A DNA stretch of 64,000 nt, from NCBI GenBank assembly GCA_910589415.1, contig OU342630.1, forward strand, positions 6,696,001 to 6,760,000, in the 5' to 3' direction. Below the pieces are notes generated by a model. That model was not told where the DNA came from, made no database searches, and worked only from the letters and a program-made list of their open reading frames with translations. The position numbers and the translations under genes were made by a program. This document shows, piece by piece, positions 1-64,000 of the stretch. The DNA is from Malachius bipustulatus (taxonomy: Eukaryota; Arthropoda; Insecta; Coleoptera; Melyridae). The first letter of the stretch is position 1. Every line of letters begins with the position of its first letter.

Positions 1-214
1 TTTTAATTTTAATTCTGTCAAGTCTTTTTTAATTCACTGAAATAAAAAAGGCTCAGTTAATGCATTTAATTGGCCCAATTGTCAAAATTTGAAAATTCAA
101 TTAACATTTTGTCTTCGCAATTAGTTCTTTGGTAATGGTAATCGAATATTACTTGGCCTAAATAAAATTGGCCAATTAAATGATTGAATTGGCTCAAGAA
201 TAATATTTTTCTCT
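1..214. other. AT-rich flank, nothing recognised
   Basis: AT-rich sequence with several short GGCCAATTAAATG-like motifs. I see no coding signal. It ends where the first non-LTR coding remnant becomes recognisable at about 215. Confidence 0.5.
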
Positions 215-2678
215 GTGTACTAATTCAGGAACCATATGTCTTTAGGAGCCAAATCAAAGGACTGTCAGGCCTGGGCTTCAAACTTCTGGTGGGATCCAAG
301 GCAGGAGAGACACCCAGAAGCTGCATACTGGTGTCCAAGAGGCTAACGAAGGGTAAACAAAGAGTTCCGCCCATACAAGACAGCAGGACATGATGGCATT
401 TTCCCAGCATTGCTGCAGGCGGGCCTGGAAACGATTCTCCTCAGCGTGAGAAAAATATTCCGGGCTAGCCTAGCAACGGGATATGTGCCCCAGGCATGGA
501 GGAGAGCAAATGTGGTCTTCATTCCCAAACAAGGAAAAGAGGACTACACGTTAGCTAAGTCATTCAGGTCTATCAGTCTGACATCCTTCATGCTTAAAAG
601 CTTAAAATGCTAGAAAGGATAGTCGACAGATACCTGATAGAAAACACACTACGTGAGTTCCCGTTTCACAAGGGTCACCATGCTTACCTGAAGCAAAGAT
701 CCACAGAAACTGCCCTACACGCAGTGACTAGAGAAATTGAAAAAGCGTTGCATCACGGGAACTGGGCCTTGGCCATTTTCTTTGATGTGGAAGACGCTTT
801 TGACAAGGCAAGAACAAAAACCATATGCACAGAGCTGCAATCCAGGGGCACCCCCCCGGTCCTGATTAACTGGATTGCTTCAGCGATCGAAAGCAGGCAG
901 GTGTCGTCGGGTGCGGGAGAAGTTCGAGTGGGCATTGCGGTGAGTGGTGGATGCCCCCAAGGCAGCTGTCTATCACCTCACCTGTGGTGCCTGATCATGG
1001 ACGGCCTCCTAAAGCGCCTGACAGATGACAAACTGTATACACAGGCATACGCTGACGACGGGCTGGTTCTAGTAACCGGCCAATTCCTAAGCGTGGTCTG
1101 CGATCGCATGCAGAGTGCATGCAAGATAATTGAAAAATGGTGTGAAGAGGCCGGGCTGACCATTAACCTCGGAAAAACCGACATGGCCCTCTTCACAAGG
1201 AGAAGGGAAAAAAGAGGATTTAAACCACCCAGGCTGTTAGGCAAACTCTTAACTCTTAGTGGGGAGACCAAATACCTTGGAATGGTACTAGACGAAAAAC
1301 TGACCTCGAGGCCACAGATTGACAGAATAGTCACAAAAACTGTGTCATCTCTATGGCAGCTAAGAGGGACAATAGGCAAGGTGTGGGGGCTAAAACCGAA
1401 GATAATGCACTGGTTATACACGGCCATCATCAGACCAAGAATCAGCTAACGTTCGATGGTCTGGTGGAAAACAACCACAAGCAAAACCGTCACAAATAAG
1501 CTAGCCAAACTTCAACGGCTCGCCAGTTTGTTAATAACAAGTGCAATGAGAACCACCCCGTCAGCAGCCCTGAATGTCATTCTGGAGCTGCCACCGCTTC
1601 CCATTTGGATAAAAGGGGGGTCATGGCAGCCCACTTAAGAATGCGTGATTCGGGACTATGGAAAGGCGGAGGATACAAAGAACACACAGAGATAGCCAAG
1701 GTTGCCGAGATGGAGATACCAATCTCAAACCTTATAGCTACCTCAAAAACAAGGAATAACAGAGAAAACAAGAAATTTACCCTGCAAATTCCTGAAAAGG
1801 AAAAGTGGGAAAAAAGGGAGGTAGCCTTCGAACCAGGAGGATTAGTTTGTTTCACAGACGGCTCCAGGAACAAAAATGGCTACATAGGAGCGGGGCTCTA
1901 CCTGGCTGGACGGAAACTGGGAAGATCCTTTCCTCTTGGGTCTACCGCAACCGTCTTCTAGACGGAGATTTATGCTATCCTGCAAGCAGCTAGATTGGAG
2001 CAGATAACAGAAGCCAAGGAACGGACGATATACATATGCACGGATAGTCAGGCCGCCGCGAAAGCGCTGGGCACACACGGAACCAGCTACCCACTGGTCC
2101 AGGAGTGTGTCGAGGCGCTGAACAGACTTGCGGACAGAAAATCAGTGCATATCGTATGGGTTCCTGCACACTTAGGTGTACCAGGCAATGAGCTAGCAGA
2201 TCACTACGCGAAGCTCGGGACCAGGGAAGTCTTTTGTGGACCAGAGCCCGTCCTGGGTCTGACCAAAAATCTTCTCAAAGAATCTATAAAAGAATGGACT
2301 CGCAAGAGTTTAGAGAATCACTGGGAAACAGCACCAGGCTGCAGACAGGCCAGGCTGTTTCTGGCCGGTCCGATCGGAAACAGATGGACCAGCATGTCCA
2401 GAATGAACCGGAAAGAACTCAGACTACTAGTCGGGGTTCTCACCGGTCACAGCAGTCTGAACAGACACCTACAAGTGATGGGGGTCACTCGGGACCCGGT
2501 CTGCCCTAAATGCGGAATGGATGACGAGGACTCCCACCATTATGTAGGCGTATGCGAGGTATATAGCAACCTCAGGCTCAACATCTTTGGGTCTGAGGAG
2601 CTACAAGAGGAAGAAATGAAACTCCTCTCATACAACAACCTTCTGGCCTTTATTAAAAGGTCGGGGAGGTTCGAGTAG
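215..2678 (+). pseudogene. ORF2 remnant: endonuclease fragment, RT, RNase H
   Basis: An apurinic-type endonuclease fragment (QEPYVF, then PRSCI) spans about 223-350. It then jumps straight into the linker before the RT, so the endonuclease C-terminus is deleted. The RT runs from about 360 to 1600 and has the YADD catalytic box at about 1047-1058. RNase H follows, with FTDGS at about 1851, TDSQAAA at about 2040 and a WVPAHLG box at about 2158. A CPKC-H-C motif lies near 2500-2550. Breaks that can be seen: a frameshift near 600, an in-frame TAA at 1447-1449, a frameshift near 1600 and an in-frame TAG at 1959-1961. The protein cannot be made intact. Assignment to LOA rather than another RNase H-bearing clade is inferred from motif resemblance. 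Confidence 0.82.
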
Positions 2679-2765
2679 GAGTTTCACCATGGTTCGGGTA
2701 CGGCGAAAAGGGCTCTCGGTGGCCTAGTCGCTTGGGGTGCACCACCCCAACCCACCATAATACTA
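215..2765 (+). mobile_element. LOA-like non-LTR retrotransposon, 5'-truncated and broken (copy 1)
   Basis: The region holds an endonuclease remnant, reverse transcriptase (RT), RNase H and a C-terminal zinc-knuckle-like motif, all on the plus strand. This domain order is typical of LOA/I-group non-LTR elements of insects. The 3' untranslated part runs past the stop at 2678 to roughly 2765. I could not find a target-site duplication, so both ends are approximate. Related but different families occur at 14606-15996 and 52813-55745. Confidence 0.8.
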
Positions 2766-3039
2766 CTAGCCTAATTAGCCTTTATAATATTGGCTGTAAA
2801 TGATCGAAGAGAAAAATATTGAAAACTTTGTTGTGTTAATTACTAATCCCAATTTCATCCGTCTAATTAAATTTATGAACTTTTCTTCTCAGTGTTGATA
2901 TTTAAAACTCACGCTATGTTTCACCAATATAACTGTGTGACACCAAGTCATGCTTGGCGGCGCTACTAAAGTTGTCGCAGCTCGACGCAATGCTTTAGGT
3001 ATAGAGTGTTCCGGTATTCATATTTTAGCGTATTTGGTA

Positions 3040-3373
3040 TGGTGAAGACAGATACATCGATCTTTCAATGCTTATTTCCATGTCATTAGTCTGACATATC
3101 ACCACCAATCAGAGGAGTGTGCTGATCAGAAGGGAAATCAAAGCATTTAAGTATATGATTTGTCGGAAACATAGTGACTTGCAAGGCAAAAAAAAATTCG
3201 ATCTGACGACTGAAAATATACAACTTTCAATATGTCATCAGAGATTCTCCCAGAGAAATCTGCCTTTTTTTAATTTTCTTTCTGATCGGCACACTCATCC
3301 TGTAATGGTGGTGATGTGTCAGACTGATGAGATGGAAATGACCATTGAAACATCGATGTATCTGTCTTCACCA
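3040..3373. mobile_element. MITE with long terminal inverted repeats and TA duplication
   Basis: The two ends are imperfect inverted repeats of roughly 95 bp, beginning TGGTGAAGACAGATACATCG and ending with its complement. TA dinucleotides flank it at 3038-3039 and 3374-3375. The length (334 bp), lack of coding and TA target fit a non-autonomous Tc1/mariner-type element. The open frame spanning 3119-3382 is a by-product of the inverted repeats. Confidence 0.75.
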
Positions 3374-3375
3374 TA

Positions 3376-5383
3376 TCATTAGGACAAATGTGTCGTTCAG
3401 AAAGCAACAAATTCGCAATTTTTTCACTAATACCATCTCTGACAGTTCACTGAAAAAATCTTGCGAATCTCAGTAAACAAATCAGAGATGGAGCTAGTCA
3501 CAAAGCTGTGTTCCTATAGTAAGGGCCATAGTTATAATGCAGCAGTGCTCTTATGGCGCTCATAGTTGCCGCTTTTGTCGTACTTCTGGGAAGCAGACGT
3601 CCACGAGCGTACGCTCTTCATTTTGAAAATGATTTAATTCGTTGCACTTCTGTAACATTTTGTACCTCCGCAGACTGCTCTTTTAACATTGATCTCGTTC
3701 ATAAGTGAGGATTGCACAACATGGAACAGCACTAGAGTTTATAACTTCATACATTAATATTACAATATTCAGATATTAATTAATTATTATATTCTTTTGA
3801 ATCCGTCAAAGTTTATTATATTCTTCTTTTTCAAATTAATATCCATTTTATGAACAAAATTGTTTCGATTATTTAGTAAGTCAGAACATATTCGTAGGTG
3901 TAGGTATAATACATACTTAATAATAATAATTAAGTATAAGTATGACTTATTATTTATACTAAATGAATGCAAATGCTGTGACGCGGTATTTGTCATTCCT
4001 TTTACAATTTCTTGCGAGAACACATTTCCTAAAGATCTACATTTACTTACTCCACAGAATAATTAGGTAGATGCGGAATTTGAATTTTCAACTGACAGAT
4101 ACTCTGTTGTAGTGGCAATAATTAACGTTGCGTTGGTAACCAAACATTGATAATTAAGTAAATAATAAAACTGTCATAAAATAATTCACGAAGTTATATT
4201 TATTTTTGTATTATTTCTTGAATACTTGAATAACGGACAGCGATTTTGAGTATCAATATTAGTTTTCTGCACTTAAGCTAAAAACCAATACACTATTCCT
4301 TGTTTCTCGTATGTTGTTTTGTTGTTGCGGTCCAAGAATATTTCGTTTTGTTTAAAACAACAAGTTCTCAGTTCAACAGCAAATACTTAGGCTCAGGCTC
4401 CAACGAGTGTTGATGTATATTTAATTTAATATTTTGAAATATTTAATTTGAATCAGTACTTAAATTAAAATAAGACTGAAAAAGCACATATTAACAGACT
4501 CATTGGTAACATCCCCCTGAGAAGAAGAATAAAGTAAGTACTTGACCTAAGTCCCCTAATGAAAAGAAGTAATTTGCAAGTGATAGGCACTACGTGAAGA
4601 TAGAAGATGAGTATATGATTACATTGCCGTATACGGCCAAAGGAGAATCTTATACATAACTGGCAAAAATACTGAGACATCTACTCGAAGTTGTTTTTTC
4701 TAAAAGTGTTAATGAATATATAAAATGCAAAGGCAGTATACCTGCCTATCTATCAAATAATCGTTACTTCCCAAATAGGGAAGCCTTGATAAAAATAAAG
4801 TCATCAATAAAGTAGCAAGAAATAAAATTTTATCAACAAGCACTACGATTTTCATTTTACCTACCTCTTTAAATAAGGAATGTGTTCAAATAAATTTTTA
4901 TAATGTAAAAGCAATAACCACAAGCATTGCAATATGCAGTCTATACGTTATACAAACATCAAAAATTATTACTTTTTGACATTTCAACAGAACCTCAATT
5001 ATTTTTGTCTAGAAATCCTGAGAATAGAAATGTCAGTTATCTTTCGATTTTAATATTTTTATATGAACCTGTGGCACTGCTTGCATTGAACTGACAACGC
5101 TGTCAGTTTTTTGCCCATTTAAAATGCATTGCCCTATGCTACCCACACTGCATATTATCTATGGCCATTACTATAGAAAGGAAGTAGTTCCTATGAAACA
5201 AATTGATATAATAATAAATTATTATATCAATTAGAGCAATCCGATTTTCGCTTTCTGAACGACACATTTGCCTTAATTTTTCAACAATCGGATTGCTGTA
5301 ATTGATTTTATAATTTATTATGATAACAATAATTTGTTTCTTAGCTCCTTGTTTTGAAAGTATGTAACTCAATAAAATATTCG
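3376..5383. other. Gene-free stretch with one small hairpin repeat
   Basis: No credible coding frame was found. At about 5212-5312 there is an imperfect inverted repeat with arms of roughly 33 bp. Its loop carries a 21-bp string (5250-5270) whose reverse complement occurs just outside the MITE at 3385-3405. The rest is AT-rich and unrecognised. Confidence 0.5.
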
Positions 5384-5389
5384 ACTTAC

Positions 5390-5763
5390 TTGTACGAAAT
5401 TTTGATTCCGAACGTCTCCAAAAACTCGTCTTGTTTCTGAATTGCATTGAGGCAGCCTACTAGTCTTATTCGTATTCTAAAGCTTATGAGAAGAATTCTA
5501 AGCGTGACAGCTATTTTAATAAGTTTCATTGCTGTTTTTGTGGGACCATCGGAATTTCCATTATCCGTGACGATTAGTTGAGCAATTCCAAGAAATATTA
5601 CCGTGAGTAAAATGCAAAGGCATATGCAGTAGTTCCACTTGAAAGATTGTGGTCGAAATCTGGGTGGATCTGCTGTATTGTCGTAAAAAGCTGGAAACGT
5701 ACAAAATATCCGGAAAACACGAAACTTTCTCAAAACTTCCGTGAATTTTTTAAATTTTGTCAT
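5390..5763 (-). CDS. Gustatory-receptor-like N-terminal exon (orphan)
   Basis: A frame of about 124 codons starts at ATG 5763. It encodes a basic N-terminus, a hydrophobic stretch at about residues 43-65, a second one at about 84-97, and ends in a GIKISYK segment. That layout and ending resemble the start of insect gustatory receptors, seven-transmembrane ligand-gated channels of sensory neurons. The exon ends at a consensus donor, AA followed by GTAAGT (5389-5384), leaving phase 2. Family members are usually 350-450 aa, so most of the protein is missing. A possible second exon (5295-5139, acceptor ATTACAG) would hit a stop after 52 codons and lies in a hairpin repeat, so I do not accept it. 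The locus may be a gene fragment, a pseudogene, or a gene with distant exons. The family call rests on short motif resemblance only. Confidence 0.45.
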
Positions 5764-6116
5764 TGTGAGTTTTCAGGTAGCGCTCAAGTAGGGATATTGG
5801 ATAATTTAGCGTAATTTTTACACAACTGTATATGTATCAATAATGGTGGATCTCATTTTAGTTATATGCTTTGTTATATAACATGGAAAAAATATTGTAT
5901 TATATTATTATGATTAAATTGAAGGTATTCGAAAGGCGATAGAGCAATTCAATCAAAGCTGATACATATCGTCTAGTACATATTTCACGAAGTGATAGTG
6001 AAATCGACATGAAAAACATATCCTAGATTAATAAATAAAAGATCCTTCGAGTTTTACTTTATTGCCCTGTTAATTCAAAGAGACGTGCATATACGAGTAT
6101 GCAAGAGTGTGGAACT
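5764..6116. other. Intergenic AT-rich stretch
   Basis: It lies between the receptor-like exon and the 3' end of the I-clade element. No motif or frame was recognised beyond possible promoter sequence for the exon at 5763. Confidence 0.45.
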
Positions 6117-6269
6117 ACTGAAATTTCAAGAAGCTAAACAGAAAAATGGCGGAGAAAAATTCGATTTGGCCTCGAACAGGGTTCATTAGCCACAAAATAT
6201 CAAACATCATCTATCTAGAAAAAATAGACTCTAAATAAAATATAAAAAATTAAATATAACTCGAAGAGT

Positions 6270-9200
6270 TTAGAGAGGTAGCTTTATAGCTATAAAAAAG
6301 TCAGTTAGAGCCTTGTAGATGTCCATATTTGCCAGTGCAAGGACATTTGTCAAGTTTGTGGGCCTATCCACCTTGTTTTCGTCTAAGGTCTTCCAAAGTC
6401 TTTCGGTGGCTTGAGAATTATTTCTGCATTTAAACAATATATGGTTCAGGGAACCAACTTCTGAAGGGCAATGTGGGCACATAGGAGTATCATTTATCCC
6501 TATCTTATTTAAGTGTTCGGGAAATCTACCATGTTGAACTTTAAGCCTAAGTATAAGCGTTGTAGAGAAGCGACCTATTTCGCGATACGGAAATGAAGAT
6601 GGCAATATTGTGTGCAGTAGTGCATATTGGTTGTTTGACTGGTTCGTGAATTGTGCCCATTTGTTACTCCAGGCCACGTTCTCCATTCTCCAGAGGCAGG
6701 AACTAATATCTTTATGAGATACCAGCTCGACCCCCTCGCCAGAAGTCAGCGCCTCCCTCGCATATCCGTCTACTGTCTCATTTCCCGTGATACCTGCGTG
6801 ACCCCTCGCCCAAATAAAGTGAACGCTGCACCTGGTAAGTTTCAGTAAGTAGCCAAGTTCTAGTATTTCTACAATTAAGTTGTTTTTGATGTGTTTATAT
6901 ATATTGCTATTTAATGCTTCGAGGACGGATCTGGAGTCTGTTATTATGGCTATGCTACCTATTGAATTGAGGTAGGCCCACTCTAATGCTTTTCGTATGG
7001 CACACGCTTCAGCGGTAAATATTGAGCAAATGTTCCCCAATTTGTATTTCATACTCAGGTTATAATCAGGACAGTATATCGCACAGCCAACTCCGGACTC
7101 CGATTTGGAACCATCTGTGTATATTGGGATGGCTTCGGGAGTTTTCTCCAACACATCTTTGATAATTATTGTGTTATTTATTCCGCCATGGAAAGAGTAC
7201 TGAGGGAAGGTAATCTTGGGAGTGTAATGAAGGAGTTCATATGGTTTCTGGAATAATAGAAATTTTGTTTGCGGTTGTGGAGTTTGCTGCAGGTTTTTAA
7301 CAATCAAGAAACCCTGGCAAAGTAAGGGAATCCCCCTCTTTTCCCAGTATTTATCTGTTAGGGTGACAGTGCTTAGTTTGGACAGTAAGTTTATTGTATT
7401 GCTAGAGTTAAATTGTAGTAGCTTTGCTGCAAATTTGTTAGCCATATACTGTCTTCTATGTGCTAGAGGGATTTCGCCCGATTCCGCCAAAAGGATCGGA
7501 CATGGAGTACTCTTCATCGCGCCCAAGACAATTCGAAGGCATTTAAACTGAACGCGATCCACGTGGAGTAGCCTCGCCCTCGATGCCGTGCCATACAAGA
7601 ATTGTCCGTATTCAACTATGGACCTGACAAAGGCTCTATAAAACATAAGAGAGATATGCACGTCTGCTCCCCAGTAGTGCTTGGTGGTACACTTAAGTAT
7701 ATTACAGGCCCTCTCCACTCGCGTTTTAATGTAATTTATGTGATCTGACCAGAGTAGTCTATTATCGATAATTAGCCCAAGGTACTTAAAGCGTTTCACA
7801 ACTGGGAAGGTCATTCCACTCAAAGATACTGTTGTTTCTGCCTTATGATGATATTTTCTGCTTCTTGTGCATATCATTACTGCGCTTTTTTGTAGTGACA
7901 ATTCGAACCCATGATTTGTCATCCAGACTTTGAGTTCGGATACAATATTGTCGAGTTCAGTCACGCATTCTTCTACTGTGTTCCTAGCAGTTAAGAAGCA
8001 TACATCATCAGCGTATTGTATACAGGTGGGACCGTCTCGCAAGTTGTGCAGATTGGCTGTATATACGTTAAATAAGATTGGGCTTAGTACTGAGCCTTGC
8101 ATTAGTCCTTGGGCTAATATTCTAGGGCCATGAAGAATTCCCTTGTGGTCTCTTAAGAAGATTTTACGATTGGAGAAGAGCTGTAGTATACCGTTCACCA
8201 CATTCTTTGGGCAGTGTATTTTAAACAGCTTTCGTGATAGCAAGTTCAGGTCGACAGCATCATACGCCCCCTCCATATCAATAAACAGTAACCCCACTGA
8301 TTGTTTGTTTGTTAGTGCGAGTTGAATGCTACTTACCAGGCACGTCAACGCATCCAAGGTACCCACACCACGTCGAAAGCCAAACTGATTACCGGGCAGC
8401 AAGGAATTAAACTCCAAGTACCACTCCAGTCTCGCCTTAATCATTCTTTCGAACGTTTTGGCAAAGCAGGACATAAGCGAGATCGGGCGATAGGATGAGG
8501 GGAGCTCACCGTCCCTGCCAGGTTTCAGAAACAGACACACAGTTATTTCCTTCAACTGTTCAAAGGTTTCCCCTTTCGTCCACCAGGAGTTAAATATTTC
8601 CAACAAAATTTCTAAACAGTTATGTGGGAGGTGTTTGATGATAGGATATGTGAATTGATCTTTACCAGGTGCAGTGCTTTTTGAGTCTTTGATGGAGTTT
8701 TTCAGTTCTTTAATAGAAAAAGGGTCACATAGCATTGAGCCTCTATTATGTAATGAATGATCGGGTTCGAACTTTATACTATTCTGAGCAGATGCTGGTG
8801 CCAATCGGTCCAGTATCATATCTCTAAGGTCATCAGACAAGACGGGGGACGCCTGAGTTCTGTAAGTATTTGAGATACGTTTCACCATTTTCCAGATTTG
8901 TGTGATACGGGTTCTTCTATTTAATTTACTTACATATGACTTCCAGCTCTCCCTACTTTTCTGCTTAAAGGTACGCTTAGCTTCGGCCTCTATGTTTTTG
9001 AATGTTAGATAGTGCTCTAAGTTGGATGTTTTCTTATAATTGGACAGGGCTAGTTTTCTTTTCCTTACCGCAGCCGAACACTCATCATCCCACCAAATGG
9101 GTTGTCGTTTTGTTGGGTAGGCTGCTCTTTTTTCTGGTATAGAGAGATTACAAGCTTCTTCTAAATGTGATAAGAGTCTCGAATATTTGGAGCAGTTGTT

Positions 9201-10103
9201 CTGTGAATTTGAGTCAGGGAGGGGAAGTTCGGTGAGGTAGTCGGAAAATTTAACCCAATCGGCCTTTTCCTCTTTCCACCTGGTTTTGGGGGGAGTGGGG
9301 TCGTGTTTATACTTTATATCTATCTTGATTACGATAGGCAAGTGAAAGGAACCCAAGGAGTCTTGATAGATCTCCCACGTGGCCCTAGTTATTAGGCTGT
9401 GTGGTACTATAGATAGGTCAATTGCAGAGGAGCGAGTATTTGGGCGTGCAATGGTGGTATGTGCACCGTTGTTTAGAAACATCAAATTAATGCCATCCAT
9501 TGCCTCCAAAACTCTTGTTCCTTGTGTACCGCAATAGTTTGCACCCCAGGCAACGTGGTGAGCATTGAAGTCCCCACCTATCATGGATTTTCGGTTAAAT
9601 TGTCGGAACAGGTTTTCCCAGTCTGTTGCCGTCGGGGCGACATGAGGGGGTTTATAAATTGAGACGAAGCTCATATCTACATTATGTACGTATGCGGCGC
9701 AAACTTCTATTCCTGAGTTAAAATTACTAACTATTTGTATTGGTTTAAATTTCAGATGTTTTGCAATTAATATGGCAACACCGCCGCCTCTATGATTTAT
9801 TCTGTCACTCCGGTGACTGTTATATCCCTCTATGTCAAACATACTACCCCTCTGTAACCATGTTTCAGAAAGAAGTATTATGTCAGCCCTACCTAAGTTT
9901 TCTTTAATAAAATGCATAAGATCAGGTTTTTTATTTTTTATAGACTGACAATTCCACTGGACGACTACCAGTCGTTTCTCCGAATTAAAGTGATTGTCTC
10001 CATCTGCGGGCGAGATTCTCCCGGTGGGAGTGTCGTCCGCCGTTGATGGAGCGCTAATATGACGACATCTCCGAGCCGCCATCAATGCTTTCAATGTGTT
10101 CAA
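6270..10103 (-). CDS. I-element ORF2: endonuclease, reverse transcriptase, RNase H
   Basis: One uninterrupted frame of 1,277 aa. In order: an apurinic-type endonuclease (WNCQSI at about residue 50, LLSETW at about 78, GDFNAHH at about 177); RT with GSVLSPILF and the catalytic YADD at about residue 700; RNase H with YTDGSKS at about 995, TAEACAI, ITDSRS and WARGHAG; and a final CPHC-H-C motif near 1220. All expected RNase H acidic residues appear present. The enzyme would nick target DNA and copy element RNA by target-primed reverse transcription in the nucleus. It starts 110 nt after the ORF1 stop, as usual for this clade. Its intactness contrasts with the shattered ORF2 at 48130-51905. Confidence 0.92.
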   Translation of the reverse strand: MNTLKALMAARRCRHISAPSTADDTPTGRISPADGDNHFNSEKRLVVVQWNCQSIKNKKPDLMHFIKENLGRADIILLSETWLQRGSMFDIEGYNSHRSDRINHRGGGVAILIAKHLKFKPIQIVSNFNSGIEVCAAYVHNVDMSFVSIYKPPHVAPTATDWENLFRQFNRKSMIGGDFNAHHVAWGANYCGTQGTRVLEAMDGINLMFLNNGAHTTIARPNTRSSAIDLSIVPHSLITRATWEIYQDSLGSFHLPIVIKIDIKYKHDPTPPKTRWKEEKADWVKFSDYLTELPLPDSNSQNNCSKYSRLLSHLEEACNLSIPEKRAAYPTKRQPIWWDDECSAAVRKRKLALSNYKKTSNLEHYLTFKNIEAEAKRTFKQKSRESWKSYVSKLNRRTRITQIWKMVKRISNTYRTQASPVLSDDLRDMILDRLAPASAQNSIKFEPDHSLHNRGSMLCDPFSIKELKNSIKDSKSTAPGKDQFTYPIIKHLPHNCLEILLEIFNSWWTKGETFEQLKEITVCLFLKPGRDGELPSSYRPISLMSCFAKTFERMIKARLEWYLEFNSLLPGNQFGFRRGVGTLDALTCLVSSIQLALTNKQSVGLLFIDMEGAYDAVDLNLLSRKLFKIHCPKNVVNGILQLFSNRKIFLRDHKGILHGPRILAQGLMQGSVLSPILFNVYTANLHNLRDGPTCIQYADDVCFLTARNTVEECVTELDNIVSELKVWMTNHGFELSLQKSAVMICTRSRKYHHKAETTVSLSGMTFPVVKRFKYLGLIIDNRLLWSDHINYIKTRVERACNILKCTTKHYWGADVHISLMFYRAFVRSIVEYGQFLYGTASRARLLHVDRVQFKCLRIVLGAMKSTPCPILLAESGEIPLAHRRQYMANKFAAKLLQFNSSNTINLLSKLSTVTLTDKYWEKRGIPLLCQGFLIVKNLQQTPQPQTKFLLFQKPYELLHYTPKITFPQYSFHGGINNTIIIKDVLEKTPEAIPIYTDGSKSESGVGCAIYCPDYNLSMKYKLGNICSIFTAEACAIRKALEWAYLNSIGSIAIITDSRSVLEALNSNIYKHIKNNLIVEILELGYLLKLTRCSVHFIWARGHAGITGNETVDGYAREALTSGEGVELVSHKDISSCLWRMENVAWSNKWAQFTNQSNNQYALLHTILPSSFPYREIGRFSTTLILRLKVQHGRFPEHLNKIGINDTPMCPHCPSEVGSLNHILFKCRNNSQATERLWKTLDENKVDRPTNLTNVLALANMDIYKALTDFFIAIKLPL

Positions 10104-10213
10104 CTTGGTTATTTATAATGTCTGATTGACCCTTTAAGAAACTAGACAACGTCTCTTTAATTTTTTGAATTATAATTTCCGCCGAGTCTCTTGGATTATT
10201 GTTATCCAAGTGA

Positions 10214-11599
10214 CTAAGTGATTAAGTTTTCTATAAAAGGGGAAATTTGATTTGAAATCTGGTTTAAAAGTGATTCTTTATACTCCATGAAGTCTTTCCT
10301 ATACGGGTTGGGGATTATGGGGTTCTCTCTTGGGGATCTAAATTCGTTGATCATATCATTGTCTCTAATTCGAATTCTATCGGGGGATTCCGTAGTTCTG
10401 CGTTTCTTTCGCGTGTTAGGTACCGTTTGTCCCGTACTCAAAGCATTTTTAGGTTTGTTTAAAGCAAATTTAGTATTTATTTCAGTAGGGTCAATGGGAT
10501 TTTCTCTACTACTATGATTGGGGAGTGCAGGGAAGTTTTTATCGTTTCTTAATATTGCGTACCTATTGCTTGTTGTGATTTTTGCATATGAGGGGTTATC
10601 ATAAAGCTGTTCAGCTTCTTTAAATGAGAGGTTCTTATGCGCCATTATCTCTTTAATTGTTCTTTGTTTTAAGAATACCGGGCAGACGCGAGATAACGAA
10701 TTATGTTCTCTATTTCCGCAATTGGCGCAAAGAGTGTTACCCGGACACGATTCCCCTTCACCGTGGGTACCACTGCATGTTTGACATCTCTTTTTGCCCT
10801 TACATAGCCTTTCCGAGTGGCCAAAGCGCAAGCACGAGCGGCATTGAATTACCGGGTGGATATAAGGTTCAACCGGAAAATTTACCTTGTTGATTCTTAT
10901 CTCCTGAGGCAGCTCGTTACCCACAAAGGAGATAGTTACCATTTGCCTATTGACGATTTTTTCCTGTCCGGAAGTTGGATCTTTATACCTTCTCGTCATT
11001 CTCCTAACTTCGGCTACTTTACATTTTGACTCAATTGCTTTGAGGAGGTACTCCTCAGAGAAAAAAGTGTCCACCATTTTCACCAACCCTTTCTTCTGCG
11101 TACAGAATTTTGGTATATATGAAATTAGATTCTGGCTCTTTAGAATTTCATTATCTACCAAGGCATTCGCTGCTAAGTAGTTACCCAATATTACCTTGAC
11201 CCTATTAATCCCAACTGTTTTGATGTCTAGCACAGCATCGTTGATCACCTGATTGCAACCCTACAAAGAATGCCCTACTCTAACAGGAAAAAGCCTGCCG
11301 ATATTTTTTTCTCTGTGTTCTACAAATACAATGAAAGGGGCTCTATCTGTTGGTAGGTATCTATTGTTAAAATCAATTGATGGTATCGTGGAGTTAACAG
11401 TACTGCATCCGTGGCCAGGGTTACCTGTTGCCAGGGGGTTGCTACTTATTTGATTTATTATTGGATTATTATATAACTGAGAACTACCGTTCATTGTTCT
11501 AGATTGGGTACTTTGCTCGAGTCTGAGACTAATAGGCATATCATCGTAGATATCATCATCCACAAGGGGTGGCCCAGGGCCACCCGATGTACTTCCCAT
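10214..11599 (-). pseudogene. I-element ORF1 (RNA-binding, three zinc knuckles) with one in-frame stop
   Basis: The frame opens at ATG 11599 and runs in one phase to the stop at 10214, about 461 codons, broken only by a TAG at 11261-11263. Copy 2 has a leucine codon at the matching place. Downstream of the stop are three cysteine-histidine knuckles (CRSCLRFGHSERLC; CQTCSGTHGEGESC; CANCGNREHNSLSRVC), typical of the I-clade nucleocapsid-like protein that coats element RNA. A frame beginning at 11248 could still give a protein with all the knuckles but without about 113 N-terminal residues. One substitution separates this element from having both ORFs open. Confidence 0.85.
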
Positions 11600-11867
11600 A
11601 CTAAGTTACGTACCTACTCTATACTATCAGAATTAATTTCCCGACTTTCAGTCTCTAGGTATCGTTTGAATGTAACAGTAATTAAATACGAAAGGCAACA
11701 ATCTTACCAAGATAACGGCTCACTATCACACCGACCGATACGACGCGATGTTTTCACTGTAAGTGCTCCGCTAAGACTGATGACTTCTACAGGTGTCTCG
11801 TCAATTAAAAAAAAGTCCATGAGGGACAGTTTCTGATCGCAGTGTTCAATCTAGGGGACTGAAATTT

Positions 11868-13287
11868 TTGTGGGAGTAAGATATTCACAAAGAGTGGTCT
11901 GGTATTGCAATTGAGCAAAATCGGTTGAGCCGTTCCAGAATGGCGGCCTTTATAATTTTAGGAAAAAGGGCTATTTTTTGAACTCTGTATAAATAAGCAA
12001 GATAGACAAAAAACCTTTTTATCCAAATTAAGAAAATTATTTGAAATTTGCGTTAATGCAATAAAATGTGCATTATTTTCTTTAATAAGATAGTGGCGTG
12101 GGTATAGGAACAGGTCGAAAATTACTAAATTTCTATATAACCGTTTATGAGCATATTTTTGAAGGAATTGAACTGCAGTTTTTCCAGTAGACAACTATAC
12201 TAATAACCGTTAAGTCTCAAAAAATTCAAGAAGCAATTAACAAAATGACGGAGTTATTCGAATTTTTTCACGTGATGTTTATTTCTCTAAGGTTTCAAAT
12301 TTTCGGTTTTCAAAACTCCCCCGCGTAACTTTTTTCGAATTTATGAAAGGTAGTGTTAGCAACTTTTATTTCCAATTCCCAATTGGGGTTAGCAGAAGCA
12401 AGCATATCTCCATTGGTGGGTAGTCTCGAACCGAGCGCGGTGAACGGCTGGGGGATGAGAAAATGTAGGTGCGCTGGTGCTGGTGTTAGATCCGGTAGAC
12501 GAGTCTAAATTTTGGAAGGGTACGCAACGCATCGCTGAGCTTTTCATCCTCTGTATACAGGGCGTCCCGTATCGTTATGTTCCATAGAGATTTATTTTCT
12601 ATCTCTATGTTATGTTCACATCTTGTGAGCATATAGTAGGCTTATTTCTCCTAAAAACCCCAAAAGTGTGTGACGAACTCCGGCTTCTTGGGAACTTTAC
12701 GGTTACGGTCACGTCGATGTTACCACGGGTTACTCGGGCGTCAGATTTTTTCTGGAGGTGTGCTCCCCCGGGGAATTCTTCTCGCTAATTTTATTTCCAA
12801 TTACCTGAGGTCACATGGATTGATACGTTTATCGTATCTAGGGTCCTAGGGACCTAGTCTATGTCCCTAGGGCAGCTCAATGGAGAAGAGAGGAAAGCCA
12901 GGGTTCAGTTGAAGTTATCGCCGGTGAAATGGTTTTCCGGAGAGCGGTCTTTAGGCGCCGCCTCGAAAAGTACCGGCCTCCCCTTAAAAGAGCGAAGCTG
13001 TAAGCGAGTTGATGCGGGATCGGTGCTGGTGCTGGTGGCGGCAGGTTGCTGTACGGGGGTAATCGCCGGTCTCAGCTTCCCAGTCATAGGGGAAACCGCT
13101 TTGACTGCTTTTTCTACGTCTAGAAGTACTAGCGGACCTTTTTATGACCTTCGAGGGTGGCGATGGGCGTCGGCAGTGATCGGGAAGCGGGTATGAACAG
13201 GCTAGGATGTCTGCGGAAGACTACGTAAATTAAATCGGGCACCTACCTCGATATCGGTTGACTGGCGGCTACGAAACACACGACGGG
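11868..13287. other. Gene-free stretch with older repeat fragments
   Basis: AT-rich until about 12360, then noticeably GC-richer to 13287. A segment at about 12545-12680 (ACAGGGCGTCCCGTATCGTT) is an inverted, diverged copy of 45110-45256. The GC-rich part could be the remains of an old LTR, because the sequence resuming at 23857 contains a block also found at 44256-44340. A 111-codon frame at 12861-13196 has no recognised domain and I do not call it a gene. Confidence 0.4.
12545..12680 (-). repeat. Diverged repeat end with ACAGGGYGTCCCGTATCGTTATG motif
   Basis: This shares an end motif and further scattered identity (TAGTAGGCTTA, then CCAAAAGTG) with the reverse complement of 45130-45256. 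It looks like one end of a dispersed DNA element. No partner end was found here. Confidence 0.55.
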
Positions 13288-13778
13288 TGTTGTCTACAAA
13301 CGTTGGTTATAGTGGACTGTATTTTATTTATTTTGAAAAATTGTAAAATTGTGTGAAATTATGCTGTATACCAAAAAAACGAACGCACATTGAAGAGGCA
13401 CTCACCTTTTGCCGTTGTTGGTCCCGTCGTTGAGAGCTCTCAAAGGTTGTTCGGTTGTTTTCGGGAAGCAGGATCACAAATATCACAAATGTTAGAGAAA
13501 ATGTAATTTTACACGATTGTTTAGAATGGCTGAATGGGCCGTATCACGTTTTCTGGTCGTCGCTTCTCTTGACTCGCCCGCGTATCTTCTTGTATTGCTT
13601 GACCAGGGAGTGGGGCGGGTTTGTGCACACAGCAATATGCGTTTTTCCGCGAAAATAATTAAATTTAAATAAAAAGATATCAACCTAGCAACCAGTCATA
13701 CGAAGTGCCAATAAAATTACAAACAAATAAAACTAATTGAAAAGGAGTTGGAGTTGGCACGTGATCCAGTCCCCAACA
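13288..13778 (-). repeat. BEL/Pao 3' LTR
   Basis: 491 bp, TG...CA ended, identical by eye to the 5' LTR except one G/C difference near 13365. The adjacent 13779-13789 reads GGTGGGTGGAA on the minus strand, a good polypurine tract for plus-strand priming. Confidence 0.92.
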
Positions 13779-13789
13779 TTCCACCCACC
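13779..13789 (-). promoter_or_regulatory. BEL/Pao polypurine tract
   Basis: The minus strand reads GGTGGGTGGAA immediately upstream of the 3' LTR, where plus-strand DNA synthesis is primed in LTR retrotransposons. Confidence 0.6.
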
Positions 13790-13941
13790 AAAAACGCCTT
13801 GGTTTTTCCCAACTATACACATATGCACGTGAGATGCATGAAAAAATTAACAAAAAAAATTCGAAAATTACCTAAAATTAAAATTAAAAAAAAAAGAAAT
13901 TATTGTCCCGGCAGTGGACAAATTTTTACCACAGGACGTTG

Positions 13942-14605
13942 TTAAATCCCTTTTTGGGTTTTTAACGAGACGACGCGCACTACCCCGTCTTCTCCTGGAT
14001 GCAGCTTGACCACACGTCCGAGAGCCCACTCGAGTGGAGGCTTTAGCTCATCTTTGATGAGGACAAGCATATCAAGTTTGATATTGGGATAGGGCGTGGT
14101 CCACTTGACCCGCTGTTGCAGGGTGTGCAAGTATTCTTGACTCCAACGCTTCCAAAAACTGACGTGCATTCGCTGCAAAAGCTGCCAGCGGCTTAGCCTA
14201 TTTAGGGTTAAATGTTCAAGATTAGGTTCTGGGAAACTGCTAAGTGGTTCTAGGGTAAGGAAATGTCCTGGTGTTAAAGGACTTAGATCGTTCGGATCTT
14301 CACTGATGGAAGAAAGAGGACGTGAGTTTAAAAGAGACTCAATTTGCGCAAGCAAAGTATAAAATTCTTCATAGGTCCCGAGTTGTTGACCGACGACGCG
14401 ATAAAGATGGGTCTTGACAGACTTCATTCCAGCTTCGCTCAAACCATTGAAATGTGGCGCCCCTGGCGGGTTAAAGTGCCAATTGATTCCCAGATCAACA
14501 GCTGCCGCATTAGAAAAAATTTGAAGTTGGTTGTAAGCGCCTTTGAAGTTAGTGCCTTGATCAGAATAAATATCAGAAACTCTGCCTCGACGAGAGATGA
14601 ACCGA
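13942..14605 (-). pseudogene. BEL/Pao integrase, C-terminal part (cut off by insertion)
   Basis: From the junction at 14605 the minus strand reads the integrase core again: SDQGTNFKG (second catalytic Asp), then EAGMKSVK (catalytic Glu). A C-terminal segment ending in LGRVVKLHPGEDG is typical of the Pao integrase tail domain. The stop is at 13942. The frame is open upstream through inserted sequence (to 15072), but those residues come from the antisense of the LOA-like insert. The N-terminal part of this integrase is at 16019-16921. Confidence 0.88.
14535..14605 (+). repeat. 71-bp target-site duplication, left copy
   Basis: Matches 15997-16067 with a single G/A difference (14559 versus 16021). 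It is a piece of the BEL/Pao integrase coding region (minus strand ISRRGRVSDIYSD). The left copy joins the integrase C-terminus. Confidence 0.92.
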
Positions 14606-15895
14606 AGAACATGGGGCTGTAACCCACACATTCTGCGCTGGATGTACACCATGCTCGTGAGACCTATCATCACATACGGAGCGGTTGCTTGGTACGAAAG
14701 AACTAAGCTAGTAACAGCAAAGAAAAGGCTTGAGAAGATCCAGAGACTTGCGTGTCTCTGCATCACAGGAGCAATGAGAACCTGCCCAACCGCTGCGTTG
14801 GAAGTAATCCTGGATCTGACACCACTACATTTGGTGATAGAAAGAAGAGCTGGAGAAGCTCTACTTAGGATGTCAAAAGTAGGAATCAGGAGTGTACGGC
14901 GAGCCACTGAGGATCGACCCTTGGGTGGCTGTGAGGGGCTCCTAACACTACCAAAAGACAGAACTGTTAAGCAATTCAGTTTCGAGAGAAACTTCATCAC
15001 GAAACTGTCTACGAAAGAGGAATGGAACAACTCCAACTGCACTCTCAAAGAAGGTACGATCAAATGGTACACAGACGGCTCTAAAACCGTCGAGGGAACC
15101 GGGGCAGGAATCTATGGGCCACGCACCATGTACTCCAAACCAATGGGAAAATCCCCAACCATACTTCAAGCGGAATTACACGCAATAGAAGTATGCACCC
15201 AAATAAACCTCGACAGAAACTACAAAAACAAAGAAATAGAAATATTGACGGATAGTCAAGCAGCCATAAAAACGCTGAGCTCTCCGATCATCAGCTCCAA
15301 AATGGCTTGGGAATGCCTAGGAAAACTTAACGAATTAGGCAAGAAAAATAAAATTCACCTCAAGTGGATACCGGGCCATTCCGGAATCGAGGGAAACGAA
15401 CGTGCCCACTCATTGGCAAGAAAAGGAGCATCGACACCCTTCATAGGACCAGAACCATTCTGTGGCTTCGAAGATACTTTCTTCAAGGCAGAACTCCAAA
15501 AGGAAGAAGAAAAACTGAGAGAAACCCATTGGAGGAACCTCTCAGGGTTGAGACAAGCCAAAGAACTTCTCGGGAATTTTAACCAAGAAAGGTCGAAGAT
15601 ACTCTTCAACCTCAACAAAGAAAGTCTCAGAACACTGACGGGATTCCTAACGGGACATTGTAAGCTCAAGGAACACCTGAGGAAGTTAGGCATAGAAAAG
15701 AATGGCGTCTGCAGATTCTGCGGGAAAGGAGACGAGACACCACGTCACCTACTGCTCAACTGCGATGCGTTAGAACTCAAAAGAAGTAATGTTCTGGGCC
15801 ACCACCAGTTAGAGGCCGGGAACTTACCCGACCTTGATCCTCTCAAAATCCTGAAGTTTCTCAAGGAAACGGACCTGGAGAGGGTGCTTCACTAA
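14606..15895 (+). CDS. LOA-like ORF2 C-terminal fragment: RT thumb and intact RNase H
   Basis: An open frame of about 430 codons reaches the natural stop at 15895. The apparent start at 14597 lies in the target duplication, so it is not a true initiation site. The first part matches the end of the RT (LVRPIITYGAVAWY). RNase H follows, with YTDGSK at about 15069, QAELHAIE, LTDSQAAI at about 15247 and WIPGHSG at about 15366. It finishes with CRFCGKGDETPRHLLLNC, a zinc-knuckle-like motif. All RNase H acidic positions seem present. Unbroken coding in a truncated copy indicates recent insertion. It has no RT core and cannot mobilise itself. Confidence 0.85.
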   Translation, partial: RTWGCNPHILRWMYTMLVRPIITYGAVAWYERTKLVTAKKRLEKIQRLACLCITGAMRTCPTAALEVILDLTPLHLVIERRAGEALLRMSKVGIRSVRRATEDRPLGGCEGLLTLPKDRTVKQFSFERNFITKLSTKEEWNNSNCTLKEGTIKWYTDGSKTVEGTGAGIYGPRTMYSKPMGKSPTILQAELHAIEVCTQINLDRNYKNKEIEILTDSQAAIKTLSSPIISSKMAWECLGKLNELGKKNKIHLKWIPGHSGIEGNERAHSLARKGASTPFIGPEPFCGFEDTFFKAELQKEEEKLRETHWRNLSGLRQAKELLGNFNQERSKILFNLNKESLRTLTGFLTGHCKLKEHLRKLGIEKNGVCRFCGKGDETPRHLLLNCDALELKRSNVLGHHQLEAGNLPDLDPLKILKFLKETDLERVLH

Positions 15896-15996
15896 AGGGA
15901 TTCCACACCAGGCGAAGCACAGTAGAGGGGATACAATAGATCTTTTTAGGTCGCAGTAACTAGGTCACCCTCAATGTCAAATACAAATACAAATAC
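14606..15996 (+). mobile_element. 5'-truncated LOA-like non-LTR insertion in the BEL/Pao integrase
   Basis: This 1,391-bp insert lies opposite to the host element. The 71 bp before it (14535-14605) are repeated after it (15997-16067) with one mismatch, giving an unusually long target-site duplication. The insert ends in a short ATACAA-type tail, as expected for target-primed insertion, and starts inside the RT thumb. It is therefore strongly 5'-truncated. Confidence 0.9.
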
Positions 15997-16067
15997 AAGC
16001 GCCTTTGAAGTTAGTGCCTTAATCAGAATAAATATCAGAAACTCTGCCTCGACGAGAGATGAACCGA
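15997..16067 (+). repeat. 71-bp target-site duplication, right copy
   Basis: Second copy of 14535-14605. Its mismatch creates the stop at 16019 in the integrase frame, because the minus strand reads TAA where the left copy reads CAA. Confidence 0.9.
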
Positions 16068-18058
16068 CGAAAACTCGCGAGAAATGCGTCGGAGGTCAGA
16101 TCCGATGATAATTCTAGATGGAGGGCTTTCGTAGCACAACATACGAAAAGACAAATATAGTATTTCGACGTCTTCGCACCTCGATGTTTTCCCATTGTGA
16201 TTGTGAATGGCCCAGCATAATCTAGGGACACTTGCGAAAATGCCTTGACTTGATTGATTCTGACTCTAGGTAGATCAGCCATAACGGGGAAATACGATTG
16301 AGGTCGACATTTAAAACACTTATGGCATTTAGAAAGACAACTGTAAATCGAGCTACGTGGGGAAATTATCCAAAAGTTTTGCAAGATCAAGTTGTGTAGA
16401 GATTTAAGACCAGGATGAAAGTTTTCCTTGTGGACTTGTTCTATGATAAGAAACGTGAATTTATGCTTTTTTGGTAATAAAACGGGATGTTTAGCATCCA
16501 ATGAAATGGATGAGTGTCTTAACCTTCCACCCACCCTGAGAATACCTGCTTCGTCAATGAAAGGTGCTAATTTTCTGAAAGGTTTAGGAAGCGAACTCTT
16601 TTTCTGGCAGGAATCTACAATATCTGAGAAGCACTCTGTTTGTACCTGCCTTATAATTAGCTGTAAAGCTCGATGATTTTCGGCGTAGGTCGGAGCAGGA
16701 GTATCGGGCTTCTTCTGTCTGCGGAGGCGCGGGCAAAGACGTAAGACATAAGCTAGAATTCGCTGAATTTTCCGTAGGGATGAGAATTTGGCGAGTAAAT
16801 TCGGAATAACTCCTGAAGAGATTTCCACTGCAGCGTGCAAAGCTAAAGTTTTTTCTTCTTGCGAAGCTTCAGGGAATTTTTCCAATAGAATCGATGGCTG
16901 CTCAGGCCAGTCTGTAGGTTGCTTTTAAAGGAAATCTGGACCTTGCCACCAGAGTTTGTGTTCTATCAAAGGTCTAGGACTCAGACCTCTCGAAACACAG
17001 TCAGCAGGGTTGTCTTTTGTGGGAACATACTTCCATGACAATGGAGGAACTATTTCCTGAATATGAGCGACTCGGTTAGCTATGAACGTTTTCCAGCGGT
17101 GTGGAGAGGCTGAGAGCCAAGCTAAAGTTACTTGTGAGTCGAACCACGCATAGACAGAATCGAATGTAAATTTTTGAGAATAGGCTTTTTTGACAAAAGT
17201 AATTAAGTCCGACAGAAGATAGGCAGCACAAAGTTCTAGTCGAGGTAAGGATATAATTTTAAGAGGAGCGACTCGAGATTTTCCCGTGATCAGGATCAAT
17301 TTGATTTGCCCGCTAGACGTAATAACACGGAAGTAGATCACTGCCCCATAACCTTTGGTACTGGCGTCACAGAAACCGTGAATCTCTAAACGCGAGATCA
17401 ACTCTGAAACTATCAGCCTTGGTAGTTGAACTTTGGCTACTTCTGGAAGTTCCAGTCTGAAACGATTCCATTCCTGTACAATAATATCTGGAGGTGGGTC
17501 ATCCCAACCAGTCTTTGAACGCCAAAGCTGTTGTAACATGTGCTTTGCAAGAAAAATCATGGGAGTTAAGAAGCCTAAGGGATCGAAGATCCGTGCTATT
17601 TGAGATAGCACGCTACGTTTCGTGCAGTCCGATTCGATGGGAGTGACAGAATACGAGAAAGTATCCGAGTTAGGATTCCATTGAAGTCCAAGAACTTTTA
17701 TAAAACTAGGCAGTTCTGTATCAAAACTTAGAGGCATTTGAGAGTATTCGGAAGGGACTGCGGAGAGAATCGCGGGATGATTGCTCGCCCATTTCCGTAA
17801 CTCGAAACCGCCTTTTTTCAAGAGAGCGATTAATTCTGACTGAAGATGAAGTGCTGCCCCTACAGAATCTGCCCCGGTTACACAATCATCCATATAGACT
17901 GAATTTTGTAAAACCTCTGAAGCTAAAGGGTGATTATCCTGTTCGACAACTGCTAGTTCTTTGAGAGTTCTGAGGGCAAGATAAGGAGCGGAAGAGACTC
18001 CGAAAGTCACAGTCTTAAGTTCTATTCTTTGACTTCCTCCGTGGTAGAGAAACGCCAA
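16019..18058 (-). pseudogene. BEL/Pao RT C-terminus, RNase H and integrase N-terminus
   Basis: From 18058 the frame carries the rest of the RT with YMDD at about 17892, then Pao RNase H-type sequence (IHGFCDAST at about 17375) and the connection region to 16925. An in-frame TAA (16925-16927) interrupts it. The same phase resumes as the integrase: HKENFHPGLKSLH with KCHKCFKC (HHCC zinc finger, about 16300-16430) and DYAGPF (first catalytic Asp, about 16215). It then ends at 16019 in the duplicated target. The previous frame (20349-18022) stops at 18022 in another phase, so a frame break lies near 18025-18055 within the RT, before YMDD. Confidence 0.88.
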
Positions 18059-20349
18059 AGAAATCTCTGATATTTACGGTGTTCAGGTTTAATTAGTATT
18101 TGACAGTACATTTGTCTTATGTCGCATATAAATACAATAGGAAAAGTTCGGAATTGTAATAGAATGGTAGGCAAATCATGTTGAAGTTTGGGCCCTGAAA
18201 AGAGCGTATCGTTGAGGCTTAGGCCCTTCGATCCCCTTGCACCGGCGTTAAAAACGACTCGAATTTTGGTGGAGACGCTGTCAGGCTTTAATACACAGTG
18301 GTGAGGGAGATAAAAGGCCGATGAAGCTTTATACTCGGAACGTGGAACTTCGGAAATGTAATTCTTTTGCAAATATTCTTTAAAGAAATCTGAATAAGCG
18401 ATGTGCAGATCAGGATTTTTGTAAAGACGAGCTTCAAGGGATAGTAATCGCCGTAGGGCTTGGTTGTACGAATCTCCGAAATCAAGTTCATTTTGCCTGA
18501 AAGGAAGTGGAACCACAAATCTTCCAGAGATATCCCGAGAGACTGAGTCTTTGTATAATGTTTCACATTTAATATCATCTTGAGATAAGATCGCATTCGT
18601 TGTAGGCGGGTGTTCAATTTCCCAAAATTTTTGAAGAGTAATATCTATTTGAGGCTCCAGTACAGTGGCACAACTAAGAAGCGAGGTAGTTTGCGATGAG
18701 CATTCCGTGAGGCCCTGAAGAATCCAACCGAAAACGGTTTCTATGGCTGCCGGTTCCCCAACTTTACCAAAAATGCGTCCTGAACCCAGCATGAAAGGAA
18801 CTAATTCCGCACTGAGCAAAATATCTACTGGACCAGGAGTCTGAAATTTGTCATGAGCTAAGGGTAAGTTTTCAATGTGAGACCAATTTTGTGAATTAAG
18901 GTAGACTCTTGGCTGATCTGAACAAATTCTAGGCAAAATGATTGCTTCAAAGGTAAAGGTAGGATCTCTTTTACCACGCGGTTTAATGAAACATTGAGTA
19001 CTGCCAAGGTTAGAAGTGGAGATCAAATTATTTATCCCTTCAATCGGTATTGAAGAATGTCGACCAGGCAAACCTAAACGATTCACGCAGCATTCGGAAA
19101 TGAAATTCGCCATGCTGGCTGTGTTGAAAAGAACACGTACCTTTTGGAACCTTCCCCATACATCCCGAATTTCAACTTCTGCTGTTGATAGCAGAACCGT
19201 CGAATATTTCCTGAAAGTAGGGCTAAAAGAAGTAGAAAGAAGAGATGAGGCTGGATGATCATTTGAATTAGGTAGAGGATTTGGTAGAGGCATGCTGCTT
19301 GCCGTATTTAATTGTAGTGCCGTATTTGTCTGAAGGGAATTGGAAGCGTGTGGAGCGAACTCCCTTTTATTTAAATTCAAATGTAATAAAGTGTGATGCA
19401 AATATTGACAAATTCTACATGTTGTAGAAGATGGACACTGACGCACTGAATGTGACGAACGCAAACAATTGCCACATAAAGAGTGCTGTCTTACAAAAGC
19501 TAGTCTGTCTTGTGGAGTTTTTGCTAAAAAGATTTGACATCTATGAAGTGCATGTGAAGACGGACAAAGTAAACATTTTGAATTCTGAAGACGGTTATTT
19601 GACGTTGAGGGTTGTTGATTGTCAACCGAATTTAGAAATGCTGAAGGCATGGATCGTTGCTTATTATTCGAAAACGTCCGGTTTTCTAAGTTTTCTGAAA
19701 AACCAGAACGCTTAGTTTTGTTGACTGGTGAGCTCGGCATCATCCACTGGACAGATTCTAAGGCCTTGCACTTGTTGCTCAAAAATGTGGTAAGTATTTT
19801 GTACGTAGGCATCTCTGTGGTGCTATTTTCAATCTCAAACTCGGTGCGAGTTTTGTGATCTAACTTCTGCAATAACATATTAAAAACTAAAAAATCCCAC
19901 GACTCTGTATTGAACTTCAAGACTTTTAGAGCGGCCAGATTTTCTGAAAATATGTCCAATAAATGACGAAGATCTTTCGATGAAGATCTTTGAAGAGGTG
20001 GAGCAGTGTATATCTCGTTAAAATAAGTAGTGGCTAAAAAACGCTTGTTCTGATATCTAGTCACTAGTGCGTCATATGCAATTTTATAATTATCTTCCGT
20101 CATCGGAATGGCTTTGATCAAATTAAAAGGATCGTCTTTTAAGGACGTCATGAGGTAATGAAATTTTTGTACATTTGCTAGGCTTTTGTTTTCATGAATA
20201 AGGCTGTTGTACAAGTCGAAAAAAGCTGGCCATAGTTTTATGTTACCGTCGAATGTTGGTATGTTAATTTTTGGAAGTTTAACTCCAGAAATGGACGACC
20301 TATTAGGATCATTCACATTTCCCGTCGATACTACTGTATCCAATGACAT
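18022..20349 (-). pseudogene. BEL/Pao gag, protease and RT N-terminus
   Basis: This 775-aa frame covers most of gag (capsid-like, about residues 25-200), a nucleocapsid with CLLC-H-C, CGNC-H-C and CRIC-H-H knuckles (about 260-325), a retropepsin-like domain (about 395-560) and the start of the RT with CDIRQMY (motif A) near 750. In the protease the usual Asp-Thr/Ser-Gly triad reads FNTASMANF at about residue 410. The catalytic Asp is Asn and the Gly is Ala, which should abolish cleavage. The frame ends at 18022, in the RT, by a frame break. Polyproteins of this family are normally one ORF that is cut by the protease in the particle. Confidence 0.88.
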
Positions 20350-20359
20350 TTCATATTTT

Positions 20360-20638
20360 TTAGATTTTATAGCTTAAACATTTATCGGCAGCGGCCCTAG
20401 CTTTGTCTTGATTTGTAAATTCAAGGTTATTTTCGACTAAAGAAATAATTTCGTTATGAAGGGCTTGAAATTCATCATAAATTACGTCGACAAAACCAGC
20501 TCTAGCTAAAAAATTATGTTTGTAAAATTCATCAGCTGTTTGATTTACACTGTATTCGTAAATTTCTTTTAATCTAGTTAATGGTATCTTGCGTTTAAGC
20601 GCAAGCTTGGCAATTGTCTCCTCATTAGGATTAGGCAT
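20360..20638 (-). CDS. BEL/Pao gag N-terminal segment
   Basis: A 92-codon frame starting MPNPNEET and ending LSYKI matches the usual beginning of BEL/Pao gag (helical, with an EYSVNQTADEF stretch). The main gag-pol frame begins 10 nt later, one nucleotide out of phase. In most relatives these are continuous, so a one-base indel or sequence error is the simplest reading. Programmed +1 shifting in the A-rich overlap is possible but less likely. Confidence 0.7.
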   Translation of the reverse strand: MPNPNEETIAKLALKRKIPLTRLKEIYEYSVNQTADEFYKHNFLARAGFVDVIYDEFQALHNEIISLVENNLEFTNQDKARAAADKCLSYKI

Positions 20639-21276
20639 ATTCGTACCTGCTAAATGATTTTTGAGAGAGATAAAAATTAAAGGAATAAAATGTTATTATA
20701 ATAACTGTAATAAATAAATTAATTAGGTACCTATTATAACTTGCTTATCGTTTCGTATAGCTACCTGTTCAAGGCTTTAACAATGATAAATATTCGAGAA
20801 ATAAACACTGTAAAGTAGTAGGTATACCTAAATGTACCTAAACAAGATTATTATTATTTTAGAAATATTATTTAGTTAATAAACTGTGATAATTGACTGA
20901 GCTAGCAGACGAGCGGTCAAGCAGTTGATTTTGAATAATTTAAGATTTTACACTTGTGACGTTACAGTAACGTCGCGACGCTGGAAAGCGACGCCATAAT
21001 TTAAACAAAATATTATTCCCACGAAAAGCAAGAAGAAATCATGTAGGAATTATTAAAGTAGTGAATTATTAAAATTAAAGCAGGTAAATCGGCGACAACA
21101 AGATAAGGGAGGTTTTTTATATTGGTATCAGTGGTTGTTTACAGAAAGTGCCTCTAGGAAGGAACGGAAACAACATTTAATTCAGCGAGAAATATTAAAA
21201 TATTAAATCCAAGCAAATAAATGCGAAGCCGAGGGGAAAACAAGATAAGAAGTTGTTGTTGTTTACGTCCGGTACC

Positions 21277-21285
21277 TATATAAAG
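21277..21285 (+). promoter_or_regulatory. TATA box of the solo LTR
   Basis: TATATAAAG lies 322 bp into the LTR. A start about 25-30 nt downstream would place the hairpin array at the very 5' end of the element RNA. Confidence 0.6.
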
Positions 21286-21327
21286 GGACCGAGATGGAAG
21301 GAACGGTAGCAGATGGCAGCTGGCCTT

Positions 21328-21734
21328 CCTAGAGAACTGATCTAGGATAGCCGCTCCGCCATCTATAGCTCACCCCCTTGCCCAGAGGCCCGAGTACTGA
21401 TCGGGACTTCTCCTAGAGCGAAGAAGAAGAATTGACTCTTCCAAGCTCACACCTTAACCTACCCCAATGCGAAGCCTGGGTACTGACCAGGAGTCAAGTT
21501 GGGATATCACGAGAGAGTAGTATTGATACTTTTTCGTCACCCCTTAAAGCTTATCAGTCTCGAACGTGGACCCAGGTGAAGCGAAGAATTGATTCGCGTC
21601 CCTGGTCTAATTACTCTGAGAAAGCGTCTAATCCCCCCCGTGACTTCCTAGCGCGTCGAAGTATTGACTCGACGAGTTAGCAGGCACGTAGAAGGTCAAC
21701 CTCCGGTTGCGAACAAGAATTGACCGTTACGCAA
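21328..21734 (+). ncRNA. Array of eight hairpins with a constant GWAYTGA loop
   Basis: Eight hairpins follow each other, loops at 21334, 21394, 21429, 21480, 21520, 21586, 21661 and 21717. Loops read GAACTGA, GTACTGA, GAATTGA, GTACTGA, GTATTGA, GAATTGA, GTATTGA, GAATTGA. The closing stems differ but are complementary: CCTAGA/TCTAGG, CCCGA/TCGGG, GAAGA/TCTTC, CCTGG/CCAGG, ACGAGAGAGTA/TACTTTTTCGT (two G-U pairs), GCGAA/TTCGC, CGTCGA/TCGACG and TTGCG-AAC/GTT-CGCAA. Several have an outer second stem (GAGC/GCTC, CCCAA/TTGGG, CCAGG/CCTGG). Hairpins 3 and 7 have an extra A and C flanking the loop. The array lies in the predicted R/U5 region, so it would be transcribed. A role in packaging, dimerisation or translation of element RNA is inferred. 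I recognise no known family. Confidence 0.8.
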
Positions 21735-22544
21735 TCGAAGACGAGCCAATCAAATAATGAAATCCATGGTCATTTCAGATAACTAGAATTTTACCCCGAG
21801 CTAATCTAATTTATTAATTAAATTACTCATTTAAATAAACGGGAATTTTTCACAAATTGAGACCATAATAGATTTCATGTAAATAATATTAATCCAGAGT
21901 TTTAATCAGTTCATCAACGCGATAAAAATAATAGAAAAATCATTCCGTTCTCGTCTCATATTGCGCCACTAACATTTTATTTTCCAGTTGACTGAACTCC
22001 GCAGAAAAACTTGTCCTCCTCGACCTACTGGCATAATCTCATCGTCGAGCGGCGGCCGGGACATTGTTTTTTACCGGGTGCTGGGCCGGGAAGATATACC
22101 GGGCGTTCACCCAGCATGCTGAACAAATCGACTAATTATTTTACGTTTATCGCAGTTTAAGGAAACAATAAATTTACGTTATTTTTTTAAATGTCGTGTA
22201 TCATTTGTGTAAATCCACCCAAATATCCCGTCTGAAGGCATTGGTTAAGAAATAAATTAACCCAATAATTAAGACGTCATCTCCAAAAAAAGGAGAGACG
22301 TCACACACTATCCTGGTTGGTGCACCCCCCCCACGGGCATACGTCTATGTTGGGTGGTGGTCGGAGAATTATTGCGCACTGGATCGTTCTCCACTACAAG
22401 ACTGACTGATAAGTCGAAGACGGACTAATTGATAATAACTCAATAAAATAAAATAAAATTGAAGACTAAAGTAAAGATGGCACAAATCTTTTGAATTTTC
22501 TTTAATTTATAAAAATTGATTTAATATGAAAATGCTAGTGCCAA

Positions 22545-22562
22545 TCTCGGGTCGATGGACCA
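22545..22562 (-). promoter_or_regulatory. BEL/Pao primer-binding site
   Basis: The minus strand reads TGGTCCATCGACCCGAGA four nucleotides inside the 5' LTR. It begins TGG, as expected for pairing with a tRNA 3' CCA end. I could not assign the tRNA with confidence. Confidence 0.6.
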
Positions 22563-22566
22563 AAAA

Positions 22567-23057
22567 TGTTGTCTACAAACGTTGGTTATAGTGGACTGTA
22601 TTTTATTTATTTTGAAAAATTGTAAAATTGTGTGAAATTATGCTGTATACCAAAAAAACGAACCCACATTGAAGAGGCACTCACCTTTTGCCGTTGTTGG
22701 TCCCGTCGTTGAGAGCTCTCAAAGGTTGTTCGGTTGTTTTCGGGAAGCAGGATCACAAATATCACAAATGTTAGAGAAAATGTAATTTTACACGATTGTT
22801 TAGAATGGCTGAATGGGCCGTATCACGTTTTCTGGTCGTCGCTTCTCTTGACTCGCCCGCGTATCTTCTTGTATTGCTTGACCAGGGAGTGGGGCGGGTT
22901 TGTGCACACAGCAATATGCGTTTTTCCGCGAAAATAATTAAATTTAAATAAAAAGATATCAACCTAGCAACCAGTCATACGAAGTGCCAATAAAATTACA
23001 AACAAATAAAACTAATTGAAAAGGAGTTGGAGTTGGCACGTGATCCAGTCCCCAACA
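22567..23057 (-). repeat. BEL/Pao 5' LTR
   Basis: 491 bp, TG...CA ended, nearly identical to 13288-13778. It would hold the promoter for the minus-strand element. The short frames inside it (67 and 63 codons) recur in both LTRs and are not genes. Confidence 0.92.
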
Positions 23058-23077
23058 ATGGGTCTTCTCAATAACTC

Positions 23078-23856
23078 TGTAACGGGATTTTCTGCTAGGT
23101 AGAGGTGATGTCCCAGGGATGGGTAATTGCCCCTTTTTACCTGTGACAAGTCAATTAACAAATATAAAATCTTTATTTACAAGTACGCTAATTACATATA
23201 TCGGTCAAATTAATATCGATAACCACTGTATCTTATGGGCCGTCTCTCTTCCTTCGCAAGCCGTCTGACTGGCGGGAGATATCTGCGTCGGGGCACGTAC
23301 CTTTGCTGATTGGCTGACCGTCTGATCGGTTCACAGCCGACTCCACTACGGCAGTTACTCGCTCGCCGTTGCACGGTGCGTGCCGGCTGCTGCAGCCTCC
23401 GGAACACGCGCCGTGACGGGGTCTGGGAGAAAAGTCCTCCGGCGACGAAACTACCTGAAACAGAATCCGCTCCCGGTATCTCAATGCAATGCCGGAGCGG
23501 CTATTACTGAATCCGGCCTGTATTGAGGGTCGTGACTGAAGGGACTAGCCGGTATTTCAACGAAGCGCCGACGGATTCCCTATACTGAATCGGTTGCCGG
23601 CCAGAACTCACTCCATTCTGGTCGGTCCACCGATGTCCGGTTTCAGTTAGGCTCGACACACAAGGAGGGAGATTGGTTCTCGAGTCAGTTCCTCGGATCC
23701 GTTCTGATGAGCTCTTCAGTTGGCTCTCTTTATATAGCCAGTGCTGGCGGAGATAACCTGCTAATCACTGTCGCAAAAACTGTATCACTCCTGATAAACC
23801 CCTCGAATAATTAAAATAAATAATAATTACCAACGAATGCCTTGGAATTCGTTACA
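23078..23856 (-). repeat. Solo LTR (779 bp), different family
   Basis: Ends are TGTAACG and CGTTACA, flanked by a perfect ACTC duplication (23074-23077 and 23857-23860). On the minus strand a TATATAAAG-type box lies at about 23736-23728. Shortly downstream is a hairpin, CGAG/CTCG (23695-23681), whose loop is GAACTGA, the same loop as in the array at 21328-21734. No internal region or partner LTR is present. Confidence 0.86.
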
Positions 23857-23985
23857 ACTCAAACAAAAAATCTGGTTCACAGCGGGACTCTACTCTAGTT
23901 CTACGGTTCACGGCTGGTAGCTTGTTGAAACGTCGTCGGAGAAAGAAGACTAACAGCGGAAACTCTGGATCAACGGATCAACTAT

Positions 23986-24455
23986 ACCGGGTGGTCCATC
24001 ACTTATGTCCACCCCCTAATTAGGGCTTAATTTTAAAGATAAAAAATTGAAACTTTGAGGATTTGTGTACTTGATATAGGACCACGGAATGGCATAATCA
24101 GTTTCATTAAAAAAAAAATAGATCGGGCGCCAACGATAAAAAACTTTAAGATGGTGGTAAATTGTCGAAAAAAAATTGATTTTTTTTTTCAATACATACC
24201 TAGAAATCGATTAATAAAATCAATATCGCTTGAAAGCAATGTAAAAAAACTAATTATAAGGCTTTAATTAAATAAAATATAATTGTATAGCAATGACAGG
24301 TAGAAAACTGATTTATGATGCGCAATAGGGTGATCAATATAATTTGAAAACGGTAGGTGCAATAATGTTTTATGACAAAGTAAACAAGGCCTAAATAAAT
24401 AGTAAGACGGCTCTCCTGCACACTGAACATGCATTGGACAGTGTCGTCTTATGGA
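23986..24455 (+). repeat. Tandem repeat of about 740 bp, copy A, left part (split by gypsy element)
   Basis: It begins CCGGGTGGTCCATCACTTA. The reverse complement of 43795-44251 matches almost throughout. It is cut at 24455 by the gypsy LTR and continues at 38488. The block before it (about 23885-23960) also recurs at 44256-44330, in the same orientation. Confidence 0.85.
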
Positions 24456-26026
24456 TGCAACCCTTCCTTCGCTCGATCTCAAAAAATTTTAATTGACCAG
24501 GCCAAAAAAGAAAACTAAAAAAATGAGCGAAAGGAAGGTACCATTCCCTCTGATCCCGTTTGGGTACCTTCAAATTTGTTTGTACCCAAAGCAGGACAGA
24601 GGGTGTAAAAATTAAAAAGAAAATGATGATGATGACTACAAATTTGTTAACATGATCGTCTAAATATAAAAAAAAATATATATATAAGATTCAAAATTTA
24701 AATAACTGACCTGCCCTACGTTGTGTCTTTTTTTATTCAGGCCAGCCAGATACTAAAAATAAAACTCACATAAAAAATTTAACAATTTATTGGACTTCTC
24801 CAATTAACAACATAAAACTTCCCAGCTAATGGTATATTGTATTGTGAGACAAAAAGAAAATTTTTATCTTGGATTTCCCCCTTATCATCTACATACTAGC
24901 AACATTTCTTAAAAATAGAACAATAGTAAGATAAAAAAAAAAAAACTTGATCTCTTTGATCAACAAATTACCTTCATTAGGTACTTGACAAAATATTTAC
25001 ATTCTTAACACTAACTAAATTGGCCAATTATTTCCTTGATAAAAAAATTAGATTAAGATTAAATACTAAATTGAACCATTTCTACTCACTAGCTAAAATT
25101 AACAACATTGGGGAAGTATTTCCCAATCATTAAAATTGAAATTCAATGTAAAATAAATGAAAAAGAAAAATTAACAAGGTACCTTGAAGCTCCAACAACA
25201 TTTCCTGATGAAAAGTGACTGCAACAGAAAGATCCCAAAAATGAGACAAACAGTGACGCCTGCTCCCTCTCCAGTTGGCTACTTCAGACCATCGGTCTGA
25301 ACTGCTTGTTTTGAACATCGGCTTTGTCTGGAGAACGCCATTACATCAAAAAAAAATGATTTTCTACCAAATTCCCGAATACGGAATATTTCCCCACGTA
25401 GATCACCACCAGAACATTTAGAAATGAAGTAAGAGACTAAAAAAATTAGATCTTATGAGAGATCCACCCGGAAAGCGGGACCCTGCAATGAAAACCAATT
25501 ATAAACACCTAAAATTTAACTAATCGCCATTTTACTTTACCAAAAGAACTTCCTTGTCCTTTCAGGTTTCTTGAAGCTACATCTCCACACTCACATAGAT
25601 GAAATTGATTTCTCCTGATTTAGGAAATGACAAGAACATTAGTTTTTACTAAGATAGAACTAAACAAACTCCATACCTGAATTTTCCAGCAAGAAAAATA
25701 CAACACTATAACAACAAATCGCTCCACTAACACATCTTCACATCATGAGTGTTTTCGGCAGAGAGAGCGACCACCCAACGACCTCTTCCGTTCTTGCTCC
25801 TTTGTTCTTCGATCAACTGGCGCAGGGCCAACCGTCTACTACCTCGGTCGGTCACTTCACCGAGTGGCAGTTGACAAGACTCTGACTGACAGACTCATAA
25901 CTCGATCCTGTTACTATACCTCAAACTATAGAACTTGCGGAGGGTATCAAACTAAAGAAACGCCCTCTGGTAAACCTTTCTATACGTAAATTCATTCTGG
26001 ATAAATACGGAAAAGCGCACGCTACA
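24456..26026 (-). repeat. Ty3/gypsy 3' LTR (1,571 bp)
   Basis: Direct repeat of 36941-38487. It carries 21 extra bases near 25296-25316 (after ACCATCGGTC) absent from the other LTR. Small open frames inside are spurious. Confidence 0.93.
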
Positions 26027-26040
26027 CCACTCCTCCAACC
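26027..26040 (-). promoter_or_regulatory. Ty3/gypsy polypurine tract
   Basis: The minus strand reads GGTTGGAGGAGTGG directly against the 3' LTR, a suitable plus-strand primer. Confidence 0.6.
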
Positions 26041-27369
26041 AAAATAAAAAAAATGGGATAACATACCATTTTTTTGCTCATCAAGAACACAAGAAAATAT
26101 CCTCTAGACTCTCCATTGGCTTCTATGTACATATATACAACGCTCTTCCTAAAGAACAAAATGGTCTCACTGACCGTACCAACAGACTAATCATAAATGT
26201 TCTTCCTAAAGAAACAAAATGGTCTCACTGACCGTACCAACAGACTAATTATAAATGTTCTTCCTAAAGAAACAAAATGGTCTTACTGACCGTACTAATA
26301 GACTAATAACAAACATTCCGACCCCTTCACCTGCGAATATTGAAATGAAAATACGGGAACTTATTCCAATACCCGAAGGCACCGGAATCAGAAAACCAAA
26401 ACAAAGCAATACCTGGGGTCTTTGCCCAAGACTAAAACTTCAAAAGATATGAAAGATGAAAACGCCTTGGCCCATCTTGGGGCGAACACAAGATCAAGAC
26501 TCATCGATAAACAGACTCACACTCAAAATGTCATAATCAATGATCACAATCATTAATTCTGAAAATACCAATACCAAATATCAACTAACAATTGTATCGA
26601 TAATTAGTCCTACCTAAAAACTCAAAATAAAATTTTGAAAAACTAATCGTTAGTCAAAATTACCCTAAAATGTAAATAGATCCTTTTAGAAATCTTAACC
26701 TGAACTACCTGAACTACTAAAGACAAAACTTTACTCAAAACTTACAAATAGTTACTCAAAACTACCTGACGATACTCAAAACTGTCTGGTAAATATTAGT
26801 CAAGACTTCTGTGATAGATTGATAGACACAACATTACTAAGACTTATTTAGAAAGAAAAGACATCAGCTCAAGACTAAAATTCGTTTAGCTGATTTCCTA
26901 AACTGACACTAATCTCCCAAAAATTTTCTCCTTACTCAAAAAGATAGAAAACTGCTCTTGGTAATCCAACAAATTTATACTCAATATCAGAATTACCAGA
27001 TTTCAGAATTCCTGAAATTCTTTAATTAACCCTGACATGTGATTTAGGGCAGCTAATCCTAAACACAGTCTACCTCACATAGATCTGAAAATTTTTCCTA
27101 CTAACGTACCAACAAGGTAGGATTTTCATCTCTAAGGACCTCACACAGACCTCCAGGACTTACACCAATGGGCTGCCTATTGGCTCCGGGATACAAAAGA
27201 TACCTAACACAGACCTGGAGAACTTCCACACGGCATTGAACTCCAAAGTTCTGTGACCTAAAAACTTCTATCACATCTAAACTAAATTTACTCAGGACAT
27301 AGACAAAATATAAGATATTACTAACTAACAACAACGATCTCTAAAATGATCCTTACTAAAACAAACTTA
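26041..27369. other. Ty3/gypsy 3' untranslated region
   Basis: There is no coding frame between the integrase stop and the 3' LTR, so this is not an env-bearing errantivirus. It holds a three-copy tandem repeat (26141-26312) and degenerate ACTCAAAACT-type repeats at about 26700-26960. Confidence 0.7.
26141..26312 (+). repeat. Tandem repeat, 58-bp unit, about three copies
   Basis: Units begin near 26141, 26199 and 26257, each containing TTCCTAAAGAA followed by AAATGGTCT and CTGACCGTAC. The third unit has diverged slightly. Confidence 0.85.
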
Positions 27370-27900
27370 CTAATCATCGATACTTACAAAAGGCTTAAGA
27401 TCTTGAATGTGGAATTCACCCAAATTCTTCCCTGACTCATTACTCAACTCAACAACTAAACCACTCCCTTTAACTTTCGTTACGAGAGCAGGAACATATT
27501 TAGGGGCTAGTTTCTTAGCGAAACCAGTCACCTTATCAGAAAGCACAAAATTTTTCTTCCAGACCTTGTCACCTACTTGATAACGAATGTCTCTTCGTCT
27601 CAGATTGTACCTGGAAGAATTTTTGTCATACGCTTTCTGAACTCGAGCCTGAATTTGTGGGTATAATTTCGGAACCTTCGAAATTTCCGATTGCCACTTT
27701 AACTTATCCGAAATTTGAACTGGATCATACGAATTCAAACCTACATCACCATAATACTGTCCATCCACTGGGATGTTTCTACCAAAGATAAGAAAAGCAG
27801 GAGTAAAACCAGTGGCTTCATGCTCTGCTGTCCGAATAGCTTGTGCAATTTCATGCAAATGTTCATCCCAAGTTCTGTGGTCTTCCTTAACATAGGAGCA
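27370..27900 (-). pseudogene. Ty3/gypsy integrase C-terminal part (out of frame with pol)
   Basis: The frame from 27858 to 27370 continues the integrase after the catalytic Glu, with an ATGFTPAFLIFGR motif and a basic tail domain (KVWKKNF...GFAKKLAPKY). The main pol frame goes out of phase at about 27885-27900, just after APMLRK, and ends at 27741 with unrelated residues. A single small indel explains this. Unless it is a sequence error, the integrase lacks its C-terminal domain. Confidence 0.85.
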
Positions 27901-30569
27901 ATTGCAGAACCTAACACTTTATTTACCCTCTCAGTAGGGTTAACTTGGGGATGATAACGTGCATTATACCAAACTCGCTGTACATGATACTTTTTCATAA
28001 GTGCCTTAAATTCCTTAGATGTAAATTGCACACCGTTATCACAAACCACAATCTGAGGTACCCCGTATATCAAGAATACCTGGTTTTCTAAAAACTTGGC
28101 AACTTTCGAAGCTGTTGCTTTCGAAAGGGGCTGGACTACAACAAATCTTGAAAAAGCATCTGTGACAACCAACAATTGCGTATTTCCTGACTTGGACCGT
28201 GGAAATGGTCCCATCAAATCTAAAGAAATCATCTGAAATGGAAAGTCGACAGATCTCTTCTTACCATAAGCTCCGGCAGGAAGTTTATTGGTGGACTTGT
28301 GTGCTCCACACGTAGTACAAGATGACACGTACCTCCTAACCGTTTCTCTAATACCAGGCCAATAATACCTCTCTAAAATTCGTGCCAAGGTCTTATGCAC
28401 TCCCAAATGAGCTGCTGTTGGGCTATCATGACATTGCTCAAGAATTTCCTTTCGATTTTCAGTAGGAACTACCAACTTCCAGTTTGACTGGTTCGTTTCA
28501 ATGTCATGATTATTCTTAATGTGCTTATAAATAGCACTACCTTGCACGAGAAAATTTGGATACTTTTGTGGATCACATTGTATCTTATTGATCATATCAG
28601 CATACCATTGGTCAGGAATTAAATTCTGAACTTCAACTGAAGCAATCTGTCTCGAAAGCAAATCCGGTACTACCATATCCTTTCCTGGACGATGGACTAT
28701 CTTGAACTTGAAACAACTAAGCCTAACTGTCCAACGGGCGATACGACCCATGGGATCTTTAATTCTGTACAGCCACTGTAAACTGGCATGATCAGTTACT
28801 ACAGTGAACTCTGCGCCCTCAACATAACCTCTAAATTTCTCAATACCAAAGATAACTGCCAAACATTCTTTCTCCGTCGCCATGTACTTGGTTTCGGCCT
28901 TAGAAAGTTTCCTGGACGCATAAGCGATAGGATGTTCAAAGCCGTCTCGAAGCTGGTATAATACTGCCCCAATGCCGACGTCACTCGCGTCCGTCTGGAT
29001 AAAGAATGGCTTATCGAAATCCGGGCTAACAAGAATAGGATTAGAGATCAGTCTCTCCTTCAAATTACATAAGGCTGACTCGGCTGTTTCAGTCCAAACA
29101 ATGGGGGCATTCTTTATTCGACCTTTAATGATCGAGGTGATTGGTTCAGAAATGGTCGAAAAGTCCTTAATAAACTTTCTATACCATTGCAACACTCCCA
29201 TTATCCTTCGAACCTCTGTAGTGTTTCGCGGAGATGGCATTTCCGCTATAGCCTTGACCTTATCTGGGTCAGTTCTTAGCCCATTCCTATCTACTATGTA
29301 ACCCAAAAAAGTTAGAGAATCTCTACAAAATTGACATTTCGGAATATTCACCTTCAGACCAGCAGAAAACAAAATCTCAAAAACTTCATTCAACAACCTG
29401 ACATGTTCATCAAAATCCTCAGAAACACAAACGATATCATCAAGATACACAAAAACTTTATCTTCAAATTTTGGATCCATAAATAATCTGTCCATCAACC
29501 GCTGTTGTGTCTGCGCGGCATTGCATAGACCGAACGGTATAACTACAAATTGAAAAAGACCTCTCCCTTGAACTTGGAAAGCTGTCTTTTGCTTCGATGT
29601 TTCTTCTAAAGGAATATTCCAGAAAGCCTTAGTAATATCAATGGAAGAAAGATATTTCTTACCACCTACCTTATTCAAAATATTATCAATCAATGGCAAG
29701 GGATAAGAATCCTTAACAGTTACCTGATTCAAACCTCTGCCATCAAAACATAACCTATATGTACCTGGTTCTGATTTTGGAACCATTAAAATCGGGGATG
29801 CCCATGCGGACATACTTTTCTCAATTACCCCAGACTCTAACATAGCATCGATCTCCTTATGCAAAATTTTATTAAGCATCGGCGATAATGGGTATTGCCT
29901 TTGCTTAACTGGTCTAGCCTCACCAGTGTCAATAAAATGAGAGATGATATTTGTTCTCCCTGGTGCTGTTGACGACAAAGTCTCAAATTTAGTAATAACT
30001 TCAGACAACACCTTGCGCTGATCAGATGAAAGTTCGGCTAGAAAAGTGTTAGAATCTGCCTTGGAAGAAGTTGATGCCTCAATTTGTCCTACCTGATAAG
30101 ACCTGTTCTTAAAATTTAAATTGATGTTCGACAATCTACAAAAATCTGCACCCAAAATAATGGAATGCGAAATAGAAGGTACTACAGCAAATCTCAAATC
30201 GATAACCTTATTCTCGAAACTTACTGGAAACGTAACAAAACCTAACAACTCCTGTGAGCTACCATCTGCGATAGTCACATTCGTCCCATCCAAATCTTTG
30301 ACAAAAGTGTCATTACCTTCCCATAAAATTTCCACATTGGAACCCAAAATCGATAAATTTGCACCAGTATCCAATAAACCAAAATATTGTCTATCTTCAA
30401 TAACTATAGGTATATAAGGCCTATTATCATGTAACTTTTTCTTAAACATCGGACAAATATCAGTATCACCCCTATCCAAATCTACACTCATCAACTTATT
30501 ATTACAGTGGTCAGGTTCATTACCTACCACTGCCTCATCAATAACTTCAACTACTTCGGAATTTTTGGG
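27741..30569 (-). CDS. Ty3/gypsy pol: protease, RT, RNase H, integrase
   Basis: The 929-codon frame from 30530 starts at a GTG, so that is not a genuine start. The frame stays open upstream to a CCCAAAA heptamer. Domains: retropepsin (LLDTGANLS at about residue 54); RT (CFDGRGLNQ, then FVYLDDIV at about 363); RNase H (FIQTDASDVG at about 508, VTDHASLQW); integrase with H-H-CTTC zinc finger (about 700-750), DLMGPF, CDNGVQF and NPTERVN, so the DDE triad is complete. It converts element RNA to DNA and inserts it. The frame is lost after the catalytic core near 27890, so the C-terminal domain is separate. Confidence 0.92.
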   Translation of the reverse strand, partial: PKNSEVVEVIDEAVVGNEPDHCNNKLMSVDLDRGDTDICPMFKKKLHDNRPYIPIVIEDRQYFGLLDTGANLSILGSNVEILWEGNDTFVKDLDGTNVTIADGSSQELLGFVTFPVSFENKVIDLRFAVVPSISHSIILGADFCRLSNINLNFKNRSYQVGQIEASTSSKADSNTFLAELSSDQRKVLSEVITKFETLSSTAPGRTNIISHFIDTGEARPVKQRQYPLSPMLNKILHKEIDAMLESGVIEKSMSAWASPILMVPKSEPGTYRLCFDGRGLNQVTVKDSYPLPLIDNILNKVGGKKYLSSIDITKAFWNIPLEETSKQKTAFQVQGRGLFQFVVIPFGLCNAAQTQQRLMDRLFMDPKFEDKVFVYLDDIVCVSEDFDEHVRLLNEVFEILFSAGLKVNIPKCQFCRDSLTFLGYIVDRNGLRTDPDKVKAIAEMPSPRNTTEVRRIMGVLQWYRKFIKDFSTISEPITSIIKGRIKNAPIVWTETAESALCNLKERLISNPILVSPDFDKPFFIQTDASDVGIGAVLYQLRDGFEHPIAYASRKLSKAETKYMATEKECLAVIFGIEKFRGYVEGAEFTVVTDHASLQWLYRIKDPMGRIARWTVRLSCFKFKIVHRPGKDMVVPDLLSRQIASVEVQNLIPDQWYADMINKIQCDPQKYPNFLVQGSAIYKHIKNNHDIETNQSNWKLVVPTENRKEILEQCHDSPTAAHLGVHKTLARILERYYWPGIRETVRRYVSSCTTCGAHKSTNKLPAGAYGKKRSVDFPFQMISLDLMGPFPRSKSGNTQLLVVTDAFSRFVVVQPLSKATASKVAKFLENQVFLIYGVPQIVVCDNGVQFTSKEFKALMKKYHVQRVWYNARYHPQVNPTERVNKVLGSAIAPMLRKTTELGMNICMKLHKLFGQQSMKPLVLLLLFLSLVETSQWMDSIMVM

Positions 30570-31399
30570 ACTGCGCCTGTCTCCATAGTAGGCTGCTTTC
30601 GGGAGTTCGGAACGGTTGTCCCTCGCCGCTCGCCCCCTAAATCGTTTTTTGAAACTGTGGTAGAATTTGCATTCTCACCACACCTAGGACAGGATCGTTT
30701 AGAAACGTCCTTTAGACCACAACCAAAACAGAAAAACTTTCTGGGCTGAGTACATTCCATAAACGAATGACCAGCGCCATCACAATTCCAACACACCCAA
30801 CGAGATTTAGATGACAGAAAATCTTCTTTAGGAGTTTTCGACTCCTTTTTCTTGGGTGGCTCTGTTACTTCAATCACCTGTTCAGGTTTACGGTAAACCT
30901 TTTTGTTTATTGCCCAACTATTTGGTGTCGAATTGACAGCTATCTGCCTACAAAAATATTCTAACTGCTCAAACGACTCTATCTGCAAAAGACATAATTT
31001 ACTATTCAAATCTGGAGATAAATTTCTCCTTACGATCTTGATTTGCTCTGCATTGGACAGCGGTACCAAAAGATGAGAAAACTTCATCCTAATCCTAGCC
31101 AAAAAGGTAACCACACTTTCCCCACTAGTCTGCCTAAATGATCTAATTTCGGCTAATAAATCTTCATCATAGTTCGGAGGGATAAACGTTGACCTCAAAC
31201 GCCATTCTAATTCATCCCATGTCCTAACCTGATGCTTAATATTCCTAAACCAGGAAAGTGCTGGTTCTTTAAAAAGATCCACTGCGCAACTAAACACCTC
31301 ATCTAAAGGAACTCCTCGAGCCTCGCCAATTCCTTGACCCGTTCTAAAAATTTTACGACCTCGCAACCCTGTTCTTTCCCAGAAAATGTCAAATTCCAC
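30551..31399 (-). pseudogene. Ty3/gypsy gag C-terminal half with zinc knuckles
   Basis: After a frame break near 31312-31325 the capsid domain continues (DEVFSCAVDLFKEPALSWF). It ends in a nucleocapsid with CWNCDGAGHSFMEC (CCHC knuckle, about 30764-30805) and a CFGC...CPRC pair. Residues at the start of this frame (31399 to about 31320) are out-of-phase noise. Stop at 30551. Pol lies in the -1 phase. Confidence 0.85.
30563..30569 (-). promoter_or_regulatory. Candidate -1 ribosomal frameshift heptamer between gag and pol
   Basis: The minus strand reads C CCA AAA in the gag phase, five codons before the gag stop. It fits X-XXY-YYZ. The -1 phase is open from here into pol. No downstream pseudoknot was verified. 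Confidence 0.6.
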
Positions 31400-32133
31400 T
31401 TATGGACGGGAGTAGATACCTTATTCCTAACGCTAACCTGATTTACCCTTAAATTTTGCGGAATATTTGAATAATCTGGTACTGAAAAAGGATTCGGACT
31501 ACATAAGTTATCCCTAGGCAGCTTATCATTATAACTACCTGGCTCGGAAACTGTCAAAAAACTAAAATCTCCAATAAAACCGTCCCTAAAAGGGTTCGTT
31601 GCTGAAAGCAATTGTGAACTAGTACTTGTATTGGTTGAAATTGTTTCTACGATGGGACTGCTGTCTACAGTCCACCAAGAATCGACCGGACTAGAGCTTC
31701 CAGCTGGCAACACTGGCAACGATGTGTTGACCTCAGAAAATTTCTTACTTAAAATCTCAAAATCGTGACGTATTTGATCTTTTGAAACGACCTCACTAGC
31801 ACTACAGTCATTTAATCGCCCTATTCTCAGCTTCAAATGAACTATCCTAGACAATAATCTACTATATAATGGAAAATTTTCTTCAATTGATTTAATTTTC
31901 CCTAACGACACTTCTATATTATTAAGAGTTTGCCTACATGCCTCTGAATCTTCATCAAAATCTAACGGTGAAACTGTTGGTACTACTACTTCTGATCTTA
32001 TCAACCTACTTAATTGGGTCCTACGCATATTATTGTCCCATAAGGGCTCCTCGTTTCTCAACAAGATCTCATACTTAATCTCCTCAACTCTCAAATGAGC
32101 TACTTCAAAGCTAGTCCCTAACTCTGAACTCAT
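31303..32133 (-). pseudogene. Ty3/gypsy gag N-terminal half
   Basis: A frame of about 277 codons from the likely start MSSELG (32133). An upstream ATG at 32157 is also in frame. It begins with a helical segment (VEEIKYEILLRNE) seen in many insect gypsy gags, has a Ser/Pro-rich middle, and enters the capsid domain at HKWNLTFSG. It runs out of phase at about 31315, so gag is interrupted by one frame break. Confidence 0.82.
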
Positions 32134-32157
32134 CTTGATTAATATAAAGATACACAA

Positions 32158-33783
32158 ATACTAAAATTACAAAAACACTCAAATAGAGAAACCTTGATTT
32201 GGAACGGACAATGTATAGGTACTGTTATAAAAAGCTCATTAGGCTTATTTACATACCTAGTAATAGTTTTTTTTTTCTTTCATGAAAAATAGTCTTTAGT
32301 TTTTGAGAAGTTCTATTGGAACAAAATATTTAGATTTGTTTGGGACAGTAGAATAGAAAATATTGTAATAATAAGGCGAAATGTCATAGAATAGTTTTTG
32401 TAAAATAATTAGAATAATTATTAGAATAAGTTAGCTAGAGTGTATGGGAGGAATGTCAGGCATAAAATAATTTAAAGTCACAATTTGGAAGAAAAGAATA
32501 GCAACTCTAGTAGCAGGGAAATTGGCTGTTAGAAGGGGGAAAACATAACATGTCCAAAGAGGATTTTGTGTGTTGTACTCCAGAAGAGAAATGAATTTCA
32601 TAGATGTTGATTGGAAGGAAAATACAAAAATTATCCGCTGTCATAGTGAGAAATAATATGTTGTCAAGCAGATAACAATCGAATTTACATAGTTACAAGA
32701 AAAACTATAAATAGAAAAACAACGATTTTGAGAGGATTCCTAAAACACAAGTTAATCAGTGTAGAGCACGAAATCATAACCAAACATCGTAAACATCGTG
32801 AACATCGTGAACATCTAGAAAATTTTCGAACATCAAGAATTTGGAAAAGAACAGAGGCCGTAGCTGACTGCAAGAAGAAACATATAGGTTAGAAGGAGAG
32901 ATTTGGTTAGCTGGTAGCTGACAACTGCAATTAGATTTGGATACAGCCGTGCGGAGATTTGGCTAGCAGGCAGCTGACAATTGCAGTTTGATTTGGGTAC
33001 AGCCGTGCAGCGATTTGGATTCTGCGATTTTGACATAGAAGATAGAAAAACGTAGCAGCGAATTGGATATATCTGTGCAGAGATCTACATTGAAATTGCT
33101 GACACACTAACAGCAAGGCTACTAGAGTTGACTTCAAGCTTTGTTCAACAGCTGATTCCGTGGGTTATTCCTTTCGTTAACCTACGAGGGACTTCTGTCA
33201 AAAAATTAATGACAGAAGGTCAGTGACGAAGAAGATTCAATAAGGGAACAAACTGTGAGTAATTTTAAGTTATTTTTAAGTTAGTTGTTGTAAGTGTTAT
33301 TGTTGGGAAAATTTCTTATTGTAATAAAACCCAAACAAATTTAAATTGAGTTTCAATAGAAGTTTATAGGTTATGAATATTTTAAAAAATTAAAAAAAAA
33401 AGTACTTGAACTCACTCTGAGTAATAGAGGTCTCATACAGACTAAACTTTTATTAGTTTTTAAAAAAGAAAGGCCCCCTAAATAAATAAATTGTTTATGG
33501 TAAGAGGGAATCAGAGAGGAAAATAAATTTTCAAAAAAGAGTAGAGAAAGCACAGTCCCTACGAACCATAACAGTACCTTATCAATTAGTATTGCTCAAA
33601 ATTGCAAACATATTAGTAGTATTATTTACCGTTGTTAATTAACCTCACTTAATATCATCAAATGTCGTTAATACAAGGTACACACTATCTTAAAAATCCA
33701 AAACGTCAGTTAGCATAACCACATATAAGTACACATAATCATTAAAAAATTTCTCACAATACAATATTATCCAAAAATAAACT
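32158..33783. other. Ty3/gypsy leader, 3' portion
   Basis: Non-coding sequence between the nested solo LTR and gag. At about 32880-33130 it contains imperfect repeats of a unit with AGATTTGGTTAGC and AGCTGACAA. Short frames read across these repeats and are not genes. Confidence 0.6.
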
Positions 33784-36700
33784 TGTAGTGTAAACTACCT
33801 TTTAAAATTGAAATCCTGCGTCATGCGCAGTAAATCCAGTAATGTGGCCCCCTTAAATTGAATGACTGAAAAAGAAGAACCCCTTTGACGTTTGAAATGT
33901 CACCTGGTCTGTCATGAATGACTGTTTGGATCCCCGCTCTAATGTTTGATTTGAATTTGAGGTTTTCCCGCCCTGAATTCTTGAAAGTTTGAATTTAAAG
34001 ATTAACCCGCCCTGATTTCAAATAAATGGCCGACATTACTAACTTACGTTTGTGGTCGTTGTTTACCTTGGCTCGTGTTTTACCTTTTGGCTCGTGACAT
34101 TATCTACCTGGGCTCGTGTTCGTCTAGTTTTCCACCTTGTTAGGACCATCCGTTGTGTTCGTAGTAACCTCTTACCTTGTTTTTGGTTCTTTTATACACA
34201 GACATGAAGCAAAAGGTGGGAGATTTGAGATTAGTGAAACAAATGCATTTTAAAAACACCTACTTTATTCTAAGAGAAACCTAGCAGTGCCTTTTTACGC
34301 TCACCTGGGACTCCCGAGTAAAAAGAGCGTGGCCAAGAAAAATCTCGATCAGCATCCCGAAATGAAAAGAATCAACGGTGGCCTGAAAAGTGTAGATCAA
34401 TCGTCTCGACAACCGTCACCAAACTATTGAACCCTCATTCATGACTCATTTGCGCGAATCATCCAAAAACAGAAGGCATTATCACAGAAATCTAGGTCTT
34501 CAAGATAACCATGAGAATGGGTTTTGTTAGATAGACACTGTAATGAGGTCCTGTGAAGGAGGCTACCCACCTATAGTTGGAGGAGCCCCAGATGCGAGGT
34601 CCGAGTGGTTAGGATGCTACCCGCTGGCTGTTTAAATGGCTCCCCTGGCAAGGACGAAAATGTTAGTTAGATTCACATAAGGCCGATACATTCTAGTTCA
34701 ACAGTTCGGTAAACAATTAGCAATCAGAATGATCCACCCTTTTGAATTGAGTTTGACGAAGAACGAGAAATGACCTTGACGTTGATTGGTTTCACAGAAA
34801 AATGAGAGAACCTGACTTTACAATTACATAGATCAATTTGAAATCAAGATACACAATAATCAATTGGACAGTTTCGTTGAATAAATATGTTCATGAAATA
34901 TAAATAAATAATCAAAAGAGTATAAGTTAATAAACAGCAATTAAATCAAAAAGGTTCAGTAGACAATTTAAATAAGACATCAATTAAATAAGCGATCAAA
35001 TAAATGGTTAAATAAACGGCATGAAAAATAAGCATAAAGAACGAACATGTGACCTGAGAAAAATAGCATGACAAAACATAATAAATAGGTACGTGGTTAT
35101 AAAATGTGGACGGCAGTAATTTATAGTTAGAAAATGGTTAAAACATATACGATAAAAATGAGGTGCGTCGACCTAATATTATTCTGGAGATACATAAAAT
35201 GGTTGGTTGATAAATGGTTCAGTTTTGATACGTTCTCAGAAAATTATCATAAATTAAAATGTGGAAGAATTAAATAAACATTTTGGACACACACAGGTTA
35301 AATAATGCAGGCATGAATTGTAAAGTAAATAAATAGAGCAGTCATGTGGATGGCAAAATAATGATAAATATAAAAGGTGTGTCCTATAACACATGTTTTG
35401 AATCATACAATAATATAGAATTTTGAGAAAGAAATCCTTTATAGTTTGTTAATCCATTTCAAATAAAAACCATGCACGTGTGAGAAATGTGATTAAAATA
35501 AGATCGTTAAAAAATAACCCTTCGTAGGTACCTATCTACCTACAGGGATGGAAGTTAAATTATTCAATAAACTTTACTTTAAACCAATTTAGAATTTACC
35601 CTTATTTTATAAATTATCCCTTAATCAAAACTCATTATTTAGAAGAGGTGAAATGAATTAATTTAAACAAAATCAGCTGAATGAACTGTAGATAAAAATA
35701 AAGCATGGCATTTATAACGTGATGAGGTTCAACCCTTTTGACTACAATAATTTAGAAATAAATAAAGATCGGAAATAATAATAATCAATAATCGAAGCAA
35801 GCATTCTCACCAATGAAATAAAGTCACATGAGGTTTTATGTACAAATTAGTTCAATCAAAATAAATAAATTGTTTAAATAATTTCATGAATAAAAGAATG
35901 ATAAAAGAAATGGTAACGAGTAAAAAGAAAGGTTAAATAAGTGAGCAGTGTGAATATCGTTAAAATAGAATGTGCTTCGATAAAATAATAATAACCACAA
36001 TAATATTAGTCAAAAGGCATGTGCAATTTCAAGATTACAATAAATAAATAATTAGCTAAAATTCAAGTATAAGTTTCTCAAAAAGTAACAAACTGTTAGG
36101 TTAATTTGAATAATGTAAATGAGATCGAGCATGTCTCTACGGTTAGAAATTAATTCACTGAAAATATCTAATTCATGAAATGTGGTAGTGGTCACATGTT
36201 TTTAAACAATTTGAAATTAGACAATAAAATAAAATATTGAAACTAGCATGTCGCTGAACGTATTGAAATAAACTTATTAAACTGTTACTGCAGGTGCGTT
36301 TGAGTATCTACATGGGGGCCCTGTTTTAAAATTCTTTCAATTACAAAACGTGAAGTTTCAAATTATACATGCTGGTTGGAATAAAATATAAGCTATCTCC
36401 TTTCGTTTGAATACAAAACAATTATTTAAAACTTAATGTGGCTCTGCTTGAATAATTAATTAGCTTGACCAAACACGTGTTTTACATGAGTCTTTTTCTA
36501 AATAAACAAATTGAAACCAAATTGAATAATACAAACAAATAAACTAAACGATATGACCTGATCTCTTGAGATATCACAATGCCTAACAGATATTAATAAA
36601 TAAATTAGGATAAACAGTACTCACATGGGCTTTGTTTGGATTCGATTGTTTAAAAATAAATAATGAAGAGCACACCCCAGCTGATCGAACCCTCTGACCT

Positions 36701-36914
36701 TCACTCTCTGACGGTTGAAAAATAAGTGAACATGACTAGTGACTACTGAGTGTGACTTCAATTCTCGCTAACATGTGGTTTAATGACATTGACAGAACTG
36801 ACGTTTCTAGCTTTGAAAGCTTGTCAAATGAAAAATAAAAATTGGGTGCGTTTCTCAGCTCTAAAGTTTACAATTTGAACCATGCGCAGTTGTTATATAG
36901 GTCGGTTCTCTTCA
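33784..36914 (+). repeat. 3.1-kb solo-LTR-like element inside the gypsy leader (copy 1)
   Basis: Starts TGTAGTGTAAACTACC, ends in CTCTTCA, and is flanked by a perfect AACT duplication (33780-33783 and 36915-36918). It is AT-rich and non-coding. Both ends carry an ATGCGCAGT motif. Similar sequence, inverted, is at 39219-41892 with its own duplication, and a truncated piece is at about 59510-60185. TG...CA ends and 4-bp duplications suggest a long solo LTR, although a large non-coding derivative is possible. Strand is arbitrary, set by the TGTAGTG end. Confidence 0.75.
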
Positions 36915-36920
36915 AACTCC

Positions 36921-36938
36921 ATCCTGGTCACAGCACCA
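36921..36938 (-). promoter_or_regulatory. Ty3/gypsy primer-binding site, tRNA-His type
   Basis: The minus strand reads TGGTGCTGTGACCAGGAT two nucleotides after the 5' LTR. From memory, insect tRNA-His ends CCTGGTCACGGCA plus CCA, which pairs at all but one position. The tRNA identity rests on that recollection. Confidence 0.7.
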
Positions 36939-36940
36939 TT

Positions 36941-38487
36941 TGCAACCCTTCCTTCGCTCGATCTCAAAAAAATTAAAATTAACCAGGCCAAAAAGAAAAC
37001 TAAAAAAATGAGCGAAAGGAAGGTACCATTCCCTCTGATCCCGTTTGGGTACCTTCAAATTTGTTTGTACCCAAAGCAGGACAGAGGGTGTAAAAATTAA
37101 AAAGAAAATGATGATGATGACTACAAATTTGTTAACATGATCGTCTAAATATAAAAAAAAATATATATAAGATTCAAAATTTAAATAACTGACCTGCCCT
37201 ACGTTGTGTCTTTTTTAATATTCAGGCCACCCAGATACTAAAAATAAAACTCACATAAAAAATTTAACAATTTATTGGACTTCTCCAATTAACAACATAA
37301 AACTTCTCAGCTAATGGTATATTGTATTGTGAGACAAAAATAAAATTTTTATCTTGGATTTCCCCCTTATCATCTACATACTAGCAACATTTCTTAAAAA
37401 TAGAACAATAGTAAGATAAAAAAAAAACTTGATCTCTTTGATCAACAAATTACCTTCATTAGGTACTTGACAAAATATTTACATTCTTAACACTAACTAA
37501 ATTGGCCAATTATTTCCTTGATAAAAAAATTAGATTAAGATTAAATACTAAATTGAACCATTTCTACTCACTAGCTAAAATTAACAACATTGGGGAAGTA
37601 TTTCCCAATCATTAAAATTGAAATTCAATGTAAAATAAATGAAAAAGAAAAATTAACAAGGTACCTTGAAGCTCCAACAACATTTCCTGATGAAAAGTGA
37701 CTGCAACAGAAAGATCCCAAAAATGAGACAAACAGTGACGCCTGCTCCCTCTCCAGTTGGCTACTTCAGACCATCGGTCCGGCTTTGTCTGGAGAACGCC
37801 ATTACATCCAAAAAAAATGATTTTCTACCAAATTCCCGAATACGGAATATTTCCCCACGTAGATCACCACCAGAACATTTAGAAATGAAGTAAGAGACTA
37901 AAAAAATTAGATCTTATGAGAGATCCACCCGGAAAGCGGGACCCTGCAATGAAAACCAATTATAAACACCTAAAATTTAACTAATCGCCATTTTACTTTA
38001 CCAAAAGAACTTCCTTGTCCTTTCAGGTTTCTTGAAGCTACATCTCCACACTCACATAGATGAAATTGATTTCTCCTGATTTAGGAAATGACAAGAACAT
38101 TAGTTTTTACTAAGATAGAACTAAACAAACTCCATACCTGAATTTTCCAGCAAGAAAAATACAACACTATAACAACAAATCGCTCCACTAACACATCTTC
38201 ACATCATGAGTGTTTTCGGCAGAGAGAGCGACCACCCAACGACCTCTTCCGTTCTTGCTCCTTTGTTCTTCGATCAACTGGCGCAGGGCCAACCGTCTAC
38301 TACCTCGGTCGGTCACTTCACCGAGTGGCAGTTGACAAGACTCTAACTGACAGACTCATAACTCGATCCTGTTACTATACCTCAAACTATAGAACTTGCG
38401 GAGGGTATCAAACTAAAGAAACGCCCTCTGGTAAACCTTTCTATACGTAAATTCATTCTGGATAAATACGGAAAAGCGCACGCTACA
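36941..38487 (-). repeat. Ty3/gypsy 5' LTR (1,547 bp)
   Basis: TG...CA direct repeat of 24456-26026, carrying the promoter for the minus-strand element. It lacks the 21 bases present in the other LTR. Confidence 0.93.
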
Positions 38488-38842
38488 TGGAGTCATGAAA
38501 AAGGTGATTATTAAAAAGCCAAAATAAATATAATAATTTCAAATTTATAGACTCTTATCCTTTAACTTATGTAATATTACATTACCGTGATTTTATGGAC
38601 ATCTATTATGATAATCATAAAACATTACAGAATTACAGATAGGTAGGTAATCAAGGTATATGTGAGATATTATTCATCAACTAGGTAATTCTGCCGACAA
38701 CCTAATACTATTTAATTATTTTGTTTATTAATCTCTTAACAATTATAAATAAAATATGAATAAATGTTTCACCTAAAGCAGATATCCACCTCCTAAATTG
38801 AGGGTAATTTATAGATAAAAAAATGAAACTTTGAGGATTTGT
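38488..38842 (+). repeat. Tandem repeat of about 740 bp, copy A, right part
   Basis: Continues 23986-24455 after the gypsy element, beginning with the second TGGA. It matches the reverse complement of about 43440-43798. At about 38783 a second monomer begins (ATCCACCTCC, then ATGAAACTTTGAGGATTTGTG) but is cut short. Confidence 0.83.
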
Positions 38843-39218
38843 GAAACTTACCAAAGAAAAACAGCCCCACATAATTATTATTAAAATAATTTAAGTGTAA
38901 AGTTTTATAATAAAATCAAATAATTATTGGGTTCTTTGACTTCCTTCAAAGCACTTCCCCAAAACACTTTAACAACACCCGGATTACGCACGAAAATTTG
39001 ACAATTAAACACAAAGCTGAATGGTTTAGATTCATACCAGACCTTTCTAGTTTACTGGGACAATAATAGTAAGTAGGTACCTACCTACAAACACCATAAA
39101 CTCCTGAAAGGCATTCTGCTACGCATGTTATGGTTATGGGCAAGAAATGTCCACAATACTTAAGTTTGGTATTAGGGAATTCCAGGAATAAACCTATTAG
39201 TGAATTCCAGAAGGAAAC
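38843..39218. other. Unrecognised AT-rich stretch
   Basis: Between the truncated repeat and the second 3-kb element. It ends with the left AAAC duplication (39215-39218). No gene or motif found. Confidence 0.45.
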
Positions 39219-41892
39219 TGAAAGGACCCAAACCATATGACAACTGCGCATGTTAAAAATTGTAAACTTAAGAGTCGATCCTATTCAGTTATGTTCTATG
39301 AATTCAAATGTCATTTGTCACTTTTCAAGCTTTCAAAGCAGAAACGTCATTTTTGTCAGTCACTCGAAGTATCCGAAAACGTGTTACGTATTGTCATTAG
39401 TCAACCCTGAGTGTTCAGACTTCACTTCATTTCTGACATCGAGAGAGTGAACACGGGCCGTCAAGCTCAGCTGTTTTTGGTTATATTCCCCCCCAGCTTT
39501 TGTTATTTGTTTATTTATACCTACAACACACGTGAGTTTATTTTTACTTATTTATTTGTTATTACAATATTACAAGAGACTAGCTCTTACCTTTTACTGT
39601 TTATTTATTGTTTGAAACATGATTTGTTTAAAAAGACAATGGTAAGGAGGCGCACGTGGCTTTTGTTTAATTTTTTATGGGGCCCATGCCCATAGTGTTT
39701 TTAATAATTATTTCTGTGTGTAAAGAGGTTTACAATTGCTATCTATTTTAATTGGTAAATTAACACCTGCTGCTCGACTTTTAATTTTATCTCATGAAAA
39801 TCATACAATTGGTGAATTGGTACAGGTAGTAGGGCCCATTTTTAAACACCAATTGTATAACACCACGTTTTACAGAAAGCATGATTCATTTTTAACCCCC
39901 ACGTTTTCATTCAATCTCTTTGTTTATTTGAATTATTTAAATTTATTTATTGAAACTTGAACCAGCACCATGCCTTTTTGATTATTATTATTATCATTAT
40001 TATTATTATGATCAAGCACATTTCTCTAACAATTTATTTTACCATGATCACATTTTCTTTGTATTTTAAACTTTTTTTTTCTGCTCTCAACAATTTTATA
40101 TACATCTTATTCATGAAACTATTTAAACGATCGCACTGTATAATTTTATTATGTCTTTGATTGCATTTTACTGGTGAATTTTAACTTCTTTGTCATTATC
40201 GTCAATTTAATGAACATTTGCCTTTTTTTTGATTTTAATCTGTTTTATGCTAAATTAATTTCACTTGTGACTTGTTTGATCATTAATCATTTTATTCAAA
40301 TTGAAATTTTATCGTTTTGGAATGCGAGCGGACACACGTACAGATGAATTTGATTTCTTTTCTAAATTGTTATCGAGGACTGTCTTTTTACGGATCGATA
40401 ACGCCTCTGCTATATAATATGTTTGGCCTCATTTTGTATTTCATATTTCCTGGACTCTAAACTATATATTTATTTTGATGATTGCTACTGATTTACTTGC
40501 TCTGACCTATTTATTTATTGCTACTGATTTTACATGCTCTGACCTATATTTATTTACCAGCTGCCATTTATTTACTCGCCTGATTTATTTATTTGTTTTT
40601 ATGCATTTTTGTGTGTCTTGTTTCCTTTTCAGGAGGTATGAGTCCTTGAAATAGAAAGATAAAATGTGGTCTTCCTGAATATAACAGATTTGTTTATCAA
40701 TGTCAATTTTGCACCAAAACGGTGACGATTATGTGTTGTGTCTCTTGTATTTTATGTTTTTGTCATGGTGTATTTTATGTAAAATCCTAAATGAAACGGC
40801 GATATGATTTTGCATGTTTGATTCACGAATCGCAACGTCAGACAACGACGCTTCAATCTGTTGTATAGGTTATGTCTCATTTTAACGTTGGATGTCCTTT
40901 GGAATCGATTTTATTAATTTATTACGTCTTTTCTATTAGTCTGCGGAGGTGTATTGAAAGTCGATTGGGCTTCTTGCATCAAAGGGTCTAAATTTATGTG
41001 TGTTTTGTTATGTCTTTTCTTTACAGGTACTAAATGGTTCGCAAAGACTAACGTTAAAATGACAGGTTACCATAATACAAGAGATTTAGTTCTCACCCCT
41101 CAACGCCCAAGCAAATGCTTGATTCTAACATGTCGTCGTTTCATTGTATGTGTTTCGTTGTGTGTTTTTCTTGTATGTTTTTGTATTTTATTTTTGGGCA
41201 CTTTGCAAGTCCGAGGTGGGTTGTTTTTACTGGGTTTTCTTTTTTTCCTCGTGACTATAAACTTTCTTAGGAGGAAAACCCTTTTCGGGATCACTGGGTA
41301 AACAGACTAAATATTCAAATCATTTCAAAAGTCAATAAATCAATTCATTTCAAAGGGGAAACTCTGTCTTTTAAATTAAATCTCCTATCTCTCAACAAAA
41401 GACTCTCTCAAGGTATTTTCGTAGCGTTTGCTACGAACGAACCAAAATAAGGTTACTACACACACAACAACAAGGTCCAAACAAAGTGAAAACTAGACAG
41501 ATCACGAGCCAAAACTACAAAAGGTAATGACACGAGCCAAGGTAAACGACGACCACAAACGTAAGTAAGTGATGTGGTCATTTATTTGAAATCAGGGAGG
41601 GAGAACTTTAAATTCAAATCAAACATTCAGGGCGGGTTTTCAAACAGTCATTCATGACAGGCAAGTCCACATTTCAAACGTCAAAGGGGCTTCTTCTTTT
41701 TCAAAACCATTCAGTCTGGGGGCCACATTACTGAATCTACTGCGCATGACGCAGAACCTCCATTTTGAGAGTCCAGATAGTTTACATCACCATTCTTTAC
41801 CGTCAACAAGGATTCAGGATTTTAGGCATGTTACACTACAGATTTGTTACCGTGACGCAGGATCTCAATTTTTAAAGGTAGTTTACACTACA
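39219..41892 (-). repeat. 3-kb solo-LTR-like element (copy 2)
   Basis: In reverse orientation it starts TGTAGTGTAAACTACC (41892) and ends GGGTCCTTTCA (39219). It is flanked by a perfect AAAC duplication (39215-39218 and 41893-41896). It shares both ends and scattered internal blocks with 33784-36914, and the 39219-39960 part with 59510-60185. A near-tandem repeat of the TAGTTTACAC end lies at about 41780-41892. A membrane-like 115-codon frame (40954-41301) has no homology I recognise and is probably chance. Confidence 0.75.
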
Positions 41893-41896
41893 AAAC

Positions 41897-42250
41897 CTTC
41901 CACTTAAATAGATTTTTTAAATCCTTTTAGGTACGGTATGATTTCCAGGCTGCATAATTTAAATATTTCTTACCAATCAACCGTCATCTATTTTCATTGT
42001 CCTTCTAAAGTTGGATTAAGGTAGAAAAAGAAACTTGAAATTTAGAGAAATAAGGCCTATGGAGAACAGAATAATGCGGAAGAAATAGTTTTAATAGTTC
42101 ATTATTTACGACCAGTCCGGTTAAACAGATTGTAAATTGTGGATTATAATAATATTACACTACTCATTGCCCAACAACTCACAAGAAAAATTTTCATTCT
42201 AAGAATATTTAAACCCCCTTGGGCCTGCTGGATCTTTAACAAATTTCTGC
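41897..42250. other. Unrecognised stretch
   Basis: AT-rich, no coding signal. It lies between the 3-kb element and the repeat copy B. Confidence 0.4.
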
Positions 42251-44251
42251 TGATCTTTTATGCTTAAATACGATTTTATACATTTTGATATTATTAATCT
42301 ATTTCTATACCGATGTATGCGAAAAATTTGATTTTTTTGCCACTTTACTATAAAATTGCATTTTTATCACTAATGATGATGTTAATGAGCGCAAAGAATT
42401 AAAAATTCAAAATAAATTTAACGGGCATATCGCTCTAACCTAGGGCTTCCTGAGGCAGACCTGACACACAGAGCCATCCAGTCATCTCGAAGCTGCAGAC
42501 AACGTTGTTTCGGTCTCTTAGACCTCATCAGTACAGCACATCGAGAAATAACTAGAGGATGCATGCCAGGCCAGCACAGGAAGCCAACTATATGAATAAA
42601 GAGGTGACACGGAACTCCGTGACCTCAATAGTTGGTTGCCATCTACCGACGGAGACAAGAACTAAACGGCAGCACGCTACCAGCTTTGTGTCCATCGGGA
42701 ATAGGCAACCAACTATTGAGGTCACGGAGTTCCGTGTCACCTCTTTATTCATATAGTTGGCTTCCTGTGCTGGCCTGGCATGCATCCTCTAGTTATTTCT
42801 CGATGTGCTGTACTGATGAGGTCTAAGAGACCGAAACAACGTTGTCTGCAGCTTCGAGATGACTGGATGGCTCTGTGTGTCAGGTCTGCCTCAGGAAGCC
42901 CTAGGTTAGAGCGATATGCCCGTTAAATTTATTTTGAATTTTTAATTCTTTGCGCTCATTAACATCATCATTATTATTGTAATAACCATGGGCTTTGGCG
43001 AGAGACATCTATCGGTAGCTAACCAGCACCGCCCGACGGATGGTAATGCCCCGAATTGTGGGCTGCCTATTCCCGATGGACACAAAGCTGGTAGCGTGCT
43101 GCCGTTTAGTTCTTGTCTCCGTCGGTAGATGGCAACCAACTATTGAGGTCACGGAGTTCCGTGTCACCTCTTTATTCATATAGTTGGCTTCCTGTGCTGG
43201 CCTGGCATGCATCCTCTAGTTATTTCTCGATGTGCTGTACTGATGAGGTCTAAGAGACCGAAACAACGTTGTCTGCAGCTTCGAGATGACTGGATGGCTC
43301 TGTGTGTCAGGTCTGCCTCAGGAAGCCCTAGGTTAGAGCGATATGCCCGTTAAATTTATTTTGAATTTTTATCACTGTTGCCCGAACAAAAAAAAAATTA
43401 AACTGATCAAGCCATTCCGTGGTCCTATATCAAATACACAAATCCTCAAAGTTTCATTTTTTTTACCTATAAAATTACCCTCAATTTTGGAGGTGGATAT
43501 TTGCTTTAGGTGATACATTTATTCATATTTTATTTACAATTATTGTTAAGAGATTAATAAACAAAATAATTAAATAGTATTAGGTTGTCGGCAGAATTAC
43601 CTAGTTGATGAATAATATCTCACATATACCTTGATTACCTACCTATCTGTAATTCTGTAATGTTTTATGATTATCATAATAGATGTCCATAAAATCACGT
43701 TAATGTAATATTACATAAGTTAAAGGATAAGAGTCTATAAATTTGAAATTATTATATTTATTTTAGCTTTTTAATAATCACCTTTTTCATGACTCCATAA
43801 GACGACACTGTCCAATGCATGTTCAGTGTGCAGGAGAGCCGTCTTACTATTTATTTAAGCCTTATTTACTTTGTCATAAAAGTTTATTGCACCTACCGTT
43901 TTCAGTTTATATTGATCACCGTATATTGCACATCATAAATCAGTATTGCTATATAATTATATTTTATTTAATTAAAGCCTTATAATTCGTTTTTTCACAT
44001 TTCTTTCAAGCGATTTTGATTTTATTAATCGATTTCTACCTATGTATTGAAAAAAACCGATTTTTTTTTCGACAATTTACCACTATATTACAGTTTTTTA
44101 TCGCTGGCGTCCGAACTAATTTTTTTTTAATGAAACTGATTATGCCATTCCGTGGTCCTATATCAAGTACACAAATCCTCAAAGTTTCAATTTTTTATCT
44201 TTAAAATTAAGCCCTAATTAGGGGGTGGACATAAGTGATGGACCACCCGGT
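42250..44251 (-). repeat. Tandem repeat of about 740 bp, copy B (dimer, with fold-back insertion)
   Basis: Two direct monomers are visible. The block ending CATTCCGTGGTCCTATATCA followed by a GGTGGA box occurs at about 43410-43500 and again at 44145-44235. The junction near 43795-43800 is the uninterrupted target into which the gypsy element inserted in copy A. The left monomer is split by 42371-43365. The family may be satellite-like or a rolling-circle-type element. It has no coding. Confidence 0.78.
42371..43365. mobile_element. Fold-back insertion with a 268-bp stem and a third arm
   Basis: Arm 1 (42371-42638) is the near-perfect reverse complement of arm 2 (42706-42973), separated by a 67-nt loop (42639-42705). 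After a 92-bp unique piece, the loop sequence recurs inverted (43066-43132), followed by arm 3 (43133-43365), a direct copy of arm 2 lacking about 35 bp. The insertion is flanked by TTTTTATCAC (42361-42370 and 43366-43375). Because the end is T-rich, the true duplication is 5-10 bp. Frames reading MHARPAQ on both strands are products of the symmetry. Class unknown; a fold-back or Mutator-like MITE is possible. Confidence 0.82.
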
Positions 44252-46140
44252 ACAGGACTCTATTCTATTTCAAACGGTTCACGGCTAGCAGCTCATGGGG
44301 ACGTCGTCGGAGAAAGAGAGTGATCGTTTCAGTCGGCCCGAATTTATACTCTCCCTATCTTATTTTTCGGTTGCTATCGCGAAGAAAAAATGGTAAGCGG
44401 TGTTTTTACGTTACCTCTGGGTTGATTATTGTCGTGAAATGACTCTAAAATGCACCGAATAATTAGGTACCACTAAAATATACGAATGCATAAAAAATCT
44501 CAAAAATTCATGAATTTTAACAACAACCGTTCTTATCTACAAAATTTAATGCGTGTTTTATTTTACTAAATTAATCGGAAATTATTATTATTTGACTTTT
44601 CTAAAATTAAACCTATTTCTATTTATTAGTTATTGTAAAATGAAGGCGAAATTACACGACTTCATTACAAGTGGTAGGTCCATATCCATTCGTTACGAAG
44701 TTAGAGGCCTAAGAAAATAATGTCTATCAAGTACCAGATTTAACTTTGAAAACCACATAAAACTTATTTTATTGACCAAATCTTTAGTTTATCATGTGTT
44801 AAAAATGTCACATTTCCTTGCTGAATACAAGTTTGTGCTCAGAGGCATATTGCAGTAGTAACAGTTCTTATTTCTCGTCTTTTTTCGCGTATCTCTTGAC
44901 CAGCTTGCTGAATACGATCCAATAATAATTAATGCTCTCTGGTACTTATTTAGTTACAAACACCAATTTCGAAATATGCTGGTGACCCATCCATTTGAAT
45001 CCAAATGCCATTTCGTATGAGCAGGAGAGCAGGGGAACCTCTACTAATGTTTATTTCGGTGACGTTTACTCATGTGTGGCAATTTGTGTGGCTTACAAAG
45101 TTGAATCTTGTTATTTACTAGTCATAATTTTCTTAAGCCTGTAACTTCGTAACGAATAAAGATAGACCTGTCACTTTTGGTTTTTTTGAGCTCAAAATTA
45201 AGCCTACTAATGCTCAAAAAATTTTTGAACATAACGATACGGGACACCCTGTATAATTCTATGAACATTAAATCGTTACGTTATTAAACAAGCCTTTATT
45301 CTCATCCTCATATTTCGTTCGGAAGAAATATTACGACAGTAGTCTAAAAAATAGCATTTTTTAAGTGAACTTAGTCAGTGGCGGGCATAGGAAAAGGGAC
45401 AGAATTGTTAAATTTAGCCAAATGTTTTTGTTTTGTTAAATTTAAAAATTAATTTATGGCACGTTGTCAAACGAAATGAAATGAAATTTTCACAGTAAAC
45501 CACGTTAATATGACCTGACTATGGAAAATTTCAGAAAGCCAATTTAAAAAGCGGTGAAAATATTTTTTACTTATTTTATCCAAATAAATAACACCTTTAT
45601 AGGTGTTGACAAATTTCTTGCATAAACAAAATGTAGGTAAATGGCAACGTAGTGAGGCCACCTGTAACGTTGCATGATCCCTTCCCTTCCAAGGTCGTAG
45701 GAATTGAACAACCTGACCTGACCAAGAAAATCACAAAATCAGTATCGTATCGAGTTAAACGCAGATGAGCATGCAGCAGCTAACTAGGACATCTTTCCGA
45801 CGCGAATTTTTAACGAATTAATTATCGTATTTTGTTGAAGTTTACCCAACTACCTTAACTCATTACTATTATTATCATAGTTGTTTTATTTTCTGTTAAT
45901 AAAGACGCTTTATTTACGACTCGATATTCATTTAAACGTTAGTATTCTTGGACTTCCGATCACATTTCTTACAGTAGGTATACCGACCGATATATACCGA
46001 CGACCGTCTGATTTCAATGATTCAATGATTTTAATATGAATGAATGGATAATTGGATAATGTTGCTGAAGTTGATCCTGTTGCTCCTGCTGGTGCTGGTA
46101 GAGGGTGGTAGGGCTGGTTTTTGTTTCTATTACTGTCTCT
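44252..46140. other. Gene-free stretch with repeat fragments
   Basis: 44256-44340 recurs at about 23885-23960 in the same orientation and may be old LTR sequence. An imperfect inverted pair (about 44655-44710 and 45120-45175, both with CGTTACGAAGTTA or its complement) precedes the ACACCCTGTAT end at 45230-45256. Nothing coding was found. A leucine-rich frame at 46044 comes from a CTG-rich run. Confidence 0.5.
45110..45256 (+). repeat. Dispersed repeat end (ACACCCTGTATA type)
   Basis: Ends CATAACGATACGGGACACCC and resembles the reverse complement of 12545-12680. With the inverted segment at 44655-44710 it may be a decayed inverted-repeat element. Confidence 0.5.
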
Positions 46141-46337
46141 GTCTCGTAGGTATTTTAGTATTCCTTGTTTACATCAACGATTTCGCAGAACACATGAAGG
46201 GAACTAACATTACGCAGTACGCAGATGACACTACTATGGTTGGAGCTGAAAGCTGGTTCACAGCTTTCAGCTCATAAATTAAAACTTAATAAAAAAATCT
46301 CAAATTATGACATTCTCAGTTGACCCAAAATATAAGC
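46141..46337 (+). pseudogene. CR1/jockey-like RT fragment, left part
   Basis: Reads LVYINDF, then QYADDTTMVG, the catalytic box of a non-LTR RT without RNase H, then degenerate sequence ending near DPKYK. The I-clade element inserts after AAAATATAAGC (46327-46337). Reading resumes in the same phase at 52051, so the two parts are one older element. Confidence 0.78.
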
Positions 46338-46657
46338 GAAAAAATATGTACCTAACCTATACAAAGTGTTTCACAGATATGGGGCCAAATTTAAAGGGGT
46401 AGTTTTTCTCAATAATATAAGTTGAAATAATAAATTTCACCGGAGTCTCCGTCGTGCGTTTACAGAGTGAACATCGTATCATATCAGCCGGTGTTTAGAT
46501 AGCGTGTAATCGAATCGGTGAGATTGTTCCTTTATATTTTATTTTATTTAGGTATAAAAATTAAAATTATATTAGGTAGATACTTATTTTAAACCAAAAT
46601 ATTAAATTAAAGCTAGGTCTGCTAGCTAAATAAGTCTGTAACTCCATAGTTACAGAC

Positions 46658-48127
46658 ATGGGTGACACGTCGGGTGGCCACGGGCCACCCGAAGCAACAA
46701 ACTTTGCTGATACAGGTTGTGAAGACAACCGTCAATTTAGTGCAATTGCTAGTCAATCAAACGATTTTACTTCAGAAAATAACAGCCTCTCTATAAGCAA
46801 TAGCTTCTTAACGACAAATAATGAACCTCCACATAACACTATCTTACAAAGCGAAAAATTAAGGGCTCGGTGATAGATTTCAATAATAGATATTCGCCCA
46901 GTGATAAAGCGCCATTCATGGTGTTTGTAGAGCACAAGGAAAATAATATTGGAAGACTTTTCCCTGTCAGGGTAGGTCATTATTTGTTGGGTTGTGATAA
47001 AATAATTCCCAATGCAGTAATAGATATTAAAGTTGTCGGGATAAATAGAGTCAAAGTCATTTTGAGTAATCACGTGGCAGCAAACATGTTAGTCGATAAT
47101 GAAGTGTTGAAAAATCAGAATCTCATTTCATACATACCTAGATTTTGTATTCAAGGGGTAGTTAAAATGGTCGATACATTCTTCTCAGAAGATTACCTTT
47201 TGAATTCAATCGAGTCCAAATGCAAAGTAAATAGATTAACGAGAAGAATTAGGGATTCAGTTACAGCTGAAGATAAGGTTGTCAAAAGGCAAATGATAGC
47301 GATTTCCTTTTTGGGAAATGAGTTACCACAGGAAATTAGAATTAACAGGGTAATTTTTCTGGTAGAGCCCTATATTCACCCGGTTATACAATGCCGATCA
47401 TGCTTACGGTACGGCGATTCAGAGAATCTCTGCAAAGGTAAGAAACGATGCTCAATTTGTAGCATTGTTCATAATGAAGGGGAAACATGTACAGGTAATA
47501 TATTGTGTGCTAATTGTGGAAGTAGGGAACACAAATCTTTATCACGTGACTGTCCGACCTTTTTAAAACAAAGGACATTCAAGGAAATAATGGCTAGTAA
47601 GAATTTATCCTTTAAAGAAGCTGAGAACATACATAACAACCCATCATATGCTAAGGTTGTTACAAACAACAGATTTTCGATTTTAAGCGACAAAAATTTT
47701 CCCGAGTTACCTAACTTATATACATAATTCTCATGAACCTACATCGGCAAATGCCAAGACCTACTTTCATAAACCTATACCGGCTCCCAATATGAGTAGA
47801 AGTCCACCAACAAATCCAAAAAAGAAACGCAGATCTAGTGAATCTCCAGATAAGTTACGTATAAGAGATACCAATAGCTCTGAAAGTAATAATATTATAA
47901 ATAATACCGTATCCCCTGACCCACATCGGAGGGACTTTATTGAATTTAGGGAGTCATTTATAAACGAAATATCTAATTTCATAGATAATTTAATCATATG
48001 CGCGTTTAATAGTCCAAATGCCTATGTAGCTATAAAAAATTTAAATATAAAAGAAACTTTAACTAGGTTTTTAAGTAACCAATCCAGTACTTTAAATAGT
48101 CAAAAAGGTAGAACACATGGATTTTAA
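46658..48127 (+). pseudogene. I-element ORF1, frameshifted
   Basis: Begins at ATG 46658 (MGDTSGGHGPP, like copy 1). It shifts frame near 46860, continues 46870-47727 with three knuckles (CRSCLRYGDSENLC, where the usual His is Asp; CSICSIVHNEGETC; CANCGSREHKSLSRDC), shifts again near 47715, and ends at 48127. The protein would have been the RNA-binding partner of ORF2. Confidence 0.85.
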
Positions 48128-48129
48128 CG

Positions 48130-51100
48130 ATGCAAGCTCAGAAGTTTCTTCCTATTAGTTCTGTGTCGGCGGGGGGATTTACCCTCAGGGGTGGACCTCC
48201 ACCTGTCCATAGCGGAACTGAGTCTAATTTTAGGAGGGAACTTGTAGTGGTCCAATGGAACTGTCAGTCGCTAAAAAACAAAAAGCATGATTTAGTAAAT
48301 TTTCTTAATGCAAATAACGATAGAACAGACTTAATACTCCTTTCTGAGACATGGTTTCAAAGAGGGGAAATATTTGAAATTAATGGTTATAACATACATA
48401 GATGCGATAGAGTAAACCGAAAAGGTGGTGGTGTAGCTATTCTAATATCCAAACAATTATCCTATAAACCGGTCCAAATTAATAATAACTTCAATCCTGG
48501 AATAGAAGTGTGCGCGATACATGTTATTAACACAGATTTGAATTTTGTCTCAGTATAAACCCCCAAATATTGTTGCTACGCCCATGGACTGGGATAACTT
48601 ATTTCAACAATTCAAAAGAAAATCCCTGATAGGCGGTGACTTTAATGCACACCATAGAGTTTGGGGAGCTAATGAATGCAGAATTAATGTACTTAAATAG
48701 CGGTGTACATACCACGATCGCTCGCCCAAATAGTCGCTCTACAGCGATTGACCTCACCCTAGCGCCACACAATTTAATCACTAAATGCACCTGGGAGGTT
48801 GCTGAAGATTCTCTAGGTTCACAGCATCTTTCGATCACAATTAAAATCACTCTCAATCTAAGATTAGATGTGCTCCGTCCCAAAACTAGGTGGAATGAGA
48901 ATAAGGCCGACTGGAATGTTTTCTCGCGTTGTTTGACAAACTTCACGACTTCCGAACCAAATCAGCAGACTAATGCTATGAAATACGCAAAGTTAACGTC
49001 ATGTTTAGTGGAAGCTTGCAAGAAAGCTATGCCTGAAAAGAAAGCATATAAACCGCAAAAACGTCATCCTATTTGGTGGGATGAGCAATGTACTGAAATT
49101 GTAAATAAGCGAAAGCAAGCCCTCTCGAGATACAAAGCGTCATCCACATTAAATAATTACATTACTTTTAGGGACCTTGAAGCACAGGCTAAGCGCCTCT
49201 TTAAACAGAAAAGTAGGGAAAGCTGGAGGTCATACTTAAATAAATTGAATAAAGGAACATCGATAGCAAATATTTGGAAAATGGTTCGGCGCATTACTAA
49301 CACAGATATTAGATCTACTGCTTTTCCTGCTCTGTCTGATGAACTTATTTCGGGTGTATTAGATCGGCTAGCTCCAGCTTCGGTACAAAACAATCAAGAC
49401 GATGACCGCGTACAACATAATAAAGGCAGGTCAGTTCTGGATGACCCTTTCTCCATCCAGGAGCTCAGAAACTCTCTGAAAAATACTAAAAGCACTGCAC
49501 CCGGGAAGGACCAATTTACCTATAGTATAATAAAAAAGATGCCTCATAACACTCTTTCCTTTTTGCTAGAAATTCTAAACTGTTGGTGGATGAAGGGGGA
49601 GACCGTTGAGCAGCTCAGGGAGGTTGTAATTTGCCTGATACTAAAACCTAATCGTGATCGAGAGTTAGCCTCATCTTATCGACCTATTTCGCTGATGTCA
49701 TGCTTCACTAAAACTTTTGAAAGAATGATCAAACCCAGGCTGGAGTGGTACCTGGAGTACAATTCATTGCTCCCTCGAAATCAATTTGGCTTCCGCAAGG
49801 GAATGGGTACATTGGATGCTTTAACTACATTAGTTACCATCAGTATCCAATTAGCGTTAACCAAAAACCAATCTATCGGTCTATTGTTCGCTGATATAGA
49901 GGGCGCATATGATGCTGTGGATCTGAATATTCTGGCAAATAAGTTATTTGATATACAATGCTCAAAAAATGTGGTACATGGCATCTTGCAGTTATTCTCT
50001 AATCGAAAAATATTTCTCAGAGATCATAAAGGCGACCTACATGGTCCGGGAATATTGACTGAAGGCTTAATGCAGGGTTCAGTGTTGAGCCCTATACTGT
50101 TTAACATATACACAGCCAGTTTACATGAGTTATACGAAACTGCCACTTGCATACAGTTTGCGGATGACATTATGTATATTTACTATACAAAATACCGCAG
50201 AGGAGTGTGTAGCTGAGCTGGAACATATTGTATCTGACCTTGCAGACTGGATGACAAACCATGGTTTTGAAATAGTCCCGCAAAAAAGCGCAGTCATGGT
50301 ATGCACAAGGTCCAGAGCATATATCATCGCCGAGCCGACGAAACTATAGTGTTAAATGGAATGACATTCCCAGTAGTAAAAAGCTTTAAGTACCTTGGAT
50401 TGATTATAGATAATAAATTAAACTGCTCAGAACATATAAACTATGTTAAAAATCGATGTGAGAAGGCCTGTAGTAATGTGCTTAAATGTACCACAAAACA
50501 TTATTGGGGAGCAGATGTACATACCTCTTTAATTTTCTATAAGGCGTATGTCAGATCCATAGTTGATTACGGATCGTTCCTCTATGGAACATCAGCTAAA
50601 ACAAACTTACTTAAATTAGATCGTATACAATATAAATGTCTAAGAATAATCTTGGGAGCGATGAAGAGTACCCCATGTCCCACGCTTTTGGCAGAATCTG
50701 GTGAGATGCCACTAAATCATAAAAGAAACTACTTAGCAAGTAAGTTTGTTGCAAGATTATTAATTTTCAATACTAGTGGTATCATAGAAATTCTTTCAAA
50801 GGTAACCATACTCACTATAACTCATAAATACTGGCAAAAAAAAGAGAACTCTTCCAAGCCTACTTAAAAATTGGTGATTTTGAAGGCGATTTCCCTTCCT
50901 TTTCGAGGTTTTCTGTTTTTCAGAAACCTTGTGAGCTTCTCAATTTTAGCCTTCGAATCATTTACCCTCAGTACACTCTATATAATGGAGCTAATAATTT
51001 AATTCTAGAAAATGTCCTGGAAAAATTCCCTGATGCAGTTCCAATTTACACAGACGGCTCAAAATCGGACCTTGGTGTTGGTTGCGCAACTTACTGTCCT

Positions 51101-51905
51101 ACCTATGACTTGGTTATGAAATTCAAACTTAAAAACATGTGCTCTATTTTCACAGCAGAGGCCATTGCTATTCTCAAAGCTTTACGCTGGGCTTACTGCA
51201 ACTCAGTAGGTAGCGTGGCTATAGTAACCGACTCAAGGTCAGTCCTTCAAGCAATAGAAAGACCTGTGATTAAAAATTTGAAAAATTTCTTGATTGTAGA
51301 AATTTTGGAAGCTTGCCTTTTGCAGAGAGTTTCTGGAATTCATGTTTACTTTGTATGGGCTAAGGGTCATTCTGGCATTGTCGACAATGACGTAGTAGAT
51401 CTGCATGCAAAAGAAGCAGTACCTAAATATTGGCGGCGAGGAAGTTAATACTGTTACGATTTCAGATGTTTCCTTGTCTCTTTTGAAAACAGAATCCAGC
51501 AAACGGAAAAGTGAGTGGGCTCAATTCGTGAGTAATTCTAATAATCAGTATGCGTTGTTACATAATGATTTGCTCACCAGCATACCATATCGACACAGCA
51601 GTCGATTTTTCACTTCCACGGTCTTCAGACTAAAGGTTCAGCATGGTAGGTTTCCGGCACACTTAAATAGGATTGGCATTTCTGATGACCCAATCTGTCC
51701 GGACTGTGTCTCAGACATTGGCTCACTGAGCCACATAGTGTTGGAGTGTAGGAAAAACATACAAGCCACTCGCAAGCTACTCCAGGCGATACACTCAAAA
51801 GTTGATATCACGCCTAAGTCCCTCACTGATATTCTTGCCGTAGCAGATCTCGATATTTATAAAGCCTTGGTTAACTTTTTTATTTCAATTCAAGTAACCC
51901 TTTAA
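48130..51905 (+). pseudogene. I-element ORF2, heavily frameshifted
   Basis: Endonuclease N-terminus 48130-48558 (WNCQSL, LLSETW). A frame change and short deletion sit around GDFNAHH (about 48636). The long RT stretch 48636-50216 ends in FADDI instead of YADD, then pieces follow at 50125-50349 and 50301-50867. RNase H (YTDGSKS at about 51048, VTDSRS at about 51224, WAKGHSG at about 51356) is spread over several phases, and the last piece (51405-51905) carries CPDC-H-C. At least six frame breaks make it non-functional. Confidence 0.88.
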
Positions 51906-52021
51906 TTTTCTATTAATACACTCAAAACTTCTTTTCCATGAATTAACCTCCTATTCCGTCTGATGAACGTTCTGGAAATGTTCTGTGGCTAATGAACAAT
52001 GTTCGAGGCCAACCCAACCTT

Positions 52022-52040
52022 TCACACACACACACACACA
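52022..52040 (+). repeat. CA microsatellite at the I-element 3' end
   Basis: About nine CA units form the 3' tail, directly followed by the target duplication. Confidence 0.85.
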
Positions 52041-52800
52041 AAATATAAGCCGCAACAAGTTATCAAAGCACTTGGGGTGGTCTTGGACCACTTCCTTACA
52101 TGGGGACCCCACATAGACGAGGTTTGTTCGACCTTATCTCGTCATATATTTGTATTACGTCAGATATAAAAAATATGCAGATGTCAATGCAGTCAAAACT
52201 GCATATTTTGGAGTGATCCACAGCTACCTTCGTTACTGCACGTTATTGTGGGGAGGTGCTAAAGGTAGTATAAAGAGTTTTTAAAATTAAAAAAAAAGCG
52301 GTCAGGGTTATAGCAGACAAAGGTCCTAGAGATTCTTGCCGTGAGCTCTTCAAATCCTTCCAGATATTGACACTCCCGTGCATTTATATTCTGCAAAATT
52401 TGGTGTATATTCATAGAAACATTATAAATTTTAGAACAAATTATCATATCAGCGGTATTGAGACAAGATAATGCGGACCACATAGCATCAAAAAAATACA
52501 GACTGGGCATGTCTTATAAAAACAGTCTATTATTCAAATGTTATATTAAGCTACCACATGAAATAAAATCTCTGAATATTTACCATTTCAAGAGAAAATT
52601 AAAGGATATTTGACTGCCAATGTCTTCTATTCAGTGCAGGAATTTTTAAATGGACTGTCTACTTGGTAGTTCACTGCTGTGCCTCCATCTTTGATAGCTC
52701 GTTTCAAAGCGTTAGACTGTAATTTATATCTGTTGTTAATATTTACCTGACTTCAATAAATGTGATATCTATGTTACATAACAAGTGGAAAATAAAATAT
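52040..52800 (+). pseudogene. CR1/jockey-like RT C-terminus, right part
   Basis: Resumes the element cut at 46337: LGVVLDHFLTWGPHID, then YLRYCTLLWGG, and decayed C-terminal sequence to about 52620 with several stops and frame changes. The 3' end carries TATCTATCTAT at about 52800, consistent with a short tandem tail. There is no RNase H, which fits CR1/jockey-type elements. Confidence 0.75.
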
Positions 52801-52812
52801 GTATCTATCTAT

Positions 52813-55745
52813 AGAGGAGGCCACAGAACAGCTTGAGCGGGCCATTATAACCTCATTATCATAACAACTGTATTCAGAGACCTCGTCGTATAGGCGGATA
52901 TGCTAGCTGGTGGAACCCAAAACTAGCAGAAATGAAACAGAAAACTCGAAAGCTCTTCAACAGAGCAAAGAAGTCAGGACACTGGGGTGACTACAAGGTA
53001 ACCCAACTGAATACAATAAGGAGATACGAATAGCCAGAAGGAATGCGTGGAGGAAGCTCTGTCAGGATGTGGAAACCACAACCGAAGGAGCAAGACTCTA
53101 CAAACTCCTGGCAAAAGATCCCCTTAACCCCATTTGAACTCTAAAAGACAACAATGGTAAATATACAGAAACTGGAAGCGATACACTCGAGGTACTCCTC
53201 AAGGCGCTCTTTCCAGACTGTACAAAAATAAATCAGCAAGACAACTGCCAGTCTTACATAATAAAACCCACACATGGGCATTCGAAAGAAAGTCCACAGA
53301 TGGGCGGCTGGCAAGACATATTATCACATATGATAAAGTCAGATAAGCACTAAGTTCATTTGAGCCATATAAGGCACCCGGAACTGATGAGATATACCCT
53401 GAGCTGTTAGAACAGGGTAAAGAAGACCTCGCGCCGGTGATATGTAAACTTTACAGTGCCAGCCTGGCAAATGGATATATGCCGCTTGTCTGGAGAGAAG
53501 TAAAGGTAATCTTTATACCGAAACCTAGTCGTAATGATTACGACGAGGCAAAGACATACAGACCGATAAGCCTAACGTCATTTCTTCTGAAAGCGTTAGA
53601 AAAAGTTGTTGAAAATCACCTCAGGCAAACCTGCCTTATAGACAGGCTATTAAACCAGAGGAAGCATGCATTTCAACCAGGTAAATCATGTGAATCGGCC
53701 TTACATCAATTGGTGATGAGGATTGAAAAATCACTGGTTGACAAGGAAATTGCTCTTGGGGCGTTTCTTGATATTGAAGGGGCATTTGATAATACCTCAT
53801 TCGAATGCGTGATCTCGGCTGTCAGAAGGCATGGAGCGAACGACACCATTACTAGGTGGCTGAAATCTATGCTATGTGTTAACAGGAGAGTTAACACATG
53901 CATGTTTAGCGAAAAGTTGAGGATTGCTGTTGCCAAAGGATGCCCACAGGGAGGAGTCTTATCTCCACTACCATGGGACATGGTAGCAGATGATCTACTC
54001 AATAAACTAAACAACCAAGGTTATTATACTCAGGGTTATGCGGACGACATAGTCATACTAATCCTGGGGAAACATGACAAAACCGTATTAGAACTCATGC
54101 AGAGAGCTCTGAATTCTGTGGAGAAATGGTGCCGTAAGGTGGGGCTAAGAGTAAACCCAACGAAAACGGCACTGGTACCCTTCACAAAAAGACGAAATAT
54201 GGAGTTAAATCTACCATATTTCTTCAACGAATAACTGCAGGGGAGCAGCCAGGTCAAATATCTAGGAATTAACCTGGATACAAAACTGACATGGAACTCA
54301 CACCTGCAGAAGACCATAGATAAAAGCAAAATAGCCTTGATGTCATGCAGAAGGTCCTTTGCAAAAACATGGGGCCTGAAACCACATGTGGTTTACTGGC
54401 TATACACCGGAGTGATCAGACCTATAATGACATATGGATGCCTGATCTGGTGGCCCAAAACCAGCCAGAAACAGGCTAATATGAAACTCCAAGGTGTTCA
54501 AAGACTGGCATATGCCTGTGCATAACGGGAGCATGAACACCACATCAACAACAGCCCTAAGAAGCTATACTAAACCTACCTCCTCTTGATATACATATCA
54601 AAAGCAAGGCGAGGATAGGGGCATATAGGCTGGAACAAACTAACAACTGGGGTAAACCTGGACCACTAGGCCACTCCAGAATAGCTCATTTCATCCATGA
54701 TCCATTACTTATGATGCACTCTGATGGGATGAGCCCTAAAAGCACATTTGAGAAAAGCTTCAAAGTCCTAATCGACTGGGAAGAATGGAAACAAATGGAA
54801 GAGCTATGTCTGAAAAGAGGACTGATCTGGTACACAGACGGTCCCAAAGCAGACTTAGGATCAGGGGCCGGCTTGTATGGAGTGTCCCCCAGATACAGCA
54901 TGTCTGTATCATTAGGGAAGCATACCACAATCATGCAAGCTGAAATACATGCAATACAGCAATGTGTCGAAGAATGTATGAGAAGGAACTATAAGAAAAG
55001 GGAAATCTACATACTCTCCAACAGCCAGGCCAGCCTGAAAGCTCTTGCATGCTACAAAACCAAATCAAAACTGGTATGGGAATGTATCAACGACCTCAAC
55101 GATCTGGCAAAACAAGGTAACACTTGTTTGGATACCGGGTCACCGAGAAGTAGTTGATAACGAAACGGCGGATGAACTGGCCAAAGAGGGCGCGGCAGCC
55201 GCCTTCACAGGACCAGAACCAATGTTGGGAATTACCAAAAAGATGGTACGTGGCGCGATAGCTAGTTGGACAAGTAACCAACACAAAGCATATTAGAACC
55301 ACATACCAGGCAACAAACAGAGCAAGTTAATGGTAAAAGAACCATCTCCAAAACTTGCCAATGAACTACTGCATTTAAACAGAATACAAGTTAAAACAGT
55401 GGTGGGACTTCTTACAGGACACTGCCACCTGAGACAACACCTGAAGAAGCTGGGTATCTTCAATGGAGAACCAACATTCAGACTATGCAATGAGGAAAAC
55501 GAAACAGCTTTCCATGTAATCTTTGAGTGCCCAGCGCTTAATTGAACCCAACACTCAATCATGGGAAACAATACCAATGACATGATGTCGGGGAAAGCCT
55601 TGGCAAGCAAACTTCTGAACCTTGTAAAGGGTACAGAGTTATTTGAATAGCCAAGAACCAATAGCTACGGAAAGATACAATAAGCCTAAATGGCTGCAGC
55701 ATCAGGGAACTAAACACCGATTTCCGTATCTAGCAACAAACAAAC
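52813..55745 (+). pseudogene. LOA-like non-LTR element, ORF2 remnant (copy 3)
   Basis: The plus strand has a decayed linker (52813-53340), RT (53340-54530; AKTYRPISLTSF, FLDIEGAFD, GYADDIVIL at about 54040) and RNase H (about 54810-55200). A TAA at 54232-54234 is in the RT phase. Frame breaks lie near 54515, between 54530 and 54711, near 55125 and near 55300. In RNase H the second acidic motif is LSNSQA, where relatives have TDSQA, and YTDGS reads YTDGP, so the domain looks inactive even apart from the frame breaks. A cysteine-histidine tail is at about 55480-55540. It ends in a CAAA repeat at 55732-55754. It begins against the tail of the CR1-like element. Confidence 0.85.
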
Positions 55746-55968
55746 AAACAAACAGTTAATTTGTCACCGTCGAGTTTCGACAGTGGTGGCAGTTTAAAAC
55801 CCGGACTAAGTTTAGTTAAATCAAAGTAACTCTGCTTTGATTTGGTTGAAATATTCTTTTATTTAGAAACTTAAAGTTAATTTTGAAAAATCAATGATGT
55901 GAACAAAATGAAGCGGATATTAACTTATGCTGAAAACAGATGATATTGACAGGGAAATCAGGTGTACC

Positions 55969-56756
55969 CAGTGATGCGAATTGTATTATACACGTATTAT
56001 ACACTTGTATAATACGTATTTTTTGTATTATACCAAAACATTTTATACCGGTATTAAAAACAAAAAGAAGAACTCTCTGAAATATACCTTCCCAAATGAC
56101 AGAACTGACAGAAGTGACAGAACCGAGACCATCCATACCATGATTACTTTTCATGATTTTTCGAAAATTCAGCAAAAAACAAACCGCGGTAGGAATTTCT
56201 AATTTATAATTTTATAATTTATATAAAATTTATAATTACATGGGTAGTACTGGCCTGACTCTATACTGTGGTACTGGTACTAGGTAGGTATTTTGATGCC
56301 ATCTAATTATAAGTTTATGAATTTAAAAGGAAAATACTTTTGCATTTTCGAAGTTCCCTGTTATTTATTTGGCTTCTGCTGATTCGGCCTGAATTTCTGA
56401 TTAAAAGGTAAATGTGTTCGTCTATTTAACTATTTATCAAGTGTGTGGTGTGTGGCTGGCTGGATGAGCTTGCTTAGGATAGGCTGGATAAGCCAATAAT
56501 TATCGGAGTGGAACGAATTTGTCTTATCTACACAGTTAAGACCGAAGGAAAAGGAAGATCCCTCTTTCTTAAATAACAAAAATAAAAGCTTGGTTAAGAA
56601 TTTGTAATCTGGATAATGAATTGATCAATGACAGGAGACAACGGACAAGTGACCGTAATTTTTGGTAACCTTCAAATTTGTATTATACGGTATTTTAAAC
56701 CGTATTATACGCTGTATAATACAAAAAAAATAAAATACCGTATTTTTGCATCACTG
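55969..56756. mobile_element. hAT-like non-autonomous element (788 bp)
   Basis: Terminal inverted repeats start CAGTGATGC and end GCATCACTG. The element is flanked by a perfect 8-bp duplication, GGTGTACC (55961-55968 and 56757-56764). Both are hallmarks of hAT transposons. Both ends are filled with palindromic GTATAATAC units. No transposase frame, so it needs a partner in trans. Confidence 0.88.
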
Positions 56757-56764
56757 GGTGTACC

Positions 56765-57600
56765 TAACTGCTGTCTCAGTTCTAGAATTTGTACTTTTCT
56801 AGCAGAGCTGTCGGACTAGGGAATTGAATGATGCTGTCTCAGGGGTAAAGGCAGTTGGCCTTCACCAGAGCCGTCATTCAGAGGACGCTGCTTCAGTTAC
56901 TGAATTGAGTGTTGCTTTCAGTCGAACCGTCGTCCATTAGCCGGTGGTGCTCAATCAGTGATTTCCTAGTGTTAATATCAGTTTGGGAAATGAGTAGTGA
57001 ATATCCAGGACTTCATTGCTAGGGGCAGGTAACAACAGTCTGAGGACATACTGTATGTCAGAAAAGGCCGAAAGCGGCTGTGCGGTGGTGTTTCAGCATT
57101 CACTCATTAAAATGAAGAGCATTGTTGCGTTGTATTATTTTTGAGTTTTAATAGAGATTGCAATGAAAAGTGTGTGCTTTATTTTGAATATACACCATTT
57201 TTCTTACAATTTATGCGATTGATGCACAAGAAAGTTTTTTTTCTGTCAGACATGCTTCATTTTATTCAAAGCAAAAGTTGATTAAAAATTTTGTGGATCA
57301 CACGATATTATGTGTATACAAATTATGTCAGTGCGGGTCCTAATAAGAATAGCGTCAGTGCGTACGGTGGTCACCATTATAAAGTTGAATCGGGAAGTCA
57401 GTTTAAATCGTTATCTTTTCTCTTTCCCCTAAATATTATGGTCTAATACTTTTCATATAATGGCAACAATTTTTTTTGATGGAAAATGATAGTGCTGATT
57501 TGATGCTCTAAGTATGATGATAACTCGGAAGTGGGATGAAAGTTGACAGTTTTCAATATAAAGGGTGATTAAATGCAAATAAAAACGTGTTTAGATTTAG
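56765..57600. other. Unrecognised stretch
   Basis: No coding frame or repeat recognised. The sequence just left of the hAT insertion (about 55760-55790, GTTTCGACAGTGGTGGCAG) resembles an LTR-element leader, so the surrounding sequence may be old retrotransposon. Confidence 0.35.
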
Positions 57601-57638
57601 ATATTATTTTGGAATCAAATTCAAAATTTGAAAAAAAT

Positions 57639-58600
57639 TTACTTCCGAAAAAATACTTGAATCAAGTAGGTAAATAAAGGCTTTATTATTGTGATCATGA
57701 TTACCATCAAACCGCCAGCAGCCGCCGCCACGTCTGAAGTCTCGCTCACCCCTCGAGAATCCTTTGCTCTCCACTCGGAAGCTGGGCTTTTCGCTCCCGT
57801 TTCTGTCTCGCCCTGAACCGGATGTCCTGTATACATCTTGTCTCCATTTGATGGCTGGGCTGTCCACATGACGCTGCGGTGTTCTATAGGAATGGTCTTA
57901 GGCGCCTTGATGTTGTCAGCCAGTGTTTTTCTCTCCACACTGGCTGAAATTAGTTTTCCTGGTGCGGACGAAGATCTTCCCGTTCCCGATAGATACCATT
58001 ATCTCTGCTTCCGCTCCTATCCCTGTCTGGTCTTCGTTCCAGGGATCCACTACGTCTATGAGTCTCACAAACCTTACAATTGGGTATGAAATGAAAACTG
58101 TAACCCCAACTGTTTCACTGTTTCCTGTTTTCGTCCCTTCTTGGGATCCAACCTCTTTTTCCCTCATTCAACTGCTCGGAGATCTTACCCATCATCTTAT
58201 TTATATTTTCCAATATAGCAGTTACATTTTCTTCTTTTTCTTCATTAACAGTTACTGCTCGCACATTTGAAAATGTCCTACCGTTCGACGCCTTGATTGC
58301 TGCGTCTATTTCAAGCGTTCTAACTAACGCTTCGCTGGACTTCGTCAAACATGACATGCCTAGGATCTTCTGTGTCTCAACGTCTCGTATTCCATTAACA
58401 AATGTTTGCGACGCCAGTTGTTCTTTAAAATTCTGCGGCGAGTCTGGGTAGGCTATATGGACAATCCTGTTGACATCGGCTCCGAACTCCTGTAACGATT
58501 CATTCGGCTTCTGCACTCTGCTCATTAACAGATTTTGGAATACTTGCTCCATATGACGATTGCCGAATCGAAGTTCTAATTCTGCACTCAATTGGTCGTA
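57639..58600 (-). pseudogene. Gypsy-type gag remnant
   Basis: The clearest part is 58591-58115: ELELRFGNRHMEQVF, ESLQEFGADVNRIVHIAYPD and QTFVNGIRDVE. This closely follows a common retrotransposon gag domain that packages element RNA. Below 58115 the frame is lost and overlapping frames (58167-57916, 57938-57639) read a Ser/Arg-rich region where a zinc knuckle would be expected. No pol, LTR or start is present, so it is a fragment. Confidence 0.72.
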
Positions 58601-58719
58601 ATTCGAGTGTCTGTAAAGCGTGTTAAAAGTACTTTTAACACTAGTGTTAAAAGTACTTTACAACACTCGTGTTAAAAGTAATTCTATCTACTTTTTCTGT
58701 ACTTACATTCATTGAACTA

Positions 58720-58996
58720 TGGCTTGTCCAGTGAGTGTTGTCCGATGATATTTTACACTGATCCTGACTATAAACGATTTTATTTTATGTTTTAATTCGT
58801 ACAATTATAATAATTGATTTATATTATAATTATAATATTAATTATTAATATAATATAAATATTATAATACAATAATTGATTTGATTGGTACAATTATAAT
58901 AATTAGAATTAGTACGAATTAAAACATAAAAAATTAAATCGTTTATAGTCAGGATCAGGGTGGCATCTCACCGGACAACACTCACTGGACAAGCCA
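58720..58996. mobile_element. MITE with long inverted repeats and TA duplication (277 bp)
   Basis: The ends TGGCTTGTCCAGTGAGTGTT and its complement extend to imperfect arms of about 85 bp. TA flanks both sides (58718-58719 and 58997-58998). It fits a non-autonomous Tc1/mariner-type element, with ends different from those of 3040-3373. Confidence 0.82.
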
Positions 58997-58998
58997 TA

Positions 58999-59509
58999 CA
59001 TTTTCTCATGATGAACAGACAAAATTATAGGTGATAAGATTTTTTCATATTCTCTCTATTACTGGCAAACATATTAATAAAAAATAAGTACCTCGTCAAG
59101 TATTCAAGACAATAATAATTGTTCAGAAATTGCAATTAACAATAATAATTATTTTGACGTCTCTTTTATTTGTATGCAGGCATTTGTTAGTAACCATCGC
59201 GTCGGCAACGGTTGCTATGCATAGTACATTTTGTACTTATCTGTAATATTTTAAAATGCAATTTGAAGTTGAGTGTCAGTCTAAATTCATCAATTTTATT
59301 ATCATAACAGAGCAGTTTTACAAAAACCATTGTATGATATTCGTCTTAATAGTGATTTTATTTATTCGTGAAATTTGTTCAATTCACTCCGCTACGCTTC
59401 GCTCATTTCACAAACCTTTTCACTCATAAATAAAACTTCACTTTTAACACTAATATCATAAATAGCTATTAAATAATTCAAATAACAATAAAGATTGGAT
59501 GAAACGTGG
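58999..59509. other. Unrecognised AT-rich stretch
   Basis: No gene. It contains a short inverted pair around TTCGTGAAATTTG and CGCTCATTTCACAAA (about 59365-59418). Confidence 0.4.
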
Positions 59510-60185
59510 TGTTAAAATAAATCATGTTTCCTATAAAACGTGGTATTATTTTGGCCCTCCTTGGTCATAACTACCTGCACCAATTGTATAATTTTAAAGA
59601 GACAAATGTCGAGCAGCACGTGTTCATTTACCAATTAAAATATAAGCAATTGCAATCCTCTTTGCAATAATTATTAAAACACTATGAGCCCCCTTCACTA
59701 GAGCAATTAAATTAACTAAGGCCACGTGCCTTCCTTACCATTGTCTTTTAAATAAATGATGTTTCAACAATAAATAAACAGTAAAAGTTAAGAGCTAGTC
59801 TCTTGTAATATTTCAATAACAATAAATAAATAAATAATAACTCACGTGCGTATAAATAAACAATAACAATTGCCTGGGAGAACTCAGAGAATATCTTCAA
59901 AAACAATTATTATCGCAACAGCTGAGCTGACGGCTGGTGTTCTTCACTGTCTCGATATCAGAAAAAAAGTGAAAAGTGACCACTGAGTGTAGGCTTAACG
60001 ACAATTCCGTCCCAGCACGTTCCAAAATTGGATAGATAGAATCATTGACAAAATTGACGTTTCTGCTTTGAAATCTTGAAAAGTGACAAATGACATTTGA
60101 ATACATAGAATATAAGTGAATAGGATCTCGACTTTTAGGTTTCGATCGTATCATGCGCATTTGCTATATGGTTTGGGTACTTTCA
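59510..60185 (+). repeat. 3-kb solo-LTR-like element, truncated copy 3
   Basis: Matches the reverse complement of about 39219-39890 and ends at the same place (GGTTTGGGTACTTTCA). The TGTAGTG end is absent, so it is truncated on the left. Confidence 0.7.
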
Positions 60186-61807
60186 CTTATAAACTTATAA
60201 TCTCAATCTAAATAACCAGCGGTCCTTCTGTCTCCACTGACAGATATTACACTACTTGTCTATACTCCGCTAAGTCACAATTCACTATATTATGTCACCA
60301 CTGGCTACTACTGGGGTGCGCTCATAAAGATCGCACAGTGTCACACTGGCGTCACAGTATCACGTAAAACCGTTCATAAAATCGACCGGGTGTTTGCTCG
60401 CTCTGTAAACTGTCGTTCATAAATTACGCCAATATGATCATTGATCACTCGAGCGCTCCAGAATCCCGTTTCCCACACACCAGCGACAAATGCTCGACAT
60501 GCGCATTGGGAACGTATCGTAATCGAATCGAATCGAAATCGTGATTTGTAATCGTAAAAAAAATACTCAAGTCAAGTGACGTAAAAAATAAAGTTGGACT
60601 AATTTTTTTCTTAATTTAAATGTTGAATTCCTGCTGGTTGTTTTGTTTGATCAAATAAGGGTAGTTAGGTTTGTGGTAAGGTGCATAAAAGTAGTAAGTT
60701 AAACGCATTGATAAAATTGGTACAGCATACAGCAGTAATGGCCGAGAGACTACCCAGCAGTCGTTCCAAAATTTAAACTCACTCTGAGCACACTCGCTGA
60801 CACAATCGCATTGCTCTGACGTAAATCACTTCAACAGGAGACTACATAAAATGAACACACCCCTGTCCTCCTTACTCTGTATACTTCAGACTGCACTTCC
60901 AACATCCAAGTTACGACTGTCTCAAGAGCGCCGACAGCTCCGCCTTTATATCCCTCTGATGGCCATGGAATCTAGAAATGTCAGATAGTTCACGAATATA
61001 GCGCTTGCGTTCAGACATACCGCTTACTTACAACCGTTGCTAAACTGTTGAGTATTTTTGTGAGCATAAATATTTCACTCTCAGCACAGTCAACGTGTAT
61101 GTTGCGGACATACGCAAAGTGGGAAGTAAAAGTTGCAAGTAAGAATGCTACTGATACAATCAGCGACAAAGAAATGATAATAATTATTTCTATGAACTTG
61201 AATCGTATCCAGAAACATGTCACATATCTCTCGATCTCAGCAATGCACTCAGACTATTTCCAACATGTTGCAACAACTAACACTCAACCGTTTTCCGCTG
61301 CTTTTCAACAGTTGACGTCAGGTGAACGTTCCCATTATAAAAAAAAGTAGACAAACAAGAGATATGAAACTAAGATTTTTCCAGAAACAAATTGATACAA
61401 TCATGTAATTTTTCGAAAGTGATCTCGTTATAATTGTTGTTTAATTTTAATTAAAGTAAACTGAAGCTCAAAATAGGTATATTACTGAGTTTTGAGTTCT
61501 GCCTAGCATCGTAATCTATTGTGTGGTGGGGGGTGGGGTGGTGGGATTCCAATAACATTAATAATAAAAATTTATAACACGAACAATAATAATTATTATT
61601 ATCCAAGCCTAAAATATCAAAATAAAGCTAAATAATCAAAGCAGACATCAAACATAACCATGCTTATCAATTGTTTTCGTTATTTACCTATTCATTAGAT
61701 TCTTTAGGTGTTGCTTACATTGTTTACGTCAAACGTAGAGAATGAATTGTTTACGCGTAAAGGCGCATCACTGCTTGTCACTTAAATGATTTAAATATTC
61801 AAAACCA
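60186..61807. other. Upstream region of the transporter gene, no other gene seen
   Basis: It presumably holds the promoter of the gene at 61808. A G-rich run (61524-61545) could form a quadruplex. A short frame at 61048-61350 shows no recognised feature. No transposon ends were found. Confidence 0.4.
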
Positions 61808-63423
61808 ATGGCGGAAAGTGAAGACAACGTTTCTAGCGATAATCCAACACGCAAAACTAACTTCAATACATCAACTGAGGATAAAAGTAAGATGGATAAT
61901 AAATTCCAGAAGGGAAATCATCAGGTAATGAAATGGTCTCGTTTCGATATTCTCAACCAGGATTGTCTACTCAATGGTTTCAAAAAACAAATCACGATGG
62001 TAGAAGCGGTTCTAATATTAATAACATTCCAATTCGGAACGGGATGGCTAGGTTGGTCTCCTGTTATCAATAAAGGGTTTATAGATACTTATTGGTTTTT
62101 GTATTTTAGGATTGTGCTTTGCAGTAAGAAAGTGTGGTGTAGTGGCTTTTTGTCTTTTACTAATCCCTCCATTATTTATGACTACGATTTGTCAACATAT
62201 TCTTGTACATATTCTAGACCTCATTGCCGAGGAGACTGGAAGAGATGTCAAATATGATTATGGTGAGATAGTTAGATACGTGATCGCGACGGGCTCACTT
62301 AAAATACGACGGCATGCATACAAAATTGGCACAATTTTCGATGTACTGATGTGTGGCATTTTGGTTGGCCAGTGTGCTGGATATTTTGATATGATCAAAA
62401 TTTCAGTCGAATCTGCTTTCAATGACTTTGGTATATCACTAAACTCATATCAGTTCCAAGCATGGCTCTTCACACCTCTATGGATGGCGTCGCTTCTGGG
62501 AAATCTAAGACTACTCTTCTGCTTGGTGCTTATAGATGTGGCAGCGTTAATCATTATGATAGGAATACTGTTTAGGTTCATGTTAGAATCATCTTTGCAT
62601 ACCATGTGGCTTCCTTTAAAATACGCCGACTTAATTTCTGCATTCTATTTTCCCGAATATTCTTGTAGAGGCAATCAGATCACGCTTTATGTACGAAATG
62701 AAATGAAGGATCCAAAACAAATCAGAGCAGTTTTCGGGGTCATCAATATAAGCAAAGGTGTATATGCAATACTAATTATTTTTATAGCAATGGTAACTCA
62801 CAGTAAGAATGAGAAGGCATGTGATGTGAATTTACTGAAAAACCTTCCATATTCTAACAAAATGTCTTACTTTGTTAAAATTATCTCCACTATAAATACA
62901 TTTCTATCGCTGGTTTTTACTATATTTGTGATGGTATCAATATTCATCCCTCATTTCATTCAAAAATTTCGCAACGAAAATTACATGACCTTTTTTGAAG
63001 TTATTTTGAGAGCTGCAGCAGTTCTAGTCAGGTAAATACCATTTTATAAGTTTTTATTATTCAAAATCACACGTAAAGTTACTATTTGCATGCGATACTT
63101 ATATTGATTCTTTTTGCAGCGTTTTTTTGAACTTAGTCCCGGGCTTTAAGCAGATACTAAACGAATTCTACCAGATTGCAGTTCCTTTATTCGAGTATAG
63201 CATTCCCGGTATACTCTTTCTTTATTTAACGAGGAAACACTGGGAAAAATACAAAGTCAAAGTATTCCTGTGTGGTGTAGCAACTATCTATGGAATTATG
63301 TGGAGTTGCCTCATGTTTTATGAATTTGTGTACTTTATACTAAATAGCGTCGAAGAGAAGAAAATATGGCTGCAAAAAAGAGTAGAAGAATCTAAAGTTG
63401 TTGGGGATCATGAAGTACTTTAA
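61808..63423 (+). CDS. SLC36/PAT-like amino-acid transporter, three exons
   Basis: Exons 61808-62051, 62110-63031 and 63120-63423 join in phase to 489 aa. Intron 1 (58 nt) is GTTGGT...TTTTAG and intron 2 (88 nt) is GTAAAT...TTGCAG. Family features: FGTGWLG at the exon 1 end, aligning with the GTG-L-MP signature of transmembrane segment 1; DYGEIVRY; a GQCAGYF segment where relatives have a Gly/Cys-rich helix; and NEMKDP followed by FGVIN, the best-conserved motif. Several further hydrophobic helices give about 10-11 membrane spans. The usual role is proton-coupled or facilitated amino-acid movement across plasma or lysosomal membrane. The MP of the first signature reads LC and several conserved positions differ, so substrate is unknown. 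An ATG start with G at +4 and the family length (450-490 aa) support the model. Confidence 0.82.
62052..62109 (+). other. Intron 1 of the transporter gene
   Basis: 58 nt, GT-AG, with a pyrimidine-rich TTTTTGTATTTTAG acceptor. Removal restores phase 1 across a Gly codon. Unspliced reading shifts out of frame soon after. Confidence 0.78.
63032..63119 (+). other. Intron 2 of the transporter gene
   Basis: 88 nt, donor AG/GTAAAT and acceptor TTCTTTTTGCAG. Joins AG+C into a Ser codon and continues the membrane-protein frame. Confidence 0.85.
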
Positions 63424-63488
63424 ATACTGATTATATTATTTGTTTCAGATTTTTAATGTATCCCTCCTGAAAACGTACTTTAATTTGA

Positions 63489-63494
63489 AATAAA
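63489..63494 (+). terminator. Polyadenylation signal of the transporter gene
   Basis: AATAAA lies 66 nt after the stop at 63423, a plausible spacing for the 3' end. Confidence 0.6.
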
Positions 63495-64000
63495 TTTGAA
63501 TTATCTTTCATTCAAGCAGGAAATTAAAAAATTACGAAGAACTGCTAGCTGCGTTCGCACCAAAGGGTTACACAACAAACATATAATAAATTCGTTTATC
63601 AAACGTCTTTTAATCGTTGAATAAACGTATTTCGTAGTTGAAACTACGGTAGTTTATTGGTTAAAAACGCAACGTTGCGATGTACATGTTATTAAAACGT
63701 TTAGTTTATAACCTGATTTGAATGTGTGCCATAGCAAACAAAACCAATATTGAGAGCCGGTTTTATCAATGCGCGGTTAAAAGTGCCAGTTATACCAAAC
63801 TGACAGTTTAGCGTAACTGGCAGTTAATTCGCTACTGCGTTGGGTTTTTCATTGCAATTTACCGAAGGTTATGAAACTATAAGATAGAGTAATGTTGGTA
63901 CGCCTAGAAGAACCCGAAACATTGTTATTGGTCCGTTCAAGTTTCGCGCATGTTTCTAAAAACGAATGAGACCATAAACACCAAAAGGATGAAAGTTTAG
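63495..64000. other. Downstream flank, nothing recognised
   Basis: No coding frame or repeat end. A TAAACGTATTTCGTAGTTGAAACTACGG region has a short hairpin (TTCGTAGTT/AACTACGG, about 63631-63648). Confidence 0.4.

Follow-up and report, generated by a model that had tools for sequence, protein, structure and literature searches.

Tandem same-loop RNA hairpins in the predicted leader of three LTR families of Malachius bipustulatus: a possible docking site for Gag

A solo LTR of the Ty3/gypsy type, found in the 64,000-nucleotide stretch of Malachius bipustulatus DNA analysed here (the window), carries downstream of its TATA box eight tandem hairpins that differ in their stems and share one loop. 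Two further LTR families have arrays of their own, and we describe a compact, repeated and strongly covarying RNA element with the loop code GHANUGA, shared by three or more LTR families in a single genome. The hairpin structure itself we regard as close to certain, while the transcription of the array, its reader and its outcome are what we infer from it: the array would be a multivalent docking site whose loop is recognised by a protein, with the element's own Gag as the likeliest candidate, for the selection of genomic RNA, a reading to which we assign a probability of about 45%.

The array and the LTR that carries it

The earlier note on this DNA had called the host sequence a solo LTR, and this is borne out by TG...CA ends with CACT at either side; the window copy of this family, family A, is an LTR without genes (Table 1). 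Its assignment to the Ty3/gypsy type is based on TG...CA ends and a short target duplication in the window and in family A copies, on a primer-binding site 3' of the 5' LTR and a purine tract 5' of the 3' LTR in family A, and on the long copy L036, which has gag and pol in the order protease, reverse transcriptase (RT), RNase H, integrase. The predicted RNA would start about 25-35 nt 3' of the TATA box, and since all three AATAAA poly(A)-signal candidates lie 3' of the array, the array would sit in R. The LTR adjoins a Pao-type retroelement on the minus strand (window 16019-20373; Peptidase_A17, DUF1759 and an integrase zinc-binding domain), and the window as a whole holds Pao, gypsy and LINE-like elements.

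A DNA search of the 544-Mb genome with LTR A gave at least 41 matches, and 32 regions around such matches were fetched. Seven family A insertions have two LTRs, the pairs being identical or nearly so (1358/1358 in L036, the lowest 1366/1372 in L015), which suggests that the family was mobile recently. L036 has open frames for gag, protease and RT-RNase H-integrase followed by a small ORF (ORF3), and in five two-LTR copies (L010, L015, L017, L019, L035) the LTRs stand about 3.1 kb apart; L010, the one of these read in detail, has gag, lacks pol and retains the array. A further stretch, L019:8367-8617, matches the opening 250 bp of LTR A at 88% identity and has no match beyond, and appears to be the remnant of an older or related LTR.

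Table 1. Features of the solo LTR (window coordinates) and of related loci
Feature	Location	Strand	Basis or remark
Solo LTR of family A	20955..22305	+	1351 bp, TGTGACGT...ACGTCACA; identical ends in copies
Target-site duplication CACT, left	20951..20954		sequence
Target-site duplication CACT, right	22306..22309		sequence
TATA box TATATAAA	21277..21284	+	sequence
Three AATAAA poly(A)-signal candidates (21834, 22167, 22251)	21834..22256	+	sequence
Hairpin 1, loop GAACTGA 21334-21340	21327..21347	+	loop kept in 38/38 rows
Hairpin 2, loop GTACTGA 21394-21400	21389..21405	+	loop kept in 38/38 rows
Hairpin 3, loop GAATTGA 21429-21435	21423..21441	+	A.C beside loop; loop kept in 37/38 rows
Hairpin 4, loop GTACTGA 21480-21486	21475..21491	+	GHANTGA loop kept in 37/38 rows
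Hairpin 5, loop GTATTGA 21520-21526	21509..21537	+	11-bp stem, three pairs alternate G.U/Watson-Crick
Hairpin 6, loop GAATTGA 21586-21592	21581..21597	+	loop kept in 38/38 rows
Hairpin 7, loop GTATTGA 21661-21667	21654..21674	+	A.C beside loop; loop kept in 37/38 rows
Hairpin 8, loop GAATTGA 21717-21723	21707..21734	+	A.C beside loop; loop kept in 38/38 rows
Gag of family A	L036:6342-7355; L010:3603-5063	minus (L036)	Pfam
ORF3, small, proline-rich, 3' of integrase	L036:2830-3252; L027:1190-1606	minus; plus	
Family B LTR	L041:5128-5841		714 bp, TGTGACG...CATCACA, then TGGCGCCCAACGTGG; on C20
Family C solo LTR	L043:8553-9456	minus	904 bp, TGTAACG...CGTTACA, duplication AAAC

Exactly eight GWAYTGA heptamers lie between positions 21300 and 21760, at the places where the earlier note had put them, and every one is a hairpin loop; all eight form local hairpins with constrained energies of -10.3 to -16.4 kcal/mol. 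Elsewhere in the window the heptamer occurs 48 times (both strands), and 11 of these occurrences pass a lenient hairpin test, the best at -8.9 kcal/mol. Under a strict stem rule (at least five pairs, one mismatch tolerated beside the loop) seven of the eight count, against a maximum of three similar-loop hairpins in 3000 dinucleotide shuffles (reached in 15/3000), so that the earlier statement that chance would not give eight stands. The strict rule gave a maximum of five elsewhere in the real window, in AT-rich sequence at about 46.2-46.4 kb whose AT-rich loops are dissimilar. The array region folds with z = -4.2 (100 shuffles), and its first loop comes 57 nt after the TATA box of LTR A, i.e., just downstream of it, as had been proposed.

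That all stems are complementary was too strongly put: all eight close, but hairpins 3, 7 and 8 have the A.C beside the loop, and hairpin 8 of the window copy has one extra mismatch, a position that is paired in 28 of 29 distinct family A rows. Hairpin 1 takes another pairing in the consensus fold of the 435-column family alignment and forms as a hairpin in the fold of the window sequence. When the eight units were aligned without gaps, 83% of cells were paired, compared with 45% after shuffling and 27-43% with the partner slid, and the covariation score was 1.03 vs 0.24 +/- 0.08 in shuffles (0/500 as high); the count of pairs changed on both sides was less telling (51/500 shuffles as high).

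Two further families, joint covariation and conservation

A hairpin-cluster scan of the loci fetched around family A copies gave, besides the family A arrays, two clusters in sequence not matching LTR A, and these are the arrays of families B and C. Family B is represented by a single insertion with one LTR complete and the other partly seen; after the LTR and TGGCGCCCAACGTGG come gag, which encodes a CCHC knuckle, then protease and RT, and the second LTR (L027 from 1712) is interrupted by a family A insertion. Family C is represented by one solo LTR, at a locus that also holds a large fold-back repeat (L043:3496-4705, 1.2 kb that aligns at 97% with its own reverse complement). Between LTR A and the LTRs of B or C there is no convincing DNA similarity (best E 0.42 and 2.0), and the B and C LTRs have short stretches in common (best E 0.026). 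The RT proteins of A and B show 69% identity. A structured RNA leader thus persists across the three families although almost all further sequence similarity of their LTRs is gone. The first loop comes 57 nt (A), 43 nt (B) and 45 nt (C) after the TATA box, and the B and C arrays fold more stably than their shuffled versions (z -3.0 and -4.7 from 60 shuffles each). Identical 15-mers are shared by two pairs of B units, B5/B10 and B6/B11, which suggests that duplication adds units. LTR B has no ATG in its 714 bp (10.8 expected; 0/1000 dinucleotide shuffles reach zero), and LTRs A and C have ATGs downstream of the TATA box.

With 11 hairpins from B and 8 from C (for B3 the L027 LTR was used, since the L041 copy departs from it at that point), 27 hairpins align gap-free. 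Their loops have G at position 1 in 26 of 27, T16 A8 C3 at position 2, A in all 27 at position 3, T16 C6 G4 A1 at position 4, T in 26/27 at position 5, and G and A in 27/27 each at positions 6 and 7. The consensus GWAYTGA that had been given for the loop is exact for the eight loops of the window, but the three-family consensus is wider, GHANUGA. Twenty-five of the 27 sites comprise every GHANTGA in the three leaders (8/8, 10/10 and 7/7), and the remaining two, GCATCGA of B and ATAGTGA of C, came in through a more permissive loop pattern combined with a fold filter.

Across the 25 distinct rows and four stem pairs, 92% of cells are paired (42% in shuffles, 28-45% after sliding), cells in which both sides have changed number 52 vs 16.7 +/- 3.3 shuffled, and the covariation score is 1.20 vs 0.23 +/- 0.06 (0/500 shuffles); two further statistics, both-side-changed pairs (480/500 shuffles as high) and pair types (202/500), do not discriminate. 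Family B alone (9 distinct rows) scores 1.07 vs 0.29 and family C alone (8 rows) 1.13 vs 0.27, each with 0/500 shuffles as high. The units are paralogues, and of the two controls the slid one preserves their relatedness and the shuffled one does not; compensatory changes exceed both, in the three families jointly and in A, B and C singly. As a control on the pattern, GHANTGA gave 46 clusters in the 320,529 bases scanned, mostly copies of array A, and among 150 permuted patterns 147 gave none, two that are nearly identical to GHANTGA gave 14 and 12, probably by catching the same arrays, and one gave 1.

Conservation was followed in a family A alignment of 38 rows, made up of the window sequence, 36 full-length LTR copies and the truncated L039, which covers the leader; the LTR of L029, the L040 copy and partial matches in L012, L025 and L029 stand outside it. 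The earlier note would have been refuted had other copies kept neither the pairing nor the loops; instead, 294 of 304 hairpins retain a GHANTGA loop with a stem of at least four pairs, and 301 of 304 retain the loop, the ten misses including hairpin 8 of the window itself. This retention, the covariation among units and the independent arrays in two more LTR families together uphold the view that the structure is a selected one. The common loop polymorphism in family A is at position 2 (T, A or C in hairpin 5, T or A in hairpin 7), which differs between families too. In 37 rows (L039 also left out) the variable columns were 5/56 (9%) in loops, 12/102 (12%) in inner stems, 53/256 (21%) in the rest of the array, 145/565 (26%) in the rest of R-U5 and 44/345 (13%) in U3; loops and stems are quieter than the remaining predicted RNA, yet U3 is about equally quiet.

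The same alignment bears on the strand. In its fold, five pairs of intermediate frequency within hairpins (three in hairpin 5, one in the outer stem of hairpin 6, one in hairpin 7) are paired in all 29 distinct rows, each staying paired via G.U on the plus strand, which would be A.C on the other, and this pattern fits a sense RNA. A sixth varying pair, in the outer stem of hairpin 4, is G.U in five rows and unpaired in one; two more lie outside hairpins, and singletons break pairs. An antisense RNA could point to the fixed A.C closings of hairpins 3, 7 and 8, which would be G.U on the minus strand, and to alignment folds of about equal energy on both strands (-133.8 and -134.7), but the varying pairs speak for the plus strand, and on balance a sense RNA appears favoured over an antisense one.

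Apart from the solo LTR, the GHANTGA cluster rule detects no hairpin cluster in the window, and the scan, which covered 320,529 bases and thereby a small fraction of the 544-Mb genome, showed none outside these LTR families. In the A elements examined the arrays lie within the LTRs, with one isolated motif hairpin in the interior of L036 at a looser threshold. A second gypsy-type element (window 24456 to at least 37500, minus strand), whose RT is 48% identical to that of A, is without an array and belongs to another lineage; its LTRs are 97% alike over 566 bp, the second being cut by the query end. The array had been put forward as not a described motif, and in agreement Rfam 15 has no above-threshold match in the window; three weak matches of the array region (mir-4667, DUF3800-IX and Xist_exon1), all far below threshold, look unrelated to it. 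In targeted searches of the open-access literature, judged by title or start of abstract, we found no description of such an array in an LTR element. Searches for RT relatives gave 3 and then 77 stretches matching the pattern among viral contigs and 137 pattern matches among genome contigs, none of them a relative, and phage records gave no match.

Candidate readers of the loop

A constant centre on variable arms would be expected where an RNA loop is recognised by a protein for which the stem matters only as a stem, and tandem copies suggest several bound molecules. We picture a cis-acting RNA element of one Ty3/gypsy-type lineage, in which some 8 to 11 tandem hairpins, situated in R where the RNA begins, would each offer the heptaloop G-H-A-N-U-G-A on a stem required only as such; one protein species would read the loop, with several molecules loading side by side, the likeliest reader being the element's own Gag and the likeliest outcome that genomic RNA is chosen for particles. 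In LTR elements the 5' end of R, ahead of the primer-binding site, houses cis signals for the element's RNA. In yeast Ty3, according to a review, nt 429-4979 are dispensable in cis and the cis sequences have been delimited to the two RNA ends (PMC4974528), and this favours docking of Gag, as does the position of the array, which in all three families begins 43-57 nt past the TATA box and before the primer-binding site. Docking of Gag is likewise favoured by the covariation within and across families together with the near-invariant loop and the 294/304 intact hairpins, by retention of the array in the gag-only L010, and by its presence in A and B, whose RTs are 69% identical, and absence from the gypsy element with the 48%-identical RT.

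Several observations weigh against it. The family A Gag has a Pfam Retrotrans_gag capsid region and no CCHC knuckle match, whereas the family B Gag has a CCHC knuckle above the Pfam cut-off, so that the usual RNA-binding part of Gag is not common to both. An array in R would be present at the 3' end of the RNA as well, and U3 is about as quiet as the loops and stems. Apart from these points, the gag frame of L010 encodes 486 aa vs 337 aa in L036, the C-terminal part differing. Homologues of the A Gag are P0001 (41% identity, 341 aa), with whose start its own start aligns, and P0002 (27%), both proteins without genomic context; Pfam SAP models hit P0001 with E-values of 0.0003 and 0.003, neither reaching its curated cut-off, and 'SAP-like' would be a weak label for the start of Gag.

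A host RNA-binding protein that reads the loop, and is recruited (or soaked up) for export, stability or translation of the unspliced RNA, would predict the identical pattern, and as the reader we hold a host protein to be nearly as likely as Gag. The identical loop in families whose Gags differ in the zinc knuckle speaks for it, as does the fact that repeated identical loops are how CsrB-type RNAs catch a cellular regulator; however, the array is seen in one LTR lineage only, with no other cluster, and hence no sign of host use, in the 320,529 bases of the 544 Mb, and taken as a whole this explanation seems to us possible though the less probable one. The product of ORF3 is a rather unlikely reader; were it the one, the array and this element-coded RNA-binding protein would make up a pair of the Tat or Rev type. 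The A and B versions of ORF3 are homologous (local score 121 vs at most 59 in 300 shuffles; 38% identity) and are best conserved at the C-terminal end, an R-rich stretch, but neither the A nor the B protein has a Pfam match, which leaves it a candidate, and gag-only copies keep the array without ORF3, so that ORF3 could act in trans. Combining these candidates, an element-coded reader (Gag, without a zinc knuckle in A, or the ORF3 product) might bind the 5' GHANUGA array cooperatively, the number of occupied hairpins setting a threshold from translation to packaging; this extension we consider doubtful.

Readings without a loop-binding protein fare worse. A structured translation leader (internal entry or controlled scanning), its loops pairing with RNA such as ribosomal RNA, is improbable: the lack of ATG in LTR B would leave the B leader open for scanning, and A at loop position 4, which creates AUG, occurs in 1 of 27 only, but LTRs A and C have their ATGs downstream of the TATA box, and a loop with free positions 2 and 4 makes a poor antisense. 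Complements of the loop, moreover, form no cluster inside the element (2 in 4763, 2 in 1713 and 3 in 4159 nt), and pairing with a target there was rejected on these counts. A DNA-level role, as palindromic protein sites, an insulator or cruciforms, has a precedent in the Su(Hw) insulator of Drosophila gypsy, a protein-site array in the leader of that element, and the strand argument against it is weakened by the three A.C closings and the near-equal fold energies described above; we nevertheless judge it very unlikely and rejected it as the main reading, since a palindromic DNA site would show the opposite of variable arms around a constant centre, the pairs that vary remain intact via G.U on the plus strand, and the first loop lies at a set distance after the TATA box. 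Chance or simple tandem duplication of one hairpin is next to negligible, the shared 15-mers of two B unit pairs notwithstanding, since 3000 shuffles gave at most three same-loop hairpins, every stem pair has changes on both sides, and two other LTR families have arrays; the shuffle test and the joint covariation refute it as a sufficient explanation.

Three described motifs were also considered and rejected. YURAY, the branch-point/STAR-protein motif, would as a decoy fit family A, where T or C follows the loop, but B and C mostly have G there. An iron-responsive element would require a 6-nt CAGUGN loop with a bulged C five pairs below, not the 7-nt GHANUGA, and has no Rfam match; a CsrB-type sponge would require a CsrA homologue as reader and GGA in the loop, which GHANUGA lacks, and Rfam gave no CsrB match.

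Comparison with known systems

In the packaging signals of human parechovirus 1, several RNA sites reportedly sharing a motif bind the shell protein and act together in assembly (PMC5431903). Multiple shared-motif sites for one protein are what we propose here too; the signals of single-stranded RNA viruses are dispersed over the genome, whereas those of the LTR element are packed closely in tandem at its 5' end, with a candidate reader. CsrB and RsmZ are separate small bacterial RNAs that titrate a protein via a GGA motif, and resemble the array in having many hairpins, one repeated loop motif, variable stems and, as proposed here, several bound proteins; the array differs in lying in a retroelement leader, in its GHANUGA loop and in its putative reader. 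The iron-responsive element, likewise a 5'-leader hairpin with a fixed loop, read there by a protein, occurs in single copies with a 6-nt CAGUGN loop and a bulged C, compared with a 7-nt loop in at least eight copies here. TAR of HIV-1 is also structured RNA at the very 5' end of R, but is a single bulged hairpin, read by Tat, and not an array; a Tat-like reader here would be a candidate.

To our knowledge, how animal LTR retrotransposons mark their RNA is largely open. The array would share with the packaging regions of Ty1, Ty3 and retroviruses, read there by Gag, the nature of a cis-acting leader of an LTR element, but no tandem same-loop array is described for those in the available text of the 2016 review, which calls the RNA structure of Ty3 uncharacterised and the packaging sequences even of yeast elements not precisely defined (PMC4974528). 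The array offers a ready bait for its reader and a signature for related elements elsewhere, and, should the reader prove to be element-coded, would amount to a dedicated RNA-protein control system in an animal Ty3/gypsy lineage. Arrays of hairpins with a shared loop are already known from viral packaging signals and CsrB; what appears to be new here is the loop code and the place, the reader being putative.
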